A stretch of 64,000 bases of DNA from Hymenobacter swuensis DY53 (lineage in GTDB: Bacteria; Bacteroidota; Bacteroidia; Cytophagales; Hymenobacteraceae), in NCBI RefSeq assembly GCF_000576555.1, contig NZ_CP007145.1:1240001-1304000 (forward strand), given 5' to 3'. The notes under the pieces are model-generated. The model saw only the letters and a program-made list of their open reading frames with translations, did not search any database and had not been told where the DNA came from. Shown here one piece after another: positions 1 through 64,000 of the stretch (positions within the stretch are counted from its first letter, which is position 1; each line of letters opens with the position of its first letter). Both the position numbers and the translations under genes were made by a program.

Positions 1-246
1 GTGATGCGCGACATGGAGGCGTTCCTGGAATCGTCGCAGGAGCGGGTGTCGGGCACGGTATACGTGACGCTGAAGCCCTACCAGTTTGAGCTGCTGGGCG
101 TGGAGTCGCCGTTTGATATGATGCAGTCGAAGGTGGCCACCTACGGCGAGGAAAACAACGCTTGGGACTCGCGCGACGCGAAAGGCTTCATCAAAATCTT
201 CAGCAACCAGTTGCGGATTCACGGCTCGTTCAACGATGAAAATTAA
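1..246 (+). CDS. argG: Argininosuccinate synthase, C-terminal fragment
   Basis: The last 81 residues of argininosuccinate synthase, which joins citrulline and aspartate with ATP to make argininosuccinate. The gene runs off the left edge, so the first codon in the window is internal. The tail, with the segments TLKPYQFELLG and YGEENNAWDSRDAKGFI, matches the C-terminal multimerisation region of the Bacteroidota form as I remember it. Its TAA stop overlaps the argC start by 11 bases, which implies translational coupling and an argG-argC operon. No catalytic residues are present in this fragment, so the call rests on tail similarity and on the arginine context. Confidence 0.88.
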   Translation: MMRDMEAFLESSQERVSGTVYVTLKPYQFELLGVESPFDMMQSKVATYGEENNAWDSRDAKGFIKIFSNQLRIHGSFNDEN

Positions 247-1216
247 GGCTGGTATCGTCGGCGGGGCCGGCTACACGGCGGGGGAGTTGCTGCGGATTCT
301 GTTGCACCACGAGTTTGTGGAGCTGGGCGGCATCGTGAGTTCCTCCAAAGCCGGCAACCCTATCTACCAGGTGCACGACGACCTGGTGGGCGACACGGAG
401 CTGCGCTTTGCGGCCGCGCTGCAGGGCGACGAGGACGTGGTGTTCCTGTGCCTGGGCCACGGCAACTCCAAGGCCTGGCTGACCCAGAACCCGCTACCCG
501 AAACCACCCACGTCATCGACCTGAGCAACGACTTCCGCCTGGAAGCCGACGCCGAGTTTGGAGGCCGGGAGTTTGTGTACGGGCTGCCGGAGCTGAACAA
601 AAGCCAAATCCAGCAGGCCCAGAGCATTGCCAACCCCGGCTGCTTCGCCACGGCCATTCAGCTGGCGCTGCTGCCGCTGGCCCAGGCCGGCAAGCTCCAG
701 GACGACGTGCACGCATCGGCCATTACGGGCAGCACGGGCGCGGGGCAGAGCCTCTCGGAAACCGTGCATTTCTCGTGGCGTACCAACAACGTGTCCATCT
801 ACAAGCCTTTCACGCACCAGCATTTGGGTGAGATAGGGGAGAGCTTGGCGCAGCTGCAGCACGAGTTGGACGTGGACATCCACTTTGTCCCGTACCGCGG
901 CAACTTCACCCGGGGCATCTTCGCCAGCGTCTACACGCCGTCGGAGTTGACCCAGGACGAGGCCCGCGCACTGTACCAGCAGTTCTACCAGGACGCCCCG
1001 TTCACCACGGTGTCGGACACGGAAATCCACCTCAAGCAGGTTGTCAACACCAACAAGTGCCTGCTGCACGTGCAGAAACTCGGCAAGCAGCTGCTCATCA
1101 CTTCGGTTATCGACAACCTGGTGAAAGGCGCTTCCGGCCAGGCCGTGCAGAACATGAACCTCATCTTCGGTCTGCCCGAAACGACGGGGCTGGGGTTGAA
1201 GGCCGGGCTGTTCTAG
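236..1216 (+). CDS. argC: N-acetyl-gamma-glutamyl-phosphate reductase
   Basis: A 326-residue NADPH-dependent reductase that converts N-acyl-glutamyl-phosphate to the semialdehyde, the third step of arginine synthesis. An N-terminal Rossmann motif GIVGGAGYTAGE (residues 6-17) binds NADP. The catalytic cysteine is Cys136 in NPGCFAT, and THQHLGEI near residue 200 supplies the conserved histidine region. Length is normal for the short bacterial type. The ATG lies inside the end of argG. The acyl group may be acetyl or succinyl, since Bacteroidota use succinylated intermediates in at least some genera; the sequence alone does not settle this. A long palindromic repeat follows directly. Confidence 0.95.
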   Translation: MKIKAGIVGGAGYTAGELLRILLHHEFVELGGIVSSSKAGNPIYQVHDDLVGDTELRFAAALQGDEDVVFLCLGHGNSKAWLTQNPLPETTHVIDLSNDFRLEADAEFGGREFVYGLPELNKSQIQQAQSIANPGCFATAIQLALLPLAQAGKLQDDVHASAITGSTGAGQSLSETVHFSWRTNNVSIYKPFTHQHLGEIGESLAQLQHELDVDIHFVPYRGNFTRGIFASVYTPSELTQDEARALYQQFYQDAPFTTVSDTEIHLKQVVNTNKCLLHVQKLGKQLLITSVIDNLVKGASGQAVQNMNLIFGLPETTGLGLKAGLF

Positions 1217-1219
1217 TTC

Positions 1220-1317
1220 AGAACGTCATGCTGAGCTTGCCGAAGCATCTCTACCGCTTCGCAAGACCATTGATTACCCTCGGTAGAGATGCTTCGGCAA
1301 GCTCAGCATGACGTTCT
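1220..1317. repeat. Dispersed palindromic repeat, perfect 37-bp arms
   Basis: Bases 1220-1256 are exactly the reverse complement of 1281-1317, leaving a 24-base loop. The arm begins AGAACGTCATGCTGAGC and ends GCATCTCTACCG. Related copies occur at 4129-4183, 4501-4545, 8273-8309 and, in a diverged form, 55784-55890, always between genes. The position just after argC means its transcript could fold into a very stable hairpin that stops transcription or protects mRNA. I infer a REP- or MITE-like family; no transposase of its own is visible. Confidence 0.9.
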
Positions 1318-1377
1318 GTTAGGATGTTCTGTAGGCTTGCTTCTAAGTTCTAACCTCTCAGCTCTCACATCTATATC

Positions 1378-2517
1378 ATGGAGCTTTTCAACGTGTATCC
1401 GCTCGTCAACATTACGCCCGTGAAGGCGCTGGGGGCGAAAATCTGGGACGACAAAGGCCAGGAGTACCTGGATTTTTACGGCGGCCACGCCGTTATCAGC
1501 ATCGGGCACTCGCACCCACACTACGTGCAGCGCCTCACCGAGCAACTCGGCAACATCGGCTTTTACTCCAACTCGGTGCAGATTCCGATTCAGCGGGAGC
1601 TGGCCGAGAAGCTGGGCCGGGTGTCGGGCTACGAGGACTACACGCTGTTTCTGTGCAACTCCGGGGCCGAGGCCAACGAGAATGCGCTGAAGCTGGCTTC
1701 CTTCCACACCGGCAAAAAGCGCGTCATTGCCTTCAAAGGCGCGTTCCACGGCCGTACCTCGGGCGCGGTAGCCGCTACGGATAACGCCAAAATCGTGGCG
1801 CCTTTCAACGCCGACCACCACATCAGCTTCCTGGAGTACGATCTGGCGGCAGTGGAGCAGGTGCTGCAGGGTGGCGACGTGTGCGGGGTCATCATCGAGC
1901 CCATCCAGGGCGTGGGCGGTATCATCATGCCCTCCGATGAGTTTCTGCAGGGGCTGGCGGCGCTGTGCCAGCAGTACGGCGCGTTGCTGCTGGCCGACGA
2001 GGTGCAAAGCGGTTACGGCCGCAGCGGTAAGTTCTTCGCCCACCAGCACGCCGGTATCCGGCCCGACGTTATTTCGGTGGCCAAGGGCATGGGCAACGGC
2101 TTCCCCATCGGCGGTATTCTGATTGCGCCCGAGTTGAAGGCCTCCTACGGGTTGCTGGGTACCACGTTTGGCGGCAACCACCTGGCCTGCGCCGCCGCGC
2201 TGGCCGTGCTGGAAGTCATTGAGCAGGAAAACCTGGTGCAGCACGCCGCCGAGCTGGGCGACTACCTGCACACGGAGCTGGAAGCCCACGCCGGGGCCGA
2301 GGAAATCCGCGGCCGGGGCCTGATGGTGGGCATCAAGTACGACTTTCCCATCAAGGACCTGCGCGACCAGCTGCTCTCGGAGCACCATATCTTCGTGGGC
2401 AATGCCTCCGACCCCACGGTGCTGCGCCTGCTGCCCCCGCTCAATATTACCAAAGCCGAGGTAGACCGGTTTTTGCAGGCGCTGTACGCATTAATTCCGG
2501 CCGAAGTGAAAAAGTAA
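1378..2517 (+). CDS. argD: Acetylornithine/succinylornithine aminotransferase
   Basis: A 379-residue class III PLP aminotransferase that converts N-acyl-glutamate semialdehyde to N-acyl-ornithine with glutamate as donor. NSGAEANENALK (residues 94-105) is the phosphate-binding region, Asp207 in ADEVQSGYGR contacts the pyridine nitrogen, and Lys236 in SVAKGMGNG is the Schiff-base lysine. Its place between argC and carA supports the arginine role over ornithine or GABA transamination. It is separated from argC by the palindromic repeat, so it may have its own promoter or depend on read-through. Confidence 0.92.
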   Translation: MELFNVYPLVNITPVKALGAKIWDDKGQEYLDFYGGHAVISIGHSHPHYVQRLTEQLGNIGFYSNSVQIPIQRELAEKLGRVSGYEDYTLFLCNSGAEANENALKLASFHTGKKRVIAFKGAFHGRTSGAVAATDNAKIVAPFNADHHISFLEYDLAAVEQVLQGGDVCGVIIEPIQGVGGIIMPSDEFLQGLAALCQQYGALLLADEVQSGYGRSGKFFAHQHAGIRPDVISVAKGMGNGFPIGGILIAPELKASYGLLGTTFGGNHLACAAALAVLEVIEQENLVQHAAELGDYLHTELEAHAGAEEIRGRGLMVGIKYDFPIKDLRDQLLSEHHIFVGNASDPTVLRLLPPLNITKAEVDRFLQALYALIPAEVKK

Positions 2518-3030
2518 ACGACCTGTGGCCTAACTTGCAGCCCCAATGAGTAGCACCCTGAAGTTACCGAGCCACGCTCCCCTTCTGATAAGCTGCCCGC
2601 TGCCATTGGTGACTCCTGCGCAGCAACCGGCCGGTTCTTTCCCTGAAAGAACAGCCTCCCCCTTTTCCTTCCAGCAGTTGTGCCCGCCCGACTTTCCGAT
2701 GCCTGACATTTGGAAGTGGCAGGGTGCGGGACCGATTGATTTAGTTTCTTTCTCTCCCGTTTGGCTTACCTCATTGTTCGGCTGGAATAGACCCTCGGTA
2801 TTCGGTTCTGTTCCAGCCGAAATTGTATCCGGACGGTTCCAAATCCGGCCCGCAGCCCCGTTGCGCTCCACTACACGTCTGGCCCCATGCCTCGCTGATA
2901 ATCCGTTTCCGACCCGCGTTGCGCGGGCGACCAGGCGCAACTGCCGCCTCCGGAAACGTGCCCGGCAGCTGCATGCTCGCCTTACCGCAGAAAATCAATC
3001 ATCAGAGTAAACCCTTTTTCGCATAACAGA
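2518..3030 (+). other. Long non-coding leader upstream of carA
   Basis: A 513-base gap with no convincing gene. Open frames exist on both strands but their products lack any family look and overlap each other. A sequence resembling the -7 box, TAACTTGC, lies near 2530. Bases 2777-2787 (TTCGGCTGGAA) are repeated inverted at 2811-2821, which would form an 11-bp hairpin about 210 bases before carA. It may be a regulated leader or simple spacer; the sequence does not decide. Confidence 0.4.
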
Positions 3031-4116
3031 GTGGAAAACGCTAAATCGGTAAAACTCGTCCTCGAAGACGGTACTGAAATCCAGGGCCAGTCGTTCGGCG
3101 CCTTCACCTCCGCCGCGGGCGAGGTGGTATTCAGCACGGCCATGACCGGCTACCCCGAAAACCTCACCGACCCGTCCTTTGCCGGGCAGATTCTGGTGCT
3201 GACCTACCCCATGGTGGGCAACTACGGGGTGCCGGGTGAGGAGCTGTACGAGTCGATTTCAAAGATTTTCGAGTCGGACAAGATTCACATTGCCGGTTTG
3301 GTGGTGAACTACTACTCCGAGGAGCACAGCCACTGGAACGCCGCCAAAAGCCTCGGCGACTGGCTGGCGGAGTACAACATCCCCGGCATCTTTGGGGTGG
3401 ATACCCGCATGCTCACCAAGAAGCTGCGCGAGAAGGGGGCCATGCTCGGCAAAATTGTGGCCGAGCAGGACGTGCCCCTGCACGACCCCAACCTGGAAAA
3501 CCTGGTGGCCCAGGTGAGCCCCCAGGGCGTGCAGCACTACGGCTCGGGCCAGCACAAGATTGTGCTGGTGGACTGCGGCACCAAAACCAACATCATCCGC
3601 TGCTTCCTGGAGCGCGACGTGGAGCTGATTCGGGTGCCCTGGGACTATGACTTCACCCAGCTCGACTACGACGGCCTGTTCCTGAGCAACGGCCCCGGCG
3701 ACCCGAAAATATGCACGGCCACCATCGGCCACCTGCAAACTGCTCTGACGCAGGACAAGCCCATCTTCGGCATCTGCCTGGGCTCCCAGCTCATGGGCCT
3801 GGCCGCGGGCGGCGACACCTTCAAGCTGAAATACGGCCACCGCAGCCACAACCAGCCCGTGAAGCTCACCGGCACCCAGCGCAGCTACATCACCAGCCAG
3901 AACCACGGCTTCGCGGTAGACACCGCCACGCTGCCCGCCGAGTGGGATATGCTGTTCGAGAACCTCAACGACGGCACCTGCGAAGGCATCAAGCACAAAA
4001 CCAAGCCGTTCTTCTCCACCCAGTTCCACCCCGAAGCCGCCGGCGGCCCCCAGGATACGGAGTTTCTGTTCGATGACTTTTTGAAAGCGGTGGCGGAGTA
4101 TAAGAAGGGTAAGTAG
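3031..4116 (+). CDS. carA: Carbamoyl-phosphate synthase, small (glutaminase) subunit
   Basis: A 361-residue subunit that hydrolyses glutamine and channels ammonia to CarB for carbamoyl phosphate, used by both arginine and pyrimidine pathways. The N-terminal CPSase_sm_chain domain covers about 1-150 (AMTGYPENLTDPSFAGQI). The class I glutamine amidotransferase domain follows, with nucleophile Cys249 in GICLGSQ and the His333/Glu335 pair in QFHPEA. The start is GTG, chosen because the lineup with the family begins here. carB is about 900 bases downstream, with two small genes and a repeat between, an unusual split of the pair. Confidence 0.96.
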   Translation: MENAKSVKLVLEDGTEIQGQSFGAFTSAAGEVVFSTAMTGYPENLTDPSFAGQILVLTYPMVGNYGVPGEELYESISKIFESDKIHIAGLVVNYYSEEHSHWNAAKSLGDWLAEYNIPGIFGVDTRMLTKKLREKGAMLGKIVAEQDVPLHDPNLENLVAQVSPQGVQHYGSGQHKIVLVDCGTKTNIIRCFLERDVELIRVPWDYDFTQLDYDGLFLSNGPGDPKICTATIGHLQTALTQDKPIFGICLGSQLMGLAAGGDTFKLKYGHRSHNQPVKLTGTQRSYITSQNHGFAVDTATLPAEWDMLFENLNDGTCEGIKHKTKPFFSTQFHPEAAGGPQDTEFLFDDFLKAVAEYKKGK

Positions 4117-4128
4117 AACGAGCCAAAA

Positions 4129-4545
4129 AGAACGTCATGCTGAGCGGAGCGCAGCGAAGTCGAAGCATCTCTACCGCTTCGTTGCCAAAGTAAAATCACA
4201 ATTCCAGTAATTACCCCTGAACCACTTATGGTATCCTCATTTGAAGATTTACACGATGCCACTTTGGTCATGGTAAATTTCGTTTGGAAGGCCGGAGAAA
4301 TTGACATGCATTTACGGACTGCGTCAAATCCAGACATTCACTTGAATGTGTCTAGTGTTATGGCTTTTCACGCGACTAGAAATTTTGAATGGGGTCCAAG
4401 CGAACAGGTAAATTCTGTCACAGTTTCTGAAGAGTTGGTGATTATTGAAATGCAAAGTGGTGATACCATTAAAGTTATCGGCCGCATAAAATACTAGCTG
4501 CAACGAAGCGGTAGAGATGCTTCGGCAAGCTCAACATGACGTTCT
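4129..4545. repeat. Inverted pair of the dispersed repeat enclosing a small gene
   Basis: A left copy (4129-4183) and a right, inverted copy (4501-4545) of the repeat seen at 1220-1317. Bases 4161-4184 are exactly the reverse complement of 4501-4524, and the outer AGAACGTCATG ends also match inverted. The left copy carries extra bases between the two conserved blocks. Where the 1220 copy has a 24-base loop, this one holds about 316 bases with a complete gene. The structure looks like a cassette bounded by terminal inverted repeats, though no target duplication could be recognised by eye. Confidence 0.8.
4228..4497 (+). CDS. Small orphan protein inside inverted repeats
   Basis: An 89-residue protein of unknown function. 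It begins MVSSFEDLHDATL and contains MAFHATRNFEWGP; no signal peptide or membrane segment is seen, so it is probably cytosolic. The base composition is clearly lower in GC than carA and carB. The stop codon lies three bases before the right repeat arm, so the gene fills the space between the two inverted copies. Short proteins with an HDATL-type start are often loose relatives of immunity-type proteins, but that is recollection and not shown here. It probably arrived with the repeat. Confidence 0.6.
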   Translation: MVSSFEDLHDATLVMVNFVWKAGEIDMHLRTASNPDIHLNVSSVMAFHATRNFEWGPSEQVNSVTVSEELVIIEMQSGDTIKVIGRIKY

Positions 4546-4599
4546 GAAATACACACACACACATACTAGTCAACCGCAAGTTCTCAACGCCCTACACCG

Positions 4600-4968
4600 A
4601 TGCAAGCGAAAAGCCGACGTTTTCAATACTGGGGGTATTTGCTGGCGGGTGCATTGGCGTTTGCCGGGTTCTATTTCGTCAAGACAATGGGCCAGAAGAT
4701 GATTTTAAAATCGGTGATAGGTGAGCCGGCTGAGGTGATTGATAGGGCCATGAATTCGGCCCGAGTCTCGCCCAGAATAACCAGTCGCATTGGCGAGGTA
4801 AGCTCCCGAAACTTCCAGCTGAATCAAATCGGTAACCGTAAAGACACGCTCGTCTTTCGGGTGTCGCTGAAAGGCGAACGGGCCGATGCCGCCCTCAAAC
4901 TCTGGATGGTGAAGCGGCCTTCCGGCGAATGGAACATCGTGAAGAGCGACACCTTGTTTTTAAACTAA
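4600..4968 (+). CDS. Membrane-anchored small protein, possibly Coa1-like
   Basis: A 122-residue protein with one N-terminal membrane segment (about residues 11-29) after a basic start, then a soluble domain of about 90 residues. The pattern of the soluble part (VIGEPAEVIDRA, then a basic stretch, LVFRVSLKGERADAALKL and a closing GEWNIVKSD) resembles the cytochrome oxidase assembly factor Coa1 fold, but the match is weak and from memory. Cytosol-facing or periplasmic side cannot be set. It sits alone between the repeat cassette and carB and shows no operon link to either beyond orientation. Confidence 0.6.
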   Translation: MQAKSRRFQYWGYLLAGALAFAGFYFVKTMGQKMILKSVIGEPAEVIDRAMNSARVSPRITSRIGEVSSRNFQLNQIGNRKDTLVFRVSLKGERADAALKLWMVKRPSGEWNIVKSDTLFLN

Positions 4969-5019
4969 AAAACTGCCTTTGAACACGGCTGCCTGGGTAG
5001 CCTGTATCCAACCTTTCGA

Positions 5020-8000
5020 ATGAACAAACCCAACAAAGTCCTCATCCTTGGTTCCGGCGCGCTGAAAATTGGCGAGGCCGGGGAGTTCGATTATTCCGGT
5101 TCGCAGGCCCTTAAGGCGCTGAAGGAGGAAGGCATCCGCACCATCCTCATTAACCCCAACATTGCCACCGTGCAGACGTCGGACAACATCGCCGACGACG
5201 TGTACTTCCTGCCCGTGACGCCCTTCTTCGTGGAGGAAGTTATCAAGAAGGAGCAGCCCGACGGGATTCTGGTGGCCTTTGGCGGCCAGACGGCCCTGAA
5301 CTGCGCCGTGGCCCTGTACCGCGCCGGGGTGTTTGAGAAATACAACGTGCAGGTGCTGGGTACGCCCGTGCAGGCCATCATCGACACCGAGGACCGGGAC
5401 ATCTTCAAGGAGAAGCTCGACCAGATTGGCGTGCTCTCGGCCCGCAGCGTGGCCGTAACCAACATGGACGACGCGCTGGCGGCGGCCGAGAAAATCGGTT
5501 TCCCCATCATCGTGCGGGCGGCGTTTGCGCTGGGCGGCCTCGGCAGCGGCTTCGCCAATAACATGGACGAGCTGCGCGCTCTGGCCCAGAAATCCTTCAC
5601 CACCTCCGACCAGATACTGGTGGAGGAATCCTTGAAGGGGTGGAAGGAAGTGGAGTACGAAGTGGTGCGGGATGCCTACGATAACTGCATCACCGTCTGC
5701 AACATGGAGAACTTCGACCCCATCGGTATCCACACCGGGGAGAGCATCGTGGTGGCCCCGTCGCAGACCTTGAGCAACCGGGAGTACCACAAGCTGCGTA
5801 GCATCGGCATCAAAACCATCCGCCACCTGGGCATCGTGGGCGAGTGCAACATCCAGTACGCCCTCGACCCCGTGTCGGAGGATTACCGCGTGATTGAGGT
5901 GAATGCCCGTTTGTCGCGCTCCTCGGCGCTGGCTTCCAAAGCCACGGGCTACCCGCTGGCCTTCGTGGCCGCCAAGCTAAGCCTGGGCTACTCGCTGGCC
6001 GAGTTGAAAAACAGCGTGACGCAGACGACTTCGGCATTTTTTGAGCCGGCTTTGGACTACGTGGTGGTGAAGCTGCCCCGCTGGGATTTGGGCAAGTTCG
6101 AGGGCGTGAACCGGCACATTGGCTCGGCCATGAAGAGCGTGGGCGAGGTGATGGCCATCGGCAAATCGTTCGAAGAAGCCATTCAGAAGGGCCTGCGGAT
6201 GCTGGATACCGGCAAGCGCGGCTTCGTGGCCAACCGGCCCGAGGCCGACCTGGACAACGCCGCCATCGACCAGCTCCTAAGCGAGCCGAACGAGGAGCGC
6301 ATCTTCGCCATCAACAGCGCGTTTGAGGCCGGCTACACCATCCAGCAGGTGCACGAGCTGACCAAAATTGACCTGTGGTTTTTGCAGCGCCTGCTCACCA
6401 TTTTCGAGCTGGGTAACCAACTGACCGCCGGCCGCGCCAACGGCCTCGACGGGCTGGAAACCAAGCTACTGCGCGACGTGAAACGCGCTGGTTTCTCCGA
6501 CCAGCAGATTGCCGTGAAGCTGCTGGGCGAGGGCGACGTGAAAGCCGACGAGTTGCTGGTGCGCGCCCGCCGCAAGGCCCTGGGCGTGCTGCCCGTCATC
6601 AAGCAGATTGACACGCTGGCGGCCGAATTCCCGGCCAAAACCAACTACCTCTACAGCACCTACCACGGCACCGAAAACGACCTGGAGCCCGAAGCCGACA
6701 AGTCGGTGGTAGTGCTGGGCTCGGGCGTGTACCGTATCGGCTCGTCGGTGGAGTTCGACTGGTGCGGGGTGAATGCCGTGCAGACTGCCGCCGAGGAAGG
6801 CTACAAAACCATCATCATCAACTACAACCCCGAAACCGTTTCGACCGACTACGACGTGTCGGACCGGCTGTACTTCGAGGAGCTGAGCTTCGAGCGGGTG
6901 ATGGACATTCTGGAGTTCGAGCAGCCCGAGGGCGTGATTCTGAGCACCGGCGGCCAGATTCCGAACAACCTTGCCACCCGCCTGGCCGACGCCAACGCGC
7001 CCATCCTGGGCACCGCGCCGGCCCGCATCGACGAGGCCGAAAACCGCCACAAGTTCAGCAGCATCATGGATGAGCTGGGCATTGCCCAGCCGCGCTGGAA
7101 GGAGCTGACTTCGCTCGACGCCATGTTTGAGTTCGTGGGCGAAGTGGGCTACCCCGTGCTGATCCGGCCGAGCTACGTGCTGTCGGGCGCGGCCATGAAC
7201 GTGGTGTCCAACGCGTTTGAGATGGAAGCTTTCTTGCGCGCCGCCGCCGAGGTAAGCGCCGAGTACCCGGTGGTGGTGTCGGAGTTTATGCAGGAGGCCA
7301 AGGAAATTGAGCTGGACGCGGTGGCCGACAAGGGCGAAATCGTGAGCTATGCCATTTCCGAGCACGTGGAGTTTGCCGGCGTGCACTCCGGAGACGCCAC
7401 CATGTACTACCCACCCCAGCGCGTGTACGTGGGCACGGTGCGCAAGCTCAAAATCATTGCCGAGAAGATTGCCAAGCGCTTCCAGATCAGCGGGCCGTTC
7501 AACATCCAGTTCCTGGAGAAAAACCGCGAAATCCGGGTAATTGAGTGCAATATCCGCGCCTCGCGCTCCTTCCCGTTCGTGAGCAAAGTGTCGGGTAATA
7601 ACCTGATCAAAAAGGCCACCCAGGTGCTGCTGGGCAAGGACGTAACGCGCGACGAGAGCGAGCGGGTCTACGATCTGCCCTTCGTGGGCGTGAAGGCCCC
7701 GCAGTTCTCCTTCACCCGCCTGCCCGGCGCCGATCCGGTGCTGCGCGTGGACATGGTGAGCACCGGCGAAGTAGGCTGCCTGGGCGACACCGCCGAGGAG
7801 GCTTTGCTGAAGTCGATGCTGAGCGTGGGCTACAAGATTCCGCAGAAAACCGTGCTGATTTCCGGCGGCCCCATCAAGTCGAAAGTCACGCTGCTTTCGG
7901 CCGTGGAGCTGCTGGTGCAGAAGGGCTACCAGATCTACGCCACCCAAGGCACCCACCGCTTCTTCGCCGAAAACAACGTGCCTAGCAGCCTGCTCTTCTG

Positions 8001-8253
8001 GCCCGACGACCACCAGGAGCCCAACGTGCTGACCTACCTGAAGGAGAAGAAAATCGACTTGGTCATCAACATCCCTAAGAACCTCTCGAAAGGCGAGCTG
8101 GATAACGACTACAAAATCCGCCGCACGGCCGTGGACTTTGGCATTCCGCTGCTCACGAATGCCCGCCTGGCCAAAGCCTTTATTCAGGCCTTCTGCAGGC
8201 TGGAAATGAAGGATCTGAAGATCAAGAGCTGGAACGAGTATAAGGCGATGTAA
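5020..8253 (+). CDS. carB: Carbamoyl-phosphate synthase, large subunit
   Basis: A 1077-residue enzyme that makes carbamoyl phosphate from bicarbonate, ammonia and two ATP. Two homologous ATP-grasp halves are visible: the first opens with KVLILGSGALKIGEAGE (residues 5-21), the second near residue 563 with VVVLGSGVYRIGSSVEF. The middle holds the oligomerisation domain, and the C-terminus carries the MGS-like allosteric domain (KTVLISGGPIKSKVTLLS onward). Length is normal. The ALKIGEAGE version of the nucleotide loop differs from the enterobacterial PIRIGQGIE, which fits the Bacteroidota branch as I recall it. Confidence 0.97.
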   Translation: MNKPNKVLILGSGALKIGEAGEFDYSGSQALKALKEEGIRTILINPNIATVQTSDNIADDVYFLPVTPFFVEEVIKKEQPDGILVAFGGQTALNCAVALYRAGVFEKYNVQVLGTPVQAIIDTEDRDIFKEKLDQIGVLSARSVAVTNMDDALAAAEKIGFPIIVRAAFALGGLGSGFANNMDELRALAQKSFTTSDQILVEESLKGWKEVEYEVVRDAYDNCITVCNMENFDPIGIHTGESIVVAPSQTLSNREYHKLRSIGIKTIRHLGIVGECNIQYALDPVSEDYRVIEVNARLSRSSALASKATGYPLAFVAAKLSLGYSLAELKNSVTQTTSAFFEPALDYVVVKLPRWDLGKFEGVNRHIGSAMKSVGEVMAIGKSFEEAIQKGLRMLDTGKRGFVANRPEADLDNAAIDQLLSEPNEERIFAINSAFEAGYTIQQVHELTKIDLWFLQRLLTIFELGNQLTAGRANGLDGLETKLLRDVKRAGFSDQQIAVKLLGEGDVKADELLVRARRKALGVLPVIKQIDTLAAEFPAKTNYLYSTYHGTENDLEPEADKSVVVLGSGVYRIGSSVEFDWCGVNAVQTAAEEGYKTIIINYNPETVSTDYDVSDRLYFEELSFERVMDILEFEQPEGVILSTGGQIPNNLATRLADANAPILGTAPARIDEAENRHKFSSIMDELGIAQPRWKELTSLDAMFEFVGEVGYPVLIRPSYVLSGAAMNVVSNAFEMEAFLRAAAEVSAEYPVVVSEFMQEAKEIELDAVADKGEIVSYAISEHVEFAGVHSGDATMYYPPQRVYVGTVRKLKIIAEKIAKRFQISGPFNIQFLEKNREIRVIECNIRASRSFPFVSKVSGNNLIKKATQVLLGKDVTRDESERVYDLPFVGVKAPQFSFTRLPGADPVLRVDMVSTGEVGCLGDTAEEALLKSMLSVGYKIPQKTVLISGGPIKSKVTLLSAVELLVQKGYQIYATQGTHRFFAENNVPSSLLFWPDDHQEPNVLTYLKEKKIDLVINIPKNLSKGELDNDYKIRRTAVDFGIPLLTNARLAKAFIQAFCRLEMKDLKIKSWNEYKAM

Positions 8254-8272
8254 GCAACAGAGCGAAGAACCC

Positions 8273-8309
8273 AGACCGTCATGCTGAGACAGACTCAGCG
8301 TGACGGTCT
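8273..8309. repeat. Short copy of the palindromic repeat after carB
   Basis: Bases 8273-8288 pair with 8294-8309 with one mismatch in 16, around a five-base loop. It shares the GTCATGCTGAG core with the copies at 1220 and 4129. It may act as the carB terminator. Reading through it would add 15 residues to the next gene, so an ATG at 8281 is best ignored. Confidence 0.7.
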
Positions 8310-8325
8310 TTCTACTTTCTTATGT

Positions 8326-8724
8326 ATGGAGTGGATAGTTGAAAAAAACAAAGCCGCGCAAGGACAGAGCTATGTGCTAAAGACCTCAGAGCTGCAACAG
8401 GTCCTAGCCGACGCAGGTATACATTGTGCCATTCAGCTTACTTATCGTTCATCTCATCAGCCTCAGAGTGTGACTCTGCTGGACTGCCGTTATTGGTTAC
8501 CCAATGCCAGAGTTCCGTACGAGCGTTTTTACATCTCTACTACCAGTGTTGCTTTCGAAAACAGAAAGTTGGCAAGCGAACTGTTGAAGATTCAGGTGAT
8601 TCCTGCACTAGTTAAATGGATGCAGAAGATAGTAAAGCAACCTGAAAATTCAACATTCATTCGCCATGACATGGAATTCAGAGCTTCGTTAGTTCACGAC
8701 CAGCTGTCGATTACGCTTCTCTGA
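8326..8724 (+). CDS. Orphan cytosolic protein of unknown function
   Basis: A 132-residue protein beginning MEWIVEKNKAAQ, with no signal peptide, membrane helix or recognised motif. An earlier in-frame ATG at 8281 lies inside the repeat palindrome and encodes repeat-derived residues, so I start at 8326. Base composition is lower in GC than carB and the transcarbamylase on either side, which suggests transfer. It is one of four AT-richer orphans in the window and, like the one at 4228, lies against a copy of the dispersed repeat. Confidence 0.6.
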   Translation: MEWIVEKNKAAQGQSYVLKTSELQQVLADAGIHCAIQLTYRSSHQPQSVTLLDCRYWLPNARVPYERFYISTTSVAFENRKLASELLKIQVIPALVKWMQKIVKQPENSTFIRHDMEFRASLVHDQLSITLL

Positions 8725-8784
8725 ACCACTTGCTCGAATTTCTTAATAGACCTGTTTCTTCAGGCATCTCACACACCTCCTCAA

Positions 8785-9729
8785 ATGAAAAACTTCACCT
8801 CCTTCGCCGACGCGGGCGACTATAAAGCTCTGTTGCAGCAAGCCCTGGAAATCAAGGCCAACCCGTACGGCTACCAGCACGTCGGGCGCAACAAAACCGT
8901 CGGCCTTATCTTCTTCAACCCCAGTCTGCGTACCCGGCTCAGCTCGGTGAAGGCGGCATATAATCTCGGCGCGCAGGCCTGGGTGCTCAACGCCGGGGCC
9001 GACTCCTGGACGCTGGAAATGGCCGATGGTGCGGTGATGAACGGCGGCACCCAGGAGCACATCAAGGACGCCATTGCGGTGATGAGCCAGTACTGCGACG
9101 TGCTGGGCGTGCGCACCTTCCCCACGCTCAAGGACCGTGAGGCCGACTACAGCGAGGAAGTGTTCCGGAAGATCATGCAATACGCCACGGTGCCCATCAT
9201 CAGCCTGGAAAGCGCCACGCTACACCCGCTGCAAAGCTTCGCCGACCTGCTTACGGTGGCCGAAACCAAGCGGAAGGAGCGGGTGAAAGTGGTGCTGACC
9301 TGGGCCCCGCACGTGCGCGCCCTGCCCCAGTGTGTGCCCAACTCGTTCTGCGACTGGTTCTCGGAAATCGACTGGGTGGATTTCGTCATCACCCACCCCG
9401 AAGGCTACGAGTTGGACCCCAAGTTCACAAAAGGCGCCCGCATCGAGTACGACCAGCAGAAGGCGCTGGAAGGCGCCGACTACGTGCAGGCTAAGAACTG
9501 GAGCAGCTACCAGCAGTACGGCCAGGTGCTCCAGAACGACCCCGCCTGGATGCTCACCCCAGAGCACATGGCCCTGACTGACGGCGCGAAGTTCCTGCAC
9601 TGCCTGCCCGTGCGCCGCAACGTGGAAGTTTCGGATGCGGTGCTGGATGCGCCCGGCTCGCTCATCATTCAGGAGGCCGGCAACCGCACTATTTCCATGC
9701 AGACGGTGCTGCACGAAATGCTGAAATAA
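8785..9729 (+). CDS. argF': N-acetyl/N-succinyl-ornithine carbamoyltransferase
   Basis: A 314-residue transcarbamylase that adds carbamoyl phosphate to an N-acylated ornithine, the Bacteroidota and Xanthomonas variant of the ornithine step. The carbamoyl-phosphate loop NPSLRTR is at residues 45-51, HPLQ at 147-150 and HCLPVRR at 272-278. The loop GGTQEH (87-92) covers the place where Xanthomonas has a glutamate (acetyl-specific) and Bacteroides fragilis a proline (succinyl-specific), by my memory of that work; here I read Gln90. Acyl specificity is therefore open. It ends the arginine run in this window. Confidence 0.9.
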   Translation: MKNFTSFADAGDYKALLQQALEIKANPYGYQHVGRNKTVGLIFFNPSLRTRLSSVKAAYNLGAQAWVLNAGADSWTLEMADGAVMNGGTQEHIKDAIAVMSQYCDVLGVRTFPTLKDREADYSEEVFRKIMQYATVPIISLESATLHPLQSFADLLTVAETKRKERVKVVLTWAPHVRALPQCVPNSFCDWFSEIDWVDFVITHPEGYELDPKFTKGARIEYDQQKALEGADYVQAKNWSSYQQYGQVLQNDPAWMLTPEHMALTDGAKFLHCLPVRRNVEVSDAVLDAPGSLIIQEAGNRTISMQTVLHEMLK

Positions 9730-9890
9730 GCGGCCGGGTAGGCTGGTTTTATTGAGTGAGTCGGGGGCAGGCTACAGGGGAGATATCGGAAATGTTGAAC
9801 CCTAACGGTCAGTGTCCCGTTAAAGGCCTACTCACGGACAATCCGAATGGCCTGTCTGTCTGAGGCTTCACCCTTTCCACTGCTCTGATT

Positions 9891-10217
9891 ATGAAAAAGT
9901 TTCTTGCCCTCGCCGCTGTCCTCGTAGCTGGTATCTCGGCCGCTAACGCCCAGACCAATACCACTACCACCAACACCACGACGACCCAGCCGGCTACTAC
10001 TGTACCGATGCAGGGCCAGCCGACCCCGACCCAGGGTACCATCAACCAGTCGACCACTACGACTACCCCCATGTCAACCACGCCGGTACCGGCTACTACC
10101 ACTACGGTAGAAACCCAGTCGACTACCAGCGGTACGTACAGCCCAACCACCACAACGGGTGCTGACGTAAAGGCCAAAGACAAAAAGAAAAAGTCGAAAA
10201 TGAAGGCTAACAACTAA
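9891..10217 (+). CDS. Secreted threonine-rich low-complexity protein
   Basis: A 108-residue protein. Residues 1-20 form a clear signal peptide ending ISAANAQ, so it is exported. The mature part is dominated by Thr with Pro, Gln and Ser up to about residue 88, then closes with a lysine-rich tail KAKDKKKKSKMK. No fold or enzyme motif is present. The layout, a flexible Thr-rich stalk with a basic end, could suit a cell-wall or matrix binding role, but this is guesswork. A strong terminator follows 28 bases after the stop, so it is transcribed alone or as the end of a unit. Confidence 0.7.
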   Translation: MKKFLALAAVLVAGISAANAQTNTTTTNTTTTQPATTVPMQGQPTPTQGTINQSTTTTTPMSTTPVPATTTTVETQSTTSGTYSPTTTTGADVKAKDKKKKSKMKANN

Positions 10218-10245
10218 GCCGGATCGACTCTCGATTCCCTGTGAG

Positions 10246-10278
10246 AAGCTCCCGGCGTCAAACGCCGGGAGCTTTTTT
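10246..10278 (+). terminator. Rho-independent terminator after the Thr-rich gene
   Basis: A 12-bp perfect stem, AAGCTCCCGGCG at 10246-10257 with its complement at 10263-10274, a five-base loop and a T run. It may also serve the convergent dinB from the other side. Confidence 0.9.
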
Positions 10279-10286
10279 GTGCCCGT

Positions 10287-11366
10287 TTACAGCAACAGTG
10301 CCAGTTGCTTGCCCACTGCGTCTTCCGGGGTTTCGAGCGAGGATAGGGCCACGCCCAGTAGCCGGACACCTTTAGGTAGCGGCCCCAGTCCCAGCAGCAG
10401 TTCCTGCGCCACCTGCGCCAGTACCTCTGGTCCGGATACCAGCCCAATCAGCGTGCGGCTGCGAGTGATTTGCTGAAAATCGGCGTATTTCACCTTGAGC
10501 GTGAGAGTGCGACCCCGCAGACCCAGCCGTTGGCAATGCCCCCAGACGGCCTCCAGGCAGGGCTGCAAACCGGCCTCCAACTCTCCCGATGTCAGCAAAT
10601 CATGCTCGAAGGTGGTTTCTGAGCCGATAGATTTGCGTAGGCGGTTAGGCTGTACGGGGCGGTGGTCCTGGGCGCGGGAAATGAGATAATAATGCGTGCC
10701 GGCCTTGCCGAAATGCTGACGCAGAAATGCCTCCGTCTGCTGCCGCAGATCCAGACCGGTGAAGATGCCCAGTCGGTTGAGCCGGGCCGCCGTAGCCGGC
10801 CCGATGCCGTGAAACTGCCCCACCGCCAGCTCCGCCACAAATGCCTCGCCCTGTCCGGGCCGAATAACGAACTGCCCGTTGGGTTTACGGTAGTCGGAAG
10901 CCAGCTTCGCCAGAAACTTGTTGTAGCTGATGCCAGCCGAAGCGGTCAGCTGCGTCTGGCGCAGGATTTCGGCCCGAATCTCACGGGCCACCTGAGTTGC
11001 CAGCGCAATGCCTTTCTGGTTTTCCGTGACATCAAGGTAGGCTTCATCCAGGGAAAGCGGCTCGATGAGCGGTGTATATTCGGCGAAGATGGTCCGGATC
11101 TGTCGGGAAATTCCCTTGTACACCTCGAAGCGGGGCTTCACGAATACCAGTTCCGGACACTTGCGCAGCGCGGTGCTGGAGGGCATGGCCGAGCGCACCC
11201 CAAACTGCCGGGCCTCGTAGCTGGCCGCTGCCACCACGCCCCGTGCCCGGGAGCCACCCACTGCCACCGGCCGGCCACGCAGGTCGGGGTTGTCGCGCTG
11301 CTCCACGGAAGCGTAGAACGCGTCCATGTCGAGGTGAATGATTTTACGTATTTCGGCGGAGTTCAC
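10287..11366 (-). CDS. dinB: DNA polymerase IV (Y-family translesion polymerase)
   Basis: A 359-residue Y-family polymerase for bypass of damaged template. The first metal motif LDMDAFYASVE has Asp13 and Asp15, followed by NPDLRGRPVAVGG; the second, SLDEAYLDVT, has Asp107 and Glu108. Thumb HhH residues (GIGPATAARLNRLG) and a little-finger domain follow. No SlyB- or clamp-type addition is seen except a short C-terminal tail ending QLALLL, which resembles a beta-clamp binding peptide. The start is GTG. It stands alone, convergent to the Thr-rich gene. Confidence 0.94.
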   Translation of the reverse strand: MNSAEIRKIIHLDMDAFYASVEQRDNPDLRGRPVAVGGSRARGVVAAASYEARQFGVRSAMPSSTALRKCPELVFVKPRFEVYKGISRQIRTIFAEYTPLIEPLSLDEAYLDVTENQKGIALATQVAREIRAEILRQTQLTASAGISYNKFLAKLASDYRKPNGQFVIRPGQGEAFVAELAVGQFHGIGPATAARLNRLGIFTGLDLRQQTEAFLRQHFGKAGTHYYLISRAQDHRPVQPNRLRKSIGSETTFEHDLLTSGELEAGLQPCLEAVWGHCQRLGLRGRTLTLKVKYADFQQITRSRTLIGLVSGPEVLAQVAQELLLGLGPLPKGVRLLGVALSSLETPEDAVGKQLALLL

Positions 11367-11456
11367 GGTAGGGGAGGAGGAGCCCTCAAAGTTCGGCAGA
11401 CTGGCCCGGAAAACCGTGTTTCAGGGCTGCAGTTCTGCCGCACTCCATTATTGCCT

Positions 11457-12383
11457 CTAATCCTGTACCGGCTCCAGGGGCACCGGTTCCGGCTGCCGGG
11501 GCTTGCGGCTCACCAGAAATACGCCAGCAAAAATGAGCAGTGCCTGAAGTGCTTTGGTCAGGGTGAGGGTGTCTTTACCCAGCGCCACGGCAATCAATAC
11601 GGCCAGGGCCGGCTGCAGGTAAATGTATGCTCCCAGCAACGAGGGCGAGGCGTACTTGAGGGCCCAGTTGTTGAGCAGATAGGCTAGGATAGTCAGGCAT
11701 ATGACCATATACGCAATAGCAGCCCAGATGCTGGCCGGAAAGCTGGCATAATCGGGCTGCTGCACCTGCTGCCAGCCGGCCGGTACCGCCAGCACCGCGC
11801 CCACCAGAAAGATGCGGGCTAGCACCGTAAACGGGTGATATTTGCGCATTAGGGGCATCACCAGCACCAGGTAGATACCGAATGCCGTGGCATTCAGCAG
11901 AATAAACACGTTGCCCAGCAGCCCGTCCTGCCCGCCGGCCGCCACCGGCCCCCTACTCAGAATAATAGTGGCCGCGCCAATACCTGCCAGGGCAATGCCC
12001 GCCAGCCGGGGCAACGTTAGCCGCTCGTTCAACAGTACCACCGAGGCCAGTACCGTGACTACCGGCGCAATGGTCTGAATAAGAGAAGCGTTGATGGGCG
12101 AGGTCAGGTTGAGGCCCGAGAAGAACAGCAGCTGATTCAGCCCGATACCCAGAATGCCGCAGGCTACGGCCCGCAGGTTATCGGCCCGCCCAATGATGCG
12201 GTCCTGCGGGGCCACTAGCCGGCTCAGCAACCCAAAAAATACCGTGGCCCCCACAATACGCAGCAGCACCAGCCCGAACGGCCCCATGTAGCGCGGCATC
12301 ACGTCCTTCGAGATGCTATAGTTGGCGGCGTAGATAAGCGCCACCACAAACAGCGCCGCGTGGACCTTCAGGGAATTCTTCAT
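11457..12383 (-). CDS. EamA-family (DMT) transporter
   Basis: A 308-residue inner-membrane protein with about ten membrane helices in two EamA repeats, the usual drug/metabolite transporter layout. The first repeat starts near residue 10 (AALFVVALIYAANYSISKDV) and the second near 150 (GLLGNVFILLNATAFGIYLV). A longer frame begins at 12461, but the start MKNSLKVH at 12383 places the first helix correctly and leaves a promoter-like TACCTTCG just upstream. Substrate cannot be predicted. It is divergent from rarA. Confidence 0.85.
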   Translation of the reverse strand: MKNSLKVHAALFVVALIYAANYSISKDVMPRYMGPFGLVLLRIVGATVFFGLLSRLVAPQDRIIGRADNLRAVACGILGIGLNQLLFFSGLNLTSPINASLIQTIAPVVTVLASVVLLNERLTLPRLAGIALAGIGAATIILSRGPVAAGGQDGLLGNVFILLNATAFGIYLVLVMPLMRKYHPFTVLARIFLVGAVLAVPAGWQQVQQPDYASFPASIWAAIAYMVICLTILAYLLNNWALKYASPSLLGAYIYLQPALAVLIAVALGKDTLTLTKALQALLIFAGVFLVSRKPRQPEPVPLEPVQD

Positions 12384-12501
12384 TGGAAACGAAGGTAGCA
12401 GCCCGAACTTTGTGGCGCGCGTATAGCGAAGGCCGGCGGCAAAATATCTGACCCGGGCCACTCATCCGCGAACTGCCTGTTCGCGCCACTTCTGCTTTTC
12501 C

Positions 12502-13836
12502 ATGTCTACCGGTTCCCTTTTCGATTCAGAACCTACTTCCGCGCCGCAACCGCAGGGTGCCCGCCCCGGGGCCCCGCTGGCGGAGCGCATGCGTCCCCGC
12601 ACCCTGGAGGAATACGCCGGCCAGCAGCACCTCATCGGGCCAGAGGGCGTGCTGCGCCGCTACCTCAGCGCCGGCCGCCTGCCCAGCCTGATTTTGTGGG
12701 GGCCGCCCGGCGTGGGCAAAACTACCCTAGCCAACCTGCTGGCCCAGGAGCTGGGTAAGCCCTTCGCCTCGCTCAGTGCCGTGAATGCCGGCGTGAAGGA
12801 CGTGCGCGAAGTTATTGAGCGCGCCAAAAAGCAGCGGGGCACCGTACTATTCATTGACGAGATTCATCGGTTCAGCAAAAGCCAACAGGATGCGTTACTG
12901 GGAGCGGTGGAGCAGGGCATCGTCACGCTCATCGGGGCCACTACTGAAAACCCCTCGTTTGAGGTGATTCCGGCCGTGCTAAGCCGGGCGCAGGTGTACG
13001 TGCTGGAATCGTTGGGCAAGGACATTCTCACCAGCATCGTGGATAACGCACTGGCCCACGACGAGCAGCTGCGGCAGAAAAACGTGCGAATGGAGGAATA
13101 CGGCGCGCTGCTGACCATTTCGGGCGGCGACGCACGCAAGCTGCTCAACCTGCTCGAAATTGTGGTGGAAGCCAGCCGGCCCGACCCCAAAACCGGCGCA
13201 ATCGTCATTACCGATGCGGTGGTTCAGCAGCTGGCCCAGCAGCACTTGGCACGCTACGACAAAGGCGGCGAAATGCACTACGATGTTATTTCGGCCTTCA
13301 TCAAAAGCATCCGGGGCTCCGACCCCAACGCGGCCCTCTACTATCTGGCCGTGATGCTGGAAGGCGGCGAGGATGCCAAATTCATTGCCCGCCGCCTGCT
13401 CATTCTGGCTTCCGAAGACGTGGGCCTGGCCAATCCTAATGCCCTTATTCTGGCCCAGAGCTGCTTTCAGGCTGTTACGGTTATCGGCATGCCGGAGTCG
13501 GATATTATTCTGGGCCAGACGGTGGTGTACCTGGCCACTTCGCCCAAGAGTAACGCCAGCTACAAGGCCATTCGGGAGGCGCGGGCTTTGGTGCGCCAGC
13601 AGGGTGTGCAGCCGGTGCCCATTCCGTTGCGTAACGCGCCCACCCAACTCATGAAGGAGCTGGGTTACGGTAATCAGTACCAATACTCCCACGACTACCC
13701 CGGCAGCTTCGCCTACCAAGAATTTATGCCCGAGCCGCTCAGCGGCACCGTGTTCTACCACCCCGGCCAGAACCCCGCCGAAGCCAAGTCCCAGGAGCGC
13801 CTGCGCCAGCTCTGGGGCGAGAAGTACGGGTATTAG
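12502..13836 (+). CDS. rarA: Replication-associated recombination protein A (AAA+ ATPase)
   Basis: A 444-residue AAA+ ATPase of the RarA/MgsA/WRNIP1 family that acts at stalled replication forks. Walker A GPPGVGKT is at 67-74, Walker B FIDE at 117-120, sensor 1 TTEN at 147-150 and the arginine-finger SR at 161-162. The C-terminal tetramerisation part ends with [19 protein letters not shown], typical of the family. Length is normal. It is monocistronic by spacing. Confidence 0.95.
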
Positions 13837-13990
13837 GGGGAGAGGGTAGGAGGGGGTGGGGGTAGGAGTTGTCATTGCTTCGGCTACGCCTACCCTCACA
13901 CCATCATGCCCTCACACCCTAATCTGCCTCCCGTTGCGGCCCCAAACCGGTCTGTTGGTTGAATACCCGGCGGTAGGGCCGGAAAGCGGC

Positions 13991-13998
13991 TACTTTTG
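13991..13998 (+). promoter_or_regulatory. Candidate -7 box for sppA
   Basis: TACTTTTG fits the Bacteroidota -7 consensus TAnnTTTG and lies 27 bases before the sppA start. No clear -33 TTTG at the usual distance was seen, so the assignment is tentative. Confidence 0.45.
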
Positions 13999-14024
13999 TT
14001 TGCAAGAACTAATCTGATACTTCG

Positions 14025-15782
14025 ATGAGACAATTTTTCAAGTACGTGCTGGCTAGTTTCACCGGCCTCGTGCTATTTGCCCTAATAGGGGTGGTGTTGC
14101 TGATAGCCATCATTGCCGCTGCCGCTTCCTCCGATAAAGAGGTAACCGTGGCTAGTAATTCAGTATTGGAGCTGACGCTCGATAAACCCATTGGGGAGCG
14201 AGAATTCAACAATCCGCTGTCGGGCTTTACGGGTGGGCAGAGTAGCAGCATCGGGCTGGATGAACTGAAAGCCGCTATCCGCCGGGCCAAAGAGGACGAC
14301 GACATCAAGGGTGTTTTCCTGAATCTGGAGCTGGTGCAGGGCGGTATGGCTTCGCTGGAAGAGGTGCGCCAGGAGCTGGTGCAGTTCAAGAAAACCGGCA
14401 AGTTCATCGTGAGCTACACTGATGCGCAGTCGGAGAAAAGCTACTACCTGGCTTCGGTGGCCGATAAGCTGTACCTGAACCCGCAGGGTACGCTGGAATT
14501 CAACGGTCTGTCGTCGGAAACGATGTACTACAAAAACCTGTTCGATAAGCTCGGCGTGCAGGCCCAGATTTTCCGCGTGGGCTCGTTCAAGAGTGCCGTG
14601 GAGCCCTACTTCCGCACCAGCATGTCCGACTCGGCGCGCCTGCAGACGTCCTCGTTCCTGAACTCGCTCAACAACTCGATGCTGGCCGAAGTGGCCACCG
14701 CCCGCAAAATCACGCCCGCCCGCCTCAAAGTCATTTCCGACTCGATGCTGGTACATAACGCCGATGATGCCAAGCGCCTCGGCCTGGTAACCGACCTGGG
14801 CTATTACGACCAGGCCACCGACTACATGAAGGGTAAGCTGGGCCTAGAAAAGGATGCCAAGCTGAGTCTCATTGACCTATCGGATTATAGCAAGTCAGAT
14901 GACGAGGAGGGCAGCACCAGCGGCAACCGCATTGCCGTGGTGTACGCCGATGGCGATATCGTGACGGGTAAGGGCGGCAACGAGAGCATCGGTAGCACCC
15001 GCTTCGCCGAAGCCATCCGCAAGGCCCGCCTCGATAAAAATGTGAAGGCCGTGGTGCTACGCATCAACTCACCCGGCGGCTCCTCGCTGGCTTCCGATAT
15101 CATTTACCGCGAGGTGATGCTCACCAAAAAGGTGAAGCCCATCATCGCCAGCATGTCGGACGTGGCGGCTTCGGGCGGCTATTTCATTGCTATGGGCTGC
15201 GACACGATTGTGGCGCACCCGACCACCATCACGGGCTCTATCGGCGTTTTCGGCGTGTTGCCGAACATCGAGCCTTTCCTGCGCGACAAAATTGGGATTA
15301 CCACGGACCGGGTGACCACCGGCAAATTCTCCGACTTCCCCACCATCACCCGCGCCCTCTCGCCCTTCGAGCAGCAGCAGTTCCAGAACGAAATCAACCG
15401 CATCTACGCCGATTTTACCACCAAAGCTGCCCAGGGCCGCCGGATGCCGGTAGAGCGCCTGCGCCGCCTGGCTTCGGGCCGGGTGTGGTCGGGCACCGAA
15501 GCCAAAGCCCGCGGCCTCGTGGACGTGCTCGGCTCGATGGATGACGCGCTGCGCATTGCCGCCCGCCGCGCCAACCTCAAGGAAGGCGACTACCGCATCC
15601 AGAAGCTGCCGCGCCAGAAGTCCTTCGCCGAAAGTCTATTCAGCTCCTTCAATGAGGAAGCCAAACTGCGGATGGTACGCGAGGAAATGGGCCCGATGTA
15701 CCCCATGTACCAGCAGTACAAGAAGCTTTCGGAAATGAAAGGTGCCCAGATGCGGCTGCCCTTCGAGGTGAACGTACAGTAA
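14025..15782 (+). CDS. sppA: Signal peptide peptidase SppA, 67-kDa type
   Basis: A 585-residue membrane-bound serine-lysine protease that degrades cleaved signal peptides and other membrane peptides on the periplasmic side. One N-terminal membrane anchor (about residues 8-34) precedes two peptidase S49 repeats. The general base is Lys189 in GSFKSAVEPY of the first repeat and the nucleophile is Ser383 in VAASGGYF of the second, the split-dyad arrangement of the long SppA form. The length fits the tetrameric E. coli-type enzyme. A very stable hairpin follows about 90 bases after the stop. Confidence 0.95.
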   Translation: MRQFFKYVLASFTGLVLFALIGVVLLIAIIAAAASSDKEVTVASNSVLELTLDKPIGEREFNNPLSGFTGGQSSSIGLDELKAAIRRAKEDDDIKGVFLNLELVQGGMASLEEVRQELVQFKKTGKFIVSYTDAQSEKSYYLASVADKLYLNPQGTLEFNGLSSETMYYKNLFDKLGVQAQIFRVGSFKSAVEPYFRTSMSDSARLQTSSFLNSLNNSMLAEVATARKITPARLKVISDSMLVHNADDAKRLGLVTDLGYYDQATDYMKGKLGLEKDAKLSLIDLSDYSKSDDEEGSTSGNRIAVVYADGDIVTGKGGNESIGSTRFAEAIRKARLDKNVKAVVLRINSPGGSSLASDIIYREVMLTKKVKPIIASMSDVAASGGYFIAMGCDTIVAHPTTITGSIGVFGVLPNIEPFLRDKIGITTDRVTTGKFSDFPTITRALSPFEQQQFQNEINRIYADFTTKAAQGRRMPVERLRRLASGRVWSGTEAKARGLVDVLGSMDDALRIAARRANLKEGDYRIQKLPRQKSFAESLFSSFNEEAKLRMVREEMGPMYPMYQQYKKLSEMKGAQMRLPFEVNVQ

Positions 15783-15872
15783 GCTCAGCAATAAGTAGCT
15801 ATTTGTATAATCTGATGAAGAGGCTGTTTAAGTAGCCCGGAAAAACAACATAACGCTTCGGCTTCACCTGTC

Positions 15873-15951
15873 GCCCACCTAATCACAGCCGCCCTGGTGC
15901 TTCGTTCGTCTATCGACAATGAGGTACCAGGGCGGCTGTGATTAGGTGGGC
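15873..15951. repeat. Perfect 26-bp inverted repeat
   Basis: Bases 15873-15898 are the exact reverse complement of 15926-15951, with a 27-base loop. The arm starts GCCCACCTAATCACAGCC. No T run follows, so it is not a standard terminator, and the arms do not match the dispersed repeat found elsewhere in the window. It may be a MITE remnant or an mRNA-stabilising hairpin. The rest of the sppA-16084 gap shows no gene. Confidence 0.85.
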
Positions 15952-16083
15952 AAAGTAGGAATACGATAAACTCCTAACTTTCCAAACAACGGCTGGATAA
16001 CACTAATCTATTTCAGGATCAGGTAAAGGTCTTCATCTTGGGATTAGGTATCTGGTAAGGCAATACACGCCAGGCAAAAATTT

Positions 16084-17307
16084 ATGCGCAAATACGGGAT
16101 TGATAGGTTACTGCTTTTAGTAGTTCTGCTATGCGGCTGCCAGCGGGAGCAACGGCAGCCAAAAGAGTATGACTACTACATTCTAGCCGATGTAGAAGGA
16201 TGTGCTGAGTGCCAGGTGCGGCTGGCCTTCAATGATTTTACCACTATTAAGATACTTGACAGTACAGTATACAAAAACGGCCGTTTTGCATTGCAGGGAA
16301 AAATTACTCAGCCCGGCTTCTATTATGTTTGGTACAATAGTAGAACTGACAAAACGGTATCTGGTGCTGTACAGGTGTATCTGCCTGCCGATTCTATCCA
16401 TATAGAGGCTGCAAAAAATAACGTCCGTAACAAGTTCTATCGGCGGCCCGATATGGGTTCTTACCTAAAAAATACGGTTGTGTTTTCGGACGCCCCTCAG
16501 CAAAAGGAGTTAGAGCAGTACTTGTTGATGCAGGATAGCCTTTGGCATCAGTTTTTCACGGACAAGGCCTTGGTAACCGCCAAGTTCACCCAGACCTTTG
16601 GCTCCGGCAACCAAGCCTTAACAGAGCAGTGGGCGGACTCGGTTCGCAACTTTGATTACCGGGTTGCCGGCTACTGGTCCTCAGCAGCGGATCTGTTCAT
16701 CCAGCAACACCCAGCCTCCGAGGTGTCGCTTTACGCCCTGCTGGAAAACCGCAATGATAGAGCAGCGGTGGAGCGTTTTCGCCGCTACTACCAAGCCATG
16801 CCCGCACCCGTGCAAGCAAGCTTCTACGGTCGGATCCTAGATAAGCAACTAGCCCGAAGCGAAAGCCGCAACCAGAACAACCAACGGTTTATGGGTAGCT
16901 ACGTAGGTAGTCTGGCCGGTAAGTCGCCGGTGGGCGAGGCACTGAATGCGGGGCAGTTGTTCAAGCGCAACAAGCTGACGTTGGTCACGTTTTGGGCCAG
17001 CTGGTGCGGGCCCTGTCGCATGGAAATGCCCAAGTATCGTCGCCTTTATCAGCAATATAACCGTCAGGGCTTCGGTATGATTGGCGTATCGCTGGACACC
17101 AACCACAACAACTGGTTGAAGGCCATTGCCCAGGACAGCCTACAGATGCCGCATGTTTCGGAGCTAAAAGGTATAAATGGGGAAGACATCAGGCGGTTTG
17201 AGATTACGGGTATTCCGGCGAATCTGCTGGTGGATGACACAGGCAAAATTGTAGCCGTCGATATCTCGTTCCCAAAGTTGCAAAAGCAACTGCAACAGGC
17301 TTTTTGA
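16084..17307 (+). CDS. TlpA-like thioredoxin lipoprotein with DUF4369-type N-terminus
   Basis: A 407-residue lipoprotein; residues 1-20 end in the lipobox LLCGC, so Cys20 should be lipidated. The N-terminal part (about 28-120) has the beta-rich look of DUF4369, a helical middle follows, and the C-terminal 140 residues form a TlpA/AhpC-type thioredoxin domain with WCGPC (Cys308, Cys311) and a cis-Pro at GIPANLLV. Such proteins reduce periplasmic or outer-membrane disulfides in Bacteroidota. The partner is not known. Base composition is slightly lower in GC than the genes around it. Confidence 0.85.
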   Translation: MRKYGIDRLLLLVVLLCGCQREQRQPKEYDYYILADVEGCAECQVRLAFNDFTTIKILDSTVYKNGRFALQGKITQPGFYYVWYNSRTDKTVSGAVQVYLPADSIHIEAAKNNVRNKFYRRPDMGSYLKNTVVFSDAPQQKELEQYLLMQDSLWHQFFTDKALVTAKFTQTFGSGNQALTEQWADSVRNFDYRVAGYWSSAADLFIQQHPASEVSLYALLENRNDRAAVERFRRYYQAMPAPVQASFYGRILDKQLARSESRNQNNQRFMGSYVGSLAGKSPVGEALNAGQLFKRNKLTLVTFWASWCGPCRMEMPKYRRLYQQYNRQGFGMIGVSLDTNHNNWLKAIAQDSLQMPHVSELKGINGEDIRRFEITGIPANLLVDDTGKIVAVDISFPKLQKQLQQAF

Positions 17308-17471
17308 TAGTAGCCTCTGCATAAGGTCAGTAAGAACACAACAACTGGAGTTGGACAAACGCGAAGCAGCCGTTGCCGACAGTTATACGTTTGTCAGCTG
17401 CTGACGAGTCTGCAACCTCCGGCCAGCAATCAGAACCTAACACTCGACAAACAACCGAAAACTGACCACGC

Positions 17472-18293
17472 ATGATGCACCAACTTCAGGAAGCCGCTAC
17501 TTACCTCCGTCATACCCTGCAGGGGTTTCAGCCCCAGGCGGGCATCATCCTAGGCACTGGCCTGGGGGCTTTGGTGAACGACGTAGAGGTATTACACCGC
17601 TTCAGCTACGCCGATATTCCGCACTTTCCGATATCCACGGTGGAAAGCCACGCCGGCGAACTGCTGGCCGGGACGCTGGCCGGCAAGCGGGTGCTGGTGA
17701 TGCGCGGGCGCTTCCACTACTATGAGGGCTACACCATGGAGCAGGTGGTGTTTCCGGTGCGCGTGATGAAGCTGTTGGGTATTGAGCGCCTGTTCGTGAG
17801 CAACGCCAGCGGCGGCCTCAACCCCGATTATGACTACTCCGACCTGATGCTGCTGGAAGACCACATTAACCTGCAGCCCACCAACCCGCTCATCGGCAAA
17901 AACCTCGACGAGCTAGGCCTGCGCTTCCCAGACATGATGGAGCCCTACAACCAAAATCTGTTGCGGCTGGCCGAAGAAGCCGCGCAGGAACTGGGCCTTG
18001 GGCAGTACCTGCGCCGGGGCGTGTATGCCTCCCTGCCCGGCCCCATGCTCGAAACGCCCGCTGAGTACCGCTACCTGCGCACCATCGGGGCCGATGCCGT
18101 GGGCATGAGCACTGTGCCTGAGGTTATTGCGGCCGTGCACATGGGCCTGCCGGTGCTGGCCGTATCTGTCATCACCGACCTTTGCGCCCCCGGCAAGCTC
18201 AAGAAAGTAGACATTGCCGACATCCTGCGCACCGCCGCCGTGGCCGAGCCCCGCCTGACCGCCTTGCTGCGCCGGGTGCTGGAGAAGCTGTAA
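17472..18293 (+). CDS. punA: Purine nucleoside phosphorylase
   Basis: A 273-residue trimeric-type phosphorylase that splits purine nucleosides with phosphate to base and ribose-1-phosphate. GTGLGAL (28-34), MRGRFHYYEGY (77-87), NASGGLNP (111-118) and MSTVPEVIA (212-220) are family signatures; Glu194 matches human Glu201. At the human Asn243 site I read Asp236 (VITDLC). That exchange is known in engineered human enzyme to widen activity toward adenosine, so 6-amino purines may also be used; it may also be common in this phylum. A start one codon later is equally possible. Confidence 0.93.
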   Translation: MMHQLQEAATYLRHTLQGFQPQAGIILGTGLGALVNDVEVLHRFSYADIPHFPISTVESHAGELLAGTLAGKRVLVMRGRFHYYEGYTMEQVVFPVRVMKLLGIERLFVSNASGGLNPDYDYSDLMLLEDHINLQPTNPLIGKNLDELGLRFPDMMEPYNQNLLRLAEEAAQELGLGQYLRRGVYASLPGPMLETPAEYRYLRTIGADAVGMSTVPEVIAAVHMGLPVLAVSVITDLCAPGKLKKVDIADILRTAAVAEPRLTALLRRVLEKL

Positions 18294-18312
18294 CGCCAAC
18301 TTCAGACTGCAT

Positions 18313-18350
18313 AAAAAAGGCTCCCTGCCAAGCGGTAGGGAGCCTTTTTT
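18313..18350. terminator. Bidirectional Rho-independent terminator
   Basis: AAAAAAGGCTCCCT at 18313-18326 pairs perfectly with 18337-18350, giving an A/T-flanked hairpin that ends punA and the convergent gene at 18370. Confidence 0.92.
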
Positions 18351-18369
18351 GTGTTCGTATGGGTACCAA

Positions 18370-18822
18370 TTATTTCCGGGTAGCCCCGAAGCTGAAGATA
18401 TCTGACTGGTTGTTTTTACCGGCCCGACGATACACTAGCTTGTCGGCGTTAACCCCATCGACATTGTATTCCTGGGCCGCTCCTTTATGGTCGGTAAGGT
18501 GTAGGATGCGGTTGTCGGTGCCCATCAGCATCCAGGCGCCAGCGTAAGTGGTGCCATCGGCTAGCATAGTCTGGGTATAGGTGCCGTCCGGTTTGAACTG
18601 CATGCTGTACCTGTCCTTGATGGCATCGGTGCTGGTCGTCTGGCCGGCGTTGCTAGCTTCGTTCAGCCACCAAGTAGCTATCCGGGTGAGGGCGGCCGAG
18701 GTAACCGGCTCTACCGGGGGCGGGGTGCAGCCGCAGTCAATGGGGTCCTGACAGCTGGTGAGGGCTGCTGGAGTTGCCAGGAATAGTGCGAACAGAACAG
18801 TTCGGGTAAAAAGATTCCGCAT
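18370..18822 (-). CDS. Small lipoprotein of lipocalin-like type, unknown role
   Basis: A 150-residue lipoprotein. MRNLFTRTVLFALFLATPAA is followed by the lipobox LTSC near residue 23, then a Pro/Cys-rich linker (DCGCTPPPVEP) and a small beta-rich domain with MQFKPDGTYTQT, a strand pattern common in lipocalin-like domains of Bacteroidota lipoproteins. A longer frame from 18882 would bury the signal peptide, so 18822 is preferred. No enzyme motif is seen. Probably sits in the outer membrane facing the periplasm or surface. Confidence 0.7.
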   Translation of the reverse strand: MRNLFTRTVLFALFLATPAALTSCQDPIDCGCTPPPVEPVTSAALTRIATWWLNEASNAGQTTSTDAIKDRYSMQFKPDGTYTQTMLADGTTYAGAWMLMGTDNRILHLTDHKGAAQEYNVDGVNADKLVYRRAGKNNQSDIFSFGATRK

Positions 18823-18948
18823 GTGTATAGCGTGGAATAAGTGGACGTCCCGAAGATACCCATCCATCTGCACGCGTTGCACCGGCCCGGAACATTATTT
18901 TAGAATAACGCGGTAGCGCTGTTTGTTTTGATGCGCAGGTGCATAAAA

Positions 18949-19791
18949 TTAGGGTTGCGGAATGATGAGCTGCTTTCGGTCGTAGCTGAGCACGGTGAAC
19001 ACGCCCACGCCGCCTTCCACCGTGCTTTTGATGCTGGAGGGTTGCGAAAACGGGTTACCGTTGGCGTTGCGCGCATCCTGCACCGACTGCCGAAACAGGA
19101 AGAATGGCCGGTCGAGGTGATAGAGCGTGACCAGCAGCGTGTCGCCGGGGTCGAAGCGGAAGCTGGTGCCCAGCGCAAAGCGGGTGCCGTCGTTGAGGCG
19201 GTCTTCCACGTCGTAGTCTATTTCCGCCTCATCCGAAATACTGTCGCGGTGGATTTGTAGGTAGTAGCTGTTGCCCACGCCCACCGGGTCCTGGAAGCGG
19301 GTAAGCACGTAAGCTTCGCGCCGCTCAGGTGGCAGGTCATTGAACTTGTATTCGAGTGTATCGATGGGCACGCGGGCGGGCATAGTGGCCGTACCCGTTA
19401 CGCGGCGGCCTTTGGTATCGGTTACTTCCAGCCGGAACGTGTCGCCGGGGCGGGCCACCAGGCGGCGCGTGCCGGTGTGGGTGTAGGCCTTGCGGGTAAC
19501 GGGGTTGATGCCGGGGAAAAACCGCAGCGTTTCTGTCTGGCCGTTGGCTAGGGTCAAACGCACGGTTACGTCGGTGGGTACCACGGGCTCGGGAGAGGCC
19601 AGGTAGGGCACGGTTTCGGTGACGGTCAGGCGCGGAATCTCTCCGTTTTCGAGGTAGCACTCTACGGCCAACTGGGCCGGCAGCGCCGGCAGATCCACGT
19701 CGATGTCCTGCTCCAGGTCGCAGCTTGCCAGCGGGGCCAGCAGCAGCAGCCAGCGCAAGCGGCGGAAAAAAGAAAGCCAGTTCGCAGCCAT
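18949..19791 (-). CDS. DUF4249 lipoprotein paired with TonB receptor
   Basis: A 280-residue lipoprotein: a short N-terminal hydrophobic stretch ends in LASC (Cys24), followed at once by DLEQDIDVDLP, the usual opening of DUF4249 proteins. The body is beta-rich (IPRLTVTETVPYL, RLVARPGDTFRLEVTD). DUF4249 genes nearly always follow a TonB-dependent receptor, as here with a five-base gap, so it is probably the surface partner or plug-assisting lipoprotein of that receptor. Ligand unknown. Confidence 0.88.
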   Translation of the reverse strand: MAANWLSFFRRLRWLLLLAPLASCDLEQDIDVDLPALPAQLAVECYLENGEIPRLTVTETVPYLASPEPVVPTDVTVRLTLANGQTETLRFFPGINPVTRKAYTHTGTRRLVARPGDTFRLEVTDTKGRRVTGTATMPARVPIDTLEYKFNDLPPERREAYVLTRFQDPVGVGNSYYLQIHRDSISDEAEIDYDVEDRLNDGTRFALGTSFRFDPGDTLLVTLYHLDRPFFLFRQSVQDARNANGNPFSQPSSIKSTVEGGVGVFTVLSYDRKQLIIPQP

Positions 19792-19796
19792 CAGCG

Positions 19797-22163
19797 TTAA
19801 AATTTGAAGTTGTAGGTAACGGACGGAATCACCGGAAACAGGGAAACCTGCCGGGCCCGGAAGCTCGTCACGGGCGTATCCTCGCCGCCGGCCCGCACCT
19901 GGTCGAAGTACACGAAATAGGGGTTGCGGCGGTTGTAGGCGTTGTATACGCTAAAGGTCAGATCCGACTCCGGAAACCACTTGGTCGGCTTCATCTTCCA
20001 GACCAGGCCCAGATCGAGGCGGTTGTAGGGGGCCAAGCGGTAGGAGTTACGGTCGGGATAAATGGGCACGGCCGTTAGGTTTTCGCCGTAGATGTCCTGT
20101 ACCGCAAAGCGGCCAGCGGGCAGGGTGGTGGCGTTGCCGGTGGTGTACACGAACGAGCCCGTCAGGTTCAGGCGCTCCGTGAGCTGGTGCAGCACCACCA
20201 CCGTCAGGTTGTGGCGCCGGTCGTAGTTGGGGTAGAACACGCGGCCGTTGTTGATGCCGCTGGTACCGCGCTGGGGCAGAAACTGCCGCTTGCTCCAGCT
20301 CAGGGTGTAGCCGATCCAGCCGGTGGTGCGGCCGGTTTTCTTCTCCAGGTACACCTCACTGCCGTACGCCCAGCCCTTGCCAAACAGGAATTCTGAGTCG
20401 AGGTCAGGATTCACAAATAGCTGCGCGCCATCCTTGAAATCGACCTGGTTCTGGGACCATTTGTAGTACAGTTCGTTGCTGAGCAGGTACTTGCCCTCGC
20501 CCAGCAGAAAGCTCACGCCCGTGGCCACCTGCTGTGAGCGTTGCGGCTTCACCGACAGCCGCGACGGATACCAGATATCCGTGGGCAAGGTGGCTCCCGA
20601 GTTCGTGACCAAGTGCACGTACTGGTACATCAATGCGTAGCTGGCCTTCAAAGAGGTTACCGGCGAGAGAGAATAGCGGGCGGCGCCCCGGGGCTCTAGG
20701 CCCACGTAGCCGTTGCTGCCGCTACGGAAACCCGTCAGGCGCAGGCCGTATTCCAGCTGCCACTTCTCGGAGGGCCGGAAGTTGTCGGAGGCGTACAAAG
20801 CGCCTTCTATGCCGGTGTAGCCTACCGTGGAGCCAATATTGAGGCTGCCGTCGCCGGAGCCGGCCTGCAAACGGCCCACCCCGAAATCGTGGTGCGTGGC
20901 CTGAATGCCAAGCTTCAGCGCGTGCCGCTCGTTGGGGGTGTAGTCGAGGTCGGAGCGGAGCGAGTAGTCGCGGATGTTGGAGCCCAGGTTAAAGCTGAAC
21001 TGGTCGAGCTTATTGGAAACCTGATATTGGTAATCGGTGAACGAGGCCGTGGTATTCAGGTACAGCCGCGGGTTGAACACGTGGTTCCAGCGCGCCGCCG
21101 CCACCGAATTGCCCCAGGAAAACCCGAAGTCAAAGCCGCCCTGCGAGTTGAAGCCGAACTTGTCGCGCCCGTAGTAGCCGCTCAGAAACACCTGGTCCTT
21201 GGGCCCAAGCGTGTAGTTCGCTTTGGCGTTGAAGTCGTAGAAGTAATAGTCGGGAATGGGGTTGTAGTCGGGGTTGTCTTCGCTCAGGCGGTTTATCTGG
21301 CGCGTGAACACATCGAAGTACGTGCGCCGGCCCGAAACCAGAAAGGAGCCCTTGGCCGGCTCCTTGCCCGCGCGCTTGCCCAGCGGCCCTTCCACCGTCA
21401 GGCGCGACGAAATCAGGCCTAGGCCGCCGCTGACGCCCAGCTTTTCGCGGTTGCCCTCGCGCATCTTCACGTCAATTACCGACGAAAGCCGGCCACCGTA
21501 CTGCGCCGGAAAGCCGCCCTTGTACAAATCCACCGACTGCACGGCATCGGGGTTAAACACCGAAAACAGCCCGAACAGGTGACTCGGGTTATACACCAAG
21601 GCGTCATCCACCAGCACCAGGTTCTGGTCGGAGGAGCCGCCGCGCACGAACAGGCCGGAGGTACCCTCTCCTCCATTCTGCACGCCGGGCTTTAGTTGCA
21701 GAGTTTTGAGGATGTCCACCTCTCCGAACAGGGCGGGCAGCAGCTTGGCCTCGCGGGCCGTGAGGCGCTCCACGCTCATCTGGGGGGTGCGCAGCTTTTC
21801 TTCCAGGGTACCGGTGCCCTCAATCACCACTTCGCCCAACTCATTGCCGGCGGAGGCCAGCGGCACACTCAGGCGCTGGTTGCGGGTCAGGTTCACGTCA
21901 CGGGTTTGCGTGGTGTATCCAATAAAGGAGATGACCAGCTGATGGCGGCCGGCGGGCAGCGTGAGCGAGAAAGCCCCGGCGGCATCGGTGCTGGTGCCCA
22001 GCCCCAGGGCCGGCACGGCCACGGTAGCGCCGGGTAGTGGTGCGCCATCGGCTGCGGCCCGAATGGTGCCCGTAAGCGTATGGCGGACCTGCGCCTGCAC
22101 CGAGTGAGGCAGGCCAGCGCCCAGCGCCCCAAGAAGTAGTAAACCAGTGAACCGGAGCGTCAT
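19797..22163 (-). CDS. TonB-dependent receptor with carboxypeptidase-like N-domain
   Basis: A 788-residue outer-membrane receptor. Signal peptide at 1-24 (SVQAQ), a CarboxypepD_reg-like domain (about 28-110; GTIRAAADGAPLPGATV), a plug domain (about 125-230; LKPGVQNGGEGTSGLFVRGG) and a beta-barrel that ends with the terminal aromatic-type strand PSVTYNFKF. It lacks the FecA-type signalling domain. At 788 residues it is shorter than SusC proteins, and the pairing with DUF4249 instead of SusD marks the class whose substrates are mostly unknown. A TACCTTTA at 22186-22193 may be its -7 box. Confidence 0.93.
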   Translation of the reverse strand: MTLRFTGLLLLGALGAGLPHSVQAQVRHTLTGTIRAAADGAPLPGATVAVPALGLGTSTDAAGAFSLTLPAGRHQLVISFIGYTTQTRDVNLTRNQRLSVPLASAGNELGEVVIEGTGTLEEKLRTPQMSVERLTAREAKLLPALFGEVDILKTLQLKPGVQNGGEGTSGLFVRGGSSDQNLVLVDDALVYNPSHLFGLFSVFNPDAVQSVDLYKGGFPAQYGGRLSSVIDVKMREGNREKLGVSGGLGLISSRLTVEGPLGKRAGKEPAKGSFLVSGRRTYFDVFTRQINRLSEDNPDYNPIPDYYFYDFNAKANYTLGPKDQVFLSGYYGRDKFGFNSQGGFDFGFSWGNSVAAARWNHVFNPRLYLNTTASFTDYQYQVSNKLDQFSFNLGSNIRDYSLRSDLDYTPNERHALKLGIQATHHDFGVGRLQAGSGDGSLNIGSTVGYTGIEGALYASDNFRPSEKWQLEYGLRLTGFRSGSNGYVGLEPRGAARYSLSPVTSLKASYALMYQYVHLVTNSGATLPTDIWYPSRLSVKPQRSQQVATGVSFLLGEGKYLLSNELYYKWSQNQVDFKDGAQLFVNPDLDSEFLFGKGWAYGSEVYLEKKTGRTTGWIGYTLSWSKRQFLPQRGTSGINNGRVFYPNYDRRHNLTVVVLHQLTERLNLTGSFVYTTGNATTLPAGRFAVQDIYGENLTAVPIYPDRNSYRLAPYNRLDLGLVWKMKPTKWFPESDLTFSVYNAYNRRNPYFVYFDQVRAGGEDTPVTSFRARQVSLFPVIPSVTYNFKF

Positions 22164-22251
22164 TCAGAGCGAGTTGCGTGAGCGGTAAAGGTACGTGCCC
22201 CGCTCTCAACCGACGGCCCGGCCCGGAAGTTTGCCGCGCCGGCCGCGTTGG

Positions 22252-22560
22252 CTATCCTTGTACGCCCTGCACTACCTGGCTGATCTGGGCAGCCGAAACC
22301 ACACCTGCCTGCCGCCACACCGGCTGGCCTTTATGAAACAGAATCAACGTTGGAATACTCTGCACGCGGAACTGCTGAGCGGCAGCCTGGTTACGGTCCA
22401 CGTCAATCTTGATGACTTTGAGTTTGCCCTGGTGCTGGCTGGCCACCTGCTCCAAAATAGGAGCCATGGTTTTGCAGGGGCCGCACCAGTCGGCATAAAA
22501 ATCGACGAGAACCGGCATGCCAGGGCTGCTAATGAGTTCGGAAAATGATTTCTTAGGCAT
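22252..22560 (-). CDS. trxA: Thioredoxin
   Basis: A 102-residue cytosolic thioredoxin with the active site WCGPC (Cys26, Cys29) and the cis-proline in SIPTLILF. Length and motif order are standard. A longer frame upstream exists but the ATG at 22560 gives the normal N-terminus. A promoter-like TACCTTGT is about ten bases before the start. It ends 88 bases before the receptor gene, both on the minus strand, with no sign of co-regulation. Confidence 0.93.
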   Translation of the reverse strand: MPKKSFSELISSPGMPVLVDFYADWCGPCKTMAPILEQVASQHQGKLKVIKIDVDRNQAAAQQFRVQSIPTLILFHKGQPVWRQAGVVSAAQISQVVQGVQG

Positions 22561-22662
22561 GATAACAAGGTAAAAAGCGGCTCGCGCTCCCGATGAAACA
22601 GTGAGCTGTATACGTGGGCAATGCGCCGACGGTATGGCAACTTGCTGCGGCCAAAACACAAA

Positions 22663-22690
22663 AAAGCCCAGTGCTGCAACACTGGGCTTT
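22663..22690 (-). terminator. Terminator of the gene at 22724
   Basis: AAAGCCCAGTG at 22663-22673 pairs perfectly with 22680-22690 and is followed on the minus strand by a T run from the A stretch at 22656-22665. Confidence 0.88.
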
Positions 22691-22723
22691 CGCTTGTGGG
22701 TGAGTGTGGGTGAAAAGAGGAGG

Positions 22724-23164
22724 TTAGTTCTTGCCCACCAAGGTAACATCATTTGCGACTTCAGAAAAGCCAAAGCGCCCGCCAACAACTTTTTTTCCAC
22801 CAACCTGGCACTCCCAGGTATAGCGGCCGGGCTGGGCTTTGCCTGCTTCGCCCCGCTCAGTTTTGAAGTAGTCAGCTTCGGAGGCTTCGGATGGGAAGAC
22901 AACATCTATTCCGTTCTGACCTTTGGGGACTTGCTTTGTCAGTGTGTATTCTTTACCGGTATCCTGATTGATAACCAGAAACTTAGCAGTGAAGCCGCCG
23001 AGCTGGCCAAACTTGTCCATTACCCCAATCTTGACATAGGCATCCGTAGATACCAGCCAAGTTTGGGCCTGAGCCTGCTTGGGCGAAAAAACTACCAGCG
23101 CCAGCAACAGGCCTGCAGTCTGCAGAAGGCGGCGGAGTGAGAGAGCAGGAGTAGAAACGCGCAT
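22724..23164 (-). CDS. Secreted protein of unknown function
   Basis: A 146-residue exported protein; the first 33 residues carry a basic start, a hydrophobic core and an AQAQ cleavage site. The mature part holds WLVSTDAYVKIGVMDKFG and ends VANDVTLVGKN; it is polar, beta-rich and has no known motif. It stands alone between a promoter of good quality (23272-23304) and a terminator, so it is an independent, probably well expressed gene. I do not recognise a family. Confidence 0.7.
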   Translation of the reverse strand: MRVSTPALSLRRLLQTAGLLLALVVFSPKQAQAQTWLVSTDAYVKIGVMDKFGQLGGFTAKFLVINQDTGKEYTLTKQVPKGQNGIDVVFPSEASEADYFKTERGEAGKAQPGRYTWECQVGGKKVVGGRFGFSEVANDVTLVGKN

Positions 23165-23271
23165 AGAAGAGTGATAAGAGAGTGAAAAAACTCGTTTTGG
23201 GGGAGTTGCAGAGAAGAAGAAAGATGCGGATTTGCTGGTCCGTCACAAGTCCATACAGCTGAGGCGCAATC

Positions 23272-23304
23272 AAATATAAATGATATCTGTCAGCTCCAAC
23301 AAAA
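23272..23304 (-). promoter_or_regulatory. Promoter with both Bacteroidota boxes
   Basis: On the minus strand TTTG (23301-23304) is followed after 21 bases by TATATTTG (23272-23279), matching TTTG-n19-21-TAnnTTTG. It would start the gene at 23164 with about 100 bases of leader. Confidence 0.65.
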
Positions 23305-23576
23305 TTTTGGCCTTTATTTTATCAATACAGCAACCGTAGGCCAATTAACTGAATGTTATCAGAAAGTAAAGAGTAGATCAGATAATTGTGCGCAAAAAAA
23401 TAACTGGGGATACCCGGGCGGAGTGCAACTGTTGCTGGCACGTGCCGTGACTGGCGGAGGAGGTAGCGGGGGCTGCCGGGCAACAGTAGCAGCGCGCCTG
23501 AGCAGCAGCCTTGCGTAAACAGTACAGGTAACTACCGGGGCTGCTGCCGGAATGCGGGTAACGGTGCCCGGGCATG
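23305..23576. other. Intergenic stretch with no gene seen
   Basis: The left part (to about 23400) is AT-rich, in keeping with a divergent promoter zone, and the right part is GC-rich. Open frames here continue antisense into the next gene and have no protein-like character. Confidence 0.5.
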
Positions 23577-23584
23577 TAGCTTTG
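23577..23584 (+). promoter_or_regulatory. -7 box for the gene at 23607
   Basis: TAGCTTTG is a full match to TAnnTTTG and lies 22 bases before the ATG, so the leader would be very short. No -33 box is evident. Confidence 0.5.
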
Positions 23585-23606
23585 CATTGCCTTTCTATGC
23601 CTCTTT

Positions 23607-24686
23607 ATGCCCGCAAAACACTTCATTCCTTTTCGCCAGCTGCGGCGGCAGCCTGCCATCGTAGTTGACAGTACCAGCCTGGGAGCCAGCCTCACGCTGG
23701 CCCACTGGCGCGGGGCTGCCACCCCCGAGCCGTTGCGCGACGACACCAGTGCCGGCTCGGTACTGCGGGCTTTGCACCACCCCGACACGCCCGGCCTGGA
23801 AGCCGCTGCCGTGACGGCCAATCATTTTGATATTGATGGTTTTGTGGGCGTATGGGCTTTGCTGAACCCGGAACTGGCCCGGCAGCACGAGCCACTGCTG
23901 CGCCTAATAGCCACGCTGGGGGACTTCCGCGAAATTGACTGGCAGAATCCTCTGGCCGACCACGCCCTGCGGGTAGTATGCTGGCTGAATGCCGAGGAAA
24001 AAGCCCGATTTTATGAGCCCTTCGGAGCCCCGGCTCGGCGGCGGCGCGAGGAGGAGGCTTCAGTGGAGAAGTTCACCTGGTTTCTGCCGCGCTTCGCGGC
24101 AGTGATGACCCAGCCGGAAACAGTTCGCGCCGTCTGGGGGCCGGAATACACGCGGATAAAACAAGGAGTGGCCGTTATGCAGAGTGCAGCTACAACTGTG
24201 CGGCAGTACCCGGAGATTGGGTTGACGGTGGTACGCACACCGGGGCCGCTGCCGTATTACGCCTTGTTCAGCCCCAGCATCGGGGCCGATATGGTGTTGA
24301 GCCTTTACGACGGCAACCGGTACGAATTCGAGTACAAATACACCACCTGGGTTGACCTGGAAAGCCGCCCTACGCTGCCCCGCCTGGCCCTGGATGCTCT
24401 TACAAGACGCCTGAACGAGTTGGAGCTCCCCAGCCGCCGTTGGACTTTTGATGGTATTACGGATACTGGTCCGCTGCTGCGCCTGAGCAGCAAAAGCCTT
24501 ACCAAAGTGCAGCGCTACGCCGACCCCGACCAACGTCCTATGTATCCTTCTTCTATTTCGGTGGAGCAACTGGAGCAGGAAATAGTGGCGTTTTTTCGGG
24601 CGGGTTACGCTGACATCGAGCCCCGGCGTTACTGGAGTTGGGCAGAAATCCGGGAGGCTGGTAAACGTGTTCTACCAACTGAGTAA
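23607..24686 (+). CDS. DUF6687-like protein with a DHH-type motif
   Basis: A 359-residue cytosolic protein. Near residue 72 it carries NHFDIDGFVGVWALLNPE, which is close to the Asp-His-Asp metal site of DHH phosphoesterases, and it begins with a strand (AIVVDSTSLG) as those enzymes do. A family named DUF6687 has this look by my memory. The C-terminal part includes LPYYALFSPSIGADMVLSLYDGNRYE. A metal-dependent phosphoesterase role is an inference from one motif; the later DHHA1 signature was not found. It stands alone. Confidence 0.6.
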   Translation: MPAKHFIPFRQLRRQPAIVVDSTSLGASLTLAHWRGAATPEPLRDDTSAGSVLRALHHPDTPGLEAAAVTANHFDIDGFVGVWALLNPELARQHEPLLRLIATLGDFREIDWQNPLADHALRVVCWLNAEEKARFYEPFGAPARRRREEEASVEKFTWFLPRFAAVMTQPETVRAVWGPEYTRIKQGVAVMQSAATTVRQYPEIGLTVVRTPGPLPYYALFSPSIGADMVLSLYDGNRYEFEYKYTTWVDLESRPTLPRLALDALTRRLNELELPSRRWTFDGITDTGPLLRLSSKSLTKVQRYADPDQRPMYPSSISVEQLEQEIVAFFRAGYADIEPRRYWSWAEIREAGKRVLPTE

Positions 24687-24753
24687 TGTATCAGGCCCCT
24701 GATGCTGCCTAGGCAAGCTGATATAGTAGATGCTCTGCTTGCTTAAGCTGTCT

Positions 24754-27700
24754 TCATATCTCTTCCCCGAAGCCAACCACCCGTAGCGAACTGACGCCCC
24801 CGGCTTCTTTGCGCACGTTGATCTGGGTGGTGACGCGCTCTTTCAGGGCCTCGACATGGGAAATGATGCCAATGGTTTTGCCGGTGCCCTGCAGCATTTC
24901 CAGGGCCGAGAGGGCAACTTCCAGCGTATCGGGGTCGAGCGTACCGAATCCCTCATCAATGAACAGGGTATCAATCTGGGTGCGGCGGCCGGCCAGCTCC
25001 GAGAGGCCCAGGGCCAACGCCAGACTCACCAGAAAACTCTCCCCGCCCGACAGCGAGTTCATGGAGCGGGTAGCCCCGGCCTGATATTCGTCCTGAATCA
25101 GCAGGTCGAGGTGCTGCTCGGGGTTGCGCAGAATGCGGTACCGGTCGGTGAAGCGGTGCAGGTGGCGGTTGGCCAGATCCACGAGGCGGGCCAGGGTGAG
25201 GCCCTGGGCAAACTCACTGAATTTTTTGCCATCGGCGGAGCCGATAAGTTCGGCCAGCTGCCGCCAGCGCCGGGCTTCCTGCTGCTGCTTTTCCAGCTCC
25301 AGCACCAACGCCGCGTGCCGCTGCTGGCCCGCTAGGTGGGTATTTAGGCGCTCCTGCCGCTGCCCCAACTGTTGGTTGAGCGTGGCCACCTGCTGCTGCC
25401 CGGTGCTGAGATGGTGGTCGAGGACTTCGAGGGGCTCGGGGGTGAGGGCCCGGGCCTCCTCGTGGGCCAGCTCCTGCCGGGTTTCCTGGTGCGTACGCTC
25501 GGCCAGTGCCGTTTCCTGCTCGTGGTGCAGCAACTGCTGCTGGAGTGCGGCGGCTTCCGGCTCGGGCAAAAGCAACGTGGGCAACATGGCTGGGTCAGGG
25601 GTGAGGCCGGCATGGCGCAGGTTTTCCGCCAGGGCGGCGTGGCGGGTTTCGTGAGCCATTTGCTGCTGCCTAGCATCCTGTTCGCGCTGTTGGAGCTGGT
25701 CGGTAGCTACGGTCAGGGCCGTATCGTGCTGCTGAAATTGCTGGTCGGCCTGTTGCCGGGCCTGATCGGTGCGGCGCATGGCATCCTGCAGCTGCTGCCG
25801 CACCTGGGCCACGTCGGATTCGGCCAGTAGCTCCCGGCGTTGCTGCTGCTGGTGCTGAATGGCCTCGTGGTCGGTTTTCAGCTCCGCGAGCCGCTTCGTA
25901 AGCCACTGCTGCAACTCGTCGCGGCGTTGAGCGGCGGCTTTGGTCCGCTCTTCGTTCAGGCCCAACTCCCGTTCCAGCTTCTCGGCCTGCTGCTGCCGCT
26001 GGCGAAAATCTGCGCCGGCGGCGTCCAGTTCCCGCACCAGCGCCGGTCCGTTTTCGCCCGAAAATTCCAGCCCGAACGATTGCAACAGACTGGTGATGAT
26101 TTCCCGGATTTTGGGCATCTGCTCCCGAGAGTCCTGGAGGCGCAGAGTGTTGCGCTCCAACTCCGCCCGCAACTGCTGTTGCTGCTGCCGCGCGTTGTGC
26201 TGGTCGGCCTCGGCTCTGGTCTGGGTCAGGTGAGCCTGCTGCTGCTGCTGCTCCAGCGTACGAAGCTCCTGCACCAGCGCGCGTATGGTGGCCGGAATGG
26301 TCGTTTCTTCTTCCTCGGAAAACCAGCGCAGCACCGGTGTTTCGGTGGGCAGATGTGGCGTAGTATCGGTTTCCAGTAGTCCGCTGATGCTGGCCAGTCG
26401 ATTAACGCGGCCTTTCAGGGCAACCGTCTGGCGGGTCAGTTCCTGCTCCCGTTCCTGGTCGCGGTGTACCGAGTCGGCACTGATGCCCAGTACGCCGGCC
26501 GCGTACGGATGCTCCTGGGCTCCGCACAGCGGACACGGTTCACCGACGGTGAGATGATGCCGCGCCTCTTCGTGGGTGAGAATGAGCTGGTGCGCGTGTG
26601 TGAGCCGGCGCGAGTCCTGCAGGGCGGCATCCAGCGCGGCTTCCTCGCGGTGCAGCCGTGCCACATGGTGACTCAACTGCTGCTGCCACTGCCGGCGCGT
26701 AGCGGTAGCCGCCGCCAGCTGCCCGGTAATAGCCGCCAGCTGGGCGTGGGTATCGTGCAGTTGTTGGGTGCTGGCCGTTTCTGTAGCGGTAGCCGCTGCC
26801 AGCTGCTGCTGGCGGATGGTCAGGCTTTGCTCCAGCTCCGCTACTTCCGTCTGAATGTGCTGCCAGTCCTGGAGGTAGCCTGTGAGTGGGGGCAAGGCCT
26901 CGGCAACTCCACCCAGCACGGCCCAGCGCGTGAGCCAGACACGCAGCTCATGCGCCTGCTGCTGCTGAAGCTGCGTCTGGCCGGCGGCTTCGGCGGCCTC
27001 CCGGTTCTGCTCCTTCCACTGCGCGTTACGTTCCTGATATTCCTGTTTTCCTGCGTCAAGTCTTTGCTGGGCGGCGGCAATGGCCTGGTCCAGCAGTTCC
27101 GCTTCCCGCAGCTTAGGCTCCTGCTGCTGCTGGGCAGCTACGGCCTGCTCATGGGCCAGCCGGGCGGTGGTGCGGGTAGCGTCGGCGGTGGCGCGCTGCG
27201 CCGTGAGCTGCGGCAGCTGTTTCTGGAGCCGCGCTACTTCTTGTCGTAGGTGAGCGAACTGCTCCTCGGCCTGACGCAACAGCGCGTATTCGGTGGCAAA
27301 GGGAGCCGCCTGCTGATGCAGGGCCAGCCGCTGGCGCAGCGGAATCAGCGGCTCGGCCTGGGCTACCAGCTCCTGCTGCCGTTCCCGGGTAGTCTGTTCC
27401 CGCAGCCGCAGCTCCTGCAGGCGCAGCTGCCACTGCCGGGCTTCCCGCCACTGTTCCTGGGCCGCCGTGGCTTGAGCGAGCTGGGTGTTGAGGGTCTGTA
27501 GCTCCGCTTCCAGATAGGCGACTTCCTCAGGGGAAAGTAACGTTACGCCCTCCAGGCCCTGGCGCAGCTGCTCTACCAGCTGGGTTTGTTGCTTGGCCTG
27601 CTCGAAGGCCGCCCGCGAGATGTCGGAGTATTTGCGGGTGTCGGTAATCTTTTCCAGGAGCTGGGCCCGCTCCCCGGCGGGGGCTTTCAGGAAGCGGGTG

Positions 27701-28188
27701 AAGTCGCCCTGGGCCAGCAGCACGGAGCGCAGAAACTGCTTGTACTCCAACCCGCTCAGCTCGGCCACTTTCGCGGGAACCTTCGACTTATAGGTTTCGA
27801 GGAAGCTCCAGCTTTCGGTGCCATCGGCCGCCACCTGCCGCTCGCTCAGCTCCATTTTAGAGTCCTGAAGCGGGTTTTCTGCCTTGCGGCGGCCCCGGTG
27901 CTGCCCCCACTTGCTGCGGAACTGCCGGCCGTTCACCTCAAACTCCACTTCGGCCCAGCTCTCCCCGGTGCCGTGGCTCATCACGTGCTCGGGGCCGCTG
28001 GTTTCGTGGCGGGGCACTTGGCCGTAGAGGGCCAGCGTAATGGCGTCGAGAATGGTAGTTTTGCCCGCGCCGGTAGCACCCGTTATGGCAAAGAGCCCGG
28101 CATCGGCCAATGGCGAAAGGCTGAAGTCAACGGCATGCTCTCCACGTAAGGAATTGAGGTTGAGAAAACGGACGCGGAGAATTTTCAT
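24754..28188 (-). CDS. sbcC: SbcC nuclease-complex ATPase
   Basis: A 1144-residue SMC-like ATPase that, with SbcD, opens and trims hairpins and protein-blocked DNA ends. Walker A GATGAGKTT lies near residue 37-45, the zinc hook CPLC is at Cys552-Cys555 in the middle of two long Gln-rich coiled coils, and the C-terminal lobe has LSGGESFLVSLALALGLSEL and Walker B LFIDEGFGTLD. The start MKILRVRF at 28188 is preferred to an upstream ATG. sbcD is 9 kb away (37002-38231), on the same strand but separated, not in the usual sbcDC operon. Confidence 0.95.
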   Translation of the reverse strand: MKILRVRFLNLNSLRGEHAVDFSLSPLADAGLFAITGATGAGKTTILDAITLALYGQVPRHETSGPEHVMSHGTGESWAEVEFEVNGRQFRSKWGQHRGRRKAENPLQDSKMELSERQVAADGTESWSFLETYKSKVPAKVAELSGLEYKQFLRSVLLAQGDFTRFLKAPAGERAQLLEKITDTRKYSDISRAAFEQAKQQTQLVEQLRQGLEGVTLLSPEEVAYLEAELQTLNTQLAQATAAQEQWREARQWQLRLQELRLREQTTRERQQELVAQAEPLIPLRQRLALHQQAAPFATEYALLRQAEEQFAHLRQEVARLQKQLPQLTAQRATADATRTTARLAHEQAVAAQQQQEPKLREAELLDQAIAAAQQRLDAGKQEYQERNAQWKEQNREAAEAAGQTQLQQQQAHELRVWLTRWAVLGGVAEALPPLTGYLQDWQHIQTEVAELEQSLTIRQQQLAAATATETASTQQLHDTHAQLAAITGQLAAATATRRQWQQQLSHHVARLHREEAALDAALQDSRRLTHAHQLILTHEEARHHLTVGEPCPLCGAQEHPYAAGVLGISADSVHRDQEREQELTRQTVALKGRVNRLASISGLLETDTTPHLPTETPVLRWFSEEEETTIPATIRALVQELRTLEQQQQQAHLTQTRAEADQHNARQQQQQLRAELERNTLRLQDSREQMPKIREIITSLLQSFGLEFSGENGPALVRELDAAGADFRQRQQQAEKLERELGLNEERTKAAAQRRDELQQWLTKRLAELKTDHEAIQHQQQQRRELLAESDVAQVRQQLQDAMRRTDQARQQADQQFQQHDTALTVATDQLQQREQDARQQQMAHETRHAALAENLRHAGLTPDPAMLPTLLLPEPEAAALQQQLLHHEQETALAERTHQETRQELAHEEARALTPEPLEVLDHHLSTGQQQVATLNQQLGQRQERLNTHLAGQQRHAALVLELEKQQQEARRWRQLAELIGSADGKKFSEFAQGLTLARLVDLANRHLHRFTDRYRILRNPEQHLDLLIQDEYQAGATRSMNSLSGGESFLVSLALALGLSELAGRRTQIDTLFIDEGFGTLDPDTLEVALSALEMLQGTGKTIGIISHVEALKERVTTQINVRKEAGGVSSLRVVGFGEEI

Positions 28189-28257
28189 GCGGACACCAGG
28201 GCACCAAAGCGGAAACAAAACGGCCCGGGCCCTGAAAAGTCAGGCGCGGGGCATCTG

Positions 28258-28265
28258 CAAAGTTA
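28258..28265 (-). promoter_or_regulatory. -7 box for sbcC
   Basis: TAACTTTG on the minus strand matches TAnnTTTG and ends about 70 bases before the sbcC ATG. No -33 box at normal spacing. Confidence 0.4.
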
Positions 28266-28332
28266 ACCACCCCTGCCCGCAATGTTGCGGTATCGGCGAC
28301 GGTTGTGCGCGCCATCTGCCGCGTGCCGGTGC

Positions 28333-28917
28333 TTACCGACTCACCAGGTCAAACACCTCCCCATTGGTCAGCTCATACCGGATCAGGCCATCCTGCTTAT
28401 CCCAGAAAAACGCCTGCAACTGACCGCTACCGTAGATAGTAGCGTTCTGGCCCTGCCGAAAAACGTAGGCGGCCGGGTAGGTTTTGCCGGTGGTGCTGAG
28501 GGTGCAGGCCTGCTGCTGCAATTTGGACGTAATCTGACCTTCTTTGGAGGCACTCAGGCATTCCAGGCCGGCCACGCTAAAGGACACATCGGCGGGACGC
28601 TCTGGGTTGTTTTTGCGCAGATTCACCACGAAGTCCCGGTTCTTCTCATTGTAAACGGTGCTAGGCCGCAGCACAATCTGGGAGAAAATAGGCTGGTAGC
28701 GGCCGGATTCCATCCAGTTACAATCAGTATTGGTGTGCCACTCCTGCGGCTTCAGCACCGTGGCCGTAGCGGTGATGCCCCGGTTGCTGCGGAAAGTAAC
28801 CTGTTGGCCCTCGGTATAGGAGCCCAGCCATGACCGCTCTTCGGTAAGTAATACTATTTGCTGGCAGGTAATGCAACCGGTAAGTAGTAAAGCAAGGGCA
28901 GAAAGCAGCTTTTTCAT
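28333..28917 (-). CDS. Lipoprotein of unknown function
   Basis: A 194-residue lipoprotein: MKKLLSALALLLTGC gives a lipobox with Cys15. The mature part has several cysteines and a run of beta strands (QQVTFRSNRGITATATV, SFSVAGLECLS) and ends LIRYELTNGEVFDLVSR. No family was recognised. The start at 28917 is chosen because it places the signal peptide first. It is divergent from the gene at 29052. Confidence 0.65.
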   Translation of the reverse strand: MKKLLSALALLLTGCITCQQIVLLTEERSWLGSYTEGQQVTFRSNRGITATATVLKPQEWHTNTDCNWMESGRYQPIFSQIVLRPSTVYNEKNRDFVVNLRKNNPERPADVSFSVAGLECLSASKEGQITSKLQQQACTLSTTGKTYPAAYVFRQGQNATIYGSGQLQAFFWDKQDGLIRYELTNGEVFDLVSR

Positions 28918-29051
28918 GCGTAGGGCAGGCTGATGACAAACCCCTATACGCATCACACCCACAGGTGGGCTGACAGGCTGATTGGTAACCAGCCTGTCAG
29001 AAAATACCCAGAACCTTTACCTTGCCAACCCTCACATCTTTACCCCCGCGA

Positions 29052-29543
29052 ATGAACCGTCTGCCGCTTGCTACGCTGCTCCTGCTGCTCACCGCAGCCT
29101 GCGCGCCGGTGCGCCCCGCTGCTACCGTATCGGTCGTGGCCCCGCCGCCGGTGTCGCCGGAGCTGTACCGCACTATTGCCCGCCTCGACAGTGCCATGTT
29201 CGTGGCTTTCAATCAGCACGATGTGGCCACGCTGCAAACGTTCTTCGCCGAAGACCTGGAGTTCTACCACGATAAAGGCGGCCTGGCCAACTTCCAGCAA
29301 ACCATGCAGGGCTTCCAGCGCCTGTTCGACCAAAACAAAACCACCGGCCTCAACCGCCAGCTCGTGCCCGGTACCCTGGAAGTGTACCCCATCAACAACT
29401 ACGGGGCCGTGGAAACCTACCAGCACCGCTTCTGCCACGTGGAAAACGGCCGCGACGACTGCGGCACCTTCAAGAACATGATGGTGTGGCGCCTACGCGA
29501 CGGGCGCTGGCAGGTGACGCGGGTGGTGAGTTATGGGCATTGA
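29052..29543 (+). CDS. DUF4440/SnoaL-like lipoprotein
   Basis: A 163-residue protein with a signal peptide and lipobox (LLTAACAP, Cys17) and an NTF2-like cone fold of the DUF4440 type: LDSAMFVAFNQHDVATLQTFF followed by EFYHDKGG and a final strand WRLRDGRWQVTRVVSY. NTF2-like domains bind small ligands or act as weak enzymes; nothing here fixes the ligand. A TACCTTGC about 30 bases upstream may be its -7 box. Confidence 0.8.
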   Translation: MNRLPLATLLLLLTAACAPVRPAATVSVVAPPPVSPELYRTIARLDSAMFVAFNQHDVATLQTFFAEDLEFYHDKGGLANFQQTMQGFQRLFDQNKTTGLNRQLVPGTLEVYPINNYGAVETYQHRFCHVENGRDDCGTFKNMMVWRLRDGRWQVTRVVSYGH

Positions 29544-29811
29544 GATGATCTGCTCCGCTGTTGCCTAAATCAGGCGATATATTGATAAGCGTGTTAATAG
29601 AAAAAGGATGAATAATAAAGCTGGCAATGCGGACTCGTCCGAGTCTTATGTCTACACTATCACTGACTGGTATGATGGAGCAAGAAGAGGTATAGCAGAT
29701 TTTGAAGGCAAGCCGCATTATTATGAATGTTTGCAGGACTACGACTATGATTATAAGCCTACACCGTATCGACTTAGGCCAATTGATGAAAAAATATTTA
29801 GGTTAGAATTA

Positions 29812-30608
29812 GGGCGTGTTGACAATTAGAGGAGCCAGAGGAAAGTTGCGGCGCATTGAGCAAAGGCAAGGAAAGAGGAAGCGGTTTTATCGTAACGCGT
29901 GGCCAAACGGCGGTACTGCTTGAGGCGATTAAAGAAGCGCTCGACCTTGTTGCGGTCCGCGTACAGGTTGCGGTCTAGTGCACGGGCCGTACGCCGGCTG
30001 CGTTTGCTGGGCACGATGACCGCCGCTCCCATCCGACTGATTTGGGCAACCAAGGCGTTGGTATCGTACGCTTTATCCGCCAGCACGGCGCCCACCCTCA
30101 AGCCGGCCAACAGGTCGGCGGCGATGGTACAATCGGCCTGTTGGCCCGGCGTGAGGGCCAACCGCAACGGGTTGCCCAGCGCGTCTACGACGACGTGGAG
30201 CTTGCTGGTAAAGCCGCCGCGGGAACGGCCGAGGGCTTCGGCCGGGGCGCTGCTTTTTTTTGCCCGGCCGCGTGCTGGTGGGCCCGCACGCTGGTCGAGT
30301 CGAGCATGGCCCAGTCCAGGTCCGGGTCCTGCACGGCTTCGAACACGCGTTGCCAAACGCCAGTTTGCGCCCAGCGCCGGAAGCGCCGGTACACCGAATT
30401 CCACGGCCCGAACCGCTCGGGCAAATCGCGCCACGGTGCTCCGCTGCGGGCAATCCAGAGCACGGCATTGACGAACAGCCGGTTGTCAGCGGCCGAACGG
30501 CCCGCGTCCCCGACTTTGCCGGGCAACAACGGCGCTAACCGCGCCCAATCAGCATCTTTGAGTTCGTAACGGCGCATGACCTAAAGGTCGTTGATTGTCC
30601 ACACACCC
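29812..30608 (-). mobile_element. IS5-family insertion sequence (IS427-like), 797 bp
   Basis: Ends begin GGGCGTGTTGACAATTA (29812-29828) and, inverted, GGGTGTGTGGACAATCA (30592-30608), matching at 14 of 17 bases. A TA is duplicated on each side (29810-29811 and 30609-30610), the target habit of the IS427 group. It carries one transposase in two overlapping frames. The intact target gene and clean duplication point to a recent insertion. Confidence 0.93.
29826..30577 (-). CDS. IS5-family transposase, made by -1 frameshift
   Basis: A DDE transposase split in two frames. The first (30577 down to 30185) begins MRRYELKDADWARLAPLLPG and holds the first catalytic Asp in LDSTSVRAH. Eight A residues on the minus strand at 30254-30261 (A AAA AAA G) form a slippery site. 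A -1 shift there leads into the second frame, which continues SSAPAEALGRSRGGFTSK, carries the second Asp in VLADKAYD and the Glu in KVERFFNRLKQYRR, and stops at 29826. This is the normal programmed-frameshift design of the group, so the transposase is probably functional. Confidence 0.9.
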
Positions 30609-30924
30609 TAGAAGATTGGAATATCTGGCTGCGTTACGAGGCGGCTTGGAAAGCTGGTGAAGCAACGCATGAAATGCACCCAGCACTTCCAGAAGATCAG
30701 GTAAGACACGAAAAAATTACTCAAATTCTGCTTGAAAAGGGGAGTGAATTTGATACTAATGCTTTAATAGCAATTGGAGCGTTTAAGTATGGAGTTAACA
30801 CAACCGTTATATGGGCTGTAGTTCCTAGAGAAGACGCTTAACAGTTGATTAGGGGCTAATATCTATCATCGAATTTCTATCTGTCTCCCTACCTTGCCAG
30901 CTTCCACGCTCCCAACCGAAGCTG

Positions 30925-33234
30925 ATGAAACTACTGCCGCTTGCCGCGCTGCTCTTAGCGTCCTTCACAACCTTCGCCCAAAAAGCCAAGCCCACCGAAA
31001 ACCTCGTGCAATACACCAAGCCGCTGGTGGGCACGGCCCGGATGGGGCACACGTATCCGGGGGCCACGGTGCCCTTCGGTATGGTGCAGCTCTCCCCCGA
31101 TACCGACACGCTGAGTTACGAGCAGAACGGCAAGTACAACCCGCGCGTGTACGAGTACTGCGCCGGCTACCAGTACGCCGACCCTACCATCGTCGGCTTC
31201 TCGCACACTCACTTCAGCGGCACCGGCCACTCCGATTTGGGCGACTTTCTGGTGATGCCCACCACCGGCCCGCTCCAACTCAACCCCGGTACCGCCGACC
31301 AGCCTGAACGGGGTTTCCGCTCCCGGTTTTCGCACCAGAACGAGGTGGCCGAGCCCGCCTACTACCGCGTCAAGCTCGACGACCACAACATTGTGGCCGA
31401 GCTGACGGCCTCCAACCGGGTGGGCATGCACCTGTACACGTTCCCGCAGTCGGAGCAGGCGCACATTATCCTCGACCTCACGGCCGGCATCTACAACTAC
31501 CCCGACAAGAACGTCTGGACCTTTGTGCGGGTGGAAAACGACTCGCTCGTGACCGGCTACCGCCAAACCCACGGGTGGGCGCGCACTCGCACCGAGTACT
31601 TCGCCATGAGCTTCTCGAAGCCGTTCGTGAGCTACGGAAGCCGCAACCTGTCCAAGAAACAAGTGTACCGCGGCTTCTGGGGCCGCTTCGACCAAACCAA
31701 GAACTTCCCCGAGCTGGCCGGCGAGCAGCTGCGCTTGTTCTTCGATTTCAAGACCACGGCCGGGGAGCAGGTGAAGGTGAAAATGGCGTTGTCGGGGGTG
31801 AGCACCGAGGGGGCGCTGCGCAACATGCGGGCCGAAGTGCCGGGCTGGGACTTCGAGGCGGTGAAGCGGGCCGGGCAGGCGCTGTGGCAGCAGGAGCTAA
31901 GCAAAGTGGTTGTTGAGTCGCCGAAGCGGACGGACAAGGAGAACTTCTACACCGCCATGTACCACGCCGCCCTCAGTCCCACCACCTACATGGACGTGGA
32001 CGGCCAGTACCGCGGCCTCGACCAGAATATTCACAAGGCCGCGGGCTTCACCAACTACACGTCGTTTTCGCTCTGGGACACCTACCGCGCCCTGCACCCG
32101 CTCTACAACCTGCTGCAAGCCAAGCGCAACGCCGACATGGTGCAGTCCATGCTGGCCCACTTCGACCAGAGCACGATGCACATGCTGCCCATCTGGAGCC
32201 ACTACGCCAACGAAAACTGGTGCATGATTGGCTACCACTCGGTGCCCGTAATCGTGGATGCCGTGCTGAAAGGCGTAGTACCCGCCGACCAGGCCCAGCG
32301 TGCCCTCAACGCCTGCGTAACCACCGCCCACCAGCAGCGCTACGACGGCATTGGCCTCTACGAGCAGCTCGGCTACGTGCCCGAAGACAAAAGCGGCGCG
32401 TCGGTTTCCAAAACGCTGGAATACGCCTACGACGACTGGTGCATTGCGCAACTGGCCCGCAAGCTGGGCAAGACAGACATTGAAGCCGAGTTCAGCAAGC
32501 GGGCCCAGAACTGGCAGAACGTGTATGACAGCCGCATCAACTTCATGCGCCCCCGCCTCGCCGATGGCAGCTTCCGCCCGCGCTTCGACGTGCTGAGCAC
32601 CAACGACCAGGGCTTCATCGAGGGCAACGCCTGGAACTACAGCCTCTACGTGCCCCAGGACCCGGCCGCGCTCATCGCCAAGATGGGCGGCGAGAAGAAG
32701 TTTCTGCCCCACCTCGATTCGCTGTTCACCATGCACCTGCCCGACAAGTTCTTCGCCGAAACCGAGGATATCACCCGCGACGGTATCATCGGCAACTACG
32801 TGCACGGCAACGAGCCCGCCCACCACGTGGCCTACCTCTACAACTGGACCAGCCAGCCCTACAAAACCCAGGCCCGCGTCCGCATGATTCTGCCCAAAAT
32901 GTACCGCCCCACCCCCGACGGCCTCGGCGGCAACGACGACTGCGGGCAGATGTCGGCTTGGTACATCTTCTCGGCGCTGGGCTTCTACCCCGTGGCCCCC
33001 GGCTCGCCGGAGTACGCCCTCGGCAGCCCCGCCGTGCACGGCGCCACCATCAACCTAGAGAACGGCAACACCTTCCGCATCACCGTCAAAAACCAGAGCG
33101 ACAAAAACGTCTACGTGAAGGAAGCCCGCCTCAACGGCCAGAAGCTTACGCGGCCGTTTTTGCAGTATGCCGATGTGGTGAAGGGTGGGGAGTTGGTGTT
33201 TACGATGGCGGCGCGCCCTTCTTCTTTTAAGTGA
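30925..33234 (+). CDS. GH92 family alpha-mannosidase, secreted
   Basis: A 769-residue exported glycosidase: signal peptide at 1-18 (TTFAQ), then an N-terminal beta-sandwich and an (alpha/alpha)6 domain. Family signatures include HFSGTGHSDLGDFLVMP near residue 94 and GNDDCGQMSAWYIFSALGFY near 670. GH92 enzymes are calcium-dependent exo-mannosidases, mostly alpha-1,2, acting on N-glycan or yeast mannan ends. No SusC/SusD pair, regulator or other glycan gene lies beside it, so it is not part of a visible utilisation locus. Probably periplasmic. Confidence 0.94.
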   Translation: MKLLPLAALLLASFTTFAQKAKPTENLVQYTKPLVGTARMGHTYPGATVPFGMVQLSPDTDTLSYEQNGKYNPRVYEYCAGYQYADPTIVGFSHTHFSGTGHSDLGDFLVMPTTGPLQLNPGTADQPERGFRSRFSHQNEVAEPAYYRVKLDDHNIVAELTASNRVGMHLYTFPQSEQAHIILDLTAGIYNYPDKNVWTFVRVENDSLVTGYRQTHGWARTRTEYFAMSFSKPFVSYGSRNLSKKQVYRGFWGRFDQTKNFPELAGEQLRLFFDFKTTAGEQVKVKMALSGVSTEGALRNMRAEVPGWDFEAVKRAGQALWQQELSKVVVESPKRTDKENFYTAMYHAALSPTTYMDVDGQYRGLDQNIHKAAGFTNYTSFSLWDTYRALHPLYNLLQAKRNADMVQSMLAHFDQSTMHMLPIWSHYANENWCMIGYHSVPVIVDAVLKGVVPADQAQRALNACVTTAHQQRYDGIGLYEQLGYVPEDKSGASVSKTLEYAYDDWCIAQLARKLGKTDIEAEFSKRAQNWQNVYDSRINFMRPRLADGSFRPRFDVLSTNDQGFIEGNAWNYSLYVPQDPAALIAKMGGEKKFLPHLDSLFTMHLPDKFFAETEDITRDGIIGNYVHGNEPAHHVAYLYNWTSQPYKTQARVRMILPKMYRPTPDGLGGNDDCGQMSAWYIFSALGFYPVAPGSPEYALGSPAVHGATINLENGNTFRITVKNQSDKNVYVKEARLNGQKLTRPFLQYADVVKGGELVFTMAARPSSFK

Positions 33235-33256
33235 TTTTGATAATTATATAAAGGCC

Positions 33257-33751
33257 ATGATAACTGACAAAACCAGAATATTAGCAGTGCTGAAAGCTGC
33301 TCTTGCTGGTGCCTATTACACAAGATTTACATACTATATAACTGCTTTCGAATGTGAGCTATTCAATGATGAATTGGGCATCAGTGCTCATATAGTGTTT
33401 AGCGAGATAGAACTAGCAGACAGGAAAGAATGGAAGAAATGGATAGAAACTTACCCTTTCAATATCGAGAATTACAATGGTCCAGAGGAGCCAACCAGTG
33501 TCTTTCTGATGGGATTATTAACTCAAGCGACCATTCAATCAATAGAAGAAGAGAATGAAGGTACTTTGATAATAGGCTTTCGAAACGGTATGCGCGTTAG
33601 GCTAATAGGTGAAACTGAAATCGAAGATATATCCTGGAATATTGAATTTAGAAATAGTGAGGATAAGGATATAGGCAACTGCACGTGCTCCTTTAATGAG
33701 ATGTTTCTGACAATGGGCGAAGAGTTATCAACCAAATTAAGCTTGACTTAA
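33257..33751 (+). CDS. AT-rich orphan cytosolic protein
   Basis: A 164-residue acidic protein beginning MITDKTRILAVLKAAL, with no signal peptide or membrane segment. It carries FNDELGISAHIVFSEIELAD and a closing run GMRVRLIGETEIEDISWNI. The composition stands out: a 60-base row inside it (33301-33360) has about 37% G+C against about 73% for a row in the GH92 gene just before. It lies 22 bases after that gene but is surely unrelated in origin. The small, acidic, isolated style resembles immunity or orphan proteins; no function is claimed. Confidence 0.65.
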   Translation: MITDKTRILAVLKAALAGAYYTRFTYYITAFECELFNDELGISAHIVFSEIELADRKEWKKWIETYPFNIENYNGPEEPTSVFLMGLLTQATIQSIEEENEGTLIIGFRNGMRVRLIGETEIEDISWNIEFRNSEDKDIGNCTCSFNEMFLTMGEELSTKLSLT

Positions 33752-33802
33752 CTCCACCATAATCTCTACATCTTCTGCCTTAGAAAAAATACGTTAGCGA
33801 AA

Positions 33803-34225
33803 ATGAACGAGCTACAAAACGAAACCCCGAACCAACCATCCACTGCTACCCCCAAGGTGAATGGCATCGGCGGCATATTCTTTTTCTCTGACAATCCGCA
33901 GGAGACGAGAAAGTGGTACGCCAACAATCTGGGGCTGGAAGTCAATGACTGGGGCTCGACGTTTGAATCCAGAAACGTGGAGCGGCCCGAGGAAGTAAAC
34001 TCGCTTCAGTGGAGCCCCTTTCAGAAAGGCAGCGACTATTTTGCGCCTTCGGCCAAGGAGTTTATGATTAACTACCGGGTGCAGAATATTGAAGGCTTGG
34101 TGGATAAGCTCAAAGCCAATGGCGTCACGGTTCTGGATGATATTGCGAGCTACGACTACGGTAAGTTCGTGCACATCATGGATGCTGATGGCAACAAGAT
34201 TGAGCTATGGGAGCCTGCGAGCTAG
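33803..34225 (+). CDS. VOC (glyoxalase/bleomycin-resistance) family protein
   Basis: A 140-residue VOC-fold protein with two beta-alpha-beta-beta-beta modules: GIGGIFFFSDNPQETRKWY opens the first, and FVHIMDADGNKIELWEP closes the second, where the Glu would be a metal ligand. It could be a dioxygenase-, isomerase- or resistance-type member; the substrate is unclear. An inverted repeat shortly after the stop may end transcription. Confidence 0.88.
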   Translation: MNELQNETPNQPSTATPKVNGIGGIFFFSDNPQETRKWYANNLGLEVNDWGSTFESRNVERPEEVNSLQWSPFQKGSDYFAPSAKEFMINYRVQNIEGLVDKLKANGVTVLDDIASYDYGKFVHIMDADGNKIELWEPAS

Positions 34226-34250
34226 AATGTAGATAAACAAACAATAGAAA

Positions 34251-34288
34251 CTGCCCGCCCTACGCCAAAACGGGCGCGGGGCGGGCAG
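34251..34288. terminator. GC-rich hairpin between convergent genes
   Basis: CTGCCCGCCC at 34251-34260 pairs with 34279-34288. No T run, so it may be a Rho-type or bidirectional stop between the VOC gene and the gene at 34310. Confidence 0.5.
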
Positions 34289-34309
34289 CTTGGTACTCCA
34301 ACGAATACG

Positions 34310-34546
34310 CTATTCGTTACCAGTGAAGCTGGGGGTGCTGGCGGCTTTGTTCTTGTTGCGGTTGTAGAGGTAGGCTGCGCCGGCGGCCAGCAGAGCTCCG
34401 CCCAGCAGTTTGTTGTTGAAGCCACCGAAACGAGGGGCAGTGCCATACGCATCAGAAGAGGAGTTGGTGGCTTTCCGGCCGCCAAACAGGCCCGACAGGA
34501 GGCCACCTAGTGTACCGCTCGGGCGGTCAGAACCAAATATGCTCAT
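34310..34546 (-). CDS. Small Gly-rich membrane protein
   Basis: A 78-residue protein: a Gly/Ser-rich first half (MSIFGSDRPSGTLGGLL) and one membrane segment near residues 46-62 (NKLLGGALLAAGAAYLYN), then a short basic polar tail. A longer frame upstream has no supporting start, so 34546 is used. Function unknown. Small proteins with this build are often of the Gly-zipper kind. Confidence 0.55.
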   Translation of the reverse strand: MSIFGSDRPSGTLGGLLSGLFGGRKATNSSSDAYGTAPRFGGFNNKLLGGALLAAGAAYLYNRNKNKAASTPSFTGNE

Positions 34547-34653
34547 GATTGACAAGGAAAATGGTGTAGGTGCTGTAACGCAGTTGGAACTTGCATGGTT
34601 GGGGTAGAGGTATCTGCGGGCGGCCTCTGCTTCCTTGAACTGCAATAATACGG

Positions 34654-35451
34654 TCAGGCCTGCGCCAGATACCGCTCCACGGCAGCAATGGTAGCCACCG
34701 GAGCATTCAGGTGTGGATAGTGCCCAGTGGTATTCAGAATGTTCAGCGTACTGCCCGCGAGGTGGTCGTGCAGATACTTGCCCACGTATGCGGGAACAAT
34801 GGAATCATCGGCGCACTGTACTATGAGGGAGGGTACCCGCAGGTGAGGCAGGCAGCTCCGGTAGTCGGACAAGAAAGTGGCGCGGGCAAACTGCCGGGCC
34901 ACGGCCGGATCGACGCGGGAAAAGATGGCCAGCACCTCATCCACCAGCTCCGGTCGCATGTCGCCGCCCACTAAGTGCGGAACCATCGTATTCGACCACG
35001 CCCGGAAGTCGCGGTCCAGGAAACCCAGCAACTCCTCCAGGTCGGTAGCGTCGAATCCCCCCGAATAGTCGCCGTCGTTGACGTAGCACGGGGAAGCGGC
35101 CAGCAGCACCAGCCGCTCGAACAGCTCCGGCTCCCGGATGGCGGCCAGCACCCCAATCATCCCGCTGACGGAATGGCCCACGTATACCACCTTTGGTAGC
35201 TGCAACGTGCGCAGCAGCGTCAGCAGATCATCGACGTAGCCATCCAGGGTCCGGTAGCGGGTGAAATCGTAGGCGGCAGCATCGGAGTCTCCTGCGCCCA
35301 CCAAATCGAACAGAACTACCTGATGGCGGGCCGCAAAGGCGGGGGCTACGTATTGCCAGGCGTGCTGATCGGTGCCGAAGCCGTGAGAAAAGACGATGGG
35401 GCGCGTGCCGTGCCCATAGGACGAAACACGATGACGACGAACTATATCCAT
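34654..35451 (-). CDS. RsbQ-like alpha/beta hydrolase
   Basis: A 265-residue alpha/beta hydrolase with a complete triad: Ser94 in GHSVSG, a conserved Asp in CADDSIVP and a His in GHYPHLNAP. FSHGFGTDQHAWQYVAP supplies the oxyanion region. Overall it resembles RsbQ and the plant KAI2/D14 group, which handle small hydrophobic ligands. No RsbP-type phosphatase lies next to it, so a stress-signalling role is not supported by context. A longer frame exists, but MDIVRRHRVS is the usual start of this group. Confidence 0.85.
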   Translation of the reverse strand: MDIVRRHRVSSYGHGTRPIVFSHGFGTDQHAWQYVAPAFAARHQVVLFDLVGAGDSDAAAYDFTRYRTLDGYVDDLLTLLRTLQLPKVVYVGHSVSGMIGVLAAIREPELFERLVLLAASPCYVNDGDYSGGFDATDLEELLGFLDRDFRAWSNTMVPHLVGGDMRPELVDEVLAIFSRVDPAVARQFARATFLSDYRSCLPHLRVPSLIVQCADDSIVPAYVGKYLHDHLAGSTLNILNTTGHYPHLNAPVATIAAVERYLAQA

Positions 35452-35714
35452 AGTATAGGCTGGGAAAAGAGGAGAAGAACCCACATAGCAATTCTGCGGC
35501 CCCTTTTTCGTAATGGGCCATAAGCTCCGTATAAGGCAGAAACTGCACAAGCGCTTCCCAACAAGGTAGATTCGTCTCGTAATGAGACATCCCTTTCCGG
35601 CTGTGTAGCCGGGGCCGACGGAGCTAGTTTCCATTGCTTCGTGGTAGTCGTGGCACGTTTTGTTAAAAGCACGCTAGCTTTAGCCCATCATCCGTTCTTT
35701 CCACCTGCTCACTC

Positions 35715-36989
35715 ATGAGAATCTCTGTTTTGCTGCCCCTGTTGGCTTTGTCTACTGCGCTTTACGCCCAAACCAAACCCATTAAAGTGGAGGTAAAACA
35801 AGCCGGCGGCCGCTACGAGCTGCTGCGCGGCGGACAGCCCTACTTCATCGAGGGCGCAGGCGGCGGGCAGTTTCCGGAGCGCATCAAGGCCTACGGCGGC
35901 AACTCTATCCGCACCTGGGGCACCAACGGGGCCGATAAGGTGCTGGCCGACGCCAACCGAAACGGCCTCACCGTGATGCTGGGCCTTGATGTGGCCCGGG
36001 AGCGGCACGGCTTCAACTACGACGACCCCGCCGCCGTGGCCGCCCAGTTGCAAAAGGTGCGTGCCGAAGTGCTCAGGTACAAAGACAACCCCGCCGTGCT
36101 GTTCTGGGGCATCGGCAACGAGTTGAACCTGGAGTATAAAAACCCCAAAGTGTGGGATGCCGTGGAGCAGATTGCTCGTATGATTCACGAAGTGGACCCC
36201 AACCACCCCACCAGCACCGTGCTGGCCGGCCTCAACCAACCGGAAGTCGACTACATCAAGTCCCGCTGCCCCTCGGTGGATATTCTGAGCATCAATACCT
36301 ATGCCGGGCTGGCAGCCATTCCGCAACAGGTGCGCACCATGGGCTGGACTGGGCCTTATGTGGTGGCCGAATGGGGCCCTACCGGCCACTGGGAAAGTCC
36401 CGTGACGCCCTGGAAGGCCTCGGTGGAGGAAACCAGCAGCCAGAAAGCCGCCGTGTACCAGAGCCGCTACGAGGCCTCGGTGGCCAAAGACACCACCCAG
36501 TGCCTGGGTACCTACGTGTTTTTGTGGGGCCAGAAGCAGGAGCGCACGCCCACTTGGTACGGCATCTTCACAGAGGATGGCAAGGAGTCGGAAGTGGTGG
36601 ATGTGATGCAGTACCTCTGGAGCGGCAAATGGCCCGCCAACCGTGCCCCGCATCTGGTTTTGTTCACTCTTGATGGCAAGCAGGCCACCGGCAACGTGTA
36701 TCTGCAACCCGGCAAAACGTACCCCGTGCAGGCCACCGTCACGGACCCCGACAAAGACCCGCTGACCTACCGCTACGAGCTACTCCCGGAAAGCACCGAC
36801 CTCAAATCCGGCGGCGACCAGGAAAGCCGCCCTGCCGCCGTTTCGGGCCGGCTGCCGGCCAACGCTAAGGGACAAACCACGCTTACCACTCCTGCCAGGG
36901 AAGGGGCCTACCGCCTGTTCATCTACGCCACCGACGGCCACGACAACGTGGCTACGGCCAATATTCCGTTCTACGTGAAGGGGAGATAG
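35715..36989 (+). CDS. Secreted GH2-type TIM-barrel glycosidase
   Basis: A 424-residue exported protein: signal peptide at 1-18 (ALYAQ), then a (beta/alpha)8 barrel of the GH2/GH-A clan. Acid/base Glu136 in WGIGNELN and nucleophile Glu219 in VVAEWGPTG are both in place. It lacks the jelly-roll domains that normal GH2 beta-galactosidases carry first and ends in an Ig-like domain (about 320-424). The true substrate is uncertain. A TAGCTTTA at 35675-35682 is a possible -7 box. It stops 12 bases before the convergent sbcD. Confidence 0.85.
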   Translation: MRISVLLPLLALSTALYAQTKPIKVEVKQAGGRYELLRGGQPYFIEGAGGGQFPERIKAYGGNSIRTWGTNGADKVLADANRNGLTVMLGLDVARERHGFNYDDPAAVAAQLQKVRAEVLRYKDNPAVLFWGIGNELNLEYKNPKVWDAVEQIARMIHEVDPNHPTSTVLAGLNQPEVDYIKSRCPSVDILSINTYAGLAAIPQQVRTMGWTGPYVVAEWGPTGHWESPVTPWKASVEETSSQKAAVYQSRYEASVAKDTTQCLGTYVFLWGQKQERTPTWYGIFTEDGKESEVVDVMQYLWSGKWPANRAPHLVLFTLDGKQATGNVYLQPGKTYPVQATVTDPDKDPLTYRYELLPESTDLKSGGDQESRPAAVSGRLPANAKGQTTLTTPAREGAYRLFIYATDGHDNVATANIPFYVKGR

Positions 36990-37001
36990 AGCTCAGTGCG
37001 G

Positions 37002-38231
37002 CTACAGTCGTTCCAGCAGCTCGTCGAAAGTGCGCAGCAGCTCGGCGCGGCTTTCCTCGGGCTCGGCTTCTAGGCGCTGCTCAAATACTTCGCGCTCCGT
37101 GAAATCGTGGAGGCTGCGGGTGAGGGGCTCGTTAGCTTCATTGGTGTCACCGAGGGCGCGGAGCTTCACGAGGCGAAAGTGGCGCCGGGCCAGCACTTCC
37201 AGCTGACGGCGGTCCAGCTCCCCGATGACTTTGAGCAGCGCTTCAGCCACTTCCAGCTGGGTAAGCTCGGAGTGAATCTGCACATCGGCCCAGGCAGGTA
37301 GGGAGTAGCCGGTATTGTCGTACGTAGTCAGGCCCTGGGTAACCTCTTCCAGGGTGCCATGAAACCGCACCAGCCGGCGCACTGCCGGTACCGGCAGGCT
37401 GCGTAGGGCCGTGAGCTTGCCAGCCAGGAAATCCAGCAGCAGCACTTCCTTCGGGTGGTCGATTTCTGAAAACGACAGCGCAATGGGCGAGCCGCTGTAG
37501 CGGATATGCTCCCGGGCGCCCACACGCTGGGGCCGGTGTAAATGGCCTAGGGCCACGTAATCGAAGATTTCCGGAAAATGGTCGGCCGTCACCTGGCCCA
37601 GGTTACCCACGTGAATGGTACGCTCCGAATCAGAAGGGGTGACGCCGGCGGCGTAGAGGTGGCCGGTAGCCAGCACGGGCAGGCCCAGGTCCTTGAGCTG
37701 CCATACCTGCTCTACCTCGGCCACCCGGGCATAGTGGTCGGCAATGCCCTGCTTAATGCGCGCCTCCCGCTCCTCCGCCGATTCGCCGGGCACGGAAAGC
37801 CGCACGTCCCGGTCGCGCAGAAACGGAATGGCGCACACCACCAGCCCGGGCTTGCCGTGGACATCATCCAGCACCAGTACCTGTTCCTCGAAGCACTCGG
37901 GTACGCAGCCTACCACATGCACCCGCAGGTGGCGCAGGAGCCGGGCCGGGGCATTCAGGGTGGCCGGGGAGTCGTGGTTGCCGCCCACCACCACAATGTC
38001 ACGGCAGCCCGTTTGGCGCATATTCAGCAGGAAGCTATAGTAAAGTTCCAGGGCCTGATTGGAGGGAGAGCCACTATCGAAAATGTCGCCGGCCACTACC
38101 AGCACCTCTACCTGTTGTTCCTGCACCGTCTGTACCAGCCACTCCAGGAAATGGCGGTGCTCCTCGGTGCGCTCATTGCCCTGAATAAACCGCTGGCCCA
38201 GGTGCCAGTCGGCGGTGTGTAGTACGCGCAT
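37002..38231 (-). CDS. sbcD: SbcD nuclease subunit
   Basis: A 409-residue calcineurin-like exonuclease, partner of SbcC. Metal motifs are HTADWHLG (residues 5-12), GDIFDSGSPS, GGNHDS, ATGHLY and ALGHLH in the normal order. The start MRVLHTADWHLG at 38231 is clear. The gene is separated from sbcC by 9 kb of mostly unrelated genes, although both read the same way. A strong hairpin stands between it and the gene upstream, so it has its own promoter. Confidence 0.95.
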   Translation of the reverse strand: MRVLHTADWHLGQRFIQGNERTEEHRHFLEWLVQTVQEQQVEVLVVAGDIFDSGSPSNQALELYYSFLLNMRQTGCRDIVVVGGNHDSPATLNAPARLLRHLRVHVVGCVPECFEEQVLVLDDVHGKPGLVVCAIPFLRDRDVRLSVPGESAEEREARIKQGIADHYARVAEVEQVWQLKDLGLPVLATGHLYAAGVTPSDSERTIHVGNLGQVTADHFPEIFDYVALGHLHRPQRVGAREHIRYSGSPIALSFSEIDHPKEVLLLDFLAGKLTALRSLPVPAVRRLVRFHGTLEEVTQGLTTYDNTGYSLPAWADVQIHSELTQLEVAEALLKVIGELDRRQLEVLARRHFRLVKLRALGDTNEANEPLTRSLHDFTEREVFEQRLEAEPEESRAELLRTFDELLERL

Positions 38232-38284
38232 ATCTACGAAGATACTGGGTTGGCCTTCAGTTTTGCCGAATAACCGGAACCTAA

Positions 38285-38328
38285 AACGCGAAGGTTCACG
38301 GAGCATTACCTCCGCGAACCTTCGCGTT
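38285..38328 (-). terminator. Hairpin terminator after the MBL-rhodanese gene
   Basis: Arms at 38285-38303 and 38310-38328 pair over 19 bases with one mismatch. On the minus strand a TTTT follows. It should stop transcription before sbcD. Confidence 0.8.
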
Positions 38329-38354
38329 CAGAATAGTGAAAAACGGGAAGCCGG

Positions 38355-39731
38355 CTAGTGGACCGGCTGCGGCTGGAATGAGGTGATGGCCTCCCCCAGA
38401 TCCAGCACCGACACTTCGGGCAAGGCGGCCTGCACGATGCTGCTGCCGGCTGCCGAGCGGTAGCCGCCCGCGCAATGAATGAGAATGGGCTTATCGGTCG
38501 GGATTTCGTGGGCCCGTTCGCGCAGCTCGGGCAGCGGAATCAGCAACGCACCCTCAAAAACCGGCTGCTGGGCCTCCGTACGGTTGCGAATATCCACGAT
38601 GGTAAAGTCGTGTGGCTGCTGGCGTACTTGGTCTACGTCTACAGCAGGAGACATGGCAGTCAGCTCCCGAGGCGTAAGCAATGCGCCTTTAATAGTGCCT
38701 TCGTAGCCTATTTTGGCCGTCTTACGGATGACGATATCCAGGGCAATCTGCGAATCGGCAATCAGGTAGAATGGCTCGTCAGGGCCTACTACCGAGCCCA
38801 GCCAGGTTTCAAACTTGCCGCCATCCATCAGGTTGATGGCGCCGGGCAGGTGGCCGGCCCGGAACTCGGCCGCCGGCCGCGTATCAATAATCACGACGCC
38901 AAGCTCCAGCGGAGTGCCCGGCTGCAGGCGCGGCACCGCCCGCACGCTGTCCTCGAAAGGCAACGCGCCCTGTTTGTTCAGCACCACATCGTGCCCGAAA
39001 TACTTGGGCATAAAGGGCTGGTCTTCCAGCAGCACCCGGATAAACTCGTCCTCCGACATAGGCTGGAGGGCGTAGTTGGTTTTTACTTCTTTGCCAATAG
39101 TGCTATCCAAGTCGAGAGAAGTGGTTTTGCCGCAGAGGGAGCCGGGGCCGTGGGCCGGATACACTTTGGTAGTAGCGGGCAGCGTCATCAGCTTCTGGCG
39201 GGTGCTCTGGTACAGTTGGGCGGCCAGTCCCTCGCGGCTGTGTCCACCCACCAGGTCCGATTCGCGCAGGTCAGGGCGGCCTACATCACCCACAAACAGC
39301 GTGTCGCCGGTAAATACAGCGCGCGTCTGGCCCAGCTCATCCAGCAACAAAATGCTGATGGAGTCAGGAGAGTGACCAGGCGTGTTGAGAGCGTGCAGCT
39401 CCACGGTACCCAGCACAATGCGCTGGTCGTCGTCGAAGGTCTGGTGGGGGTAGCTGGCTTTCACCAACTTGCTTACATAAATGACAGCACCGGTTTCCTG
39501 CGCAATTTCCAGGTGGCTGCTGACAAAATCGGCGTGCGGGTGGGTTTCAATAACGGCTACGATTTTGGCGTCGTGCTCGTCGGCGAAATCGTAGTACTGC
39601 TGCGGGTCGCGGGCCGGGTCGATGATGGCCACCTGCCGGCCGCTGCGGATGGCATAGCTCGCGTGGGCCAGGCCTTTGTCGTAAAACTGCTGAATCTGTA
39701 CCGAACCGGTACTACTGGGCAGAGGACTCAT
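38355..39731 (-). CDS. MBL-fold hydrolase with two rhodanese domains
   Basis: A 458-residue enzyme of the persulfide-dioxygenase-like type. The metallo-beta-lactamase domain (about 1-250) has H64-x-H66-x-D68, His73, His120, Asp143 and His194. Two rhodanese domains follow. The first (about 275-360) lacks a catalytic Cys, the second has Cys420 in HCAGGYRS. Such fusions usually handle glutathione or bacillithiol persulfides in sulfide oxidation, or act in thiosulfate chemistry. No other sulfur gene lies near. The enzyme is probably cytosolic. Confidence 0.9.
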   Translation of the reverse strand: MSPLPSSTGSVQIQQFYDKGLAHASYAIRSGRQVAIIDPARDPQQYYDFADEHDAKIVAVIETHPHADFVSSHLEIAQETGAVIYVSKLVKASYPHQTFDDDQRIVLGTVELHALNTPGHSPDSISILLLDELGQTRAVFTGDTLFVGDVGRPDLRESDLVGGHSREGLAAQLYQSTRQKLMTLPATTKVYPAHGPGSLCGKTTSLDLDSTIGKEVKTNYALQPMSEDEFIRVLLEDQPFMPKYFGHDVVLNKQGALPFEDSVRAVPRLQPGTPLELGVVIIDTRPAAEFRAGHLPGAINLMDGGKFETWLGSVVGPDEPFYLIADSQIALDIVIRKTAKIGYEGTIKGALLTPRELTAMSPAVDVDQVRQQPHDFTIVDIRNRTEAQQPVFEGALLIPLPELRERAHEIPTDKPILIHCAGGYRSAAGSSIVQAALPEVSVLDLGEAITSFQPQPVH

Positions 39732-39793
39732 GGGGTGTTAGATGTGGTGGATGCCTTTCGGCCGGATCAGGCCAGAGCACGAAGGCATATGGT

Positions 39794-39801
39794 CAAATAT
39801 A
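39794..39801 (-). promoter_or_regulatory. -7 box for the MBL-rhodanese gene
   Basis: TATATTTG on the minus strand fits TAnnTTTG and lies 62 bases before the start. A -33 box is not evident. Confidence 0.45.
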
Positions 39802-39975
39802 GGCACCGGGGCCGCCTTATGTTACACACATACCGGATAAAGTAGTGTGCATGACTGGTAATATATTGATTTAAAGTTCTTTGCTGACTTGGAGGGCTGC
39901 GTGTGGGTTTACGAAGTCAGCTCGTCATGCCCTTGCGTGCGACAGGTTTTTTGCTGTCGTGAAAAGCCAACTAAA

Positions 39976-40005
39976 AAAGCCCCGGCCACAACTGGCCGGG
40001 GCTTT
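39976..40005 (-). terminator. Terminator of the gene at 40028
   Basis: AAAGCCCCGGCCA at 39976-39988 pairs perfectly with 39993-40005; the A run at 39973-39978 gives a T run on the minus strand. Confidence 0.9.
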
Positions 40006-40027
40006 CCAGATAGCAGAAAGAGAAAGG

Positions 40028-40462
40028 CTAACTTTTGGCCTTCAGCTTACTGCCACGCTTGTTCTGGTGCTTATCCATTCGATTCTCACGCAGTTGCACG
40101 TATTGGGTATACTGGTCGGCAGTCAGTACCTCCTTCAATTGCGCATCCGTCTTTTCCTGGGCGGATTTCAACTCCTGACCCATACCCTGGCGGGTATCAG
40201 CAGTGGCGTATCTGCTCCGGAGATTTTGCATTTCCTGGGCTTGAGCTAGAGCAATGGCCCGCACTTTGGGTGTCTGCTCGGCTGAGAGGCTGAGCTGCTT
40301 GGTAAGGCGCTGAGTCAGGAAATCGGCCCGTTGCTCGGGCGTCATGTTGGGGCGGTTCTGGGCAGCGCCGTCGGGGCGGGCCATAGGTGTGGCGGCAGTC
40401 TGCGCCGAAACGGAGCCGGCAGTCAGGATAACGGCGGTTAAGAGGGCAAGCATCTTTTTCAT
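40028..40462 (-). CDS. Spy/CpxP-like secreted helical protein
   Basis: A 144-residue exported protein with a signal peptide (MKKMLALLTAVILTAGSVSAQ). The mature part is helical, with MTPEQRADFLTQRLTKQLSL and LTADQYTQYVQLRENRM, the LTxxQ-type repeats seen in Spy/CpxP periplasmic chaperones and in many Bacteroidota DUF4890-type proteins. The tail is Lys/Arg rich. It may buffer unfolded envelope proteins; this is a family-level guess. Confidence 0.75.
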   Translation of the reverse strand: MKKMLALLTAVILTAGSVSAQTAATPMARPDGAAQNRPNMTPEQRADFLTQRLTKQLSLSAEQTPKVRAIALAQAQEMQNLRSRYATADTRQGMGQELKSAQEKTDAQLKEVLTADQYTQYVQLRENRMDKHQNKRGSKLKAKS

Positions 40463-40679
40463 GGAGAAGGAGTCTGTGTGACAGGGTATGGCCGGTTAGA
40501 AGGCCGGATGGAGGCCAAGTTTAATGTTCGGCCCCAAAAACCACCGGCCCACTTCCAGGCAGGCCCTTTCAATCAGTAGAAACGCCTATATTCGGGCCAC
40601 GGAGCGGCTTGCAGGCTGCTTTTTTTGCCAAATTCACAATCCTCGTCTCACCTTTTTCTCTTTCCTCTCAACAACCTGT

Positions 40680-42260
40680 ATGGCAAATATTTTCGCCAAA
40701 AAACCGCTGGCTCAACTGCTGGGCGAAGCTAACTCATCCGGGCACGGCGCGCTAAAGCGCACTCTAGGCGCGGGCAACCTTGTTGCGCTGGGCGTGGGAG
40801 CTATTATTGGGGCAGGCCTGTTTGTGCGCACGGCCAACGCTGCCGCACAGGCTTCCGGACCTGGTGTAACGCTGGCTTTCATCCTGGCTGCTTTCGGCTG
40901 TGTATTCGCGGGGCTATGCTACGCCGAGTTTGCTGCCATGATTCCCATTGCCGGCTCGGCTTATACCTACGCCTACACTACCATGGGTGAGTTTGTGGCC
41001 TGGACTATCGGCTGGGCGCTGATTATGGAGTATGCCTTGGGGGCCGCTACCGTAAGTATTGCCTGGAGCGAGTACCTGAATAAGCTGTTGGAAGTTTTTC
41101 ACACCAGTATACCATACCATTTAACTCACTCTCCCTTTGAGCATGCCTTGGTTAATGGCGTAGACACGCGCGGCCTTATTAACCTGCCTGCCTTGTTCAT
41201 CATCGTGATGCTGAGTCTGCTGCTGGTGAAAGGAACACAGGAATCGGCTATGTTCAACGCCGTTATTGTGGTATTGAAAACGGCCATCGTGGTGATTTTC
41301 ATTGCTGTGGGCTGGCAGTTCATCAACCCCGAAAACCACACGCCTTATCTGATTCCGGCCGATGCGGTAGTGAAAAACGCCGCTGGTGAGGTAGTTCGTA
41401 CGTATGAAGGGTGGAACAAACACGGTTGGGGAGGTATTCTGGGCGGGGCGGGTATCGTTTTCTTCGCCTTCATTGGTTTTGATGCCGTAAGTACCGCTGC
41501 ACAGGAAGCCAAAAACCCTAAGCGCGACATGCCTATCGGTATCCTGGGCTCGTTGGCCCTTTGCACAGTCCTTTATATTCTGTTCGGTCACGTACTCACA
41601 GGTGTTGCTAACTGGCGCGAGTTTGCCGATCCGGCTATCGGCGGCGAGGCTTCGGTTGCTTACGCTATTAAGGCGCATATGACCGGCTACGGCTGGCTGG
41701 CTACGGCCGTCACCGTCGGTATCCTGCTTGGTTTCACCTCAGTAATTTTGGTAATGCTCATGGGGCAGAGCCGGGTGTTCTTTTCCATGGCCAAGGATGG
41801 TTTGATGCCCAGAGCCTTCTCTGAGCTACATCCTAAATTCAACACGCCCTACAAATCGAACTTGATGCTGATGGTGTTCGTGGGCCTGTTTGCTGCCTTC
41901 GTACCGGGCTCGGTAGCTGGCGACCTTACCTCGTTTGGTACTTTGCTGGCATTCGTGTTGGTAAGCATTGGTGTGTGGGTGATGCGCAAATCCGACCCCG
42001 CTCAGCACCGCCCGTTCCGTTCGCCATTGTCTTCGCCCTCCTTTCCGCTGGTTCCCTTCATGGGGGCTGGGGTATGTCTGGCACTGATTGTAGGTCTCGA
42101 TATCAAAACGCTGGTACTGGCCATCGGCTGGATGCTGCTGGGGTTCATTGTGTACTTTATTTACGGCAAGAGAAACTCCAAGCTCCAGCAGGGCATTGTG
42201 GTGGTTCCTACCGAAATGGAGGAACAGGCGTTCATCGAGCCTGACCCCAAGAACGCGTAA
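40680..42260 (+). CDS. APC-family cationic amino-acid-type permease
   Basis: A 526-residue inner-membrane permease with about 12-13 membrane segments. LGVGAIIGAGLFVRTAN, in the first helix, is the APC signature, and the overall order resembles the CAT (cationic amino acid transporter) subgroup including the conserved GFDAVSTAAQEAKNP. Arginine or lysine is a likely substrate class, but not certain. A longer frame from 40524 has no signature and is not used. A terminator follows directly. Confidence 0.9.
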   Translation: MANIFAKKPLAQLLGEANSSGHGALKRTLGAGNLVALGVGAIIGAGLFVRTANAAAQASGPGVTLAFILAAFGCVFAGLCYAEFAAMIPIAGSAYTYAYTTMGEFVAWTIGWALIMEYALGAATVSIAWSEYLNKLLEVFHTSIPYHLTHSPFEHALVNGVDTRGLINLPALFIIVMLSLLLVKGTQESAMFNAVIVVLKTAIVVIFIAVGWQFINPENHTPYLIPADAVVKNAAGEVVRTYEGWNKHGWGGILGGAGIVFFAFIGFDAVSTAAQEAKNPKRDMPIGILGSLALCTVLYILFGHVLTGVANWREFADPAIGGEASVAYAIKAHMTGYGWLATAVTVGILLGFTSVILVMLMGQSRVFFSMAKDGLMPRAFSELHPKFNTPYKSNLMLMVFVGLFAAFVPGSVAGDLTSFGTLLAFVLVSIGVWVMRKSDPAQHRPFRSPLSSPSFPLVPFMGAGVCLALIVGLDIKTLVLAIGWMLLGFIVYFIYGKRNSKLQQGIVVVPTEMEEQAFIEPDPKNA

Positions 42261-42280
42261 CGAGCCTAGCTTGTCAACTG

Positions 42281-42316
42281 AAAGCCCCGCCGGAATAGCT
42301 CCGGCGGGGCTTTTTT
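42281..42316 (+). terminator. Terminator of the permease gene
   Basis: AAAGCCCCGCCGG at 42281-42293 pairs perfectly with 42301-42313, followed by a T run. Confidence 0.92.
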
Positions 42317-42335
42317 GTGGGCAGCACGGTGGCGT

Positions 42336-42545
42336 TTAACCGGCCTTTACTTCGCTTTGCAACTTGAGCACCCGGGCCCCGTCGGCCTGCACAATGAGGT
42401 AGGCCGGGTTATCGGGCGTGCCGTGGCGGGTGATTTCGGCACCCTGCAGCTGGCGCGTCACGCTCGTTTTGTGGGTTTCTTCAATTTTGCCGGTCGCCGT
42501 GCCCGTGCCGTATTTCCAGGTGACTTTGGTGCCTTTACGCATCAT
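42336..42545 (-). CDS. DUF2945/HVA1-type TUDOR-like protein
   Basis: A 69-residue protein beginning MMRKGTKVTWKYGTGTATGK, the usual opening of the small family known as hypervirulence-associated TUDOR-domain or DUF2945 proteins. Function unknown in bacteria. Two ATG codons in a row leave the first residue open. It is convergent to the permease and divergent from the kinase gene. Confidence 0.8.
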   Translation of the reverse strand: MMRKGTKVTWKYGTGTATGKIEETHKTSVTRQLQGAEITRHGTPDNPAYLIVQADGARVLKLQSEVKAG

Positions 42546-42674
42546 AAAACAAGTAAACGGGTGGGTAGAATACAGGCTTTACTGCTGCCAGGAGGGGGAA
42601 GTTGTGAGAAGTATAGAAACCTGATAGCTTACAGGCTGAACCATACGGGCCGGCACTGCCGGTCGCTCTCCGCC

Positions 42675-44534
42675 GTGCCAATCTCTCGACTCCTGCTCCT
42701 GATGCTTTGCTGCGGAGTGGTGCTTTCCGCCCGGGCCCTGCCGGCCGGTTCCCGTGCCGATAGTCTGCAACGGCTGCTCAGTGCTTCCCGTCCCGATACC
42801 AGCCGGGTGCAGTTGCTTATTGAAATGGCTTGGGAGCGAACGGACGACAACCCGCTGGTAGGGGTGGAATATGGTCAGCGGGGGCTGCGGCTGGCCCGGC
42901 GGCTGCAGTATCCGGTGGGGGAGTGCCGCGCGCTGCTGATGCTGGGCTGGGCTTTTATGCGTACGGGCAACTATACTACAGCTATTCAGACGCAGGTGCA
43001 GGCGCGGCGGCTGGCAGAGAGCATCGGCTACGCGGGCGGCATTATCCACGCCGATAATGCGCTGGGGTACGCACACCTGGAACAGGGCAGTCAACGGTTG
43101 TCATTGCGCTATTTTCGGAGGGCCATTGCGCTGGCGGAAAAGCAGCACAACGTGGTGTTACTGACGCCCATCCTCGGCAACATCGGGCGGGCGCATCTGG
43201 AGCTGGGCCAGCCCGATTCAGCCTGGTACTTTACTTGGCGGGGGTATCAGCTGGACCTGCAACAGCACGATATGCACAGCGAAATTGGCGACCTGTCTAT
43301 TCTCGGGGACATTGCCGCCCGCCGGCAGCAGCCCAATCAGGCGCAGTATTTTTATCAGCAGACGATTGTGCGGGCAGTAGGCATGCCGGTATCATACGCC
43401 ACCAGCCGGGCGTATCTGGGACTGGCCCGGCTGGCCCGGGCGCAGCAGCAGCCAGCCGTCGCGCTGCGGTACGCGCAGCAGGCCTTGGCTGCAGGGCAGG
43501 CCGGCAGCTACGCTAAAGGCGTATTCGAAGCCAGCGACTATCTGGCCGATCTGTACGCAACGCAGGGCAACAGTACCGACGCCTACCGCTTCCTGCGCGC
43601 CGCCGCCGCAACCCGGGATAGTCTGTTCAGTCGGGCGCGGATGAGCCAGGTGCAGGCCCTAAGCTTCAGTGAAGAGCTGCATCAGCAGGAACTGGCCGAA
43701 CAGGGCGAACGAGCCGCCGCTCAGCGACGACAGAACATGCTGCTGCTGGCACTGGCCGGGCTTGTTGGAACCGCCGGATTTGGCTACTTGCTGATTAGCC
43801 GCCGCCATCTGCGCCGGGAGGTAGAGTTTGTGCAGGAACGCCAGCGCCTGGAGCGCCGCTATTCCGAAGATATTCTGGATGCTGAGCAGAAGGAGCGGCG
43901 CCGGGTGGGAGCCGACCTGCACGATAGTGTCGGCCAGTTGCTGAGTGCCGCCAAAATGACTCTTTCAGCCCTGCAGCACCAGTTGCGGCTCACGGAAATT
44001 GCGCACAAGGATTTGTTTGCGAATACGCTGGAGATGCTGGATGAGGCTGTGCGGGAAGTGCGCAGCATCTCCCACAAACTGGTGCCCAATGCCCTCACGC
44101 GTCATGGGCTGGCAAAAGCCGTGGGTAGTCTGCTGGGACGGCTCACATTGGCTCCTTCTTGCCTACAGGCGCGGCTGGAAGTAGCGGGTTTGGAAGAACA
44201 ACGGTTGGATTCAACGCTGGAAAATATCCTGTTTCGGATGGTGCAGGAACTGGTGCACAATGTTACCAAGCACGCGCAGGCCTCAGAGATAACCGTGCAG
44301 CTGCTGGCCACTCCGCAACAGGTCCGAATTGTGGTAGCCGATAATGGCCAGGGCTTCCGGCAGCAGCAGTCTCCGGTAGCTGCAGGTATTGGTCTGCGCA
44401 ATGTAGAAAGCCGGGTGGCTTATCTGAACGGGCAACTGCAGATTACCTCCGCCCCCGGCCAGGGAACCAGCGTTGTGCTGGATATCCCGTTACGGCCGGT
44501 TCCGATGCCGGCGGCAGCAAGTAGCCGGGCGTAG
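42675..44534 (+). CDS. NarL-type sensor histidine kinase with TPR sensor
   Basis: A 619-residue kinase. The GTG start at 42675 gives a signal-type hydrophobic start (PISRLLLLMLCC). Residues about 30-340 form helical TPR-like repeats, a membrane segment follows near 350-375 (NMLLLALAGLVGTAGFGYLL), then HisKA_3 with His416 in ADLHDSVGQ and a HATPase domain with an N box near 520, DNGQGF near 556 and GIGLRN near 570. The TPR part should be periplasmic. It pairs with the response regulator at 44714, 180 bases downstream. The signal is unknown. Confidence 0.88.
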   Translation: MPISRLLLLMLCCGVVLSARALPAGSRADSLQRLLSASRPDTSRVQLLIEMAWERTDDNPLVGVEYGQRGLRLARRLQYPVGECRALLMLGWAFMRTGNYTTAIQTQVQARRLAESIGYAGGIIHADNALGYAHLEQGSQRLSLRYFRRAIALAEKQHNVVLLTPILGNIGRAHLELGQPDSAWYFTWRGYQLDLQQHDMHSEIGDLSILGDIAARRQQPNQAQYFYQQTIVRAVGMPVSYATSRAYLGLARLARAQQQPAVALRYAQQALAAGQAGSYAKGVFEASDYLADLYATQGNSTDAYRFLRAAAATRDSLFSRARMSQVQALSFSEELHQQELAEQGERAAAQRRQNMLLLALAGLVGTAGFGYLLISRRHLRREVEFVQERQRLERRYSEDILDAEQKERRRVGADLHDSVGQLLSAAKMTLSALQHQLRLTEIAHKDLFANTLEMLDEAVREVRSISHKLVPNALTRHGLAKAVGSLLGRLTLAPSCLQARLEVAGLEEQRLDSTLENILFRMVQELVHNVTKHAQASEITVQLLATPQQVRIVVADNGQGFRQQQSPVAAGIGLRNVESRVAYLNGQLQITSAPGQGTSVVLDIPLRPVPMPAAASSRA

Positions 44535-44713
44535 ATACGGCCTCCTTTGCTCAAGAGCGGGAGGTGGCAGATTATTGGGTGGCCCATCCCGGCAGGGCCG
44601 CTGCCTATGCCTATTTATCTATATTTACTATCGAAGATAATTGTAGTATCTTCCAAATTGCCCCAGCCTGAAAACCGGACTTGGGGTGCCTGTTTCATTG
44701 TTAACTGAGAACT

Positions 44714-45382
44714 ATGTCTGAAGTGCTATCCAGTCAGGAAATCATTCCGTTGCTACTGGTAGACGATCATCCGGTGATAGTGGAGGGACTGAAAACCATG
44801 CTCCGGCCCGAAACGGATTTGCGTGTGGTAGCCCAAGCCTATAGCGGAGCCGATGCGTTACGCTTACTGCCAGCGCATCCGGAAATCCGGGTAGCCGTCC
44901 TCGACCTGAATATGCCCGAAATGACGGGCGTTGAGCTGGCGCGCGCCATTCGCACCACTTGGCCTACCATTCGGGTTCTGATTTTGAGCATGTTCCATGA
45001 TCATGCCACTGTGGCCGAAGTGCTGGAAGCCGGCGGCTCCGGTTACGTCCTGAAAACAGCCACCCGGGCAGAGTTAAGTACCGCTATCCGCCAGGTAGCG
45101 GCCGGCCAGAACTATTTCAGCCAGGACGTAGCCGCCACCCTGTTGCAGAATCTCCAGATTCCGAGTGCCTTGCAAGCGAAACGCACTGCTGAGCTGACCG
45201 GGCGGGAACAGGAAATTCTGCAGCTCATTGCCCGCGAATATTCCAACCAGGATATTGCGGCGGCCCTTTTCATCAGTGAGCGAACCGTCGAGACGCATCG
45301 GCGTAACCTGTTCACGAAAACCAGCTCTAAATCAGTGGTAGGACTGATTCAATACGCTCTTCGTCACAAGCTGATCCAATAG
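44714..45382 (+). CDS. NarL/FixJ-type response regulator
   Basis: A 222-residue regulator. The receiver domain has acidic Asp17/Asp18, phospho-acceptor Asp64 (VLDLNMPEMTG) and Lys114; the C-terminal LuxR-type HTH covers about 161-216 (LTGREQEILQLIAREYSNQD). It lies directly after the kinase and should be its partner. No target promoter was identified. Confidence 0.94.
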   Translation: MSEVLSSQEIIPLLLVDDHPVIVEGLKTMLRPETDLRVVAQAYSGADALRLLPAHPEIRVAVLDLNMPEMTGVELARAIRTTWPTIRVLILSMFHDHATVAEVLEAGGSGYVLKTATRAELSTAIRQVAAGQNYFSQDVAATLLQNLQIPSALQAKRTAELTGREQEILQLIAREYSNQDIAAALFISERTVETHRRNLFTKTSSKSVVGLIQYALRHKLIQ

Positions 45383-45818
45383 AAAGTATAGTACCGCCGG
45401 TAGTGGCAAGTACCCGGAAATAGTACAGTGAAATTTGCGCTCAGACAATCAGGGTGTTACGTAGTTGTGGCTGGTTAGCCTGTAGCAGAAGAGTCGGGAT
45501 AAGAGCAGGGGAGAAAAGAACCGTAAAAGGTGGGAGAAGAATGCAGAAAGGCTCTTTCAGCCGGCAGGGCCCTTTGCGCCTATATAGCAGCGCTTTGCCC
45601 TGCCTCCTCCGTACTGGTACGGATATAAAAATAAGGGCTGCCACTGATTTACATTATAACAATAAAAAATATACCTTAGCATCGTTCAATCAAATGATAA
45701 TATCTTTATATTAGATGCTGTCATTTGCGTTCAATGCGTCATCCCAACCTGTTGTTTTTCCTCTTCTAACCCACCTGCGCCCGTGTCTAAACGTCTAACC
45801 TCTAACGGAAAAGAGACT
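45383..45818. other. AT-rich regulatory gap before a small gene
   Basis: About 435 bases without a convincing gene. From 45600 it becomes strongly AT-rich, with TACCTTAG (45672-45679) and TATCTTTA (45701-45708), both near-matches to the -7 box. It probably holds the promoter of the small gene at 45819, perhaps with a 110-150-base leader. Confidence 0.4.
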
Positions 45819-46019
45819 ATGCCTTCAAAAATTCTCTCCTTCATCTGCCACGTTCCCGGTATGGCTCCCGGTCTGTTTCCATCGGTGCCCACCACTACCA
45901 GCACGCACCGGGCCGCTGAGCGCAAGGCGGAAGCCAAGCATGCTGCTGCGGGTGGTCATTTTACGGCCATTTATGAGAATGACCGGTTTGTGCGCTTCAA
46001 GTACATCAACAATAACTAG
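45819..46019 (+). CDS. Small basic protein of unknown function
   Basis: A 66-residue protein starting MPSKILSFICHVPGMAPGL, with a basic, Ala-rich middle (HRAAERKAEAKHAAAGGH) and an aromatic tail RFVRFKYINNN. An earlier GTG at 45783 is possible. No signal peptide or motif is certain. It has its own AT-rich upstream region and a terminator-like hairpin downstream, which argues that it is real. Confidence 0.5.
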   Translation: MPSKILSFICHVPGMAPGLFPSVPTTTSTHRAAERKAEAKHAAAGGHFTAIYENDRFVRFKYINNN

Positions 46020-46096
46020 ACTGGCTTCGGGGTATTCCCTGGCGAATCGGTAGGCGGCCGGTAACGCGTGGGACGTATTCCAGCAGCTTGCGTACC

Positions 46097-46136
46097 AAAA
46101 GGCGCTGTGCTTTCGTTCGGGAAGCCAGCGCCTTTT
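46097..46136 (+). terminator. Terminator of the small gene
   Basis: AAAAGGCGCTG at 46097-46107 pairs perfectly with 46126-46136, with an 18-base loop and a T run. Confidence 0.8.
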
Positions 46137-46203
46137 GCGTGGCCGCCGGAGCCGGGCCCGGCAATTCGCCTAACTTGCGCCCCGGTCCATCCGTTTTGCG
46201 TGC

Positions 46204-48249
46204 ATGATTGATTCGCTGGTTCGCGCTGTGGCGCCGCTCTTAGCTTTAGTAGTTCTTCTGACTCCGGTTGCCAGCCGGGCCCAAACAGCCTTCACCCCCG
46301 ATGAAAACGCCTGGTATGGCGTAGTAGCTCGCAGTAGTGGCCGCTCCCTCGACGTTACCAATGCTTCAGCAGAGGCTGGTACGGCCACTGTGCAATGGGA
46401 ATTCACGCACGCCAACAGCCAGCAGTGGCGCTTCGTGCCCGCCGCCAAGGGCAGCGACTTTTACCGCGTTGAGGCCCGCCACAGCGGCAAGTGCCTTACC
46501 CTGGAAAAGCCCGACGAAAATGCTCCGCTGGTGCAGCGCCCCTGGACGGGTAGCTTTTACCAGCAATGGAAACTCGTGCCCTCGGGGCCGCTGGGTAGCT
46601 TTGTGCTGGTGAGTCGGGGCAACGATAAATGCGCTGCCCTGGCTGCCGCCGATAAGTTCAACGGTACTCCCGTGGTGGGCCAGCGGGTACAGAACCGTGC
46701 CACTCAGCAGTGGAAACTGTTCAAACTGCATCTCAATGTAGATTCTAGCCAGCCGGGTTTTGGGATGCCTGAAGCCTTGCTGAGCCTGAACACGCCTACT
46801 GGGAACGAGCTACAGCCGGTACTAACCGCCGACGGTAATACGCTCTACTTTAGCCGGACACGGTACAGCGGCAACAAGGAAGGCGTCACCGAATCGGGTG
46901 ATATTTGGGTGAGTACTTCGGCTAACAACGGCCGCACCTGGAACCCCGCTACTCGCCTCGATGCCCTCAACACTACTCAGAATAATGGGGTAATGGCGGT
47001 TATTAACGAGGGCCGCACGCTGCTGGTGCGCGGCGCGTATGAGCGGGACGGCTCTTTCCGGGATGAAGGAATAAGCAAAGTGGACCGTGACGCGACGGGC
47101 AAAAATGGGAAGCCGCTGGCAGTGGAAATAGCCAACTATTACTCGGCCGGCCCGGCTACCTCGTTCTTTATGTCGCCCGATGCGCAGATTCTGCTTATGA
47201 GCCTAGAGCGCGGCGACTCGCAGGGGGCCAATGACCTGTATGTCAGCCGGCCCACTCCCGACGGTCTCTGGACCGAGCCTTTCAACCTGGGAGCAATAGT
47301 TAATTCGCCTGGCTTTGAGTTTGCACCCTGGCTGGCGGCTGATGGCAAAACCCTGTACTTCAGCTCGTATGGGCATGCCGGCTACGGCAGTGCCGATATT
47401 TTTGTAACCACGCGGCTGGACGAAACCTGGACCCGCTGGACGGAACCGCGCAACCTGGGCGCACCGCTCAACGGACCCGGCTTCGATGCCTACCTCAGCC
47501 TGACGGCCGATGGCAAGCAGGCCTATTATGCTTCATCACGCACTGCCAATGGCCCTGCCGACCTGTTCCGCACGGCTACCGGGGTAGTACCGGTGGCTGA
47601 TACTACCGCCCAGCCGGCAGAGCCGGTACGGCCGGCTGTAGCTGCCCGGATGCTGCTAACCGGCCGTACGCTGGATGCCAAAACCCGACAGCCGCTGGCT
47701 ACGGAAGTGAAGGTAAATCGGCTGGATGCGGACCTGGTATTCAATGCTACTACCCGGACAGATGTTGCTGCCGGTAGCTATCAGTTTACGTTGCCACCCG
47801 GCCGTTATCGGGTGCAGGCCACCCGCGTAGGATTCCTCACCGCTACCGATACCGTCACTATGACCGGTTCCCGCGCGCTGGAGTTGGCGCTGGTACCGGC
47901 AGCCGTGGGTTCAAGCCTGGAGTTGCCTACACTCATCTTTGCGCAGGGAAAATACACGCTGCTTCCCGCTTCCTACACCGAGTTGAACCGCTTGGCCCGC
48001 ACCTTGCAGGATAACCCCGCTGTGAACATCCGCCTGGAAGGCCACACCGATAACCAGGGACGCGCTGACCTGAACGTGAAGCTGTCGGAGGAGCGGGTAG
48101 CCGAAGTGCGGCGCTACCTCGTGACGCGGGGCGTGGCCGAGAAGCGTATCAGCACCGTTGGCTACGGTGGCAGCAAGCCCCGGGCCTCCAACGAGAAAGA
48201 GGAAACCCGTAAGCTGAACCGCCGCGTAGAATTCACTATTGTAAAATAG
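46204..48249 (+). CDS. Ricin-type lectin/PD40/OmpA envelope protein
   Basis: A 681-residue exported protein. After a signal peptide (about 1-25) come a ricin-type beta-trefoil (about 30-170; QQWRFVPAAKGS, QQWKLVP, QQWKLFKL give the three QxW repeats), PD40/TolB-like propeller repeats (about 190-460; ADGNTLYFSR, ADGKTLYFSS, ADGKQAYYAS), a CNA/carboxypeptidase-like domain (about 485-560) and a C-terminal OmpA domain with GHTDNQGRADLNVKLSEERV for peptidoglycan binding. Proteins of the PD40-OmpA type are common in gliding Bacteroidota; the lectin at the front is an unusual addition. Role unknown. Confidence 0.85.
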   Translation: MIDSLVRAVAPLLALVVLLTPVASRAQTAFTPDENAWYGVVARSSGRSLDVTNASAEAGTATVQWEFTHANSQQWRFVPAAKGSDFYRVEARHSGKCLTLEKPDENAPLVQRPWTGSFYQQWKLVPSGPLGSFVLVSRGNDKCAALAAADKFNGTPVVGQRVQNRATQQWKLFKLHLNVDSSQPGFGMPEALLSLNTPTGNELQPVLTADGNTLYFSRTRYSGNKEGVTESGDIWVSTSANNGRTWNPATRLDALNTTQNNGVMAVINEGRTLLVRGAYERDGSFRDEGISKVDRDATGKNGKPLAVEIANYYSAGPATSFFMSPDAQILLMSLERGDSQGANDLYVSRPTPDGLWTEPFNLGAIVNSPGFEFAPWLAADGKTLYFSSYGHAGYGSADIFVTTRLDETWTRWTEPRNLGAPLNGPGFDAYLSLTADGKQAYYASSRTANGPADLFRTATGVVPVADTTAQPAEPVRPAVAARMLLTGRTLDAKTRQPLATEVKVNRLDADLVFNATTRTDVAAGSYQFTLPPGRYRVQATRVGFLTATDTVTMTGSRALELALVPAAVGSSLELPTLIFAQGKYTLLPASYTELNRLARTLQDNPAVNIRLEGHTDNQGRADLNVKLSEERVAEVRRYLVTRGVAEKRISTVGYGGSKPRASNEKEETRKLNRRVEFTIVK

Positions 48250-48296
48250 CGGCCGGCGGCGGTTACGCCTTTTCGAACCCTTCAATTTTGCGCGGT

Positions 48297-49220
48297 ATGC
48301 ACGCTTTGATTCGCCGGGAAGTGGCGTTACCCGATTTGCCCTCGGCTTCCGGAGCAGAAATAGTGGGCGAGACGGCCTACATCATCGGCGACGACTCTCC
48401 TTTTTTGTACCAGCTCAATGCTGCCACGCTGGCCGCCGGGCAGCGCACCATGCTGTTTGAAACGGCTCATTTCAGCAGCGGCCGCATTCCGAAGGAGCTG
48501 AAGCTGGATCTGGAGTGTCTCACGGCCCTTGCTACGCCTGCCGGCGAAACCAGCCTGCTGGTACTGGGCTCGGGCGCTACGGCCGCCCGCGAACAAGGCT
48601 ATTGGGTGCCGCTGACCGGGGCGGGGGGGAGCCGGGTGGAAACCGTGTATCCGCTCAGTCTGAGTGGCCTGTACGCGGTGCTGCGGCCGTTGCTGCCGGC
48701 CGGTATCGTGCTGAATCTGGAAGCCGCCGCCGCTACGCCCACGGAGCTTCTGCTGTTCCAACGGACGGTGGGGGCCGCCAGTGGCAACCTATTGTTCCGG
48801 CTACCGTTGGCAACCACGCTGGCCTATCTGCAGCATCGCACTACCCAGGTGCCAGCCGTGCAGCGGCAGTTTTTTGAGTTGCCGGTTATCGATGGGAAGC
48901 CCGCTGGTTTTTCCGGCGCAACGTGGTTTGCCGGGCGGTTATTCGTGACAGCTTCAGTGGAAGATACCCAGGATGCTGTGCTGGATGGGGTGGTGTTAGG
49001 TTCATTTGTAGGAGTGCTGGAACTGGGAGCGGCCGGGCAGCAGCAGGTATTGCCCGCAACCCTGGCCCGGTTGGTCTGGTCTGATGGCCGCCCGTACCGG
49101 GGCAAGGTGGAAAGCGTAGCGGTGTTCCGGACGCTTGCGGCCAGCCGCTACGAGCTGCTGCTGGTGACAGATGACGATGCCGGGGGCTCTACCGCCGTAA
49201 CAGTGGAACTGATCTTGTGA
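48297..49220 (+). CDS. DUF6929-like beta-propeller protein
   Basis: A 307-residue protein with no signal peptide. It reads as a chain of beta strands with phrases such as ETAYIIGDDSPFLYQLN, SLLVLGSGATAARE and ATWFAGRLFVTASVEDT, and closes YELLLVTDDDAGGSTAV, which suggests a six- or seven-bladed propeller. I link it to DUF6929 only from memory. The ATG at 48297 is preferred to a TTG nine bases earlier. It starts 47 bases after the OmpA gene, which could be an operon. Confidence 0.6.
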   Translation: MHALIRREVALPDLPSASGAEIVGETAYIIGDDSPFLYQLNAATLAAGQRTMLFETAHFSSGRIPKELKLDLECLTALATPAGETSLLVLGSGATAAREQGYWVPLTGAGGSRVETVYPLSLSGLYAVLRPLLPAGIVLNLEAAAATPTELLLFQRTVGAASGNLLFRLPLATTLAYLQHRTTQVPAVQRQFFELPVIDGKPAGFSGATWFAGRLFVTASVEDTQDAVLDGVVLGSFVGVLELGAAGQQQVLPATLARLVWSDGRPYRGKVESVAVFRTLAASRYELLLVTDDDAGGSTAVTVELIL

Positions 49221-49354
49221 TAAGCAGGTAAGCGGCTGACAGGAAATAGTTTGTGCGGCAGCTTTCAGGGGAATTAAACAGAAGAGGATACTGTTTTCTA
49301 GCATCGGCTTTTCGGAATGGAAAGCACCGTTTTTACGCTACCAGACTACTCGTT

Positions 49355-49633
49355 ATGATTCTGTTTGCCACCCGCTTTTTGTACCCCGTCAGTGCCGTGA
49401 AGCTACAGGAGCAGCAGGGCATCCTGCCTGCCGAGTTTCTGCAGACTATCCAGCAGCTGCAACCCTTCCTGGAGAAGGAAAAAGCCTACGGAGAGGTCTG
49501 TTCTACCACTGTTACCTCGCCCCGGGGCCGGCTGCTAACCGTTGCCTACCGCAAAACCTATTCGACGGAGCAAGGCTTCGTGGTCGAAATCCTAGATGCG
49601 CAGGTAGTACGTCGGCTGGCGCAGGCAGCTTAA
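49355..49633 (+). CDS. Small protein of unknown function
   Basis: A 92-residue protein from MILFATRFLYPVSAV, then QEQQGILPAEFLQTIQQLQ and a short beta region GRLLTVAYRKTYSTEQG. No signal peptide with a clean cleavage site and no motif. An upstream in-frame ATG at 49253 would add 34 residues of low quality. A hairpin follows its stop. The coding call is tentative. Confidence 0.5.
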   Translation: MILFATRFLYPVSAVKLQEQQGILPAEFLQTIQQLQPFLEKEKAYGEVCSTTVTSPRGRLLTVAYRKTYSTEQGFVVEILDAQVVRRLAQAA

Positions 49634-49651
49634 TCTGCTAACATGCATATG

Positions 49652-49692
49652 GCACCCGGTAGATGACCGAAGGTCAGGCAAATACCGGGTGC
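49652..49692. terminator. Hairpin between convergent genes
   Basis: GCACCCGGTA at 49652-49661 pairs perfectly with 49683-49692. No T run. It lies between the stop at 49633 and the minus-strand stop at 49705. Confidence 0.6.
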
Positions 49693-49704
49693 TGACGCGC
49701 GTGG

Positions 49705-50769
49705 TCAGCTGCCACGTCGCCAGATGAAACCATCCAGTACATAGTGGGTAGCCTGCGGAAGAGCCAGCAGAGGCACCAACAGCGCAAGGGCCCAGGAATC
49801 GGATATGGCAGGCAGGTGCTGGAACCAGCCGAATACGGCAGCGTGCTCCCGCCATATCAGCCCGTCCCAGATACCTTCTTCCAGCAGAGCCAGTCCAAAC
49901 AGCACTCCTAGAAACAACGCCACGCCGTTCCGGCCCTGCCACCAGGCGCGCCGTGGGTTGCTGGAGGTGGGCTGACTGGTAGTCCAGATAAGGGCCAAGT
50001 ATGGAATGCCGTGAGCTACCACGTTGAGCAGGGTAAAAGCTAGGTCGCCGTTGAACAGTATGATGCCCACATACCAGGAGGCTGCGGTACCTAGCAGTAA
50101 CAGGTTACGCGGCCAGTTGAAATAGGCAGTGTAGTGCCACAGGCTGCCTTCTTTCACCAGATATACCCCCAAAAGACCCGCATACAGTCCCGTAAGTACG
50201 GTTCGGCCGCCGGGCCAGTCGTGCTGAACGAAGTCGCCTTCCACAAACCAGTTGAAGTTGCGGGGTCGCGAAAGGTGCCACCAAAGCAGCGGATAGATGG
50301 TAGCCGCGTAAATCAGGAGGGTATCCAGCTGCCGGCTGAAGCGCGAGGTTGTTTCGTGGCGGCTGTAGAGGCGCAGGAAACCGTATTGCTGGCGGATAAA
50401 GTGGAACACGGCCGCGTAGGCCAGCACCCGCCAGAACCACAGGCTGCCGCCCAGCCCATGCAGCGCCACCCCGGCCGCGTAGCAGCCCAGCGGTACTGCC
50501 CATAATACCGTGCGAAACTGCCGGCGGCGGCGGACATCGAAATAGGTGCGAAATAAGGTGCTGTATACGTGCGCAACATCAATGAGCACTACCAGTGCCA
50601 CCCAGGCCCATACCGGCATCCGGGTTGAAGTGCGGAAAGCCTGGGGCAGGGCCGCTACCACCAGCAGGGCCAGAAATGGCGGCCCTAAAATCCAGAGCCC
50701 GTCAAATCCTGCCGACCGGATCCAGGGCTGACGGGAGTTGACAAGCGGCGGAGCAGCAGACGTGGGCAT
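49705..50769 (-). CDS. Multi-pass membrane protein of unknown function
   Basis: A 354-residue inner-membrane protein with about eight or nine membrane helices (for example GLWILGPPFLALLVVAALPQ, VWAWVALVVLIDVAHVY, TVLTGLYAGLLGVYLV). Conserved-looking histidines and an arginine sit at helix edges (IDVAHVYSTLFRTY, FHFIRQQYGFLRLYSR). I recognise no family. It follows the gene at 50823 on the same strand, 53 bases on, so they may be co-transcribed. Its relation to the polyamine genes further upstream is not shown. Confidence 0.65.
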   Translation of the reverse strand: MPTSAAPPLVNSRQPWIRSAGFDGLWILGPPFLALLVVAALPQAFRTSTRMPVWAWVALVVLIDVAHVYSTLFRTYFDVRRRRQFRTVLWAVPLGCYAAGVALHGLGGSLWFWRVLAYAAVFHFIRQQYGFLRLYSRHETTSRFSRQLDTLLIYAATIYPLLWWHLSRPRNFNWFVEGDFVQHDWPGGRTVLTGLYAGLLGVYLVKEGSLWHYTAYFNWPRNLLLLGTAASWYVGIILFNGDLAFTLLNVVAHGIPYLALIWTTSQPTSSNPRRAWWQGRNGVALFLGVLFGLALLEEGIWDGLIWREHAAVFGWFQHLPAISDSWALALLVPLLALPQATHYVLDGFIWRRGS

Positions 50770-50822
50770 ACGGTGAGAGGCAAGCAGCGTGACTACACCC
50801 GAAAGTAGCAGTTTCGGGCGGG

Positions 50823-52121
50823 CTAACGCGTACGCGGCGGTTGAGCAGGCGGCAGGTAGTCAACCGGTAGAAACTCGCCCATTTTCTCAAAACCCCAGTA
50901 GCCTTCGGTATACAAAGCCAGCGGGTTGGTGGGCTGGCCGTTGGGTTGCAGTGGCACCTGCGGCTGTTGCAGGTGCAATACCGATACCTGTTTATCGAGG
51001 CCCGCAGGCAATGCCTGGCCGGGAGTGGCATTGCGGGCCGTAAAGGCTACGTACGCTGGGTCGGCGGGTTCCTGATCATAGTATACCAGCAACAGGTCGG
51101 GGAATTGCAGCAGCACTTCCGGTGCGCCGGGCGGTCGGCGGCTGAAGTCGGGAGTAGCCAACGGAGCGGAAAACAGGTACTCCAGTTGGCGCGGCACGCG
51201 TACCAGACGGGCCACTGAATCGTCGAAACGGCCCGGATTGAGAGTCCGGAGGGAAAGGGCTTGGGCCCGCATAAGTACCAGCAGACTATCGGCGCGGGCG
51301 CGGGCAGGGTTTGGCACGCGCCGCAACCGCTGCACCCGGAAGCCGGCTTCGGCTACTCGGTTGTCATACACGCTGCGCAGAAAGTGAGGTAACGAGCCTT
51401 TGTATGCCTGACTGCGGTTGGCTGCCCAGCGTTGCTGCTGCCGGCCGGAGCGGGCTTTCAGCGGCTCAAAAACCGGCGAGCCATAAAAGGACATCCAGCC
51501 TTCGGCGAAATTCAGCCGAAAATCCAGCCCATAGTAGCGGATGCGGTAGCCCAGGGCCTGATTTTCCACCGTCAGGAAATCGGCACACGTAGCCGTCAGC
51601 TCGTTCTTTTCCACGTCGTATTCTACGCGTACAGCCTCGGGGTTGCGAATGCGGCATTGCTGGGAGAAGGTAGTGCTGCCCAGAAATGTGCTGGCAAATT
51701 TCTGGTAATCCTCGGGCTTATTGGGGTGGGGGCGTACCACCACTTCGCCCAGCGCATTGGCACTCGGCGGCAGCCGGAACGTGAGTTGCTGCGGCTCATT
51801 GGCCAAGGTGATAACCTGCCGACGCAGCTCATAGCCTAGATAAGAGGCCACCACTTCATAAGTGCCGGCTGGTACCCGTGCAAAGGAAAATTGTCCGGCA
51901 GCGTCGGTAGTGACTCCCAGCGTGGTATTAGCCAGGAACACGGTGCCAAAGGGCAGCGGCTGCCGCGTTACGGAGTCGAGGACGATGCCACTAAGGGCAC
52001 TTTGCGCCTGTACCTGCGGAGTAGCCAGCAGCAATAACAGCCCCGCGAATAGCCAGTAGCGGGCCTTCCGCGCCAAGGCAATACCTGTTTTACACAGAAC
52101 TGTAAGTGGAATTACGAACAT
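50823..52121 (-). CDS. Carboxypeptidase-regulatory-like domain protein
   Basis: A 432-residue exported protein. A signal peptide (about 20-40; LLLLLATPQVQAQ) is followed by a CarboxypepD_reg-like domain (about 43-125; SGIVLDSVTRQPLPFGTVF) and the phrase GEVVVRPHPNKPED that usually precedes a TonB plug, but no plug or barrel comes after. The rest (FSAPLATPDFSRRPPG and so on) is unknown. The ATG at 52121 lies inside the palindromic operator at 52110-52149; a TTG about 15 codons in is an alternative that leaves the operator in the leader. Confidence 0.7.
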   Translation of the reverse strand: MFVIPLTVLCKTGIALARKARYWLFAGLLLLLATPQVQAQSALSGIVLDSVTRQPLPFGTVFLANTTLGVTTDAAGQFSFARVPAGTYEVVASYLGYELRRQVITLANEPQQLTFRLPPSANALGEVVVRPHPNKPEDYQKFASTFLGSTTFSQQCRIRNPEAVRVEYDVEKNELTATCADFLTVENQALGYRIRYYGLDFRLNFAEGWMSFYGSPVFEPLKARSGRQQQRWAANRSQAYKGSLPHFLRSVYDNRVAEAGFRVQRLRRVPNPARARADSLLVLMRAQALSLRTLNPGRFDDSVARLVRVPRQLEYLFSAPLATPDFSRRPPGAPEVLLQFPDLLLVYYDQEPADPAYVAFTARNATPGQALPAGLDKQVSVLHLQQPQVPLQPNGQPTNPLALYTEGYWGFEKMGEFLPVDYLPPAQPPRTR

Positions 52122-52149
52122 TTCGTAATAATACGAAATGTTCGTAATT
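52110..52149. promoter_or_regulatory. Tandem palindromic operator
   Basis: An 18-bp perfect inverted repeat: 52110-52127 against 52132-52149, loop ATAA. Each arm is itself palindromic: TACGAACATTTCGTA (52113-52127) and TACGAAATGTTCGTA (52132-52146). The unit TACGAA-n3-TTCGTA looks like a binding site for a dimeric repressor such as MarR, TetR or GntR type; two sites would bind two dimers. It covers the start of the gene at 52121 and lies after the stop of the flavoprotein gene. Confidence 0.8.
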
Positions 52150-52168
52150 GGGCAAGATAGTCTGCCAT

Positions 52169-53815
52169 TTAGTCTTGTTCGGCCGCTAACAACTCCTGGG
52201 CAGCGCGCACACCTTGGTAAAATCCTTCCTCAAATATAGAGAGGCCGCTTAGATCGGTATGGGCGAAGAATAGTTTGTTTTGCCAGGGTCGGGCAGCAGC
52301 GGCTCGGGCTGCACCCCACACAAAGCCGGGCGTAGGGGCTATCATACCGTGGCCCCACACCCAGACATCGGCACGCTGCACCAGTGGTGTAATGCCAGGA
52401 TGAGCAGTTTCCAGCTCAGCCAACGTGCGACGGACCCACTCATCGTAGCTGGTTTGGTAGGCCTGGCGGCGGGTGGCGGTGGGGTCAGCGGCGGGTAGGG
52501 GCAGATAATAGGTAATGACTTGCGGCCCGCCAGCTGATTGGCTCAGGCTTTGATGCCACGCACTCACATAGCCTACTGACTCCGTCCCGTACAGCACATT
52601 ATCCCAGCTGAGCGGCTGGCCGGGACCTTGTGGTAAGCCGGCTACCGTGAGGTTCACCACGGCCCATGGGGCGCGGTGGCACGGTAGCGGCCGCTGGGCC
52701 GCCGGGGGCAAACTGGTTATCAGTCGCTCAGTAATGAACAAAGGCGTGGCCATAATAACGCGGCGGGCCGCTACGCGCGTCGTCTGGCGGGTTGTCACGT
52801 CGAAGCAGTCTACTGCCAAGCCGGTCGGCGTGTCGTGCAGGGCGTAGGCCACGGTATTGGGGCGAATGGGAGCAGAAGCCTGCCGCCGCAGTTGTTCCAC
52901 CAGAAAGCCGTTGCCTTCGGGCCAGGTTAATACGTCGGAGGCCGTGGCGTTATGGGCCTGGCCCTTGCGTGATGCAAAGTAGTGCAGACCCGCCCACGCC
53001 GATACCTGAGCCGCCGAGGCTCCGTAATCGTCACGGCAGCTATAGTCCAGATACCAGCGAAGGTGAGGACTGGTGAAACGGTGGGCATCGAGCCAGGCGG
53101 CAAACGTCTGCACGTCCAGCTTCCGAAACTGCTCATCCTGGGAAGACTCCTGCACCGGAATCCGGAAGGCGTCGCGGCCGTCCTGACCCCGGGCTTGGCG
53201 CAGGTCTTCAATTAGTTGAAAAAACCGGGCAATCTGCTCCTTCTCAGCCGGGGGCACCCCCAACTCCGGTACCAACCCGGTTTGCCAGTGCCCGTGCAGA
53301 AACAGCCGCTCTTCGGGGTCGTGGCACAGGTGGTAGTCGTTGTAGATGGGCAGTCCGGAGGCGGCATCGAAGCCGGTAATTATGCTTGCTTCCTGCAGGA
53401 ACCGGAGCAGCGCGTGGTTGCGCACGTCGGGGATGGGCAGGTAGTGAGCCCCCCAGGGATAAGCGGATACCTCGTTGCGGCCGGCCCGGGAGTTGCCGCC
53501 GGGCTGCTCATCCAGCTCCACCAGCAGCACCTGCTCTGGTTTCATGCCCTGGCGCTCCAATTCGCGTCGGGCCGTGAGGCCCGCTACACCGCCGCCTATA
53601 ATCACTACCTCTACTGTTTCGGTGCGGGTAGGAGCGGGCAGCCGGGCCGGGGCGCGTAGCAGATGGCCGGTGGCGTGGTTGGCCCCATGCATACTCCCGC
53701 GGATGTGGCTGCGCCCGGTACCCGGCGCGCACGACTCCAGCCCTGCCAGCGGTGCCAGTAATAGCCCTGCACTGCCTAGGGCAGTTTTCTGCAGGAAATG
53801 GCGGCGGCTGGACAT
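52169..53815 (-). CDS. Tat-exported FAD-dependent amine-oxidase-like protein
   Basis: A 548-residue flavoprotein. The first residues SSRRHFLQK fit the twin-arginine motif and are followed by a hydrophobic run ending in LESC, possibly a Tat lipoprotein. The FAD-binding Rossmann motif is VVIIGGGVAGLTARREL (about 68-84), followed by ELDEQPGGNSRAG. The middle and C-terminus (MATPLFITERLI) resemble amine oxidase or phytoene-desaturase folds. It begins 134 bases after the spermidine synthase gene on the same strand. A link to polyamine oxidation is inferred from position only; the substrate is unknown. Confidence 0.8.
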   Translation of the reverse strand: MSSRRHFLQKTALGSAGLLLAPLAGLESCAPGTGRSHIRGSMHGANHATGHLLRAPARLPAPTRTETVEVVIIGGGVAGLTARRELERQGMKPEQVLLVELDEQPGGNSRAGRNEVSAYPWGAHYLPIPDVRNHALLRFLQEASIITGFDAASGLPIYNDYHLCHDPEERLFLHGHWQTGLVPELGVPPAEKEQIARFFQLIEDLRQARGQDGRDAFRIPVQESSQDEQFRKLDVQTFAAWLDAHRFTSPHLRWYLDYSCRDDYGASAAQVSAWAGLHYFASRKGQAHNATASDVLTWPEGNGFLVEQLRRQASAPIRPNTVAYALHDTPTGLAVDCFDVTTRQTTRVAARRVIMATPLFITERLITSLPPAAQRPLPCHRAPWAVVNLTVAGLPQGPGQPLSWDNVLYGTESVGYVSAWHQSLSQSAGGPQVITYYLPLPAADPTATRRQAYQTSYDEWVRRTLAELETAHPGITPLVQRADVWVWGHGMIAPTPGFVWGAARAAAARPWQNKLFFAHTDLSGLSIFEEGFYQGVRAAQELLAAEQD

Positions 53816-53949
53816 TGCGTTAGTGGGCTGTGGTTTTTCGTTTGTGTTGATGAGAAGTCTTCTGGGTTTGTCTATTCGCTGCAGCAGGTTGCGGAGCCCG
53901 ATAGACTATCGACTGCTCACAAAAAAACGAATAACCGAAAGCGGGAAAA

Positions 53950-55521
53950 TCAGTGCACGTACGGCCCCCAGTCGTCCTCGAAGTAACGAACCAGGGCTTG
54001 GTTGTTGAGTTGGTTGATGTCGGTGGGAATTTCGCTCATGTCAGGCGGGAAGAAACGCATGTCGCGGATGGTGGCGGGGGTCACGTAGCGCAGGCCGGCG
54101 GGCAGGGGGCCGGCATCGGGCCGCCAGTGGGCATTGCGGCCGGCCAGCACAAAGCCCCACTCCCCGAACGAGGGCACGTAACAATGGTAGGGCAGGGTAG
54201 TGAAGCCGGCGGCCTGCAGGGTGTGGGCCACGCACCAGAACGAGCGGCGTGCCACGTAGGGTGAGGTACTTTGCACCACCACCCAGCCGCCCGGAGCCAG
54301 CCGCTGCTCCAAAGCCCGGTAAAACGCCGCCGAGTAGAGCTTGCCGATGGAGTAGTTGCCCGGGTCGGGGAAGTCCACCACGATGCAGTCGTAGCGGCTG
54401 GTATCCTGACGCACCCACTGGTAGGCGTCGCCGTTGATAACCTGGACTTTGGGGTGGAGCAAAGCGCGGTGGTTGAGGGCCAGCAGCATCTCGTTGCGCT
54501 GAAACAGCCGCGTCATGCCCGCATCAAGGTCCACCAGCCGGATGCGCTGGAGCTGCGGGTACTTCAGCAACTCGCGCACCGCTAGGCCGTCGCCGCCGCC
54601 CAGCACCAGCACCTGCCGGGCCCGGGGCAGGGCCTGCATGGCCGGGTGCACCAGGGCCTCGTGGTAGCGGTACTCATCGAGGGAGCTGAACTGCAGGTTG
54701 CCGTTGAGAAACAGCCGCAGCTCCCGCTGATTTTTGGTGAGCACCAGCCGCTGGTAGGTGGTGCTCTTGGAGTAAATCACTTGGTCCTGAAACGCCATGC
54801 CCTCGGTGTAGGTCTGGATGCGCTCAGCGTAGCCGAAGCCCACGCCCAGGGCCAGCAAAGACGCCACCAGTGCCCCGGTGAGGCCGCGCCGGAAGGGCCT
54901 GGTTTCGGGGAAGCGGTACAGGGCCACGCCGGCCACCACCACGTTCAGCGCCCCGCACAGCAACGACGTACGAATCAGGCCCAGTTGCGGCACCAGCACC
55001 AGCGGGAATACCAGGGAGGCCAGCAGCGCCCCGATGTAGTCGAAGGTGAACACGCGGGAAACCAAGTCTTTAAACTCGAAGCGGTTTTCCAGAATCCGCA
55101 TCAATAGTGGAATTTCCAGCCCCACCAGCACGCCTGTAAGACCCACTAGTGCGTACAGAATCAGCCGGAACGACACCACGTATTCGAACAGCACGAACAG
55201 CAGCGGGGCCGAGAAGCCGCCCACCAGCCCCACCAGAATTTCGAGCCGGATAAACCACCGCAGCAGGGAACCGCCCAGGTAGCGCGACAGCCAGGAACCG
55301 ATGCCCATCGAGAACAGATACGCCCCGATAATGGTGGAAAACTGCATCACCGAGTCGCCGAGCAGATAGGATGCTAGGGTGCCCGCAATCAGCTCGTAGA
55401 TCAGTCCGCAGGTGGCAATGACAAACACGGAGCCCAGCAGCAGCGCCGAGCGGTAATCCGTCGGGGCGGTGGCCAGCCCGGGAGCTGGCCGCCGCTTCCG
55501 GCGCACGGGTACTCTATCCAT
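53950..55521 (-). CDS. Membrane-fused spermidine synthase-like enzyme
   Basis: A 523-residue protein. The first 235 residues have about seven membrane helices (SALLLGSVFVIATCGLIYEL, LILYALVGLTGVLVGLEI). The C-terminal half is a spermidine-synthase-type methyltransferase fold with VLVLGGGDG, RLVDLD and the catalytic VDFPDP (Asp383, Asp386). The canonical enzyme is soluble, so here aminopropyl transfer is tied to the membrane. The start overlaps DUF350 by eight bases, giving tight coupling. The exact acceptor amine is unknown; spermidine is not proven. Confidence 0.85.
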   Translation of the reverse strand: MDRVPVRRKRRPAPGLATAPTDYRSALLLGSVFVIATCGLIYELIAGTLASYLLGDSVMQFSTIIGAYLFSMGIGSWLSRYLGGSLLRWFIRLEILVGLVGGFSAPLLFVLFEYVVSFRLILYALVGLTGVLVGLEIPLLMRILENRFEFKDLVSRVFTFDYIGALLASLVFPLVLVPQLGLIRTSLLCGALNVVVAGVALYRFPETRPFRRGLTGALVASLLALGVGFGYAERIQTYTEGMAFQDQVIYSKSTTYQRLVLTKNQRELRLFLNGNLQFSSLDEYRYHEALVHPAMQALPRARQVLVLGGGDGLAVRELLKYPQLQRIRLVDLDAGMTRLFQRNEMLLALNHRALLHPKVQVINGDAYQWVRQDTSRYDCIVVDFPDPGNYSIGKLYSAAFYRALEQRLAPGGWVVVQSTSPYVARRSFWCVAHTLQAAGFTTLPYHCYVPSFGEWGFVLAGRNAHWRPDAGPLPAGLRYVTPATIRDMRFFPPDMSEIPTDINQLNNQALVRYFEDDWGPYVH

Positions 55522-55729
55522 GAATGGCGGAACTGATAATCAGGGCTACGGCAATCATAAACGCCGCCGCCATAATGGCCAAAGCCGTGTTGTGCTCCTC
55601 GATAATCTCCTTCCAGAGCATGCGGGGTGTCAGCTTCTCAATCACCACGAAGCTGATAACCAAAATGATGATGCCCAGCACCGAGTAGATGACGGAGGAA
55701 GCAATGAGCTTGAAGTTGAGGTATTCCAT
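55514..55729 (-). CDS. DUF350 membrane protein
   Basis: A 71-residue protein with two membrane helices (IASSVIYSVLGIIILVISFV and LAIMAAAFMIAVALIISSAI) joined by a charged loop EKLTPRMLWKEIIEEHNTA. This is one DUF350 unit, the YjfL type, whose role in the envelope is unknown. Its stop overlaps the spermidine synthase start. The dispersed repeat lies upstream, between it and the 63-residue gene. Confidence 0.85.
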   Translation of the reverse strand: MEYLNFKLIASSVIYSVLGIIILVISFVVIEKLTPRMLWKEIIEEHNTALAIMAAAFMIAVALIISSAIHG

Positions 55730-55783
55730 ATGGGAAGGAGCTAGAAGGGAGGAGGTAAGGAGCTAGGAGTTTTTGGTGGTCAA

Positions 55784-55890
55784 TTGAACGTCATTCCGAG
55801 CGGAGCGAGGAATCTCGCGTGCTGACGATTAGTTACCAGCGTAACGTCAGCACGCGACCTGCTTCGGCTTCGCTTCTGCATGACGTTCAA
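55784..55890. repeat. Diverged palindromic repeat within the polyamine operon
   Basis: Outer ends TTGAACGTCAT (55784-55794) and ATGACGTTCAA (55880-55890) are reverse complements. An inner 13-bp arm at 55815-55827 pairs perfectly with 55845-55857. The outer core resembles the repeat at 1220. It lies in the 190-base gap between the 63-residue gene and DUF350 and may divide or protect the operon transcript. Confidence 0.75.
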
Positions 55891-55919
55891 CTGGCAACCG
55901 ACAACTGGCAACTCATAAC

Positions 55920-56111
55920 TCACTTGTGAAAATACGTGGCGCGTCCGCCGGAGCCGTGGGAGCCGCCGGTGCCGTTGAGGTTGGGTTCCTGTTCGTTGTC
56001 GTCGCCGAGCAGACGGACACCCGAAAGGCCGGCCCACACGAAACCACCGTAGGTGAGGGCCGCAAACAGGGCGTAAAATCGGATTTTCCAGAGGGAGCGA
56101 AGCCAGGTCAT
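55920..56111 (-). CDS. 63-residue membrane protein in the polyamine operon
   Basis: A short protein with one helix (IRFYALFAALTYGGFVWAGLS, about 10-30) after a basic start, then an acidic/Gly-rich tail ending GSGGRATYFHK. It starts 16 bases after the DUF4178 gene, so it belongs to the operon. No family recognised. Confidence 0.65.
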   Translation of the reverse strand: MTWLRSLWKIRFYALFAALTYGGFVWAGLSGVRLLGDDNEQEPNLNGTGGSHGSGGRATYFHK

Positions 56112-56127
56112 AGCAGGTGGCGGGAAA

Positions 56128-57468
56128 TCAGGAGTCGGAGGAAGCGTAGGGACTGAAGTCGCTGTTCTCCCAGCGGCTGCTTTCGTGGAAGGCCCGGCGA
56201 GCGTAGAGGATGCCCGGATACAACAACAGTAACACCAGGGCCAGCCCGGCGTTGGTACCGGCTGTAGCGTGGGCTTCCACGGTGGCCCGAAACTGAATGG
56301 GAGCAGGGCTGGTGGGCTCGGTGATAGGGTAGAAATTGAGATGGTACGGCCCGGCCGGCACGCTACTCAGCAGCTTCTCGGTGTCGCGGGTGCCTTCGCT
56401 CCAGCTTTCCCCCTCCTCCACGCCGGCGTAGTATTCCATGCTGCCGGTGGCGGCAAACTGCTGGCCGGTCTGCTCATTCACCAGCGAGAAAGGCAATTCC
56501 ACCCAATTATTATTCACATCGGCCCACAGCTTCACGGTAAGGGCCCCGGTGCCGGGCACCGTGAACGAGGGCGACACCAGCACGGTGCGCTCAGCCGGCG
56601 TGGCCAGCAGCGGGTTGCCCAACGAATCGGTAACGGGCTGTACAGGCGTAGGCTCGCTCACAAACTCCTTATTGAATACCGGCTCGTTGCCCCAAAGCAT
56701 CAGGTAGATGTGCGTTGCCACTACCAGCAAAGCCATCAGAAGTGAAAGAGTGCTGAGCTGGGACCAATAGGCTTGGCCCGGGGCGGGCTGGGCGGCCCCC
56801 ACACCGGTGCGGTACGGCAGCTGCTCCGGGGGCATCCCAAAAGCCTCGGCTACTTCCCTCGGCTCCAGGTGGCGGGCCTTGAACCAATGATTGTGCTTCT
56901 TGTTCTGCCGCTCCCGGACCAGCATCAGGGGCGGACTGATGTACTCGGAAATCGTCAGGCTTTCGTCGGCCAGCACGTTCCAGTCGAACTCTCCGGCGGC
57001 ATACAGAATGTGGGGCGAGTAACGGTTGTAGAGGCGGAAATCGGTTTCTGGTACTTCCACCATGCCGCCTATGCTCACGCGGTACTGCTCCTCAGTTGGT
57101 TCAAGCAGCAACCAATGGCCCTGAAATACGGCCAGCTGCCGATAAGTGCCGGTTGCTTCCTCGCGTAGCTGAAATTCTTCCCAGCGGTACGACGCATTTT
57201 TGACCTCGCAACGCCACATGTAGCCCGTTACGCGGTAGGTGTTACCCTCCAGCTGGCCGGTGCTGCCCAGTGCCAGCGCGGGTTTCTGGCGTGGTACATC
57301 CTTAAACTTGCGCAGCTTCTTGGGCGCGCCGGTTTCGGGGTATTCAAAAAACGTGTTGCACTTCCGGCATCCGAAGAAGGCGCTGTGCACGGCATCGTAG
57401 TACGGCACCTCGTGGCCGCAGTCGGGGCATTTCACGGCCGCCGGGGCCACGCTTGGGGGCGCACTCAT
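56128..57468 (-). CDS. Zinc-ribbon DUF4178 membrane protein
   Basis: A 446-residue protein. The N-terminus has a four-Cys zinc ribbon (Cys14, Cys17, Cys34, Cys37 in KCPDCGHE and GCRKCNTF). A DUF4178 domain covers about 50-195 (RVTGYMWRCEVKNASYRWEEF). One membrane segment lies near 240-260 and a second near 410-430, enclosing a beta-rich domain that should lie outside the cytosol. The start overlaps the speD stop as ATGA. DUF4178 is known in PspA-linked envelope gene sets; the molecular role is unknown. Confidence 0.85.
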   Translation of the reverse strand: MSAPPSVAPAAVKCPDCGHEVPYYDAVHSAFFGCRKCNTFFEYPETGAPKKLRKFKDVPRQKPALALGSTGQLEGNTYRVTGYMWRCEVKNASYRWEEFQLREEATGTYRQLAVFQGHWLLLEPTEEQYRVSIGGMVEVPETDFRLYNRYSPHILYAAGEFDWNVLADESLTISEYISPPLMLVRERQNKKHNHWFKARHLEPREVAEAFGMPPEQLPYRTGVGAAQPAPGQAYWSQLSTLSLLMALLVVATHIYLMLWGNEPVFNKEFVSEPTPVQPVTDSLGNPLLATPAERTVLVSPSFTVPGTGALTVKLWADVNNNWVELPFSLVNEQTGQQFAATGSMEYYAGVEEGESWSEGTRDTEKLLSSVPAGPYHLNFYPITEPTSPAPIQFRATVEAHATAGTNAGLALVLLLLYPGILYARRAFHESSRWENSDFSPYASSDS

Positions 57469-57818
57469 CGGCGGACTTCGGTTTTGCTCTGCTCCGTTGC
57501 CTCGAAGAAAGCCAGCGTGGCGGCGTATAGCTCCCGGGCGCGGTCGGCGTTGTCGCGCCGGAAGTTGGAAAGAAACACGTCGAAGGTGGCCAGCCCATGC
57601 TCGGGCCAGGTATGAATGCTTAAGTGCGACTCGGTAAGGGCCACTACGGCCGTAAAGCCGCCGGCCGGAAAGGCGTGGTAGGCTGCACCCACTGCCGTCA
57701 GGCCCTGGGCCGCTACCTGGGCTTCAAAAAAGGCCTGGCAGGCCGGCATATCCAGCAGTTGGGGTGCCGGGGCAGTAAACGTGGCCAGAATATGCAGGCC
57801 CGGAGCGTACGTAGTCAT
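57465..57818 (-). CDS. speD: SpeD-like pyruvoyl decarboxylase, Cys replaced by Ser
   Basis: A 117-residue prokaryotic AdoMetDC homologue. The self-cleavage site is Glu63-Ser64 in LTESHLSIHTWPE, with His69 in the expected position. In the Thermotoga enzyme the cleaved serine is followed 20 residues later by Cys83, the proton donor; here the equivalent is Ser84 (VFLSN in place of VFTCG). A Thr stands at the Ser55 site. The substrate may therefore not be S-adenosylmethionine; SpeD homologues that act on ornithine or arginine are known. First gene of the module; the start MTTYAPGLH at 57818 is preferred. Confidence 0.85.
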   Translation of the reverse strand: MTTYAPGLHILATFTAPAPQLLDMPACQAFFEAQVAAQGLTAVGAAYHAFPAGGFTAVVALTESHLSIHTWPEHGLATFDVFLSNFRRDNADRARELYAATLAFFEATEQSKTEVRR

Positions 57819-57953
57819 CGGCAGCAATACCATAACGGCCCCCGATTACCGGGCGGCCTTATCGGCAATACTACGCAGGCCCGGGCCGGTATCAAAACCC
57901 ACGGCCCGCAACGGAAGCTACGGGGCGCGGGGCTGGGGGGAAGAGGAGGTGGC

Positions 57954-59570
57954 TTAGTTACGGGCCGCCTGCTTGATTTCCGGCGCGGTTGTCGGATGGG
58001 TGCTGGGCTTGACAGTAGGAGCCAAGGACTGAATCCAGTTCCGGATGGCATCCTGCGCTGCTGAGGCGAATACGGGGGATGGTTGGCCGTTAATCAGGGG
58101 CCATTCCGTCATTGGGGCCTGAAACAGGTGATTAATCCCATCAAGGCGGCGTACCTGCACCTGTTTGTTGCCTTTAAGTCCTTTTTCGAGTACGCTCAGG
58201 TTGGCTGAAGCATTTACCAGCAAGTCTTCGTTCCCGTGCAGCAGCAGCACCGGGCATTGCACCGTTTCCAGCTCCCGCTGCGGATAAAAGCGCAGGTAAG
58301 AACGCACCCAGGGGCTGGTAAGCTGGGCTGCTCCGGCTACGTAAGAAGAGTCAGGAAGGCCAGGGGTGGCGGCTTGCAGCAGCTTGGCTACTTCGGCCTG
58401 CGCCGCTCGGTCATCGGGGTTCTGGCGTACTATTTCCAGCAGTGGACGTTGCTCTTTGCTGAGAGCGTCCAGCCGTTTTTTCTCCTCCGCCTTCTGGCGC
58501 AGATACTGCTGATCGAGGTAAATCTGAATCTGGGCGGCATTGGAACCGCCGGCGCGCATTTTCTCTACCTGCTCCTGTGTAGTAGCTCCGTGGCGCTGAT
58601 TCTGCCTGATTACACCGTTGAGCAGCGTATCGGCCACAGCGCTGGCGCGGCCCAGGCCGGGCTGCATACTCAGGATATCCGCTCCGGGCAGCCCGGCGGC
58701 GGCCAGCGTCACCACGAAAGCCGGCGGCTGGGGCCGGGCGGCCGCCAGCAAGGCTACGTTGCCGCCTTCGCCGTGACCGACAAGGCCCACGAGCTGGATA
58801 TCAATGAGCGGTTGATTCCGTAGGAACTCCAGGGCCGCCTGCGCATCGCGCACCCGGTCATCGGGACTGGCCAAGGCATCTTTTCCGCCCGACTGCCCCA
58901 TGCCCCGGTCGTGGCAGCGCAGTACCGCAATGCCCCGGCGGGTCAGGTGGTCGGCCAAGCCACCCAGCAGCTTGTAAGTACCATACTGGCCATCCTGGTT
59001 TTGCGGACCCCAGTCAGAAAGCAGCACTACGGCCGGGAAAGGGCCCGAACCGGCCGGAATCGTGAGCGTACCCTGGAGCGTGAGCTTGTCAAGCGGATTC
59101 TGAACACTAACCTCCTGCACCCGGTAGGGCGGCGGGAAGCGGAAGCTTTTGGGCGCGCTGGGCGGCGGCGGCACAAATTCCAGCGTGAGCGGCGCACTGA
59201 AGCCGGGCTGGCTCCAGGTGCCTTCCAGCCGTTTGCTGTCAGTTGAGCGCACACCTTTAAACCGGCAGCCCACTTCCTCCGCTACAAACGTAATGGTATC
59301 GCCGTGCTGCGCCACGGCCGTCGGAATGCGGTTGATCCGTTGGGGTACCACGTTCAGCACGGCAAAGCGGTTGCCATTGGCCAGCTCCGTCACCAGAATC
59401 TGAATGGGCAGGCTGCCTCCCGGCACGGTAAGCGGGCCTTTCCATTCGCCTTCCAGCGAGTATTTATTGATGGCCTGAGCTTGGCTCAGGCTTGGCAGCA
59501 TCAGTAACACCAGCAGCAGTGCCGCCTGAGAGTATTTTCTACAAGTAGTACTAACTCGATCCGAAAGCAT
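57954..59570 (-). CDS. Alpha/beta hydrolase with nucleophile Ser replaced
   Basis: A 538-residue exported protein; the signal peptide (about 10-32) ends LSQAQA. An N-terminal beta domain (about 35-135) is followed by an alpha/beta hydrolase fold with the core strand VVLLSDWGPQNQDG. The nucleophile elbow that reads GHSEGG in relatives is GHGEGG here: Gly267 stands where Ser should be. Asp and His of the triad seem present (LLHGNEDLLVN, INHLF). The enzyme may be inactive or use another chemistry. The start MLSDRVSTT at 59570 is chosen for the signal peptide. Confidence 0.85.
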   Translation of the reverse strand: MLSDRVSTTCRKYSQAALLLVLLMLPSLSQAQAINKYSLEGEWKGPLTVPGGSLPIQILVTELANGNRFAVLNVVPQRINRIPTAVAQHGDTITFVAEEVGCRFKGVRSTDSKRLEGTWSQPGFSAPLTLEFVPPPPSAPKSFRFPPPYRVQEVSVQNPLDKLTLQGTLTIPAGSGPFPAVVLLSDWGPQNQDGQYGTYKLLGGLADHLTRRGIAVLRCHDRGMGQSGGKDALASPDDRVRDAQAALEFLRNQPLIDIQLVGLVGHGEGGNVALLAAARPQPPAFVVTLAAAGLPGADILSMQPGLGRASAVADTLLNGVIRQNQRHGATTQEQVEKMRAGGSNAAQIQIYLDQQYLRQKAEEKKRLDALSKEQRPLLEIVRQNPDDRAAQAEVAKLLQAATPGLPDSSYVAGAAQLTSPWVRSYLRFYPQRELETVQCPVLLLHGNEDLLVNASANLSVLEKGLKGNKQVQVRRLDGINHLFQAPMTEWPLINGQPSPVFASAAQDAIRNWIQSLAPTVKPSTHPTTAPEIKQAARN

Positions 59571-59635
59571 ACGGCGGAGAAACTGGTGAAACGGGTGCAG
59601 ACGAAGTGTAAGCGCTAGGCGTAATGCAGGCGAAC

Positions 59636-60619
59636 TTAAGGAAGCAGCACGCGGGAAATGACGTGAACCGTGCCGTTGGTGCATTGCACATCAGGAATAA
59701 CCATGCTGGCGTCGGCCGTGTTGCTTTTGCCTTTCACCGTCAGTACGCCATCGGTAAAGGCTCCCAGCGTAATTGGGGAACCGCTCAGAGGTGTGATGGT
59801 GCTGTTTTCGGGCAGCTCCGGCGTGAATTTGCCGCCGGGTACTACGTGGTTCAGGAGCACGGCCGTAACCGTAGCTTTGGGCAGCCGCCGGATATCGGCC
59901 GGCACATTCAGCGGAACGCCCAGCAAGGTGCCCAACTCGCGGAAGGCTTGGTCGGTGGGAGCAAATACAGTAAGCTGCGGGCTGCCCGGCGAAGCCGATA
60001 AAGCCCCGGCCAGATCGGCATACAGTACGGCCTCTACCAGAAAGCTCAGTTCGGGTTTGGTAAATACCTGCGCGTCCTTCAGTGCAATGGCTGATTGCAC
60101 GATGTCGAGGCCTGTAGCCAGCAGCACTTTGTCCACTACGTGCACAGTTCCGTTGGCGGCCGGCACATCGGTAGCCAGAATACGGGAGCCGTTCACGTAC
60201 CGCACCCCGGCGCGGTCAATGATCCGCCGTGTTACTCCCAGAGCGGAGGCCGAGGTAGAATTCGTGGTGAGGCTGCTGCCGGGCAGGTTGCCATTGGCTA
60301 CGTGGTACAGCAGGGTGTTGGTCAGGAAAGAAGTTTGCAGTCCGGTCAGGTCAGGTGCCGCGCGAAATCCCAGCCGGGCAAACGCCGCATTATTGGGCGC
60401 AAAAACGGTGTAGTTACCACTGGCGTCATTAGGATTTTTATTAGACAATATTCCGGCTACTCCTCCGCGTACTGCTGCGTCTTCTAATAACTGGAAGTCG
60501 TCATTAGCCACGGCAATGCCGGCAATAGAGGCATCCGCATCCTGGTCGGTAGAGCAGCCGGTCAGCAGCAGCACGCTAACTGCGAGTAGTTGTAATGTGC
60601 TTTGTAATAGGTTTTTCAT
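59636..60619 (-). CDS. Fasciclin-domain lipoprotein
   Basis: A 327-residue lipoprotein: MKNLLQSTLQLLAVSVLLLTGC (Cys22) then two FAS1 domains of about 140 residues each (YTVFAPNNAAFARLG in the first, LTVFAPTDQAFRELG in the second), each closing with NGTVHVVDKVLL or NGTVHVISRVLL. FAS1 proteins mediate cell adhesion or matrix binding. A good promoter lies upstream at 60687-60718, and a barrel-like protein is divergent from it. Confidence 0.9.
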   Translation of the reverse strand: MKNLLQSTLQLLAVSVLLLTGCSTDQDADASIAGIAVANDDFQLLEDAAVRGGVAGILSNKNPNDASGNYTVFAPNNAAFARLGFRAAPDLTGLQTSFLTNTLLYHVANGNLPGSSLTTNSTSASALGVTRRIIDRAGVRYVNGSRILATDVPAANGTVHVVDKVLLATGLDIVQSAIALKDAQVFTKPELSFLVEAVLYADLAGALSASPGSPQLTVFAPTDQAFRELGTLLGVPLNVPADIRRLPKATVTAVLLNHVVPGGKFTPELPENSTITPLSGSPITLGAFTDGVLTVKGKSNTADASMVIPDVQCTNGTVHVISRVLLP

Positions 60620-60686
60620 GGTTATTTTCGCTTTCGTGAACACTTTTTCAGCTACTTTTGCTGAACGGCTCGGGTACTAACGAGAA

Positions 60687-60718
60687 CAAAAGTTCATCGG
60701 ATTTATCTAATTCGCAAA
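60687..60718 (-). promoter_or_regulatory. Promoter of the fasciclin gene
   Basis: On the minus strand TTTG (60715-60718) is followed after 20 bases by AACTTTTG (60687-60694), one base off TAnnTTTG. The leader is about 60 bases. Confidence 0.5.
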
Positions 60719-60855
60719 CCGATTTAATATTTGTTTCCGTAGGTCTGACCCGTGCGGCAGGAAAGTATATTCCTGTTTTGGGAATAGTATGATAATTGTG
60801 CTTTTCTCATTCGCGTTAACATGTCATAAATCCCGGGCTAACCTCTTTTAATTCG

Positions 60856-61740
60856 ATGAACAACTCCTACTTCTCGCCCATCGTGGCAATTTTATTGCTG
60901 AGTGGCGTAGCCACGCAGGCCCAAAGCCTGAGCAGCGGCTTCATGTCGGGCCGCAAGCATGGCTCTGTTTCCGTGTCCGGCACGCAGGAGTGGTACCAGC
61001 AGGTGTACCTAGTGCCGGAGAAAATTAATGATGTGCCCATCTTTCGGCGCATTCAGGTGAAGTCGGTGAGCCTGTATGCCAACTATGGCATTACCGATAA
61101 AATTGAGGCTGTGGTGAGCCTACCGTACGTGCGGTCGGAAGGGCAGGCCTCTGCGCAAATCCTGCAAAACTCGCCCTACACCAACGTGCGCGAGGGGTTG
61201 CAGGACGTTTCGGGTCTACTCAAATTCAAAGGCTACTCTACCGAAGTGGGCAGTAGCATTCTGAGCCTGTTGGGTGTGGTGAGCATGAGTACGCCCCTGA
61301 GCAACTACAAATCGGAGCAGGGGCTGGAGTATATTATTGCCATCGGGAACAAGGCCACCAAGGTTTCCACTGCCGGTATTGCGCATCTGCAAACGGCCTC
61401 GGGCGTGTTTGTTACGGGCCAGGCCGGGTACAGCCTACGCTCCGGCCGGGTGCCCAATGCCTTTATAGCTGAAACAAAAGTGGGCTACGCCGGCCCCCGC
61501 ATTTACGTGGATGGTTGGGCCGCCTTTCAGAAATCGTCGAGCAGCGGCACCGACATTCTGCAGCCGGGCTTTGATGGCGACTTCACGGCTACCCGCGTAG
61601 ACTTTGCCCGAGTGGGCGTGAGTGCTTTCCGGCCGCTGGCCCAGGGCTTCGGGCTGGTGTTGGGGGCAAGTACCTACGTTTCGGGACGCAACGTGGGTAA
61701 ATCGACGGGCGTAACCGGTGGTCTGGCATACAATTTTTAG
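60856..61740 (+). CDS. Outer-membrane barrel-like protein
   Basis: A 294-residue exported protein with a signal peptide (1-22; ATQAQ) and a chain of amphipathic strands (SVSLYANYGITDKIEAVVSLP, LVLGASTYVSGRNVGKST) ending in the C-terminal motif GGLAYNF, typical of outer-membrane barrels. It resembles transporter-like barrel proteins of Bacteroidota. Divergent from the fasciclin gene over a 236-base AT-rich gap. A terminator follows. Confidence 0.75.
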   Translation: MNNSYFSPIVAILLLSGVATQAQSLSSGFMSGRKHGSVSVSGTQEWYQQVYLVPEKINDVPIFRRIQVKSVSLYANYGITDKIEAVVSLPYVRSEGQASAQILQNSPYTNVREGLQDVSGLLKFKGYSTEVGSSILSLLGVVSMSTPLSNYKSEQGLEYIIAIGNKATKVSTAGIAHLQTASGVFVTGQAGYSLRSGRVPNAFIAETKVGYAGPRIYVDGWAAFQKSSSSGTDILQPGFDGDFTATRVDFARVGVSAFRPLAQGFGLVLGASTYVSGRNVGKSTGVTGGLAYNF

Positions 61741-61766
61741 TGCCTGCTTCTCAGTCGTAGTGCCCG

Positions 61767-61796
61767 AAGGCTCCGTCAGCAACTGACGGAGCCTTT
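61767..61796 (+). terminator. Terminator of the barrel gene
   Basis: AAGGCTCCGTCAG at 61767-61779 pairs perfectly with 61783-61795, then a T run. Confidence 0.9.
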
Positions 61797-61839
61797 TTTC
61801 GGTACTGGTGGGGTAGGACCGCAAATCCGGGGCAGGGGC

Positions 61840-61847
61840 TACCTTCG
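61840..61847 (+). promoter_or_regulatory. Candidate -7 box for aspA
   Basis: TACCTTCG, one base off TAnnTTTG, 43 bases before the ATG. The same TACCTTCG precedes the EamA transporter gene. Confidence 0.35.
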
Positions 61848-61890
61848 TGCCGCATTCCCTCCATTTCCCACCGACTCCTTAATAGATAGT

Positions 61891-63297
61891 ATGAGCATTT
61901 CCCGACTGGAACACGATTTTCTGGGTGAGCGAGAAATTCCCGCCGACGCGTATTATGGTATCCAGACGCTGCGCGCGCTGGAAAATTTCTACATCACGGG
62001 TATTCCGCTGAAGGTAGAGCCGTTGTTTGTGCAGGCGCTGGCGTTGGTGAAGAAAGCCGCTGCCCTGGCCAACCGCGACCTGGGCGTGCTCCAGCCCGCC
62101 ATTGCCGACGCCATTGCCCAGGCCTGCGACCGGGTAGCGGCCGGGGAGTTCGACGGGCAGTTTCTCACCGATATGATTCAGGGTGGGGCCGGCACGTCGG
62201 TGAACATGAACGCCAACGAGGTCATTGCCAACGTGGCCCTCGAAATCATGGGCTACCGGAAGGGCCAGTACGAGTTCTGTCACCCCAATAACCACGTCAA
62301 CTGCTCGCAAAGCACCAACGATGCCTATCCAACGGCCTTCCGGATTGCGCTCAGCAACAAGCTGGTGGGCTACAGCCGGGTACTGGGCGAGCTGGCGGAT
62401 GCCTTTGCTGCCAAGGGTGACGAATTCCGGAACGTGCTGAAAATGGGTCGTACCCAGTTGCAGGATGCTGTGCCTATGAGCATGGGCGACGAGTTCCGGG
62501 CCTTTGCCACCAATCTGCGCGAAGAGCTGCTGCGTATTGAGGACAGCCGCCGCCTCATCAGTGAAATCAACATGGGCGCCACGGCCATCGGGACCGGGGT
62601 AAACGCGCCTCAGGGCTACGCCGACCTCGTAACCAAATACCTGCGCGACGTTACCGGCCTCGACCTGAGCCTGGCTGGCGACCTGATTGAGGCCACCTAC
62701 GATACGGGCGCCTACGTGCAGCTCTCAGGCGTGTTGAAGCGTACGGCCGTAAAGCTCTCCAAAATCTGCAACGATTTGCGCCTGCTGTCTTCCGGCCCGC
62801 GCTGCGGCATCAACGAAATCAACCTGCCGCCCTTGCAACCTGGCTCCAGCATCATGCCCGGCAAGGTAAATCCCGTAGTGCCCGAGGTGGTAAACCAGAC
62901 GGCCTTCTACGTCATTGGTGCCGACCTGACGGTGACCATGGCTGCCGAAGGCGGACAGCTCCAGCTGAACGTGATGGAGCCGGTCATCAGCTTCGCGCTG
63001 TTTACTAGCATCAGCTATATGACCAACGCCTGCCGAACCCTGCGTGAGAAGTGCGTAGTAGGTATTACGGCCAACAAGGAGCACGCCGAAAATCTGGTGC
63101 GCAACAGCATTGGTATTGTTACGCAGCTAAATCCGGTGCTGGGCTATGAAACCTCGGCCGAAGTGGCTAAGGAAGCCCTGAAAACCGGCAAGTCAGTCCA
63201 CGATATTGCCGTAACTGAGCGGCAGCTGCTGTCGCAGGCCAAGTGGGATGAAATCTTCACCTTTGAGAATCTGATCCGACCCAGCTTCGTCCAATAG
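61891..63297 (+). CDS. aspA: Aspartate ammonia-lyase
   Basis: A 468-residue fumarase/aspartase superfamily enzyme that splits aspartate to fumarate and ammonia. The signature loop GSSIMPGKVNPV near 317 and QGGAGTSVNMNANEV near 97 are present. The N-terminus YYGIQTLRALENFYITG matches aspartase more than fumarase. Length normal. It is alone, between a terminator and a bidirectional terminator. Confidence 0.94.
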   Translation: MSISRLEHDFLGEREIPADAYYGIQTLRALENFYITGIPLKVEPLFVQALALVKKAAALANRDLGVLQPAIADAIAQACDRVAAGEFDGQFLTDMIQGGAGTSVNMNANEVIANVALEIMGYRKGQYEFCHPNNHVNCSQSTNDAYPTAFRIALSNKLVGYSRVLGELADAFAAKGDEFRNVLKMGRTQLQDAVPMSMGDEFRAFATNLREELLRIEDSRRLISEINMGATAIGTGVNAPQGYADLVTKYLRDVTGLDLSLAGDLIEATYDTGAYVQLSGVLKRTAVKLSKICNDLRLLSSGPRCGINEINLPPLQPGSSIMPGKVNPVVPEVVNQTAFYVIGADLTVTMAAEGGQLQLNVMEPVISFALFTSISYMTNACRTLREKCVVGITANKEHAENLVRNSIGIVTQLNPVLGYETSAEVAKEALKTGKSVHDIAVTERQLLSQAKWDEIFTFENLIRPSFVQ

Positions 63298-63316
63298 ATA
63301 GAGCACAATAATAAAA

Positions 63317-63348
63317 AAAGGGCCCTGCTCAGTTGAGCAGGGCCCTTT
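63317..63348. terminator. Bidirectional terminator between aspA and tRNA-Leu
   Basis: AAAGGGCCCTGCTC at 63317-63330 pairs perfectly with 63335-63348, with A and T runs at the sides. Confidence 0.92.
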
Positions 63349-63351
63349 ATG

Positions 63352-63433
63352 TACCCGGAGCCGGGGTCGAACCGGCACATCTTTCGATATCGGTGTTTGA
63401 GACCGACGCGTCTACCGATTCCGCCATCCGGGC
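63352..63433 (-). tRNA. tRNA-Leu (anticodon CAA)
   Basis: An 82-base cloverleaf on the minus strand. The acceptor GCCCGGA pairs with TCCGGGT with a G-T first pair, the anticodon stem TCGGT/ACCGA encloses CTCAAAC, giving anticodon CAA, and the T stem GCCGG/CCGGC holds TTCGACC. A long variable arm (TATCGAAAGATG) marks class II. CCA is not encoded. It reads UUG leucine codons. Confidence 0.93.
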
Positions 63434-63458
63434 ATTTCTCGCCGTGCCTGTCGGTAGG

Positions 63459-63998
63459 TCAGGAACGGGTGGCAAACTTAGCCAGACTTTCGCGAATGCG
63501 CAAGAGGTAGCGCTTCTTCAAATAATATGTCTGCACCTGTTTTAAGGCCTGGGGACGGGTTTCGGCGGGCAATCCTTCGTAGCCTGCCAGTACTGGCTCA
63601 ATGCCGGCTTCCAGCGTGGTGGTCAGGGAGTTGACGTCGGCTTCCACACGGCCGACAGCGGCCGGGTCGGGCTCAAATTCCAGCTCCATTAATTGCTCGT
63701 TGAGGTCCATAACTTCCATCAAAAAATCGGCGGGAAGCTCTTGTTTTCCTTCTTCCAGCAGCCCATGACGGCCCAATATGTAGGCCATACGCTGGTCTTC
63801 GCCGGAGAGTGTGCGGTAAGCATTGGTATTGAGGGTAGCCAGTTGCAGAATTTCCTGTTGCCGTTCGGGGCTCTCGGTGGCGTGAAAATCGGGGTGGTAC
63901 TCACGACTCAGCGCGTAGTACTGCCGCTTGAGGGCGGCGGTATCGGGCCGGAAGGATTCCGGCAGCTGGTAGAACTCGAAGTAGTCAGGTGTGGTCAT
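63459..63998 (-). CDS. hscB: Fe-S co-chaperone HscB (J-domain)
   Basis: A 179-residue co-chaperone that brings scaffold protein IscU to HscA in iron-sulfur assembly. The J domain has the HPD motif in EYHPDFHA, and the C-terminal helical domain (about 95-175) resembles HSCB_C. The N-terminus MTTPDYFEFYQLPESF is typical. It begins two bases before the right edge, so it may continue an operon outside. The tRNA follows on the same strand. Confidence 0.9.
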   Translation of the reverse strand: MTTPDYFEFYQLPESFRPDTAALKRQYYALSREYHPDFHATESPERQQEILQLATLNTNAYRTLSGEDQRMAYILGRHGLLEEGKQELPADFLMEVMDLNEQLMELEFEPDPAAVGRVEADVNSLTTTLEAGIEPVLAGYEGLPAETRPQALKQVQTYYLKKRYLLRIRESLAKFATRS

Positions 63999-64000
63999 CG

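Follow-up and report, generated by a model that had tools for sequence, protein, structure and literature searches.

What does a spermidine synthase modify when it forms part of a membrane protein? Li, Kurihara, Kim, Liang and Michael (2019, Biochem J 476:2579) are said to have found, in thousands of bacterial genomes, membrane-fused spermidine synthases (SpdSyn) that come with a dedicated AdoMet decarboxylase, and to have described clusters of AdoMet decarboxylase, membrane-SpdSyn fusion and DUF350 whose product is not spermidine. Their abstract reportedly names no acceptor, flavoprotein, 354-residue protein, lysine-ended peptide or serine-type SpeD. PMC12803844, citing Li 2019, states that such fusions in bacteria have been shown to take no part in making spermidine or spermine. 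An operon of the soil and water bacterium Hymenobacter swuensis DY53 suggests a candidate for what these enzymes modify. It lies in a window of 64,000 nucleotides (contig NZ_CP007145.1, positions 1,240,001 to 1,304,000), from whose first base all positions are counted (see the table).

A preliminary description of this DNA recognised five genes read leftward, and all five frames are present on the minus strand where it placed them. It had the speD frame right, but the end it gave (57818) is a second in-frame ATG and the gene spans to 57833. Its overlaps are real (4 bases between speD and the DUF4178 gene, 8 between the DUF350 and fusion genes), but 190 bases separate the gene for the 63-residue peptide from DUF350, so not all gaps are short. 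The operon also extends leftward beyond the fusion to the genes for a flavoprotein and then a 354-residue protein, both of which had been missed. The CarboxypepD_reg-like gene between these two is probably a passenger; it occupies this place in 6 of the 80 loci in the order list.

Features of the operon and its leftward extension (positions in the window)
Feature	Position	Strand	Evidence
SpeD, class 1b AdoMet decarboxylase homologue, 122 aa	57465-57833	-	AdoMet_dc 72.4 bits, cut-off 25
SpeD Ser89 codon, aligned with the catalytic cysteine, C83 in T. maritima	57567-57569	-	alignment to solved AdoMetDCs
DUF4178 membrane protein, 446 aa, N-terminal CxxC pairs	56128-57468	-	DUF4178 58.5 bits, cut-off 25
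Small membrane peptide, 63 aa, C-terminus Tyr-Phe-His-Lys, proposed acceptor	55920-56111	-	HK end across loci
C-terminal His-Lys codons of the 63-aa peptide	55923-55928	-	invariant across loci
DUF350 membrane protein, short form, 71 aa	55514-55729	-	DUF350 50.6 bits, cut-off 26
Membrane-SpdSyn fusion, 523 aa: seven predicted spans and aminopropyltransferase domain	53950-55521	-	Spermine_synth 113.5 bits, cut-off 22.9
Flavin oxidoreductase, 548 aa, twin-arginine signal and lipoprotein-type Cys	52169-53815	-	NAD_binding_8 35.8 bits, cut-off 21.9
CarboxypepD_reg-like protein, inserted between the flavoprotein and 354-aa genes	50823-52121	-	74.3 bits
354-aa multi-span membrane protein	49705-50769	-	linkage 71/80 loci; four invariant histidines

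The comparison set consisted of 80 named loci retrieved through their membrane-SpdSyn fusion, whose neighbours were scored by HMM. Matches near the fusion were obtained for DUF4178 and the flavoprotein (79 loci each), SpeD (78), the 354-residue protein (71) and DUF350 (67, with no HMM match in the other 13). The small peptide was matched in 69 loci and read by eye in 10 more. A strict single gene order without repeats is found in 71 loci; six have the same order with a repeated gene or a split frame, two carry a duplicated DUF4178-peptide-DUF350 block and in one SpeD comes last. The five genes proposed at the outset are thus kept together in relatives and, with the two added genes, form a co-conserved set that is not due to chance. 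In a second sample of 198 genomes, 12 contain the fusion; SpeD is present in all 12, compared with 43 of the 198, and eight of the 12 have no second match to the synthase. The Hymenobacter genome has one match each to AdoMet_dc and Spermine_synth, both in this operon.

The fusion scores 667 bits against NCBIfam NF002956/PRK03612 (cut-off 472) and 125 bits against TIGR00417 (speE), below the cut-off of 249.55. Its AlphaFold2 model has helices fitting seven membrane spans followed by the SpdSyn fold, in agreement with the domain arrangement first proposed (about seven helices). Among PDB entries it matches a triamine/agmatine aminopropyltransferase best, and the GGGDG, D[FY]PDP and YHE motifs are kept in all 80 loci. 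The synthase of Hymenobacter rigui KCTC 12533, an environmental relative, is 96% identical. The fusion shares the fold and the decarboxylated AdoMet (dcAdoMet) and catalytic motifs of canonical SpeE but is not soluble and falls below the speE cut-off. Its synthase domain is predicted to be periplasmic. With both catalytic domains and their motifs intact except for the SpeD cysteine, and with the NCBIfam name 'polyamine aminopropyltransferase' for the fusion, SpeD and the fusion might do no more than produce spermidine or a different free polyamine, perhaps at the membrane. We regard this as very improbable: it runs against the statement on such fusions in PMC12803844, spermidine production needs no dedicated set of exported partners, and the genome has a deoxyhypusine-synthase homologue over the cut-off, of a kind named homospermidine synthase (SpeY) in PMC10407285.

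SpeD scores 65.6 bits against NCBIfam SAM_DCase_Bsu, below the cut-off of 75.65. Alignment to solved AdoMet decarboxylases shows that the active-site Ser and His are kept while the catalytic Cys is replaced by Ser89; the same replacement occurs in SpeD of 77 of 78 loci. According to PMC10407285, S63, H68 and C83 are needed and their conservation is expected even in those offshoots that act as ornithine or arginine decarboxylases. The serine-type enzyme may be a poor AdoMet decarboxylase. Loss of this third required residue could even mean that it no longer acts on AdoMet and makes another amine, in which case the donor of the operon would not be aminopropyl. However, operons of the same or close layout (L035, L036 and Novosphingobium) keep the Cys; the Cys to Ser change is thus not something that the pathway requires. 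The Pro of HTWPE is also kept, and we read it as the Pro that PMC10407285 uses to separate AdoMet decarboxylases from arginine decarboxylases. A change of donor is the least probable of the explanations considered here.

The 63-residue peptide has no match in the Pfam search of the region's proteins. It ends in His-Lys-COOH in 79 of the 80 loci, the 80th being cut by its contig, and has only one further near-invariant column. Both second copies in the duplicated blocks end in the same way. The two residues are written with both codons of each, all three stops are used, and the set reduces to nine representatives below 30% identity; as a background, 4 of 995 long frames of the same loci end in HK. 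The tails are His-rich and charged, with a His/Ser/Gly-rich linker that, unlike the last two residues, is not conserved. Such a composition would suit a sensing role or the binding of polyamines or metals, the modification then falling on another envelope protein; Ravi et al. (PMC11237479) describe DUF1190 as a lipoprotein that chelates metal and suggest a function in stress sensing. This is distinctly unlikely in our view, as the linker varies while the last two residues stay, and some tails end in GK without the His.

Terminal lysines recur in other operons. In L036 the tail is fused to DUF4178 and ends in SHK; HK-ended tails are also found in Novosphingobium and Burkholderia, the Alteromonas tail has a GK end (16 of 17 homologues) and that of Tritonibacter a VK end, with V instead of H or G before the lysine. 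Among the 397 homologues of the lipoprotein from PspA-type operons, 119 of the best 120 have a Gly-Lys-COOH end. This lipoprotein occurs in 5 of the 198 genomes, in all five with the fusion adjoining or one gene off (chance 3e-7). No tail protein was found at the Gemmatirosa and Ensifer plasmid loci, two of the six plasmid loci opened. Tails adjoining GspS-like ligases, including the neighbours of the E. coli peptide-spermidine ligases, have Gly-Gly ends instead; two of the 12 fusion genomes (L037 and L038) contain such a tail and ligase together with the fusion.

C-terminal docking motifs are common, and conservation of this C-terminus may reflect such a role. The peptide would then be an accessory subunit, its His-Lys docking on the synthase or flavoprotein or on the surface of the membrane, and the acceptor a lipid or other small molecule of the envelope. 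Every enzyme except SpeD is membrane-bound or exported, and membrane structure is considered by Ravi et al. (PMC11237479). We nevertheless consider this somewhat unlikely. The terminal lysine is carried by dissimilar proteins (small peptides, 233-residue and 510-residue lipoproteins), for which a single docking site is a less simple account than an acceptor, and the parallel peptide-ligase system has GG at that position.

Our preferred reading, to which we give close to an even chance, is that the operon produces a polyamine-tipped membrane peptide, an exported tail that accepts the aminopropyl group on its C-terminal lysine. Gene linkage, invariant tail and synthase fold are evident from the sequences themselves; we infer from these the chemistry, the membrane side and the use of the modification. 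SpeD would decarboxylate AdoMet to give the aminopropyl donor. The membrane SpdSyn would transfer at least one aminopropyl group to the side-chain amine of the C-terminal lysine, which would replace the diamine. The synthase domain, tail and flavoprotein are all predicted to lie on the periplasmic side of the inner membrane. The donor dcAdoMet would then need to cross it, perhaps by way of the seven-span domain, of DUF350 or of the 354-residue protein. This is also an argument against the proposal: if the synthase domain is outside, the donor is on the wrong side, and the parallel ATP-using ligase must act inside. The Gly-Gly tails of L037 and L038, the two plasmid loci where no tail protein was found, the V before the lysine in Tritonibacter and the serine-type SpeD weigh against it as well.

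More speculatively, the exported flavoprotein, which has a basic pair followed by a Cys in 76 of 79 cases, might convert the added or the lysyl amine to an aldehyde, joining the tail to the envelope or resetting it. Only NAD_binding_8, DAO and FAD_binding_2 are above the cut-off in the Hymenobacter protein, and the Novosphingobium counterpart matches the Amino_oxidase domain PF01593 (47.6 bits, cut-off 19.8). The 354-residue protein has invariant histidines at 67, 123, 253 and 342 (39 sequences) and an AlphaFold2 pLDDT of 91.2. The DUF4178 protein had been called a zinc-ribbon membrane protein; its CxxC pairs are visible in the sequence, but no zinc-ribbon family was above the cut-off in the Pfam search.

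Lysine side-chain amines extended by polyamine-type groups occur in hypusine of eIF5A and in the polyamine-modified lysines of diatom silaffins, although with other enzymes, on internal lysines and not in bacterial membrane peptides. Class 1b SpeD, a membrane aminopropyltransferase fusion and DUF350 are also what this operon has in common with the clusters of Li et al. The PspA-CesT/Tir operon of Ravi et al. (2024, PMC11237479) resembles it in 7TM-SpdSyn, DUF350, DUF4178 and an exported tail protein; other versions have AdoMet decarboxylase and polyamine oxidase, and one that they describe contains DUF4247 proteins. Here PspA, CesT/Tir and band-7 genes are lacking, the 63-residue peptide replaces the lipoprotein, DUF350 is short, DUF4178 carries CxxC pairs and membrane spans, and the flavoprotein and 354-residue protein are added. 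No PspA match lies within the window (the two PspA_IM30 matches and the PspA-CesT pair of the genome are elsewhere), which bears out the earlier guess of a PspA-less variant. The general kind, membrane-tied aminopropyl chemistry beyond putrescine, is thus already published in the work of Ravi et al. and, reportedly, of Li et al.; the preliminary description had proposed it for a lipid, peptide or envelope molecule. The published work and the single SpeD and Spermine_synth matches agree with this, and the data favour the peptide, whose C-terminus had been overlooked. New here are the lysine-ended exported tails (HK peptide, GK lipoprotein) and the proposal of that lysine as acceptor.

An analogy is provided by the E. 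coli pairs YgiB/YgiC and YjfM/YjfC (Pederick et al. 2023), in which a ligase is able to couple spermidine to a peptide. These share an exported tail, an invariant C-terminus and an adjoining polyamine enzyme and, in the yjf case, DUF350 (YjfL) and the PspA-like YjfJ. There, however, an ATP-grasp ligase acts on a GG carboxyl end; here an aminopropyltransferase accompanies an HK end, and the enzymes are unrelated in sequence. The GspS-like ATP-grasp ligase (PF03738) has no match among the nine proteins of the region, but one is encoded elsewhere in the Hymenobacter genome, where both gene-set routes coexist. Aminopropyl-lysine after Gly would approximate the shape of spermidine amide-linked to Gly. 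More broadly, and with slightly less confidence than for this operon, we suggest that an outward-facing membrane aminopropyltransferase extends the C-terminal lysine of HK peptides and GK lipoproteins. This would be a hypusine- or silaffin-like mark, convergent in shape with the C-terminal spermidine amide expected from YgiC/YjfC-type ligases, and the missing acceptor of membrane spermidine synthases.

If right, this would be a new bacterial protein modification, and two polyamine gene sets around DUF350 would share one logic, a polyamine-tipped exported tail. The use of decarboxylated AdoMet outside the cytoplasm would then come into question. Family libraries are without a model for operon peptides of 50-70 residues, and the acceptor reading would give these a role. 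With a specific residue of a specific small protein proposed as acceptor, the substrate of the membrane synthases becomes directly testable.

The five genes of the preliminary description (SpeD, DUF4178, a small membrane peptide, DUF350 and a membrane-bound spermidine synthase fusion) are all confirmed. Downstream, on the same strand, lie a 548-residue flavoprotein, a CarboxypepD_reg-like gene and a 354-residue membrane protein. The last matched no Pfam family; its AlphaFold2 model is confident (pLDDT 91.2) and had no clear fold match in the PDB.

A single scan of named genomes with a five-sequence synthase alignment (A1) gave at least 544 relatives. The best 80, all of which were used (L044-L123), span Hymenobacter, Spirosoma, Larkinella, Pedobacter, Mucilaginibacter, Chitinophaga and others, the nearest by synthase being Hymenobacter metallilatus (98%) and H. 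rigui (96%). Matches near the synthase (80/80) show that the five genes are kept together in relatives, in a set wider than originally described: SpeD (78/80), DUF4178 (79/80), peptide (69/80), DUF350 (67/80), flavoprotein (79/80) and 354-residue protein (71/80). Strict order (SpeD, DUF4178, peptide, DUF350, synthase, flavoprotein, 354-residue protein, gaps allowed) holds in 71 of the 80; a member is repeated or split in six, a block is duplicated in L091 and L096, and SpeD stands last in L119. All seven members are detected by HMM alone in 50/80. Contig ends explain some missing members (L065, L079, L089, L097). DUF350 is truly absent from 11 loci, since fewer than 140 bases separate peptide gene and synthase, and the 354-residue gene is missing from six loci with enough sequence (L072, L076, L077, L081, L087, L100); both are thus dispensable in places. 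The CarboxypepD_reg-like insertion appears at its site, on the same strand, in 6/80 loci of the order list. The L119 operon points either to transfer from one phylum to another or to an error in binning.

Positions of the features in the window (C3:1240001-1304000 of the 5.25-Mb genome; C3 is contig NZ_CP007145.1) and at other loci (L numbers)
Feature	Position	Remark
SpeD	57465-57833 (-)	
Ser89 codon of SpeD	57567-57569	aligned with catalytic Cys of solved AdoMetDCs
DUF4178	56128-57468 (-)	
Small peptide	55920-56111 (-)	
DUF350	55514-55729 (-)	
Synthase fusion	53950-55521 (-)	
Flavoprotein	52169-53815 (-)	
CarboxypepD_reg-like gene	50823-52121 (-)	between flavoprotein and 354-residue gene
354-residue membrane protein	49705-50769 (-)	invariant His 67, 123, 253, 342
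247-residue tail protein (end RGFGG) and GspS-like ligase (PF03738, 284.5 bits)	L181:4971-6977, about C3:1435970-1437976	outside window
PspA of the same genome	L135:8526-10733, about C3:1565525-1567732	with CesT/Tir-type gene and other membrane genes, without polyamine genes
Small Cys-rich lipoprotein-like genes	L037:11308-11688; L038:10850-12031	other strand, downstream of fusion
Flavoprotein match, Spirosoma telluris	L070:10535-10765 onward	broken over two frames
Operon in Oligoflexia-labelled MAG	L119:7204-13787	SpeD last, Cys-type

The fusion (counted when full-length with at least 35% identity) occurs in 12 genomes of a spread sample of 198 Bacteroidota. The distribution is therefore patchy, and one of the two other sampled genomes of the same genus lacks the gene. 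Among the 12, the window layout is found in DY53 itself and at L033-L036, and a PspA-type layout at L039-L041 and L042 (PspA, CesT/Tir and DUF4178 of L042 were assigned by Pfam, other PspA-type members by similar sequence starts). L043 has a version with an ion channel, and L037 and L038 combine the fusion with a GspS-like ligase. SpeD is present in 12/12 fusion genomes compared with 43/198 overall (hypergeometric 3e-9), lying elsewhere in the genome, away from the fusion, in three genomes (G005, G066, G087). The synthase query matches only the fusion in 8/12; a second match is weak in DY53 and synthase-like in 3/12.

The small peptide points to a candidate acceptor. It has about 63 residues (51-73; start codons were chosen by rule): a single span close to the N-terminus and 21-44 tail residues. 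The C-terminus is His-Lys-COOH in 69/69 HMM-found loci and in 10/10 read by eye, that is, in 79/80; the sequence of the 80th (L097) starts inside the synthase. The duplicate peptides of L091 and L096 have this end too, as do the peptides of L033, L034 and L035. In L036, peptide and DUF4178 form one fused protein with SHK at its end. Thinned to below 50% identity, the 79 peptides leave 30 representatives, and below 30% nine; only the last two columns are conserved at 100% (one Gly reaches 99%). Across these loci His and Lys are each encoded by both of their codons and every one of the three stop codons occurs, so selection acts on the protein. Among 995 long frames in the same loci, 103 end in K and four in HK; for the other operon proteins K ends number 0/78, 3/79, 0/67, 0/80, 4/79 and 7/69. 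A conserved terminus is by itself no proof, because DUF350 keeps its own (HG in 49/67).

Other lysine-ended proteins accompany the fusion. The lipoprotein of the PspA-type operons and L043, taken by position as the Ctha_1186 type of Ravi et al. (no Pfam model passed the cut-off), ends in GK in 5/5 cases, as do 119/120 homologues (best 120 of 397; one ends in RRR). It occurs in 5/198 genomes, always adjoining the fusion or one gene away (chance 3e-7). Of 26 matching plasmid records, 12 had at least 80% fusion coverage; six were examined and four carry a C-terminal lysine. These encode a 48-residue peptide ending in PSHK, with DUF350, fusion, flavoprotein and Cys-type SpeD (Novosphingobium), a peptide ending in YGSHK, with fusion then flavoprotein and a Cys-type SpeD (Burkholderia arboris), a 510-residue protein ending in SSGK, whose homologues end in GK (16/17) or GN (1/17) (Alteromonas), and a 64-residue protein ending in VK (Tritonibacter). 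No tail protein was found on the Gemmatirosa and Ensifer plasmids.

SpeD would make the donor, dcAdoMet. Its catalytic-Cys position is Ser in 77/78 loci (Cys in L119) and also in L034; Cys is found in L035-L038, L042, L043, Alteromonas and Novosphingobium. PMC10407285 gives S63, H68 and C83 as needed for AdoMetDC processing and catalysis. Since Ser is kept across the clade, these proteins form a natural Cys-to-Ser set.

An AlphaFold2 model of the fusion from 35 sequences (A5; pLDDT 86.7, pTM 0.68) has helices at 23-54, 57-81, 86-111, 118-144, 150-203 (a length that could hold two spans) and 205-230, followed by the SpdSyn fold, closest in the PDB to a Thermus aminopropyltransferase (TM-score to target 0.71-0.76). 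In 35/35 sequences Lys and Arg are more numerous in the N-terminus and loops 2, 4 and 6 than in loops 1, 3 and 5. This bias indicates an N-in orientation which, with seven spans, would place the catalytic domain outside. By charge the peptide is N-in in 68/79 (reverse in 3/79, tied in 8/79), and in 76/79 flavoproteins a Cys comes after a basic pair. All three signals point to the periplasm. Against this, dcAdoMet arises on the inner side and ATP is required by the parallel ligase; we regard outside placement of the synthase domain as only somewhat favoured.

The general idea of membrane-tied aminopropyl chemistry, guessed at in the preliminary description for a lipid, peptide or envelope molecule, is already in print. 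Ravi et al. 2024 (PMC11237479) describe an operon of 7TM-SpdSyn, DUF350, DUF4178, lipoprotein and PspA, and other versions with AdoMetDC and polyamine oxidase, and suggest that polyamines are sensed or that other substrates are aminopropylated; lysine is not mentioned in the main text. PMC12803844 cites Li 2019 as showing that the bacterial fusions take no part in making spermidine or spermine. Our literature searches turned up no paper that identifies a C-terminal lysine as the acceptor. What is new here is the proposed acceptor, the rule for the tails together with its exceptions, and the Ser-type SpeD. We infer that the tail lysine may receive the aminopropyl group. The boldest reading joins two unproven claims, lysine acceptor and outside placement, and its probability is slightly lower for that reason.

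The peptide-spermidine ligases provide a parallel. In E. coli, YjfM (ending in HWGG) lies between DUF350 (YjfL) and YjfC, and YgiB (SMGG) precedes YgiC; in RefSeq both YgiC and YjfC bear the name peptide-spermidine ligase, following Pederick et al. 2023. YgiB homologues end in GG in 117/120 (best 120 of 1008, mostly close relatives). Such a tail adjoins a GspS-like ligase (PF03738) in five Bacteroidota genomes of the sample, ending in GG in L037, L038, DY53 and G072 and in GS in G190. The main exceptions to the simple tail rule are L037 and L038, where fusion, ligase and a GG tail share a locus; in these two the fusion might extend an amine that the ligase has attached beforehand. The product expected of YgiC/YjfC-type ligases is a spermidine amide, Gly-CO-NH-(CH2)4-NH-(CH2)3-NH2, whereas the proposed aminopropyl-lysine, Gly-CO-NH-CH(COOH)-(CH2)4-NH-(CH2)3-NH2, would differ by one extra carboxyl-bearing carbon. 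With its own GG tail and GspS-like ligase, H. swuensis DY53 thus carries both types of gene set in one genome.
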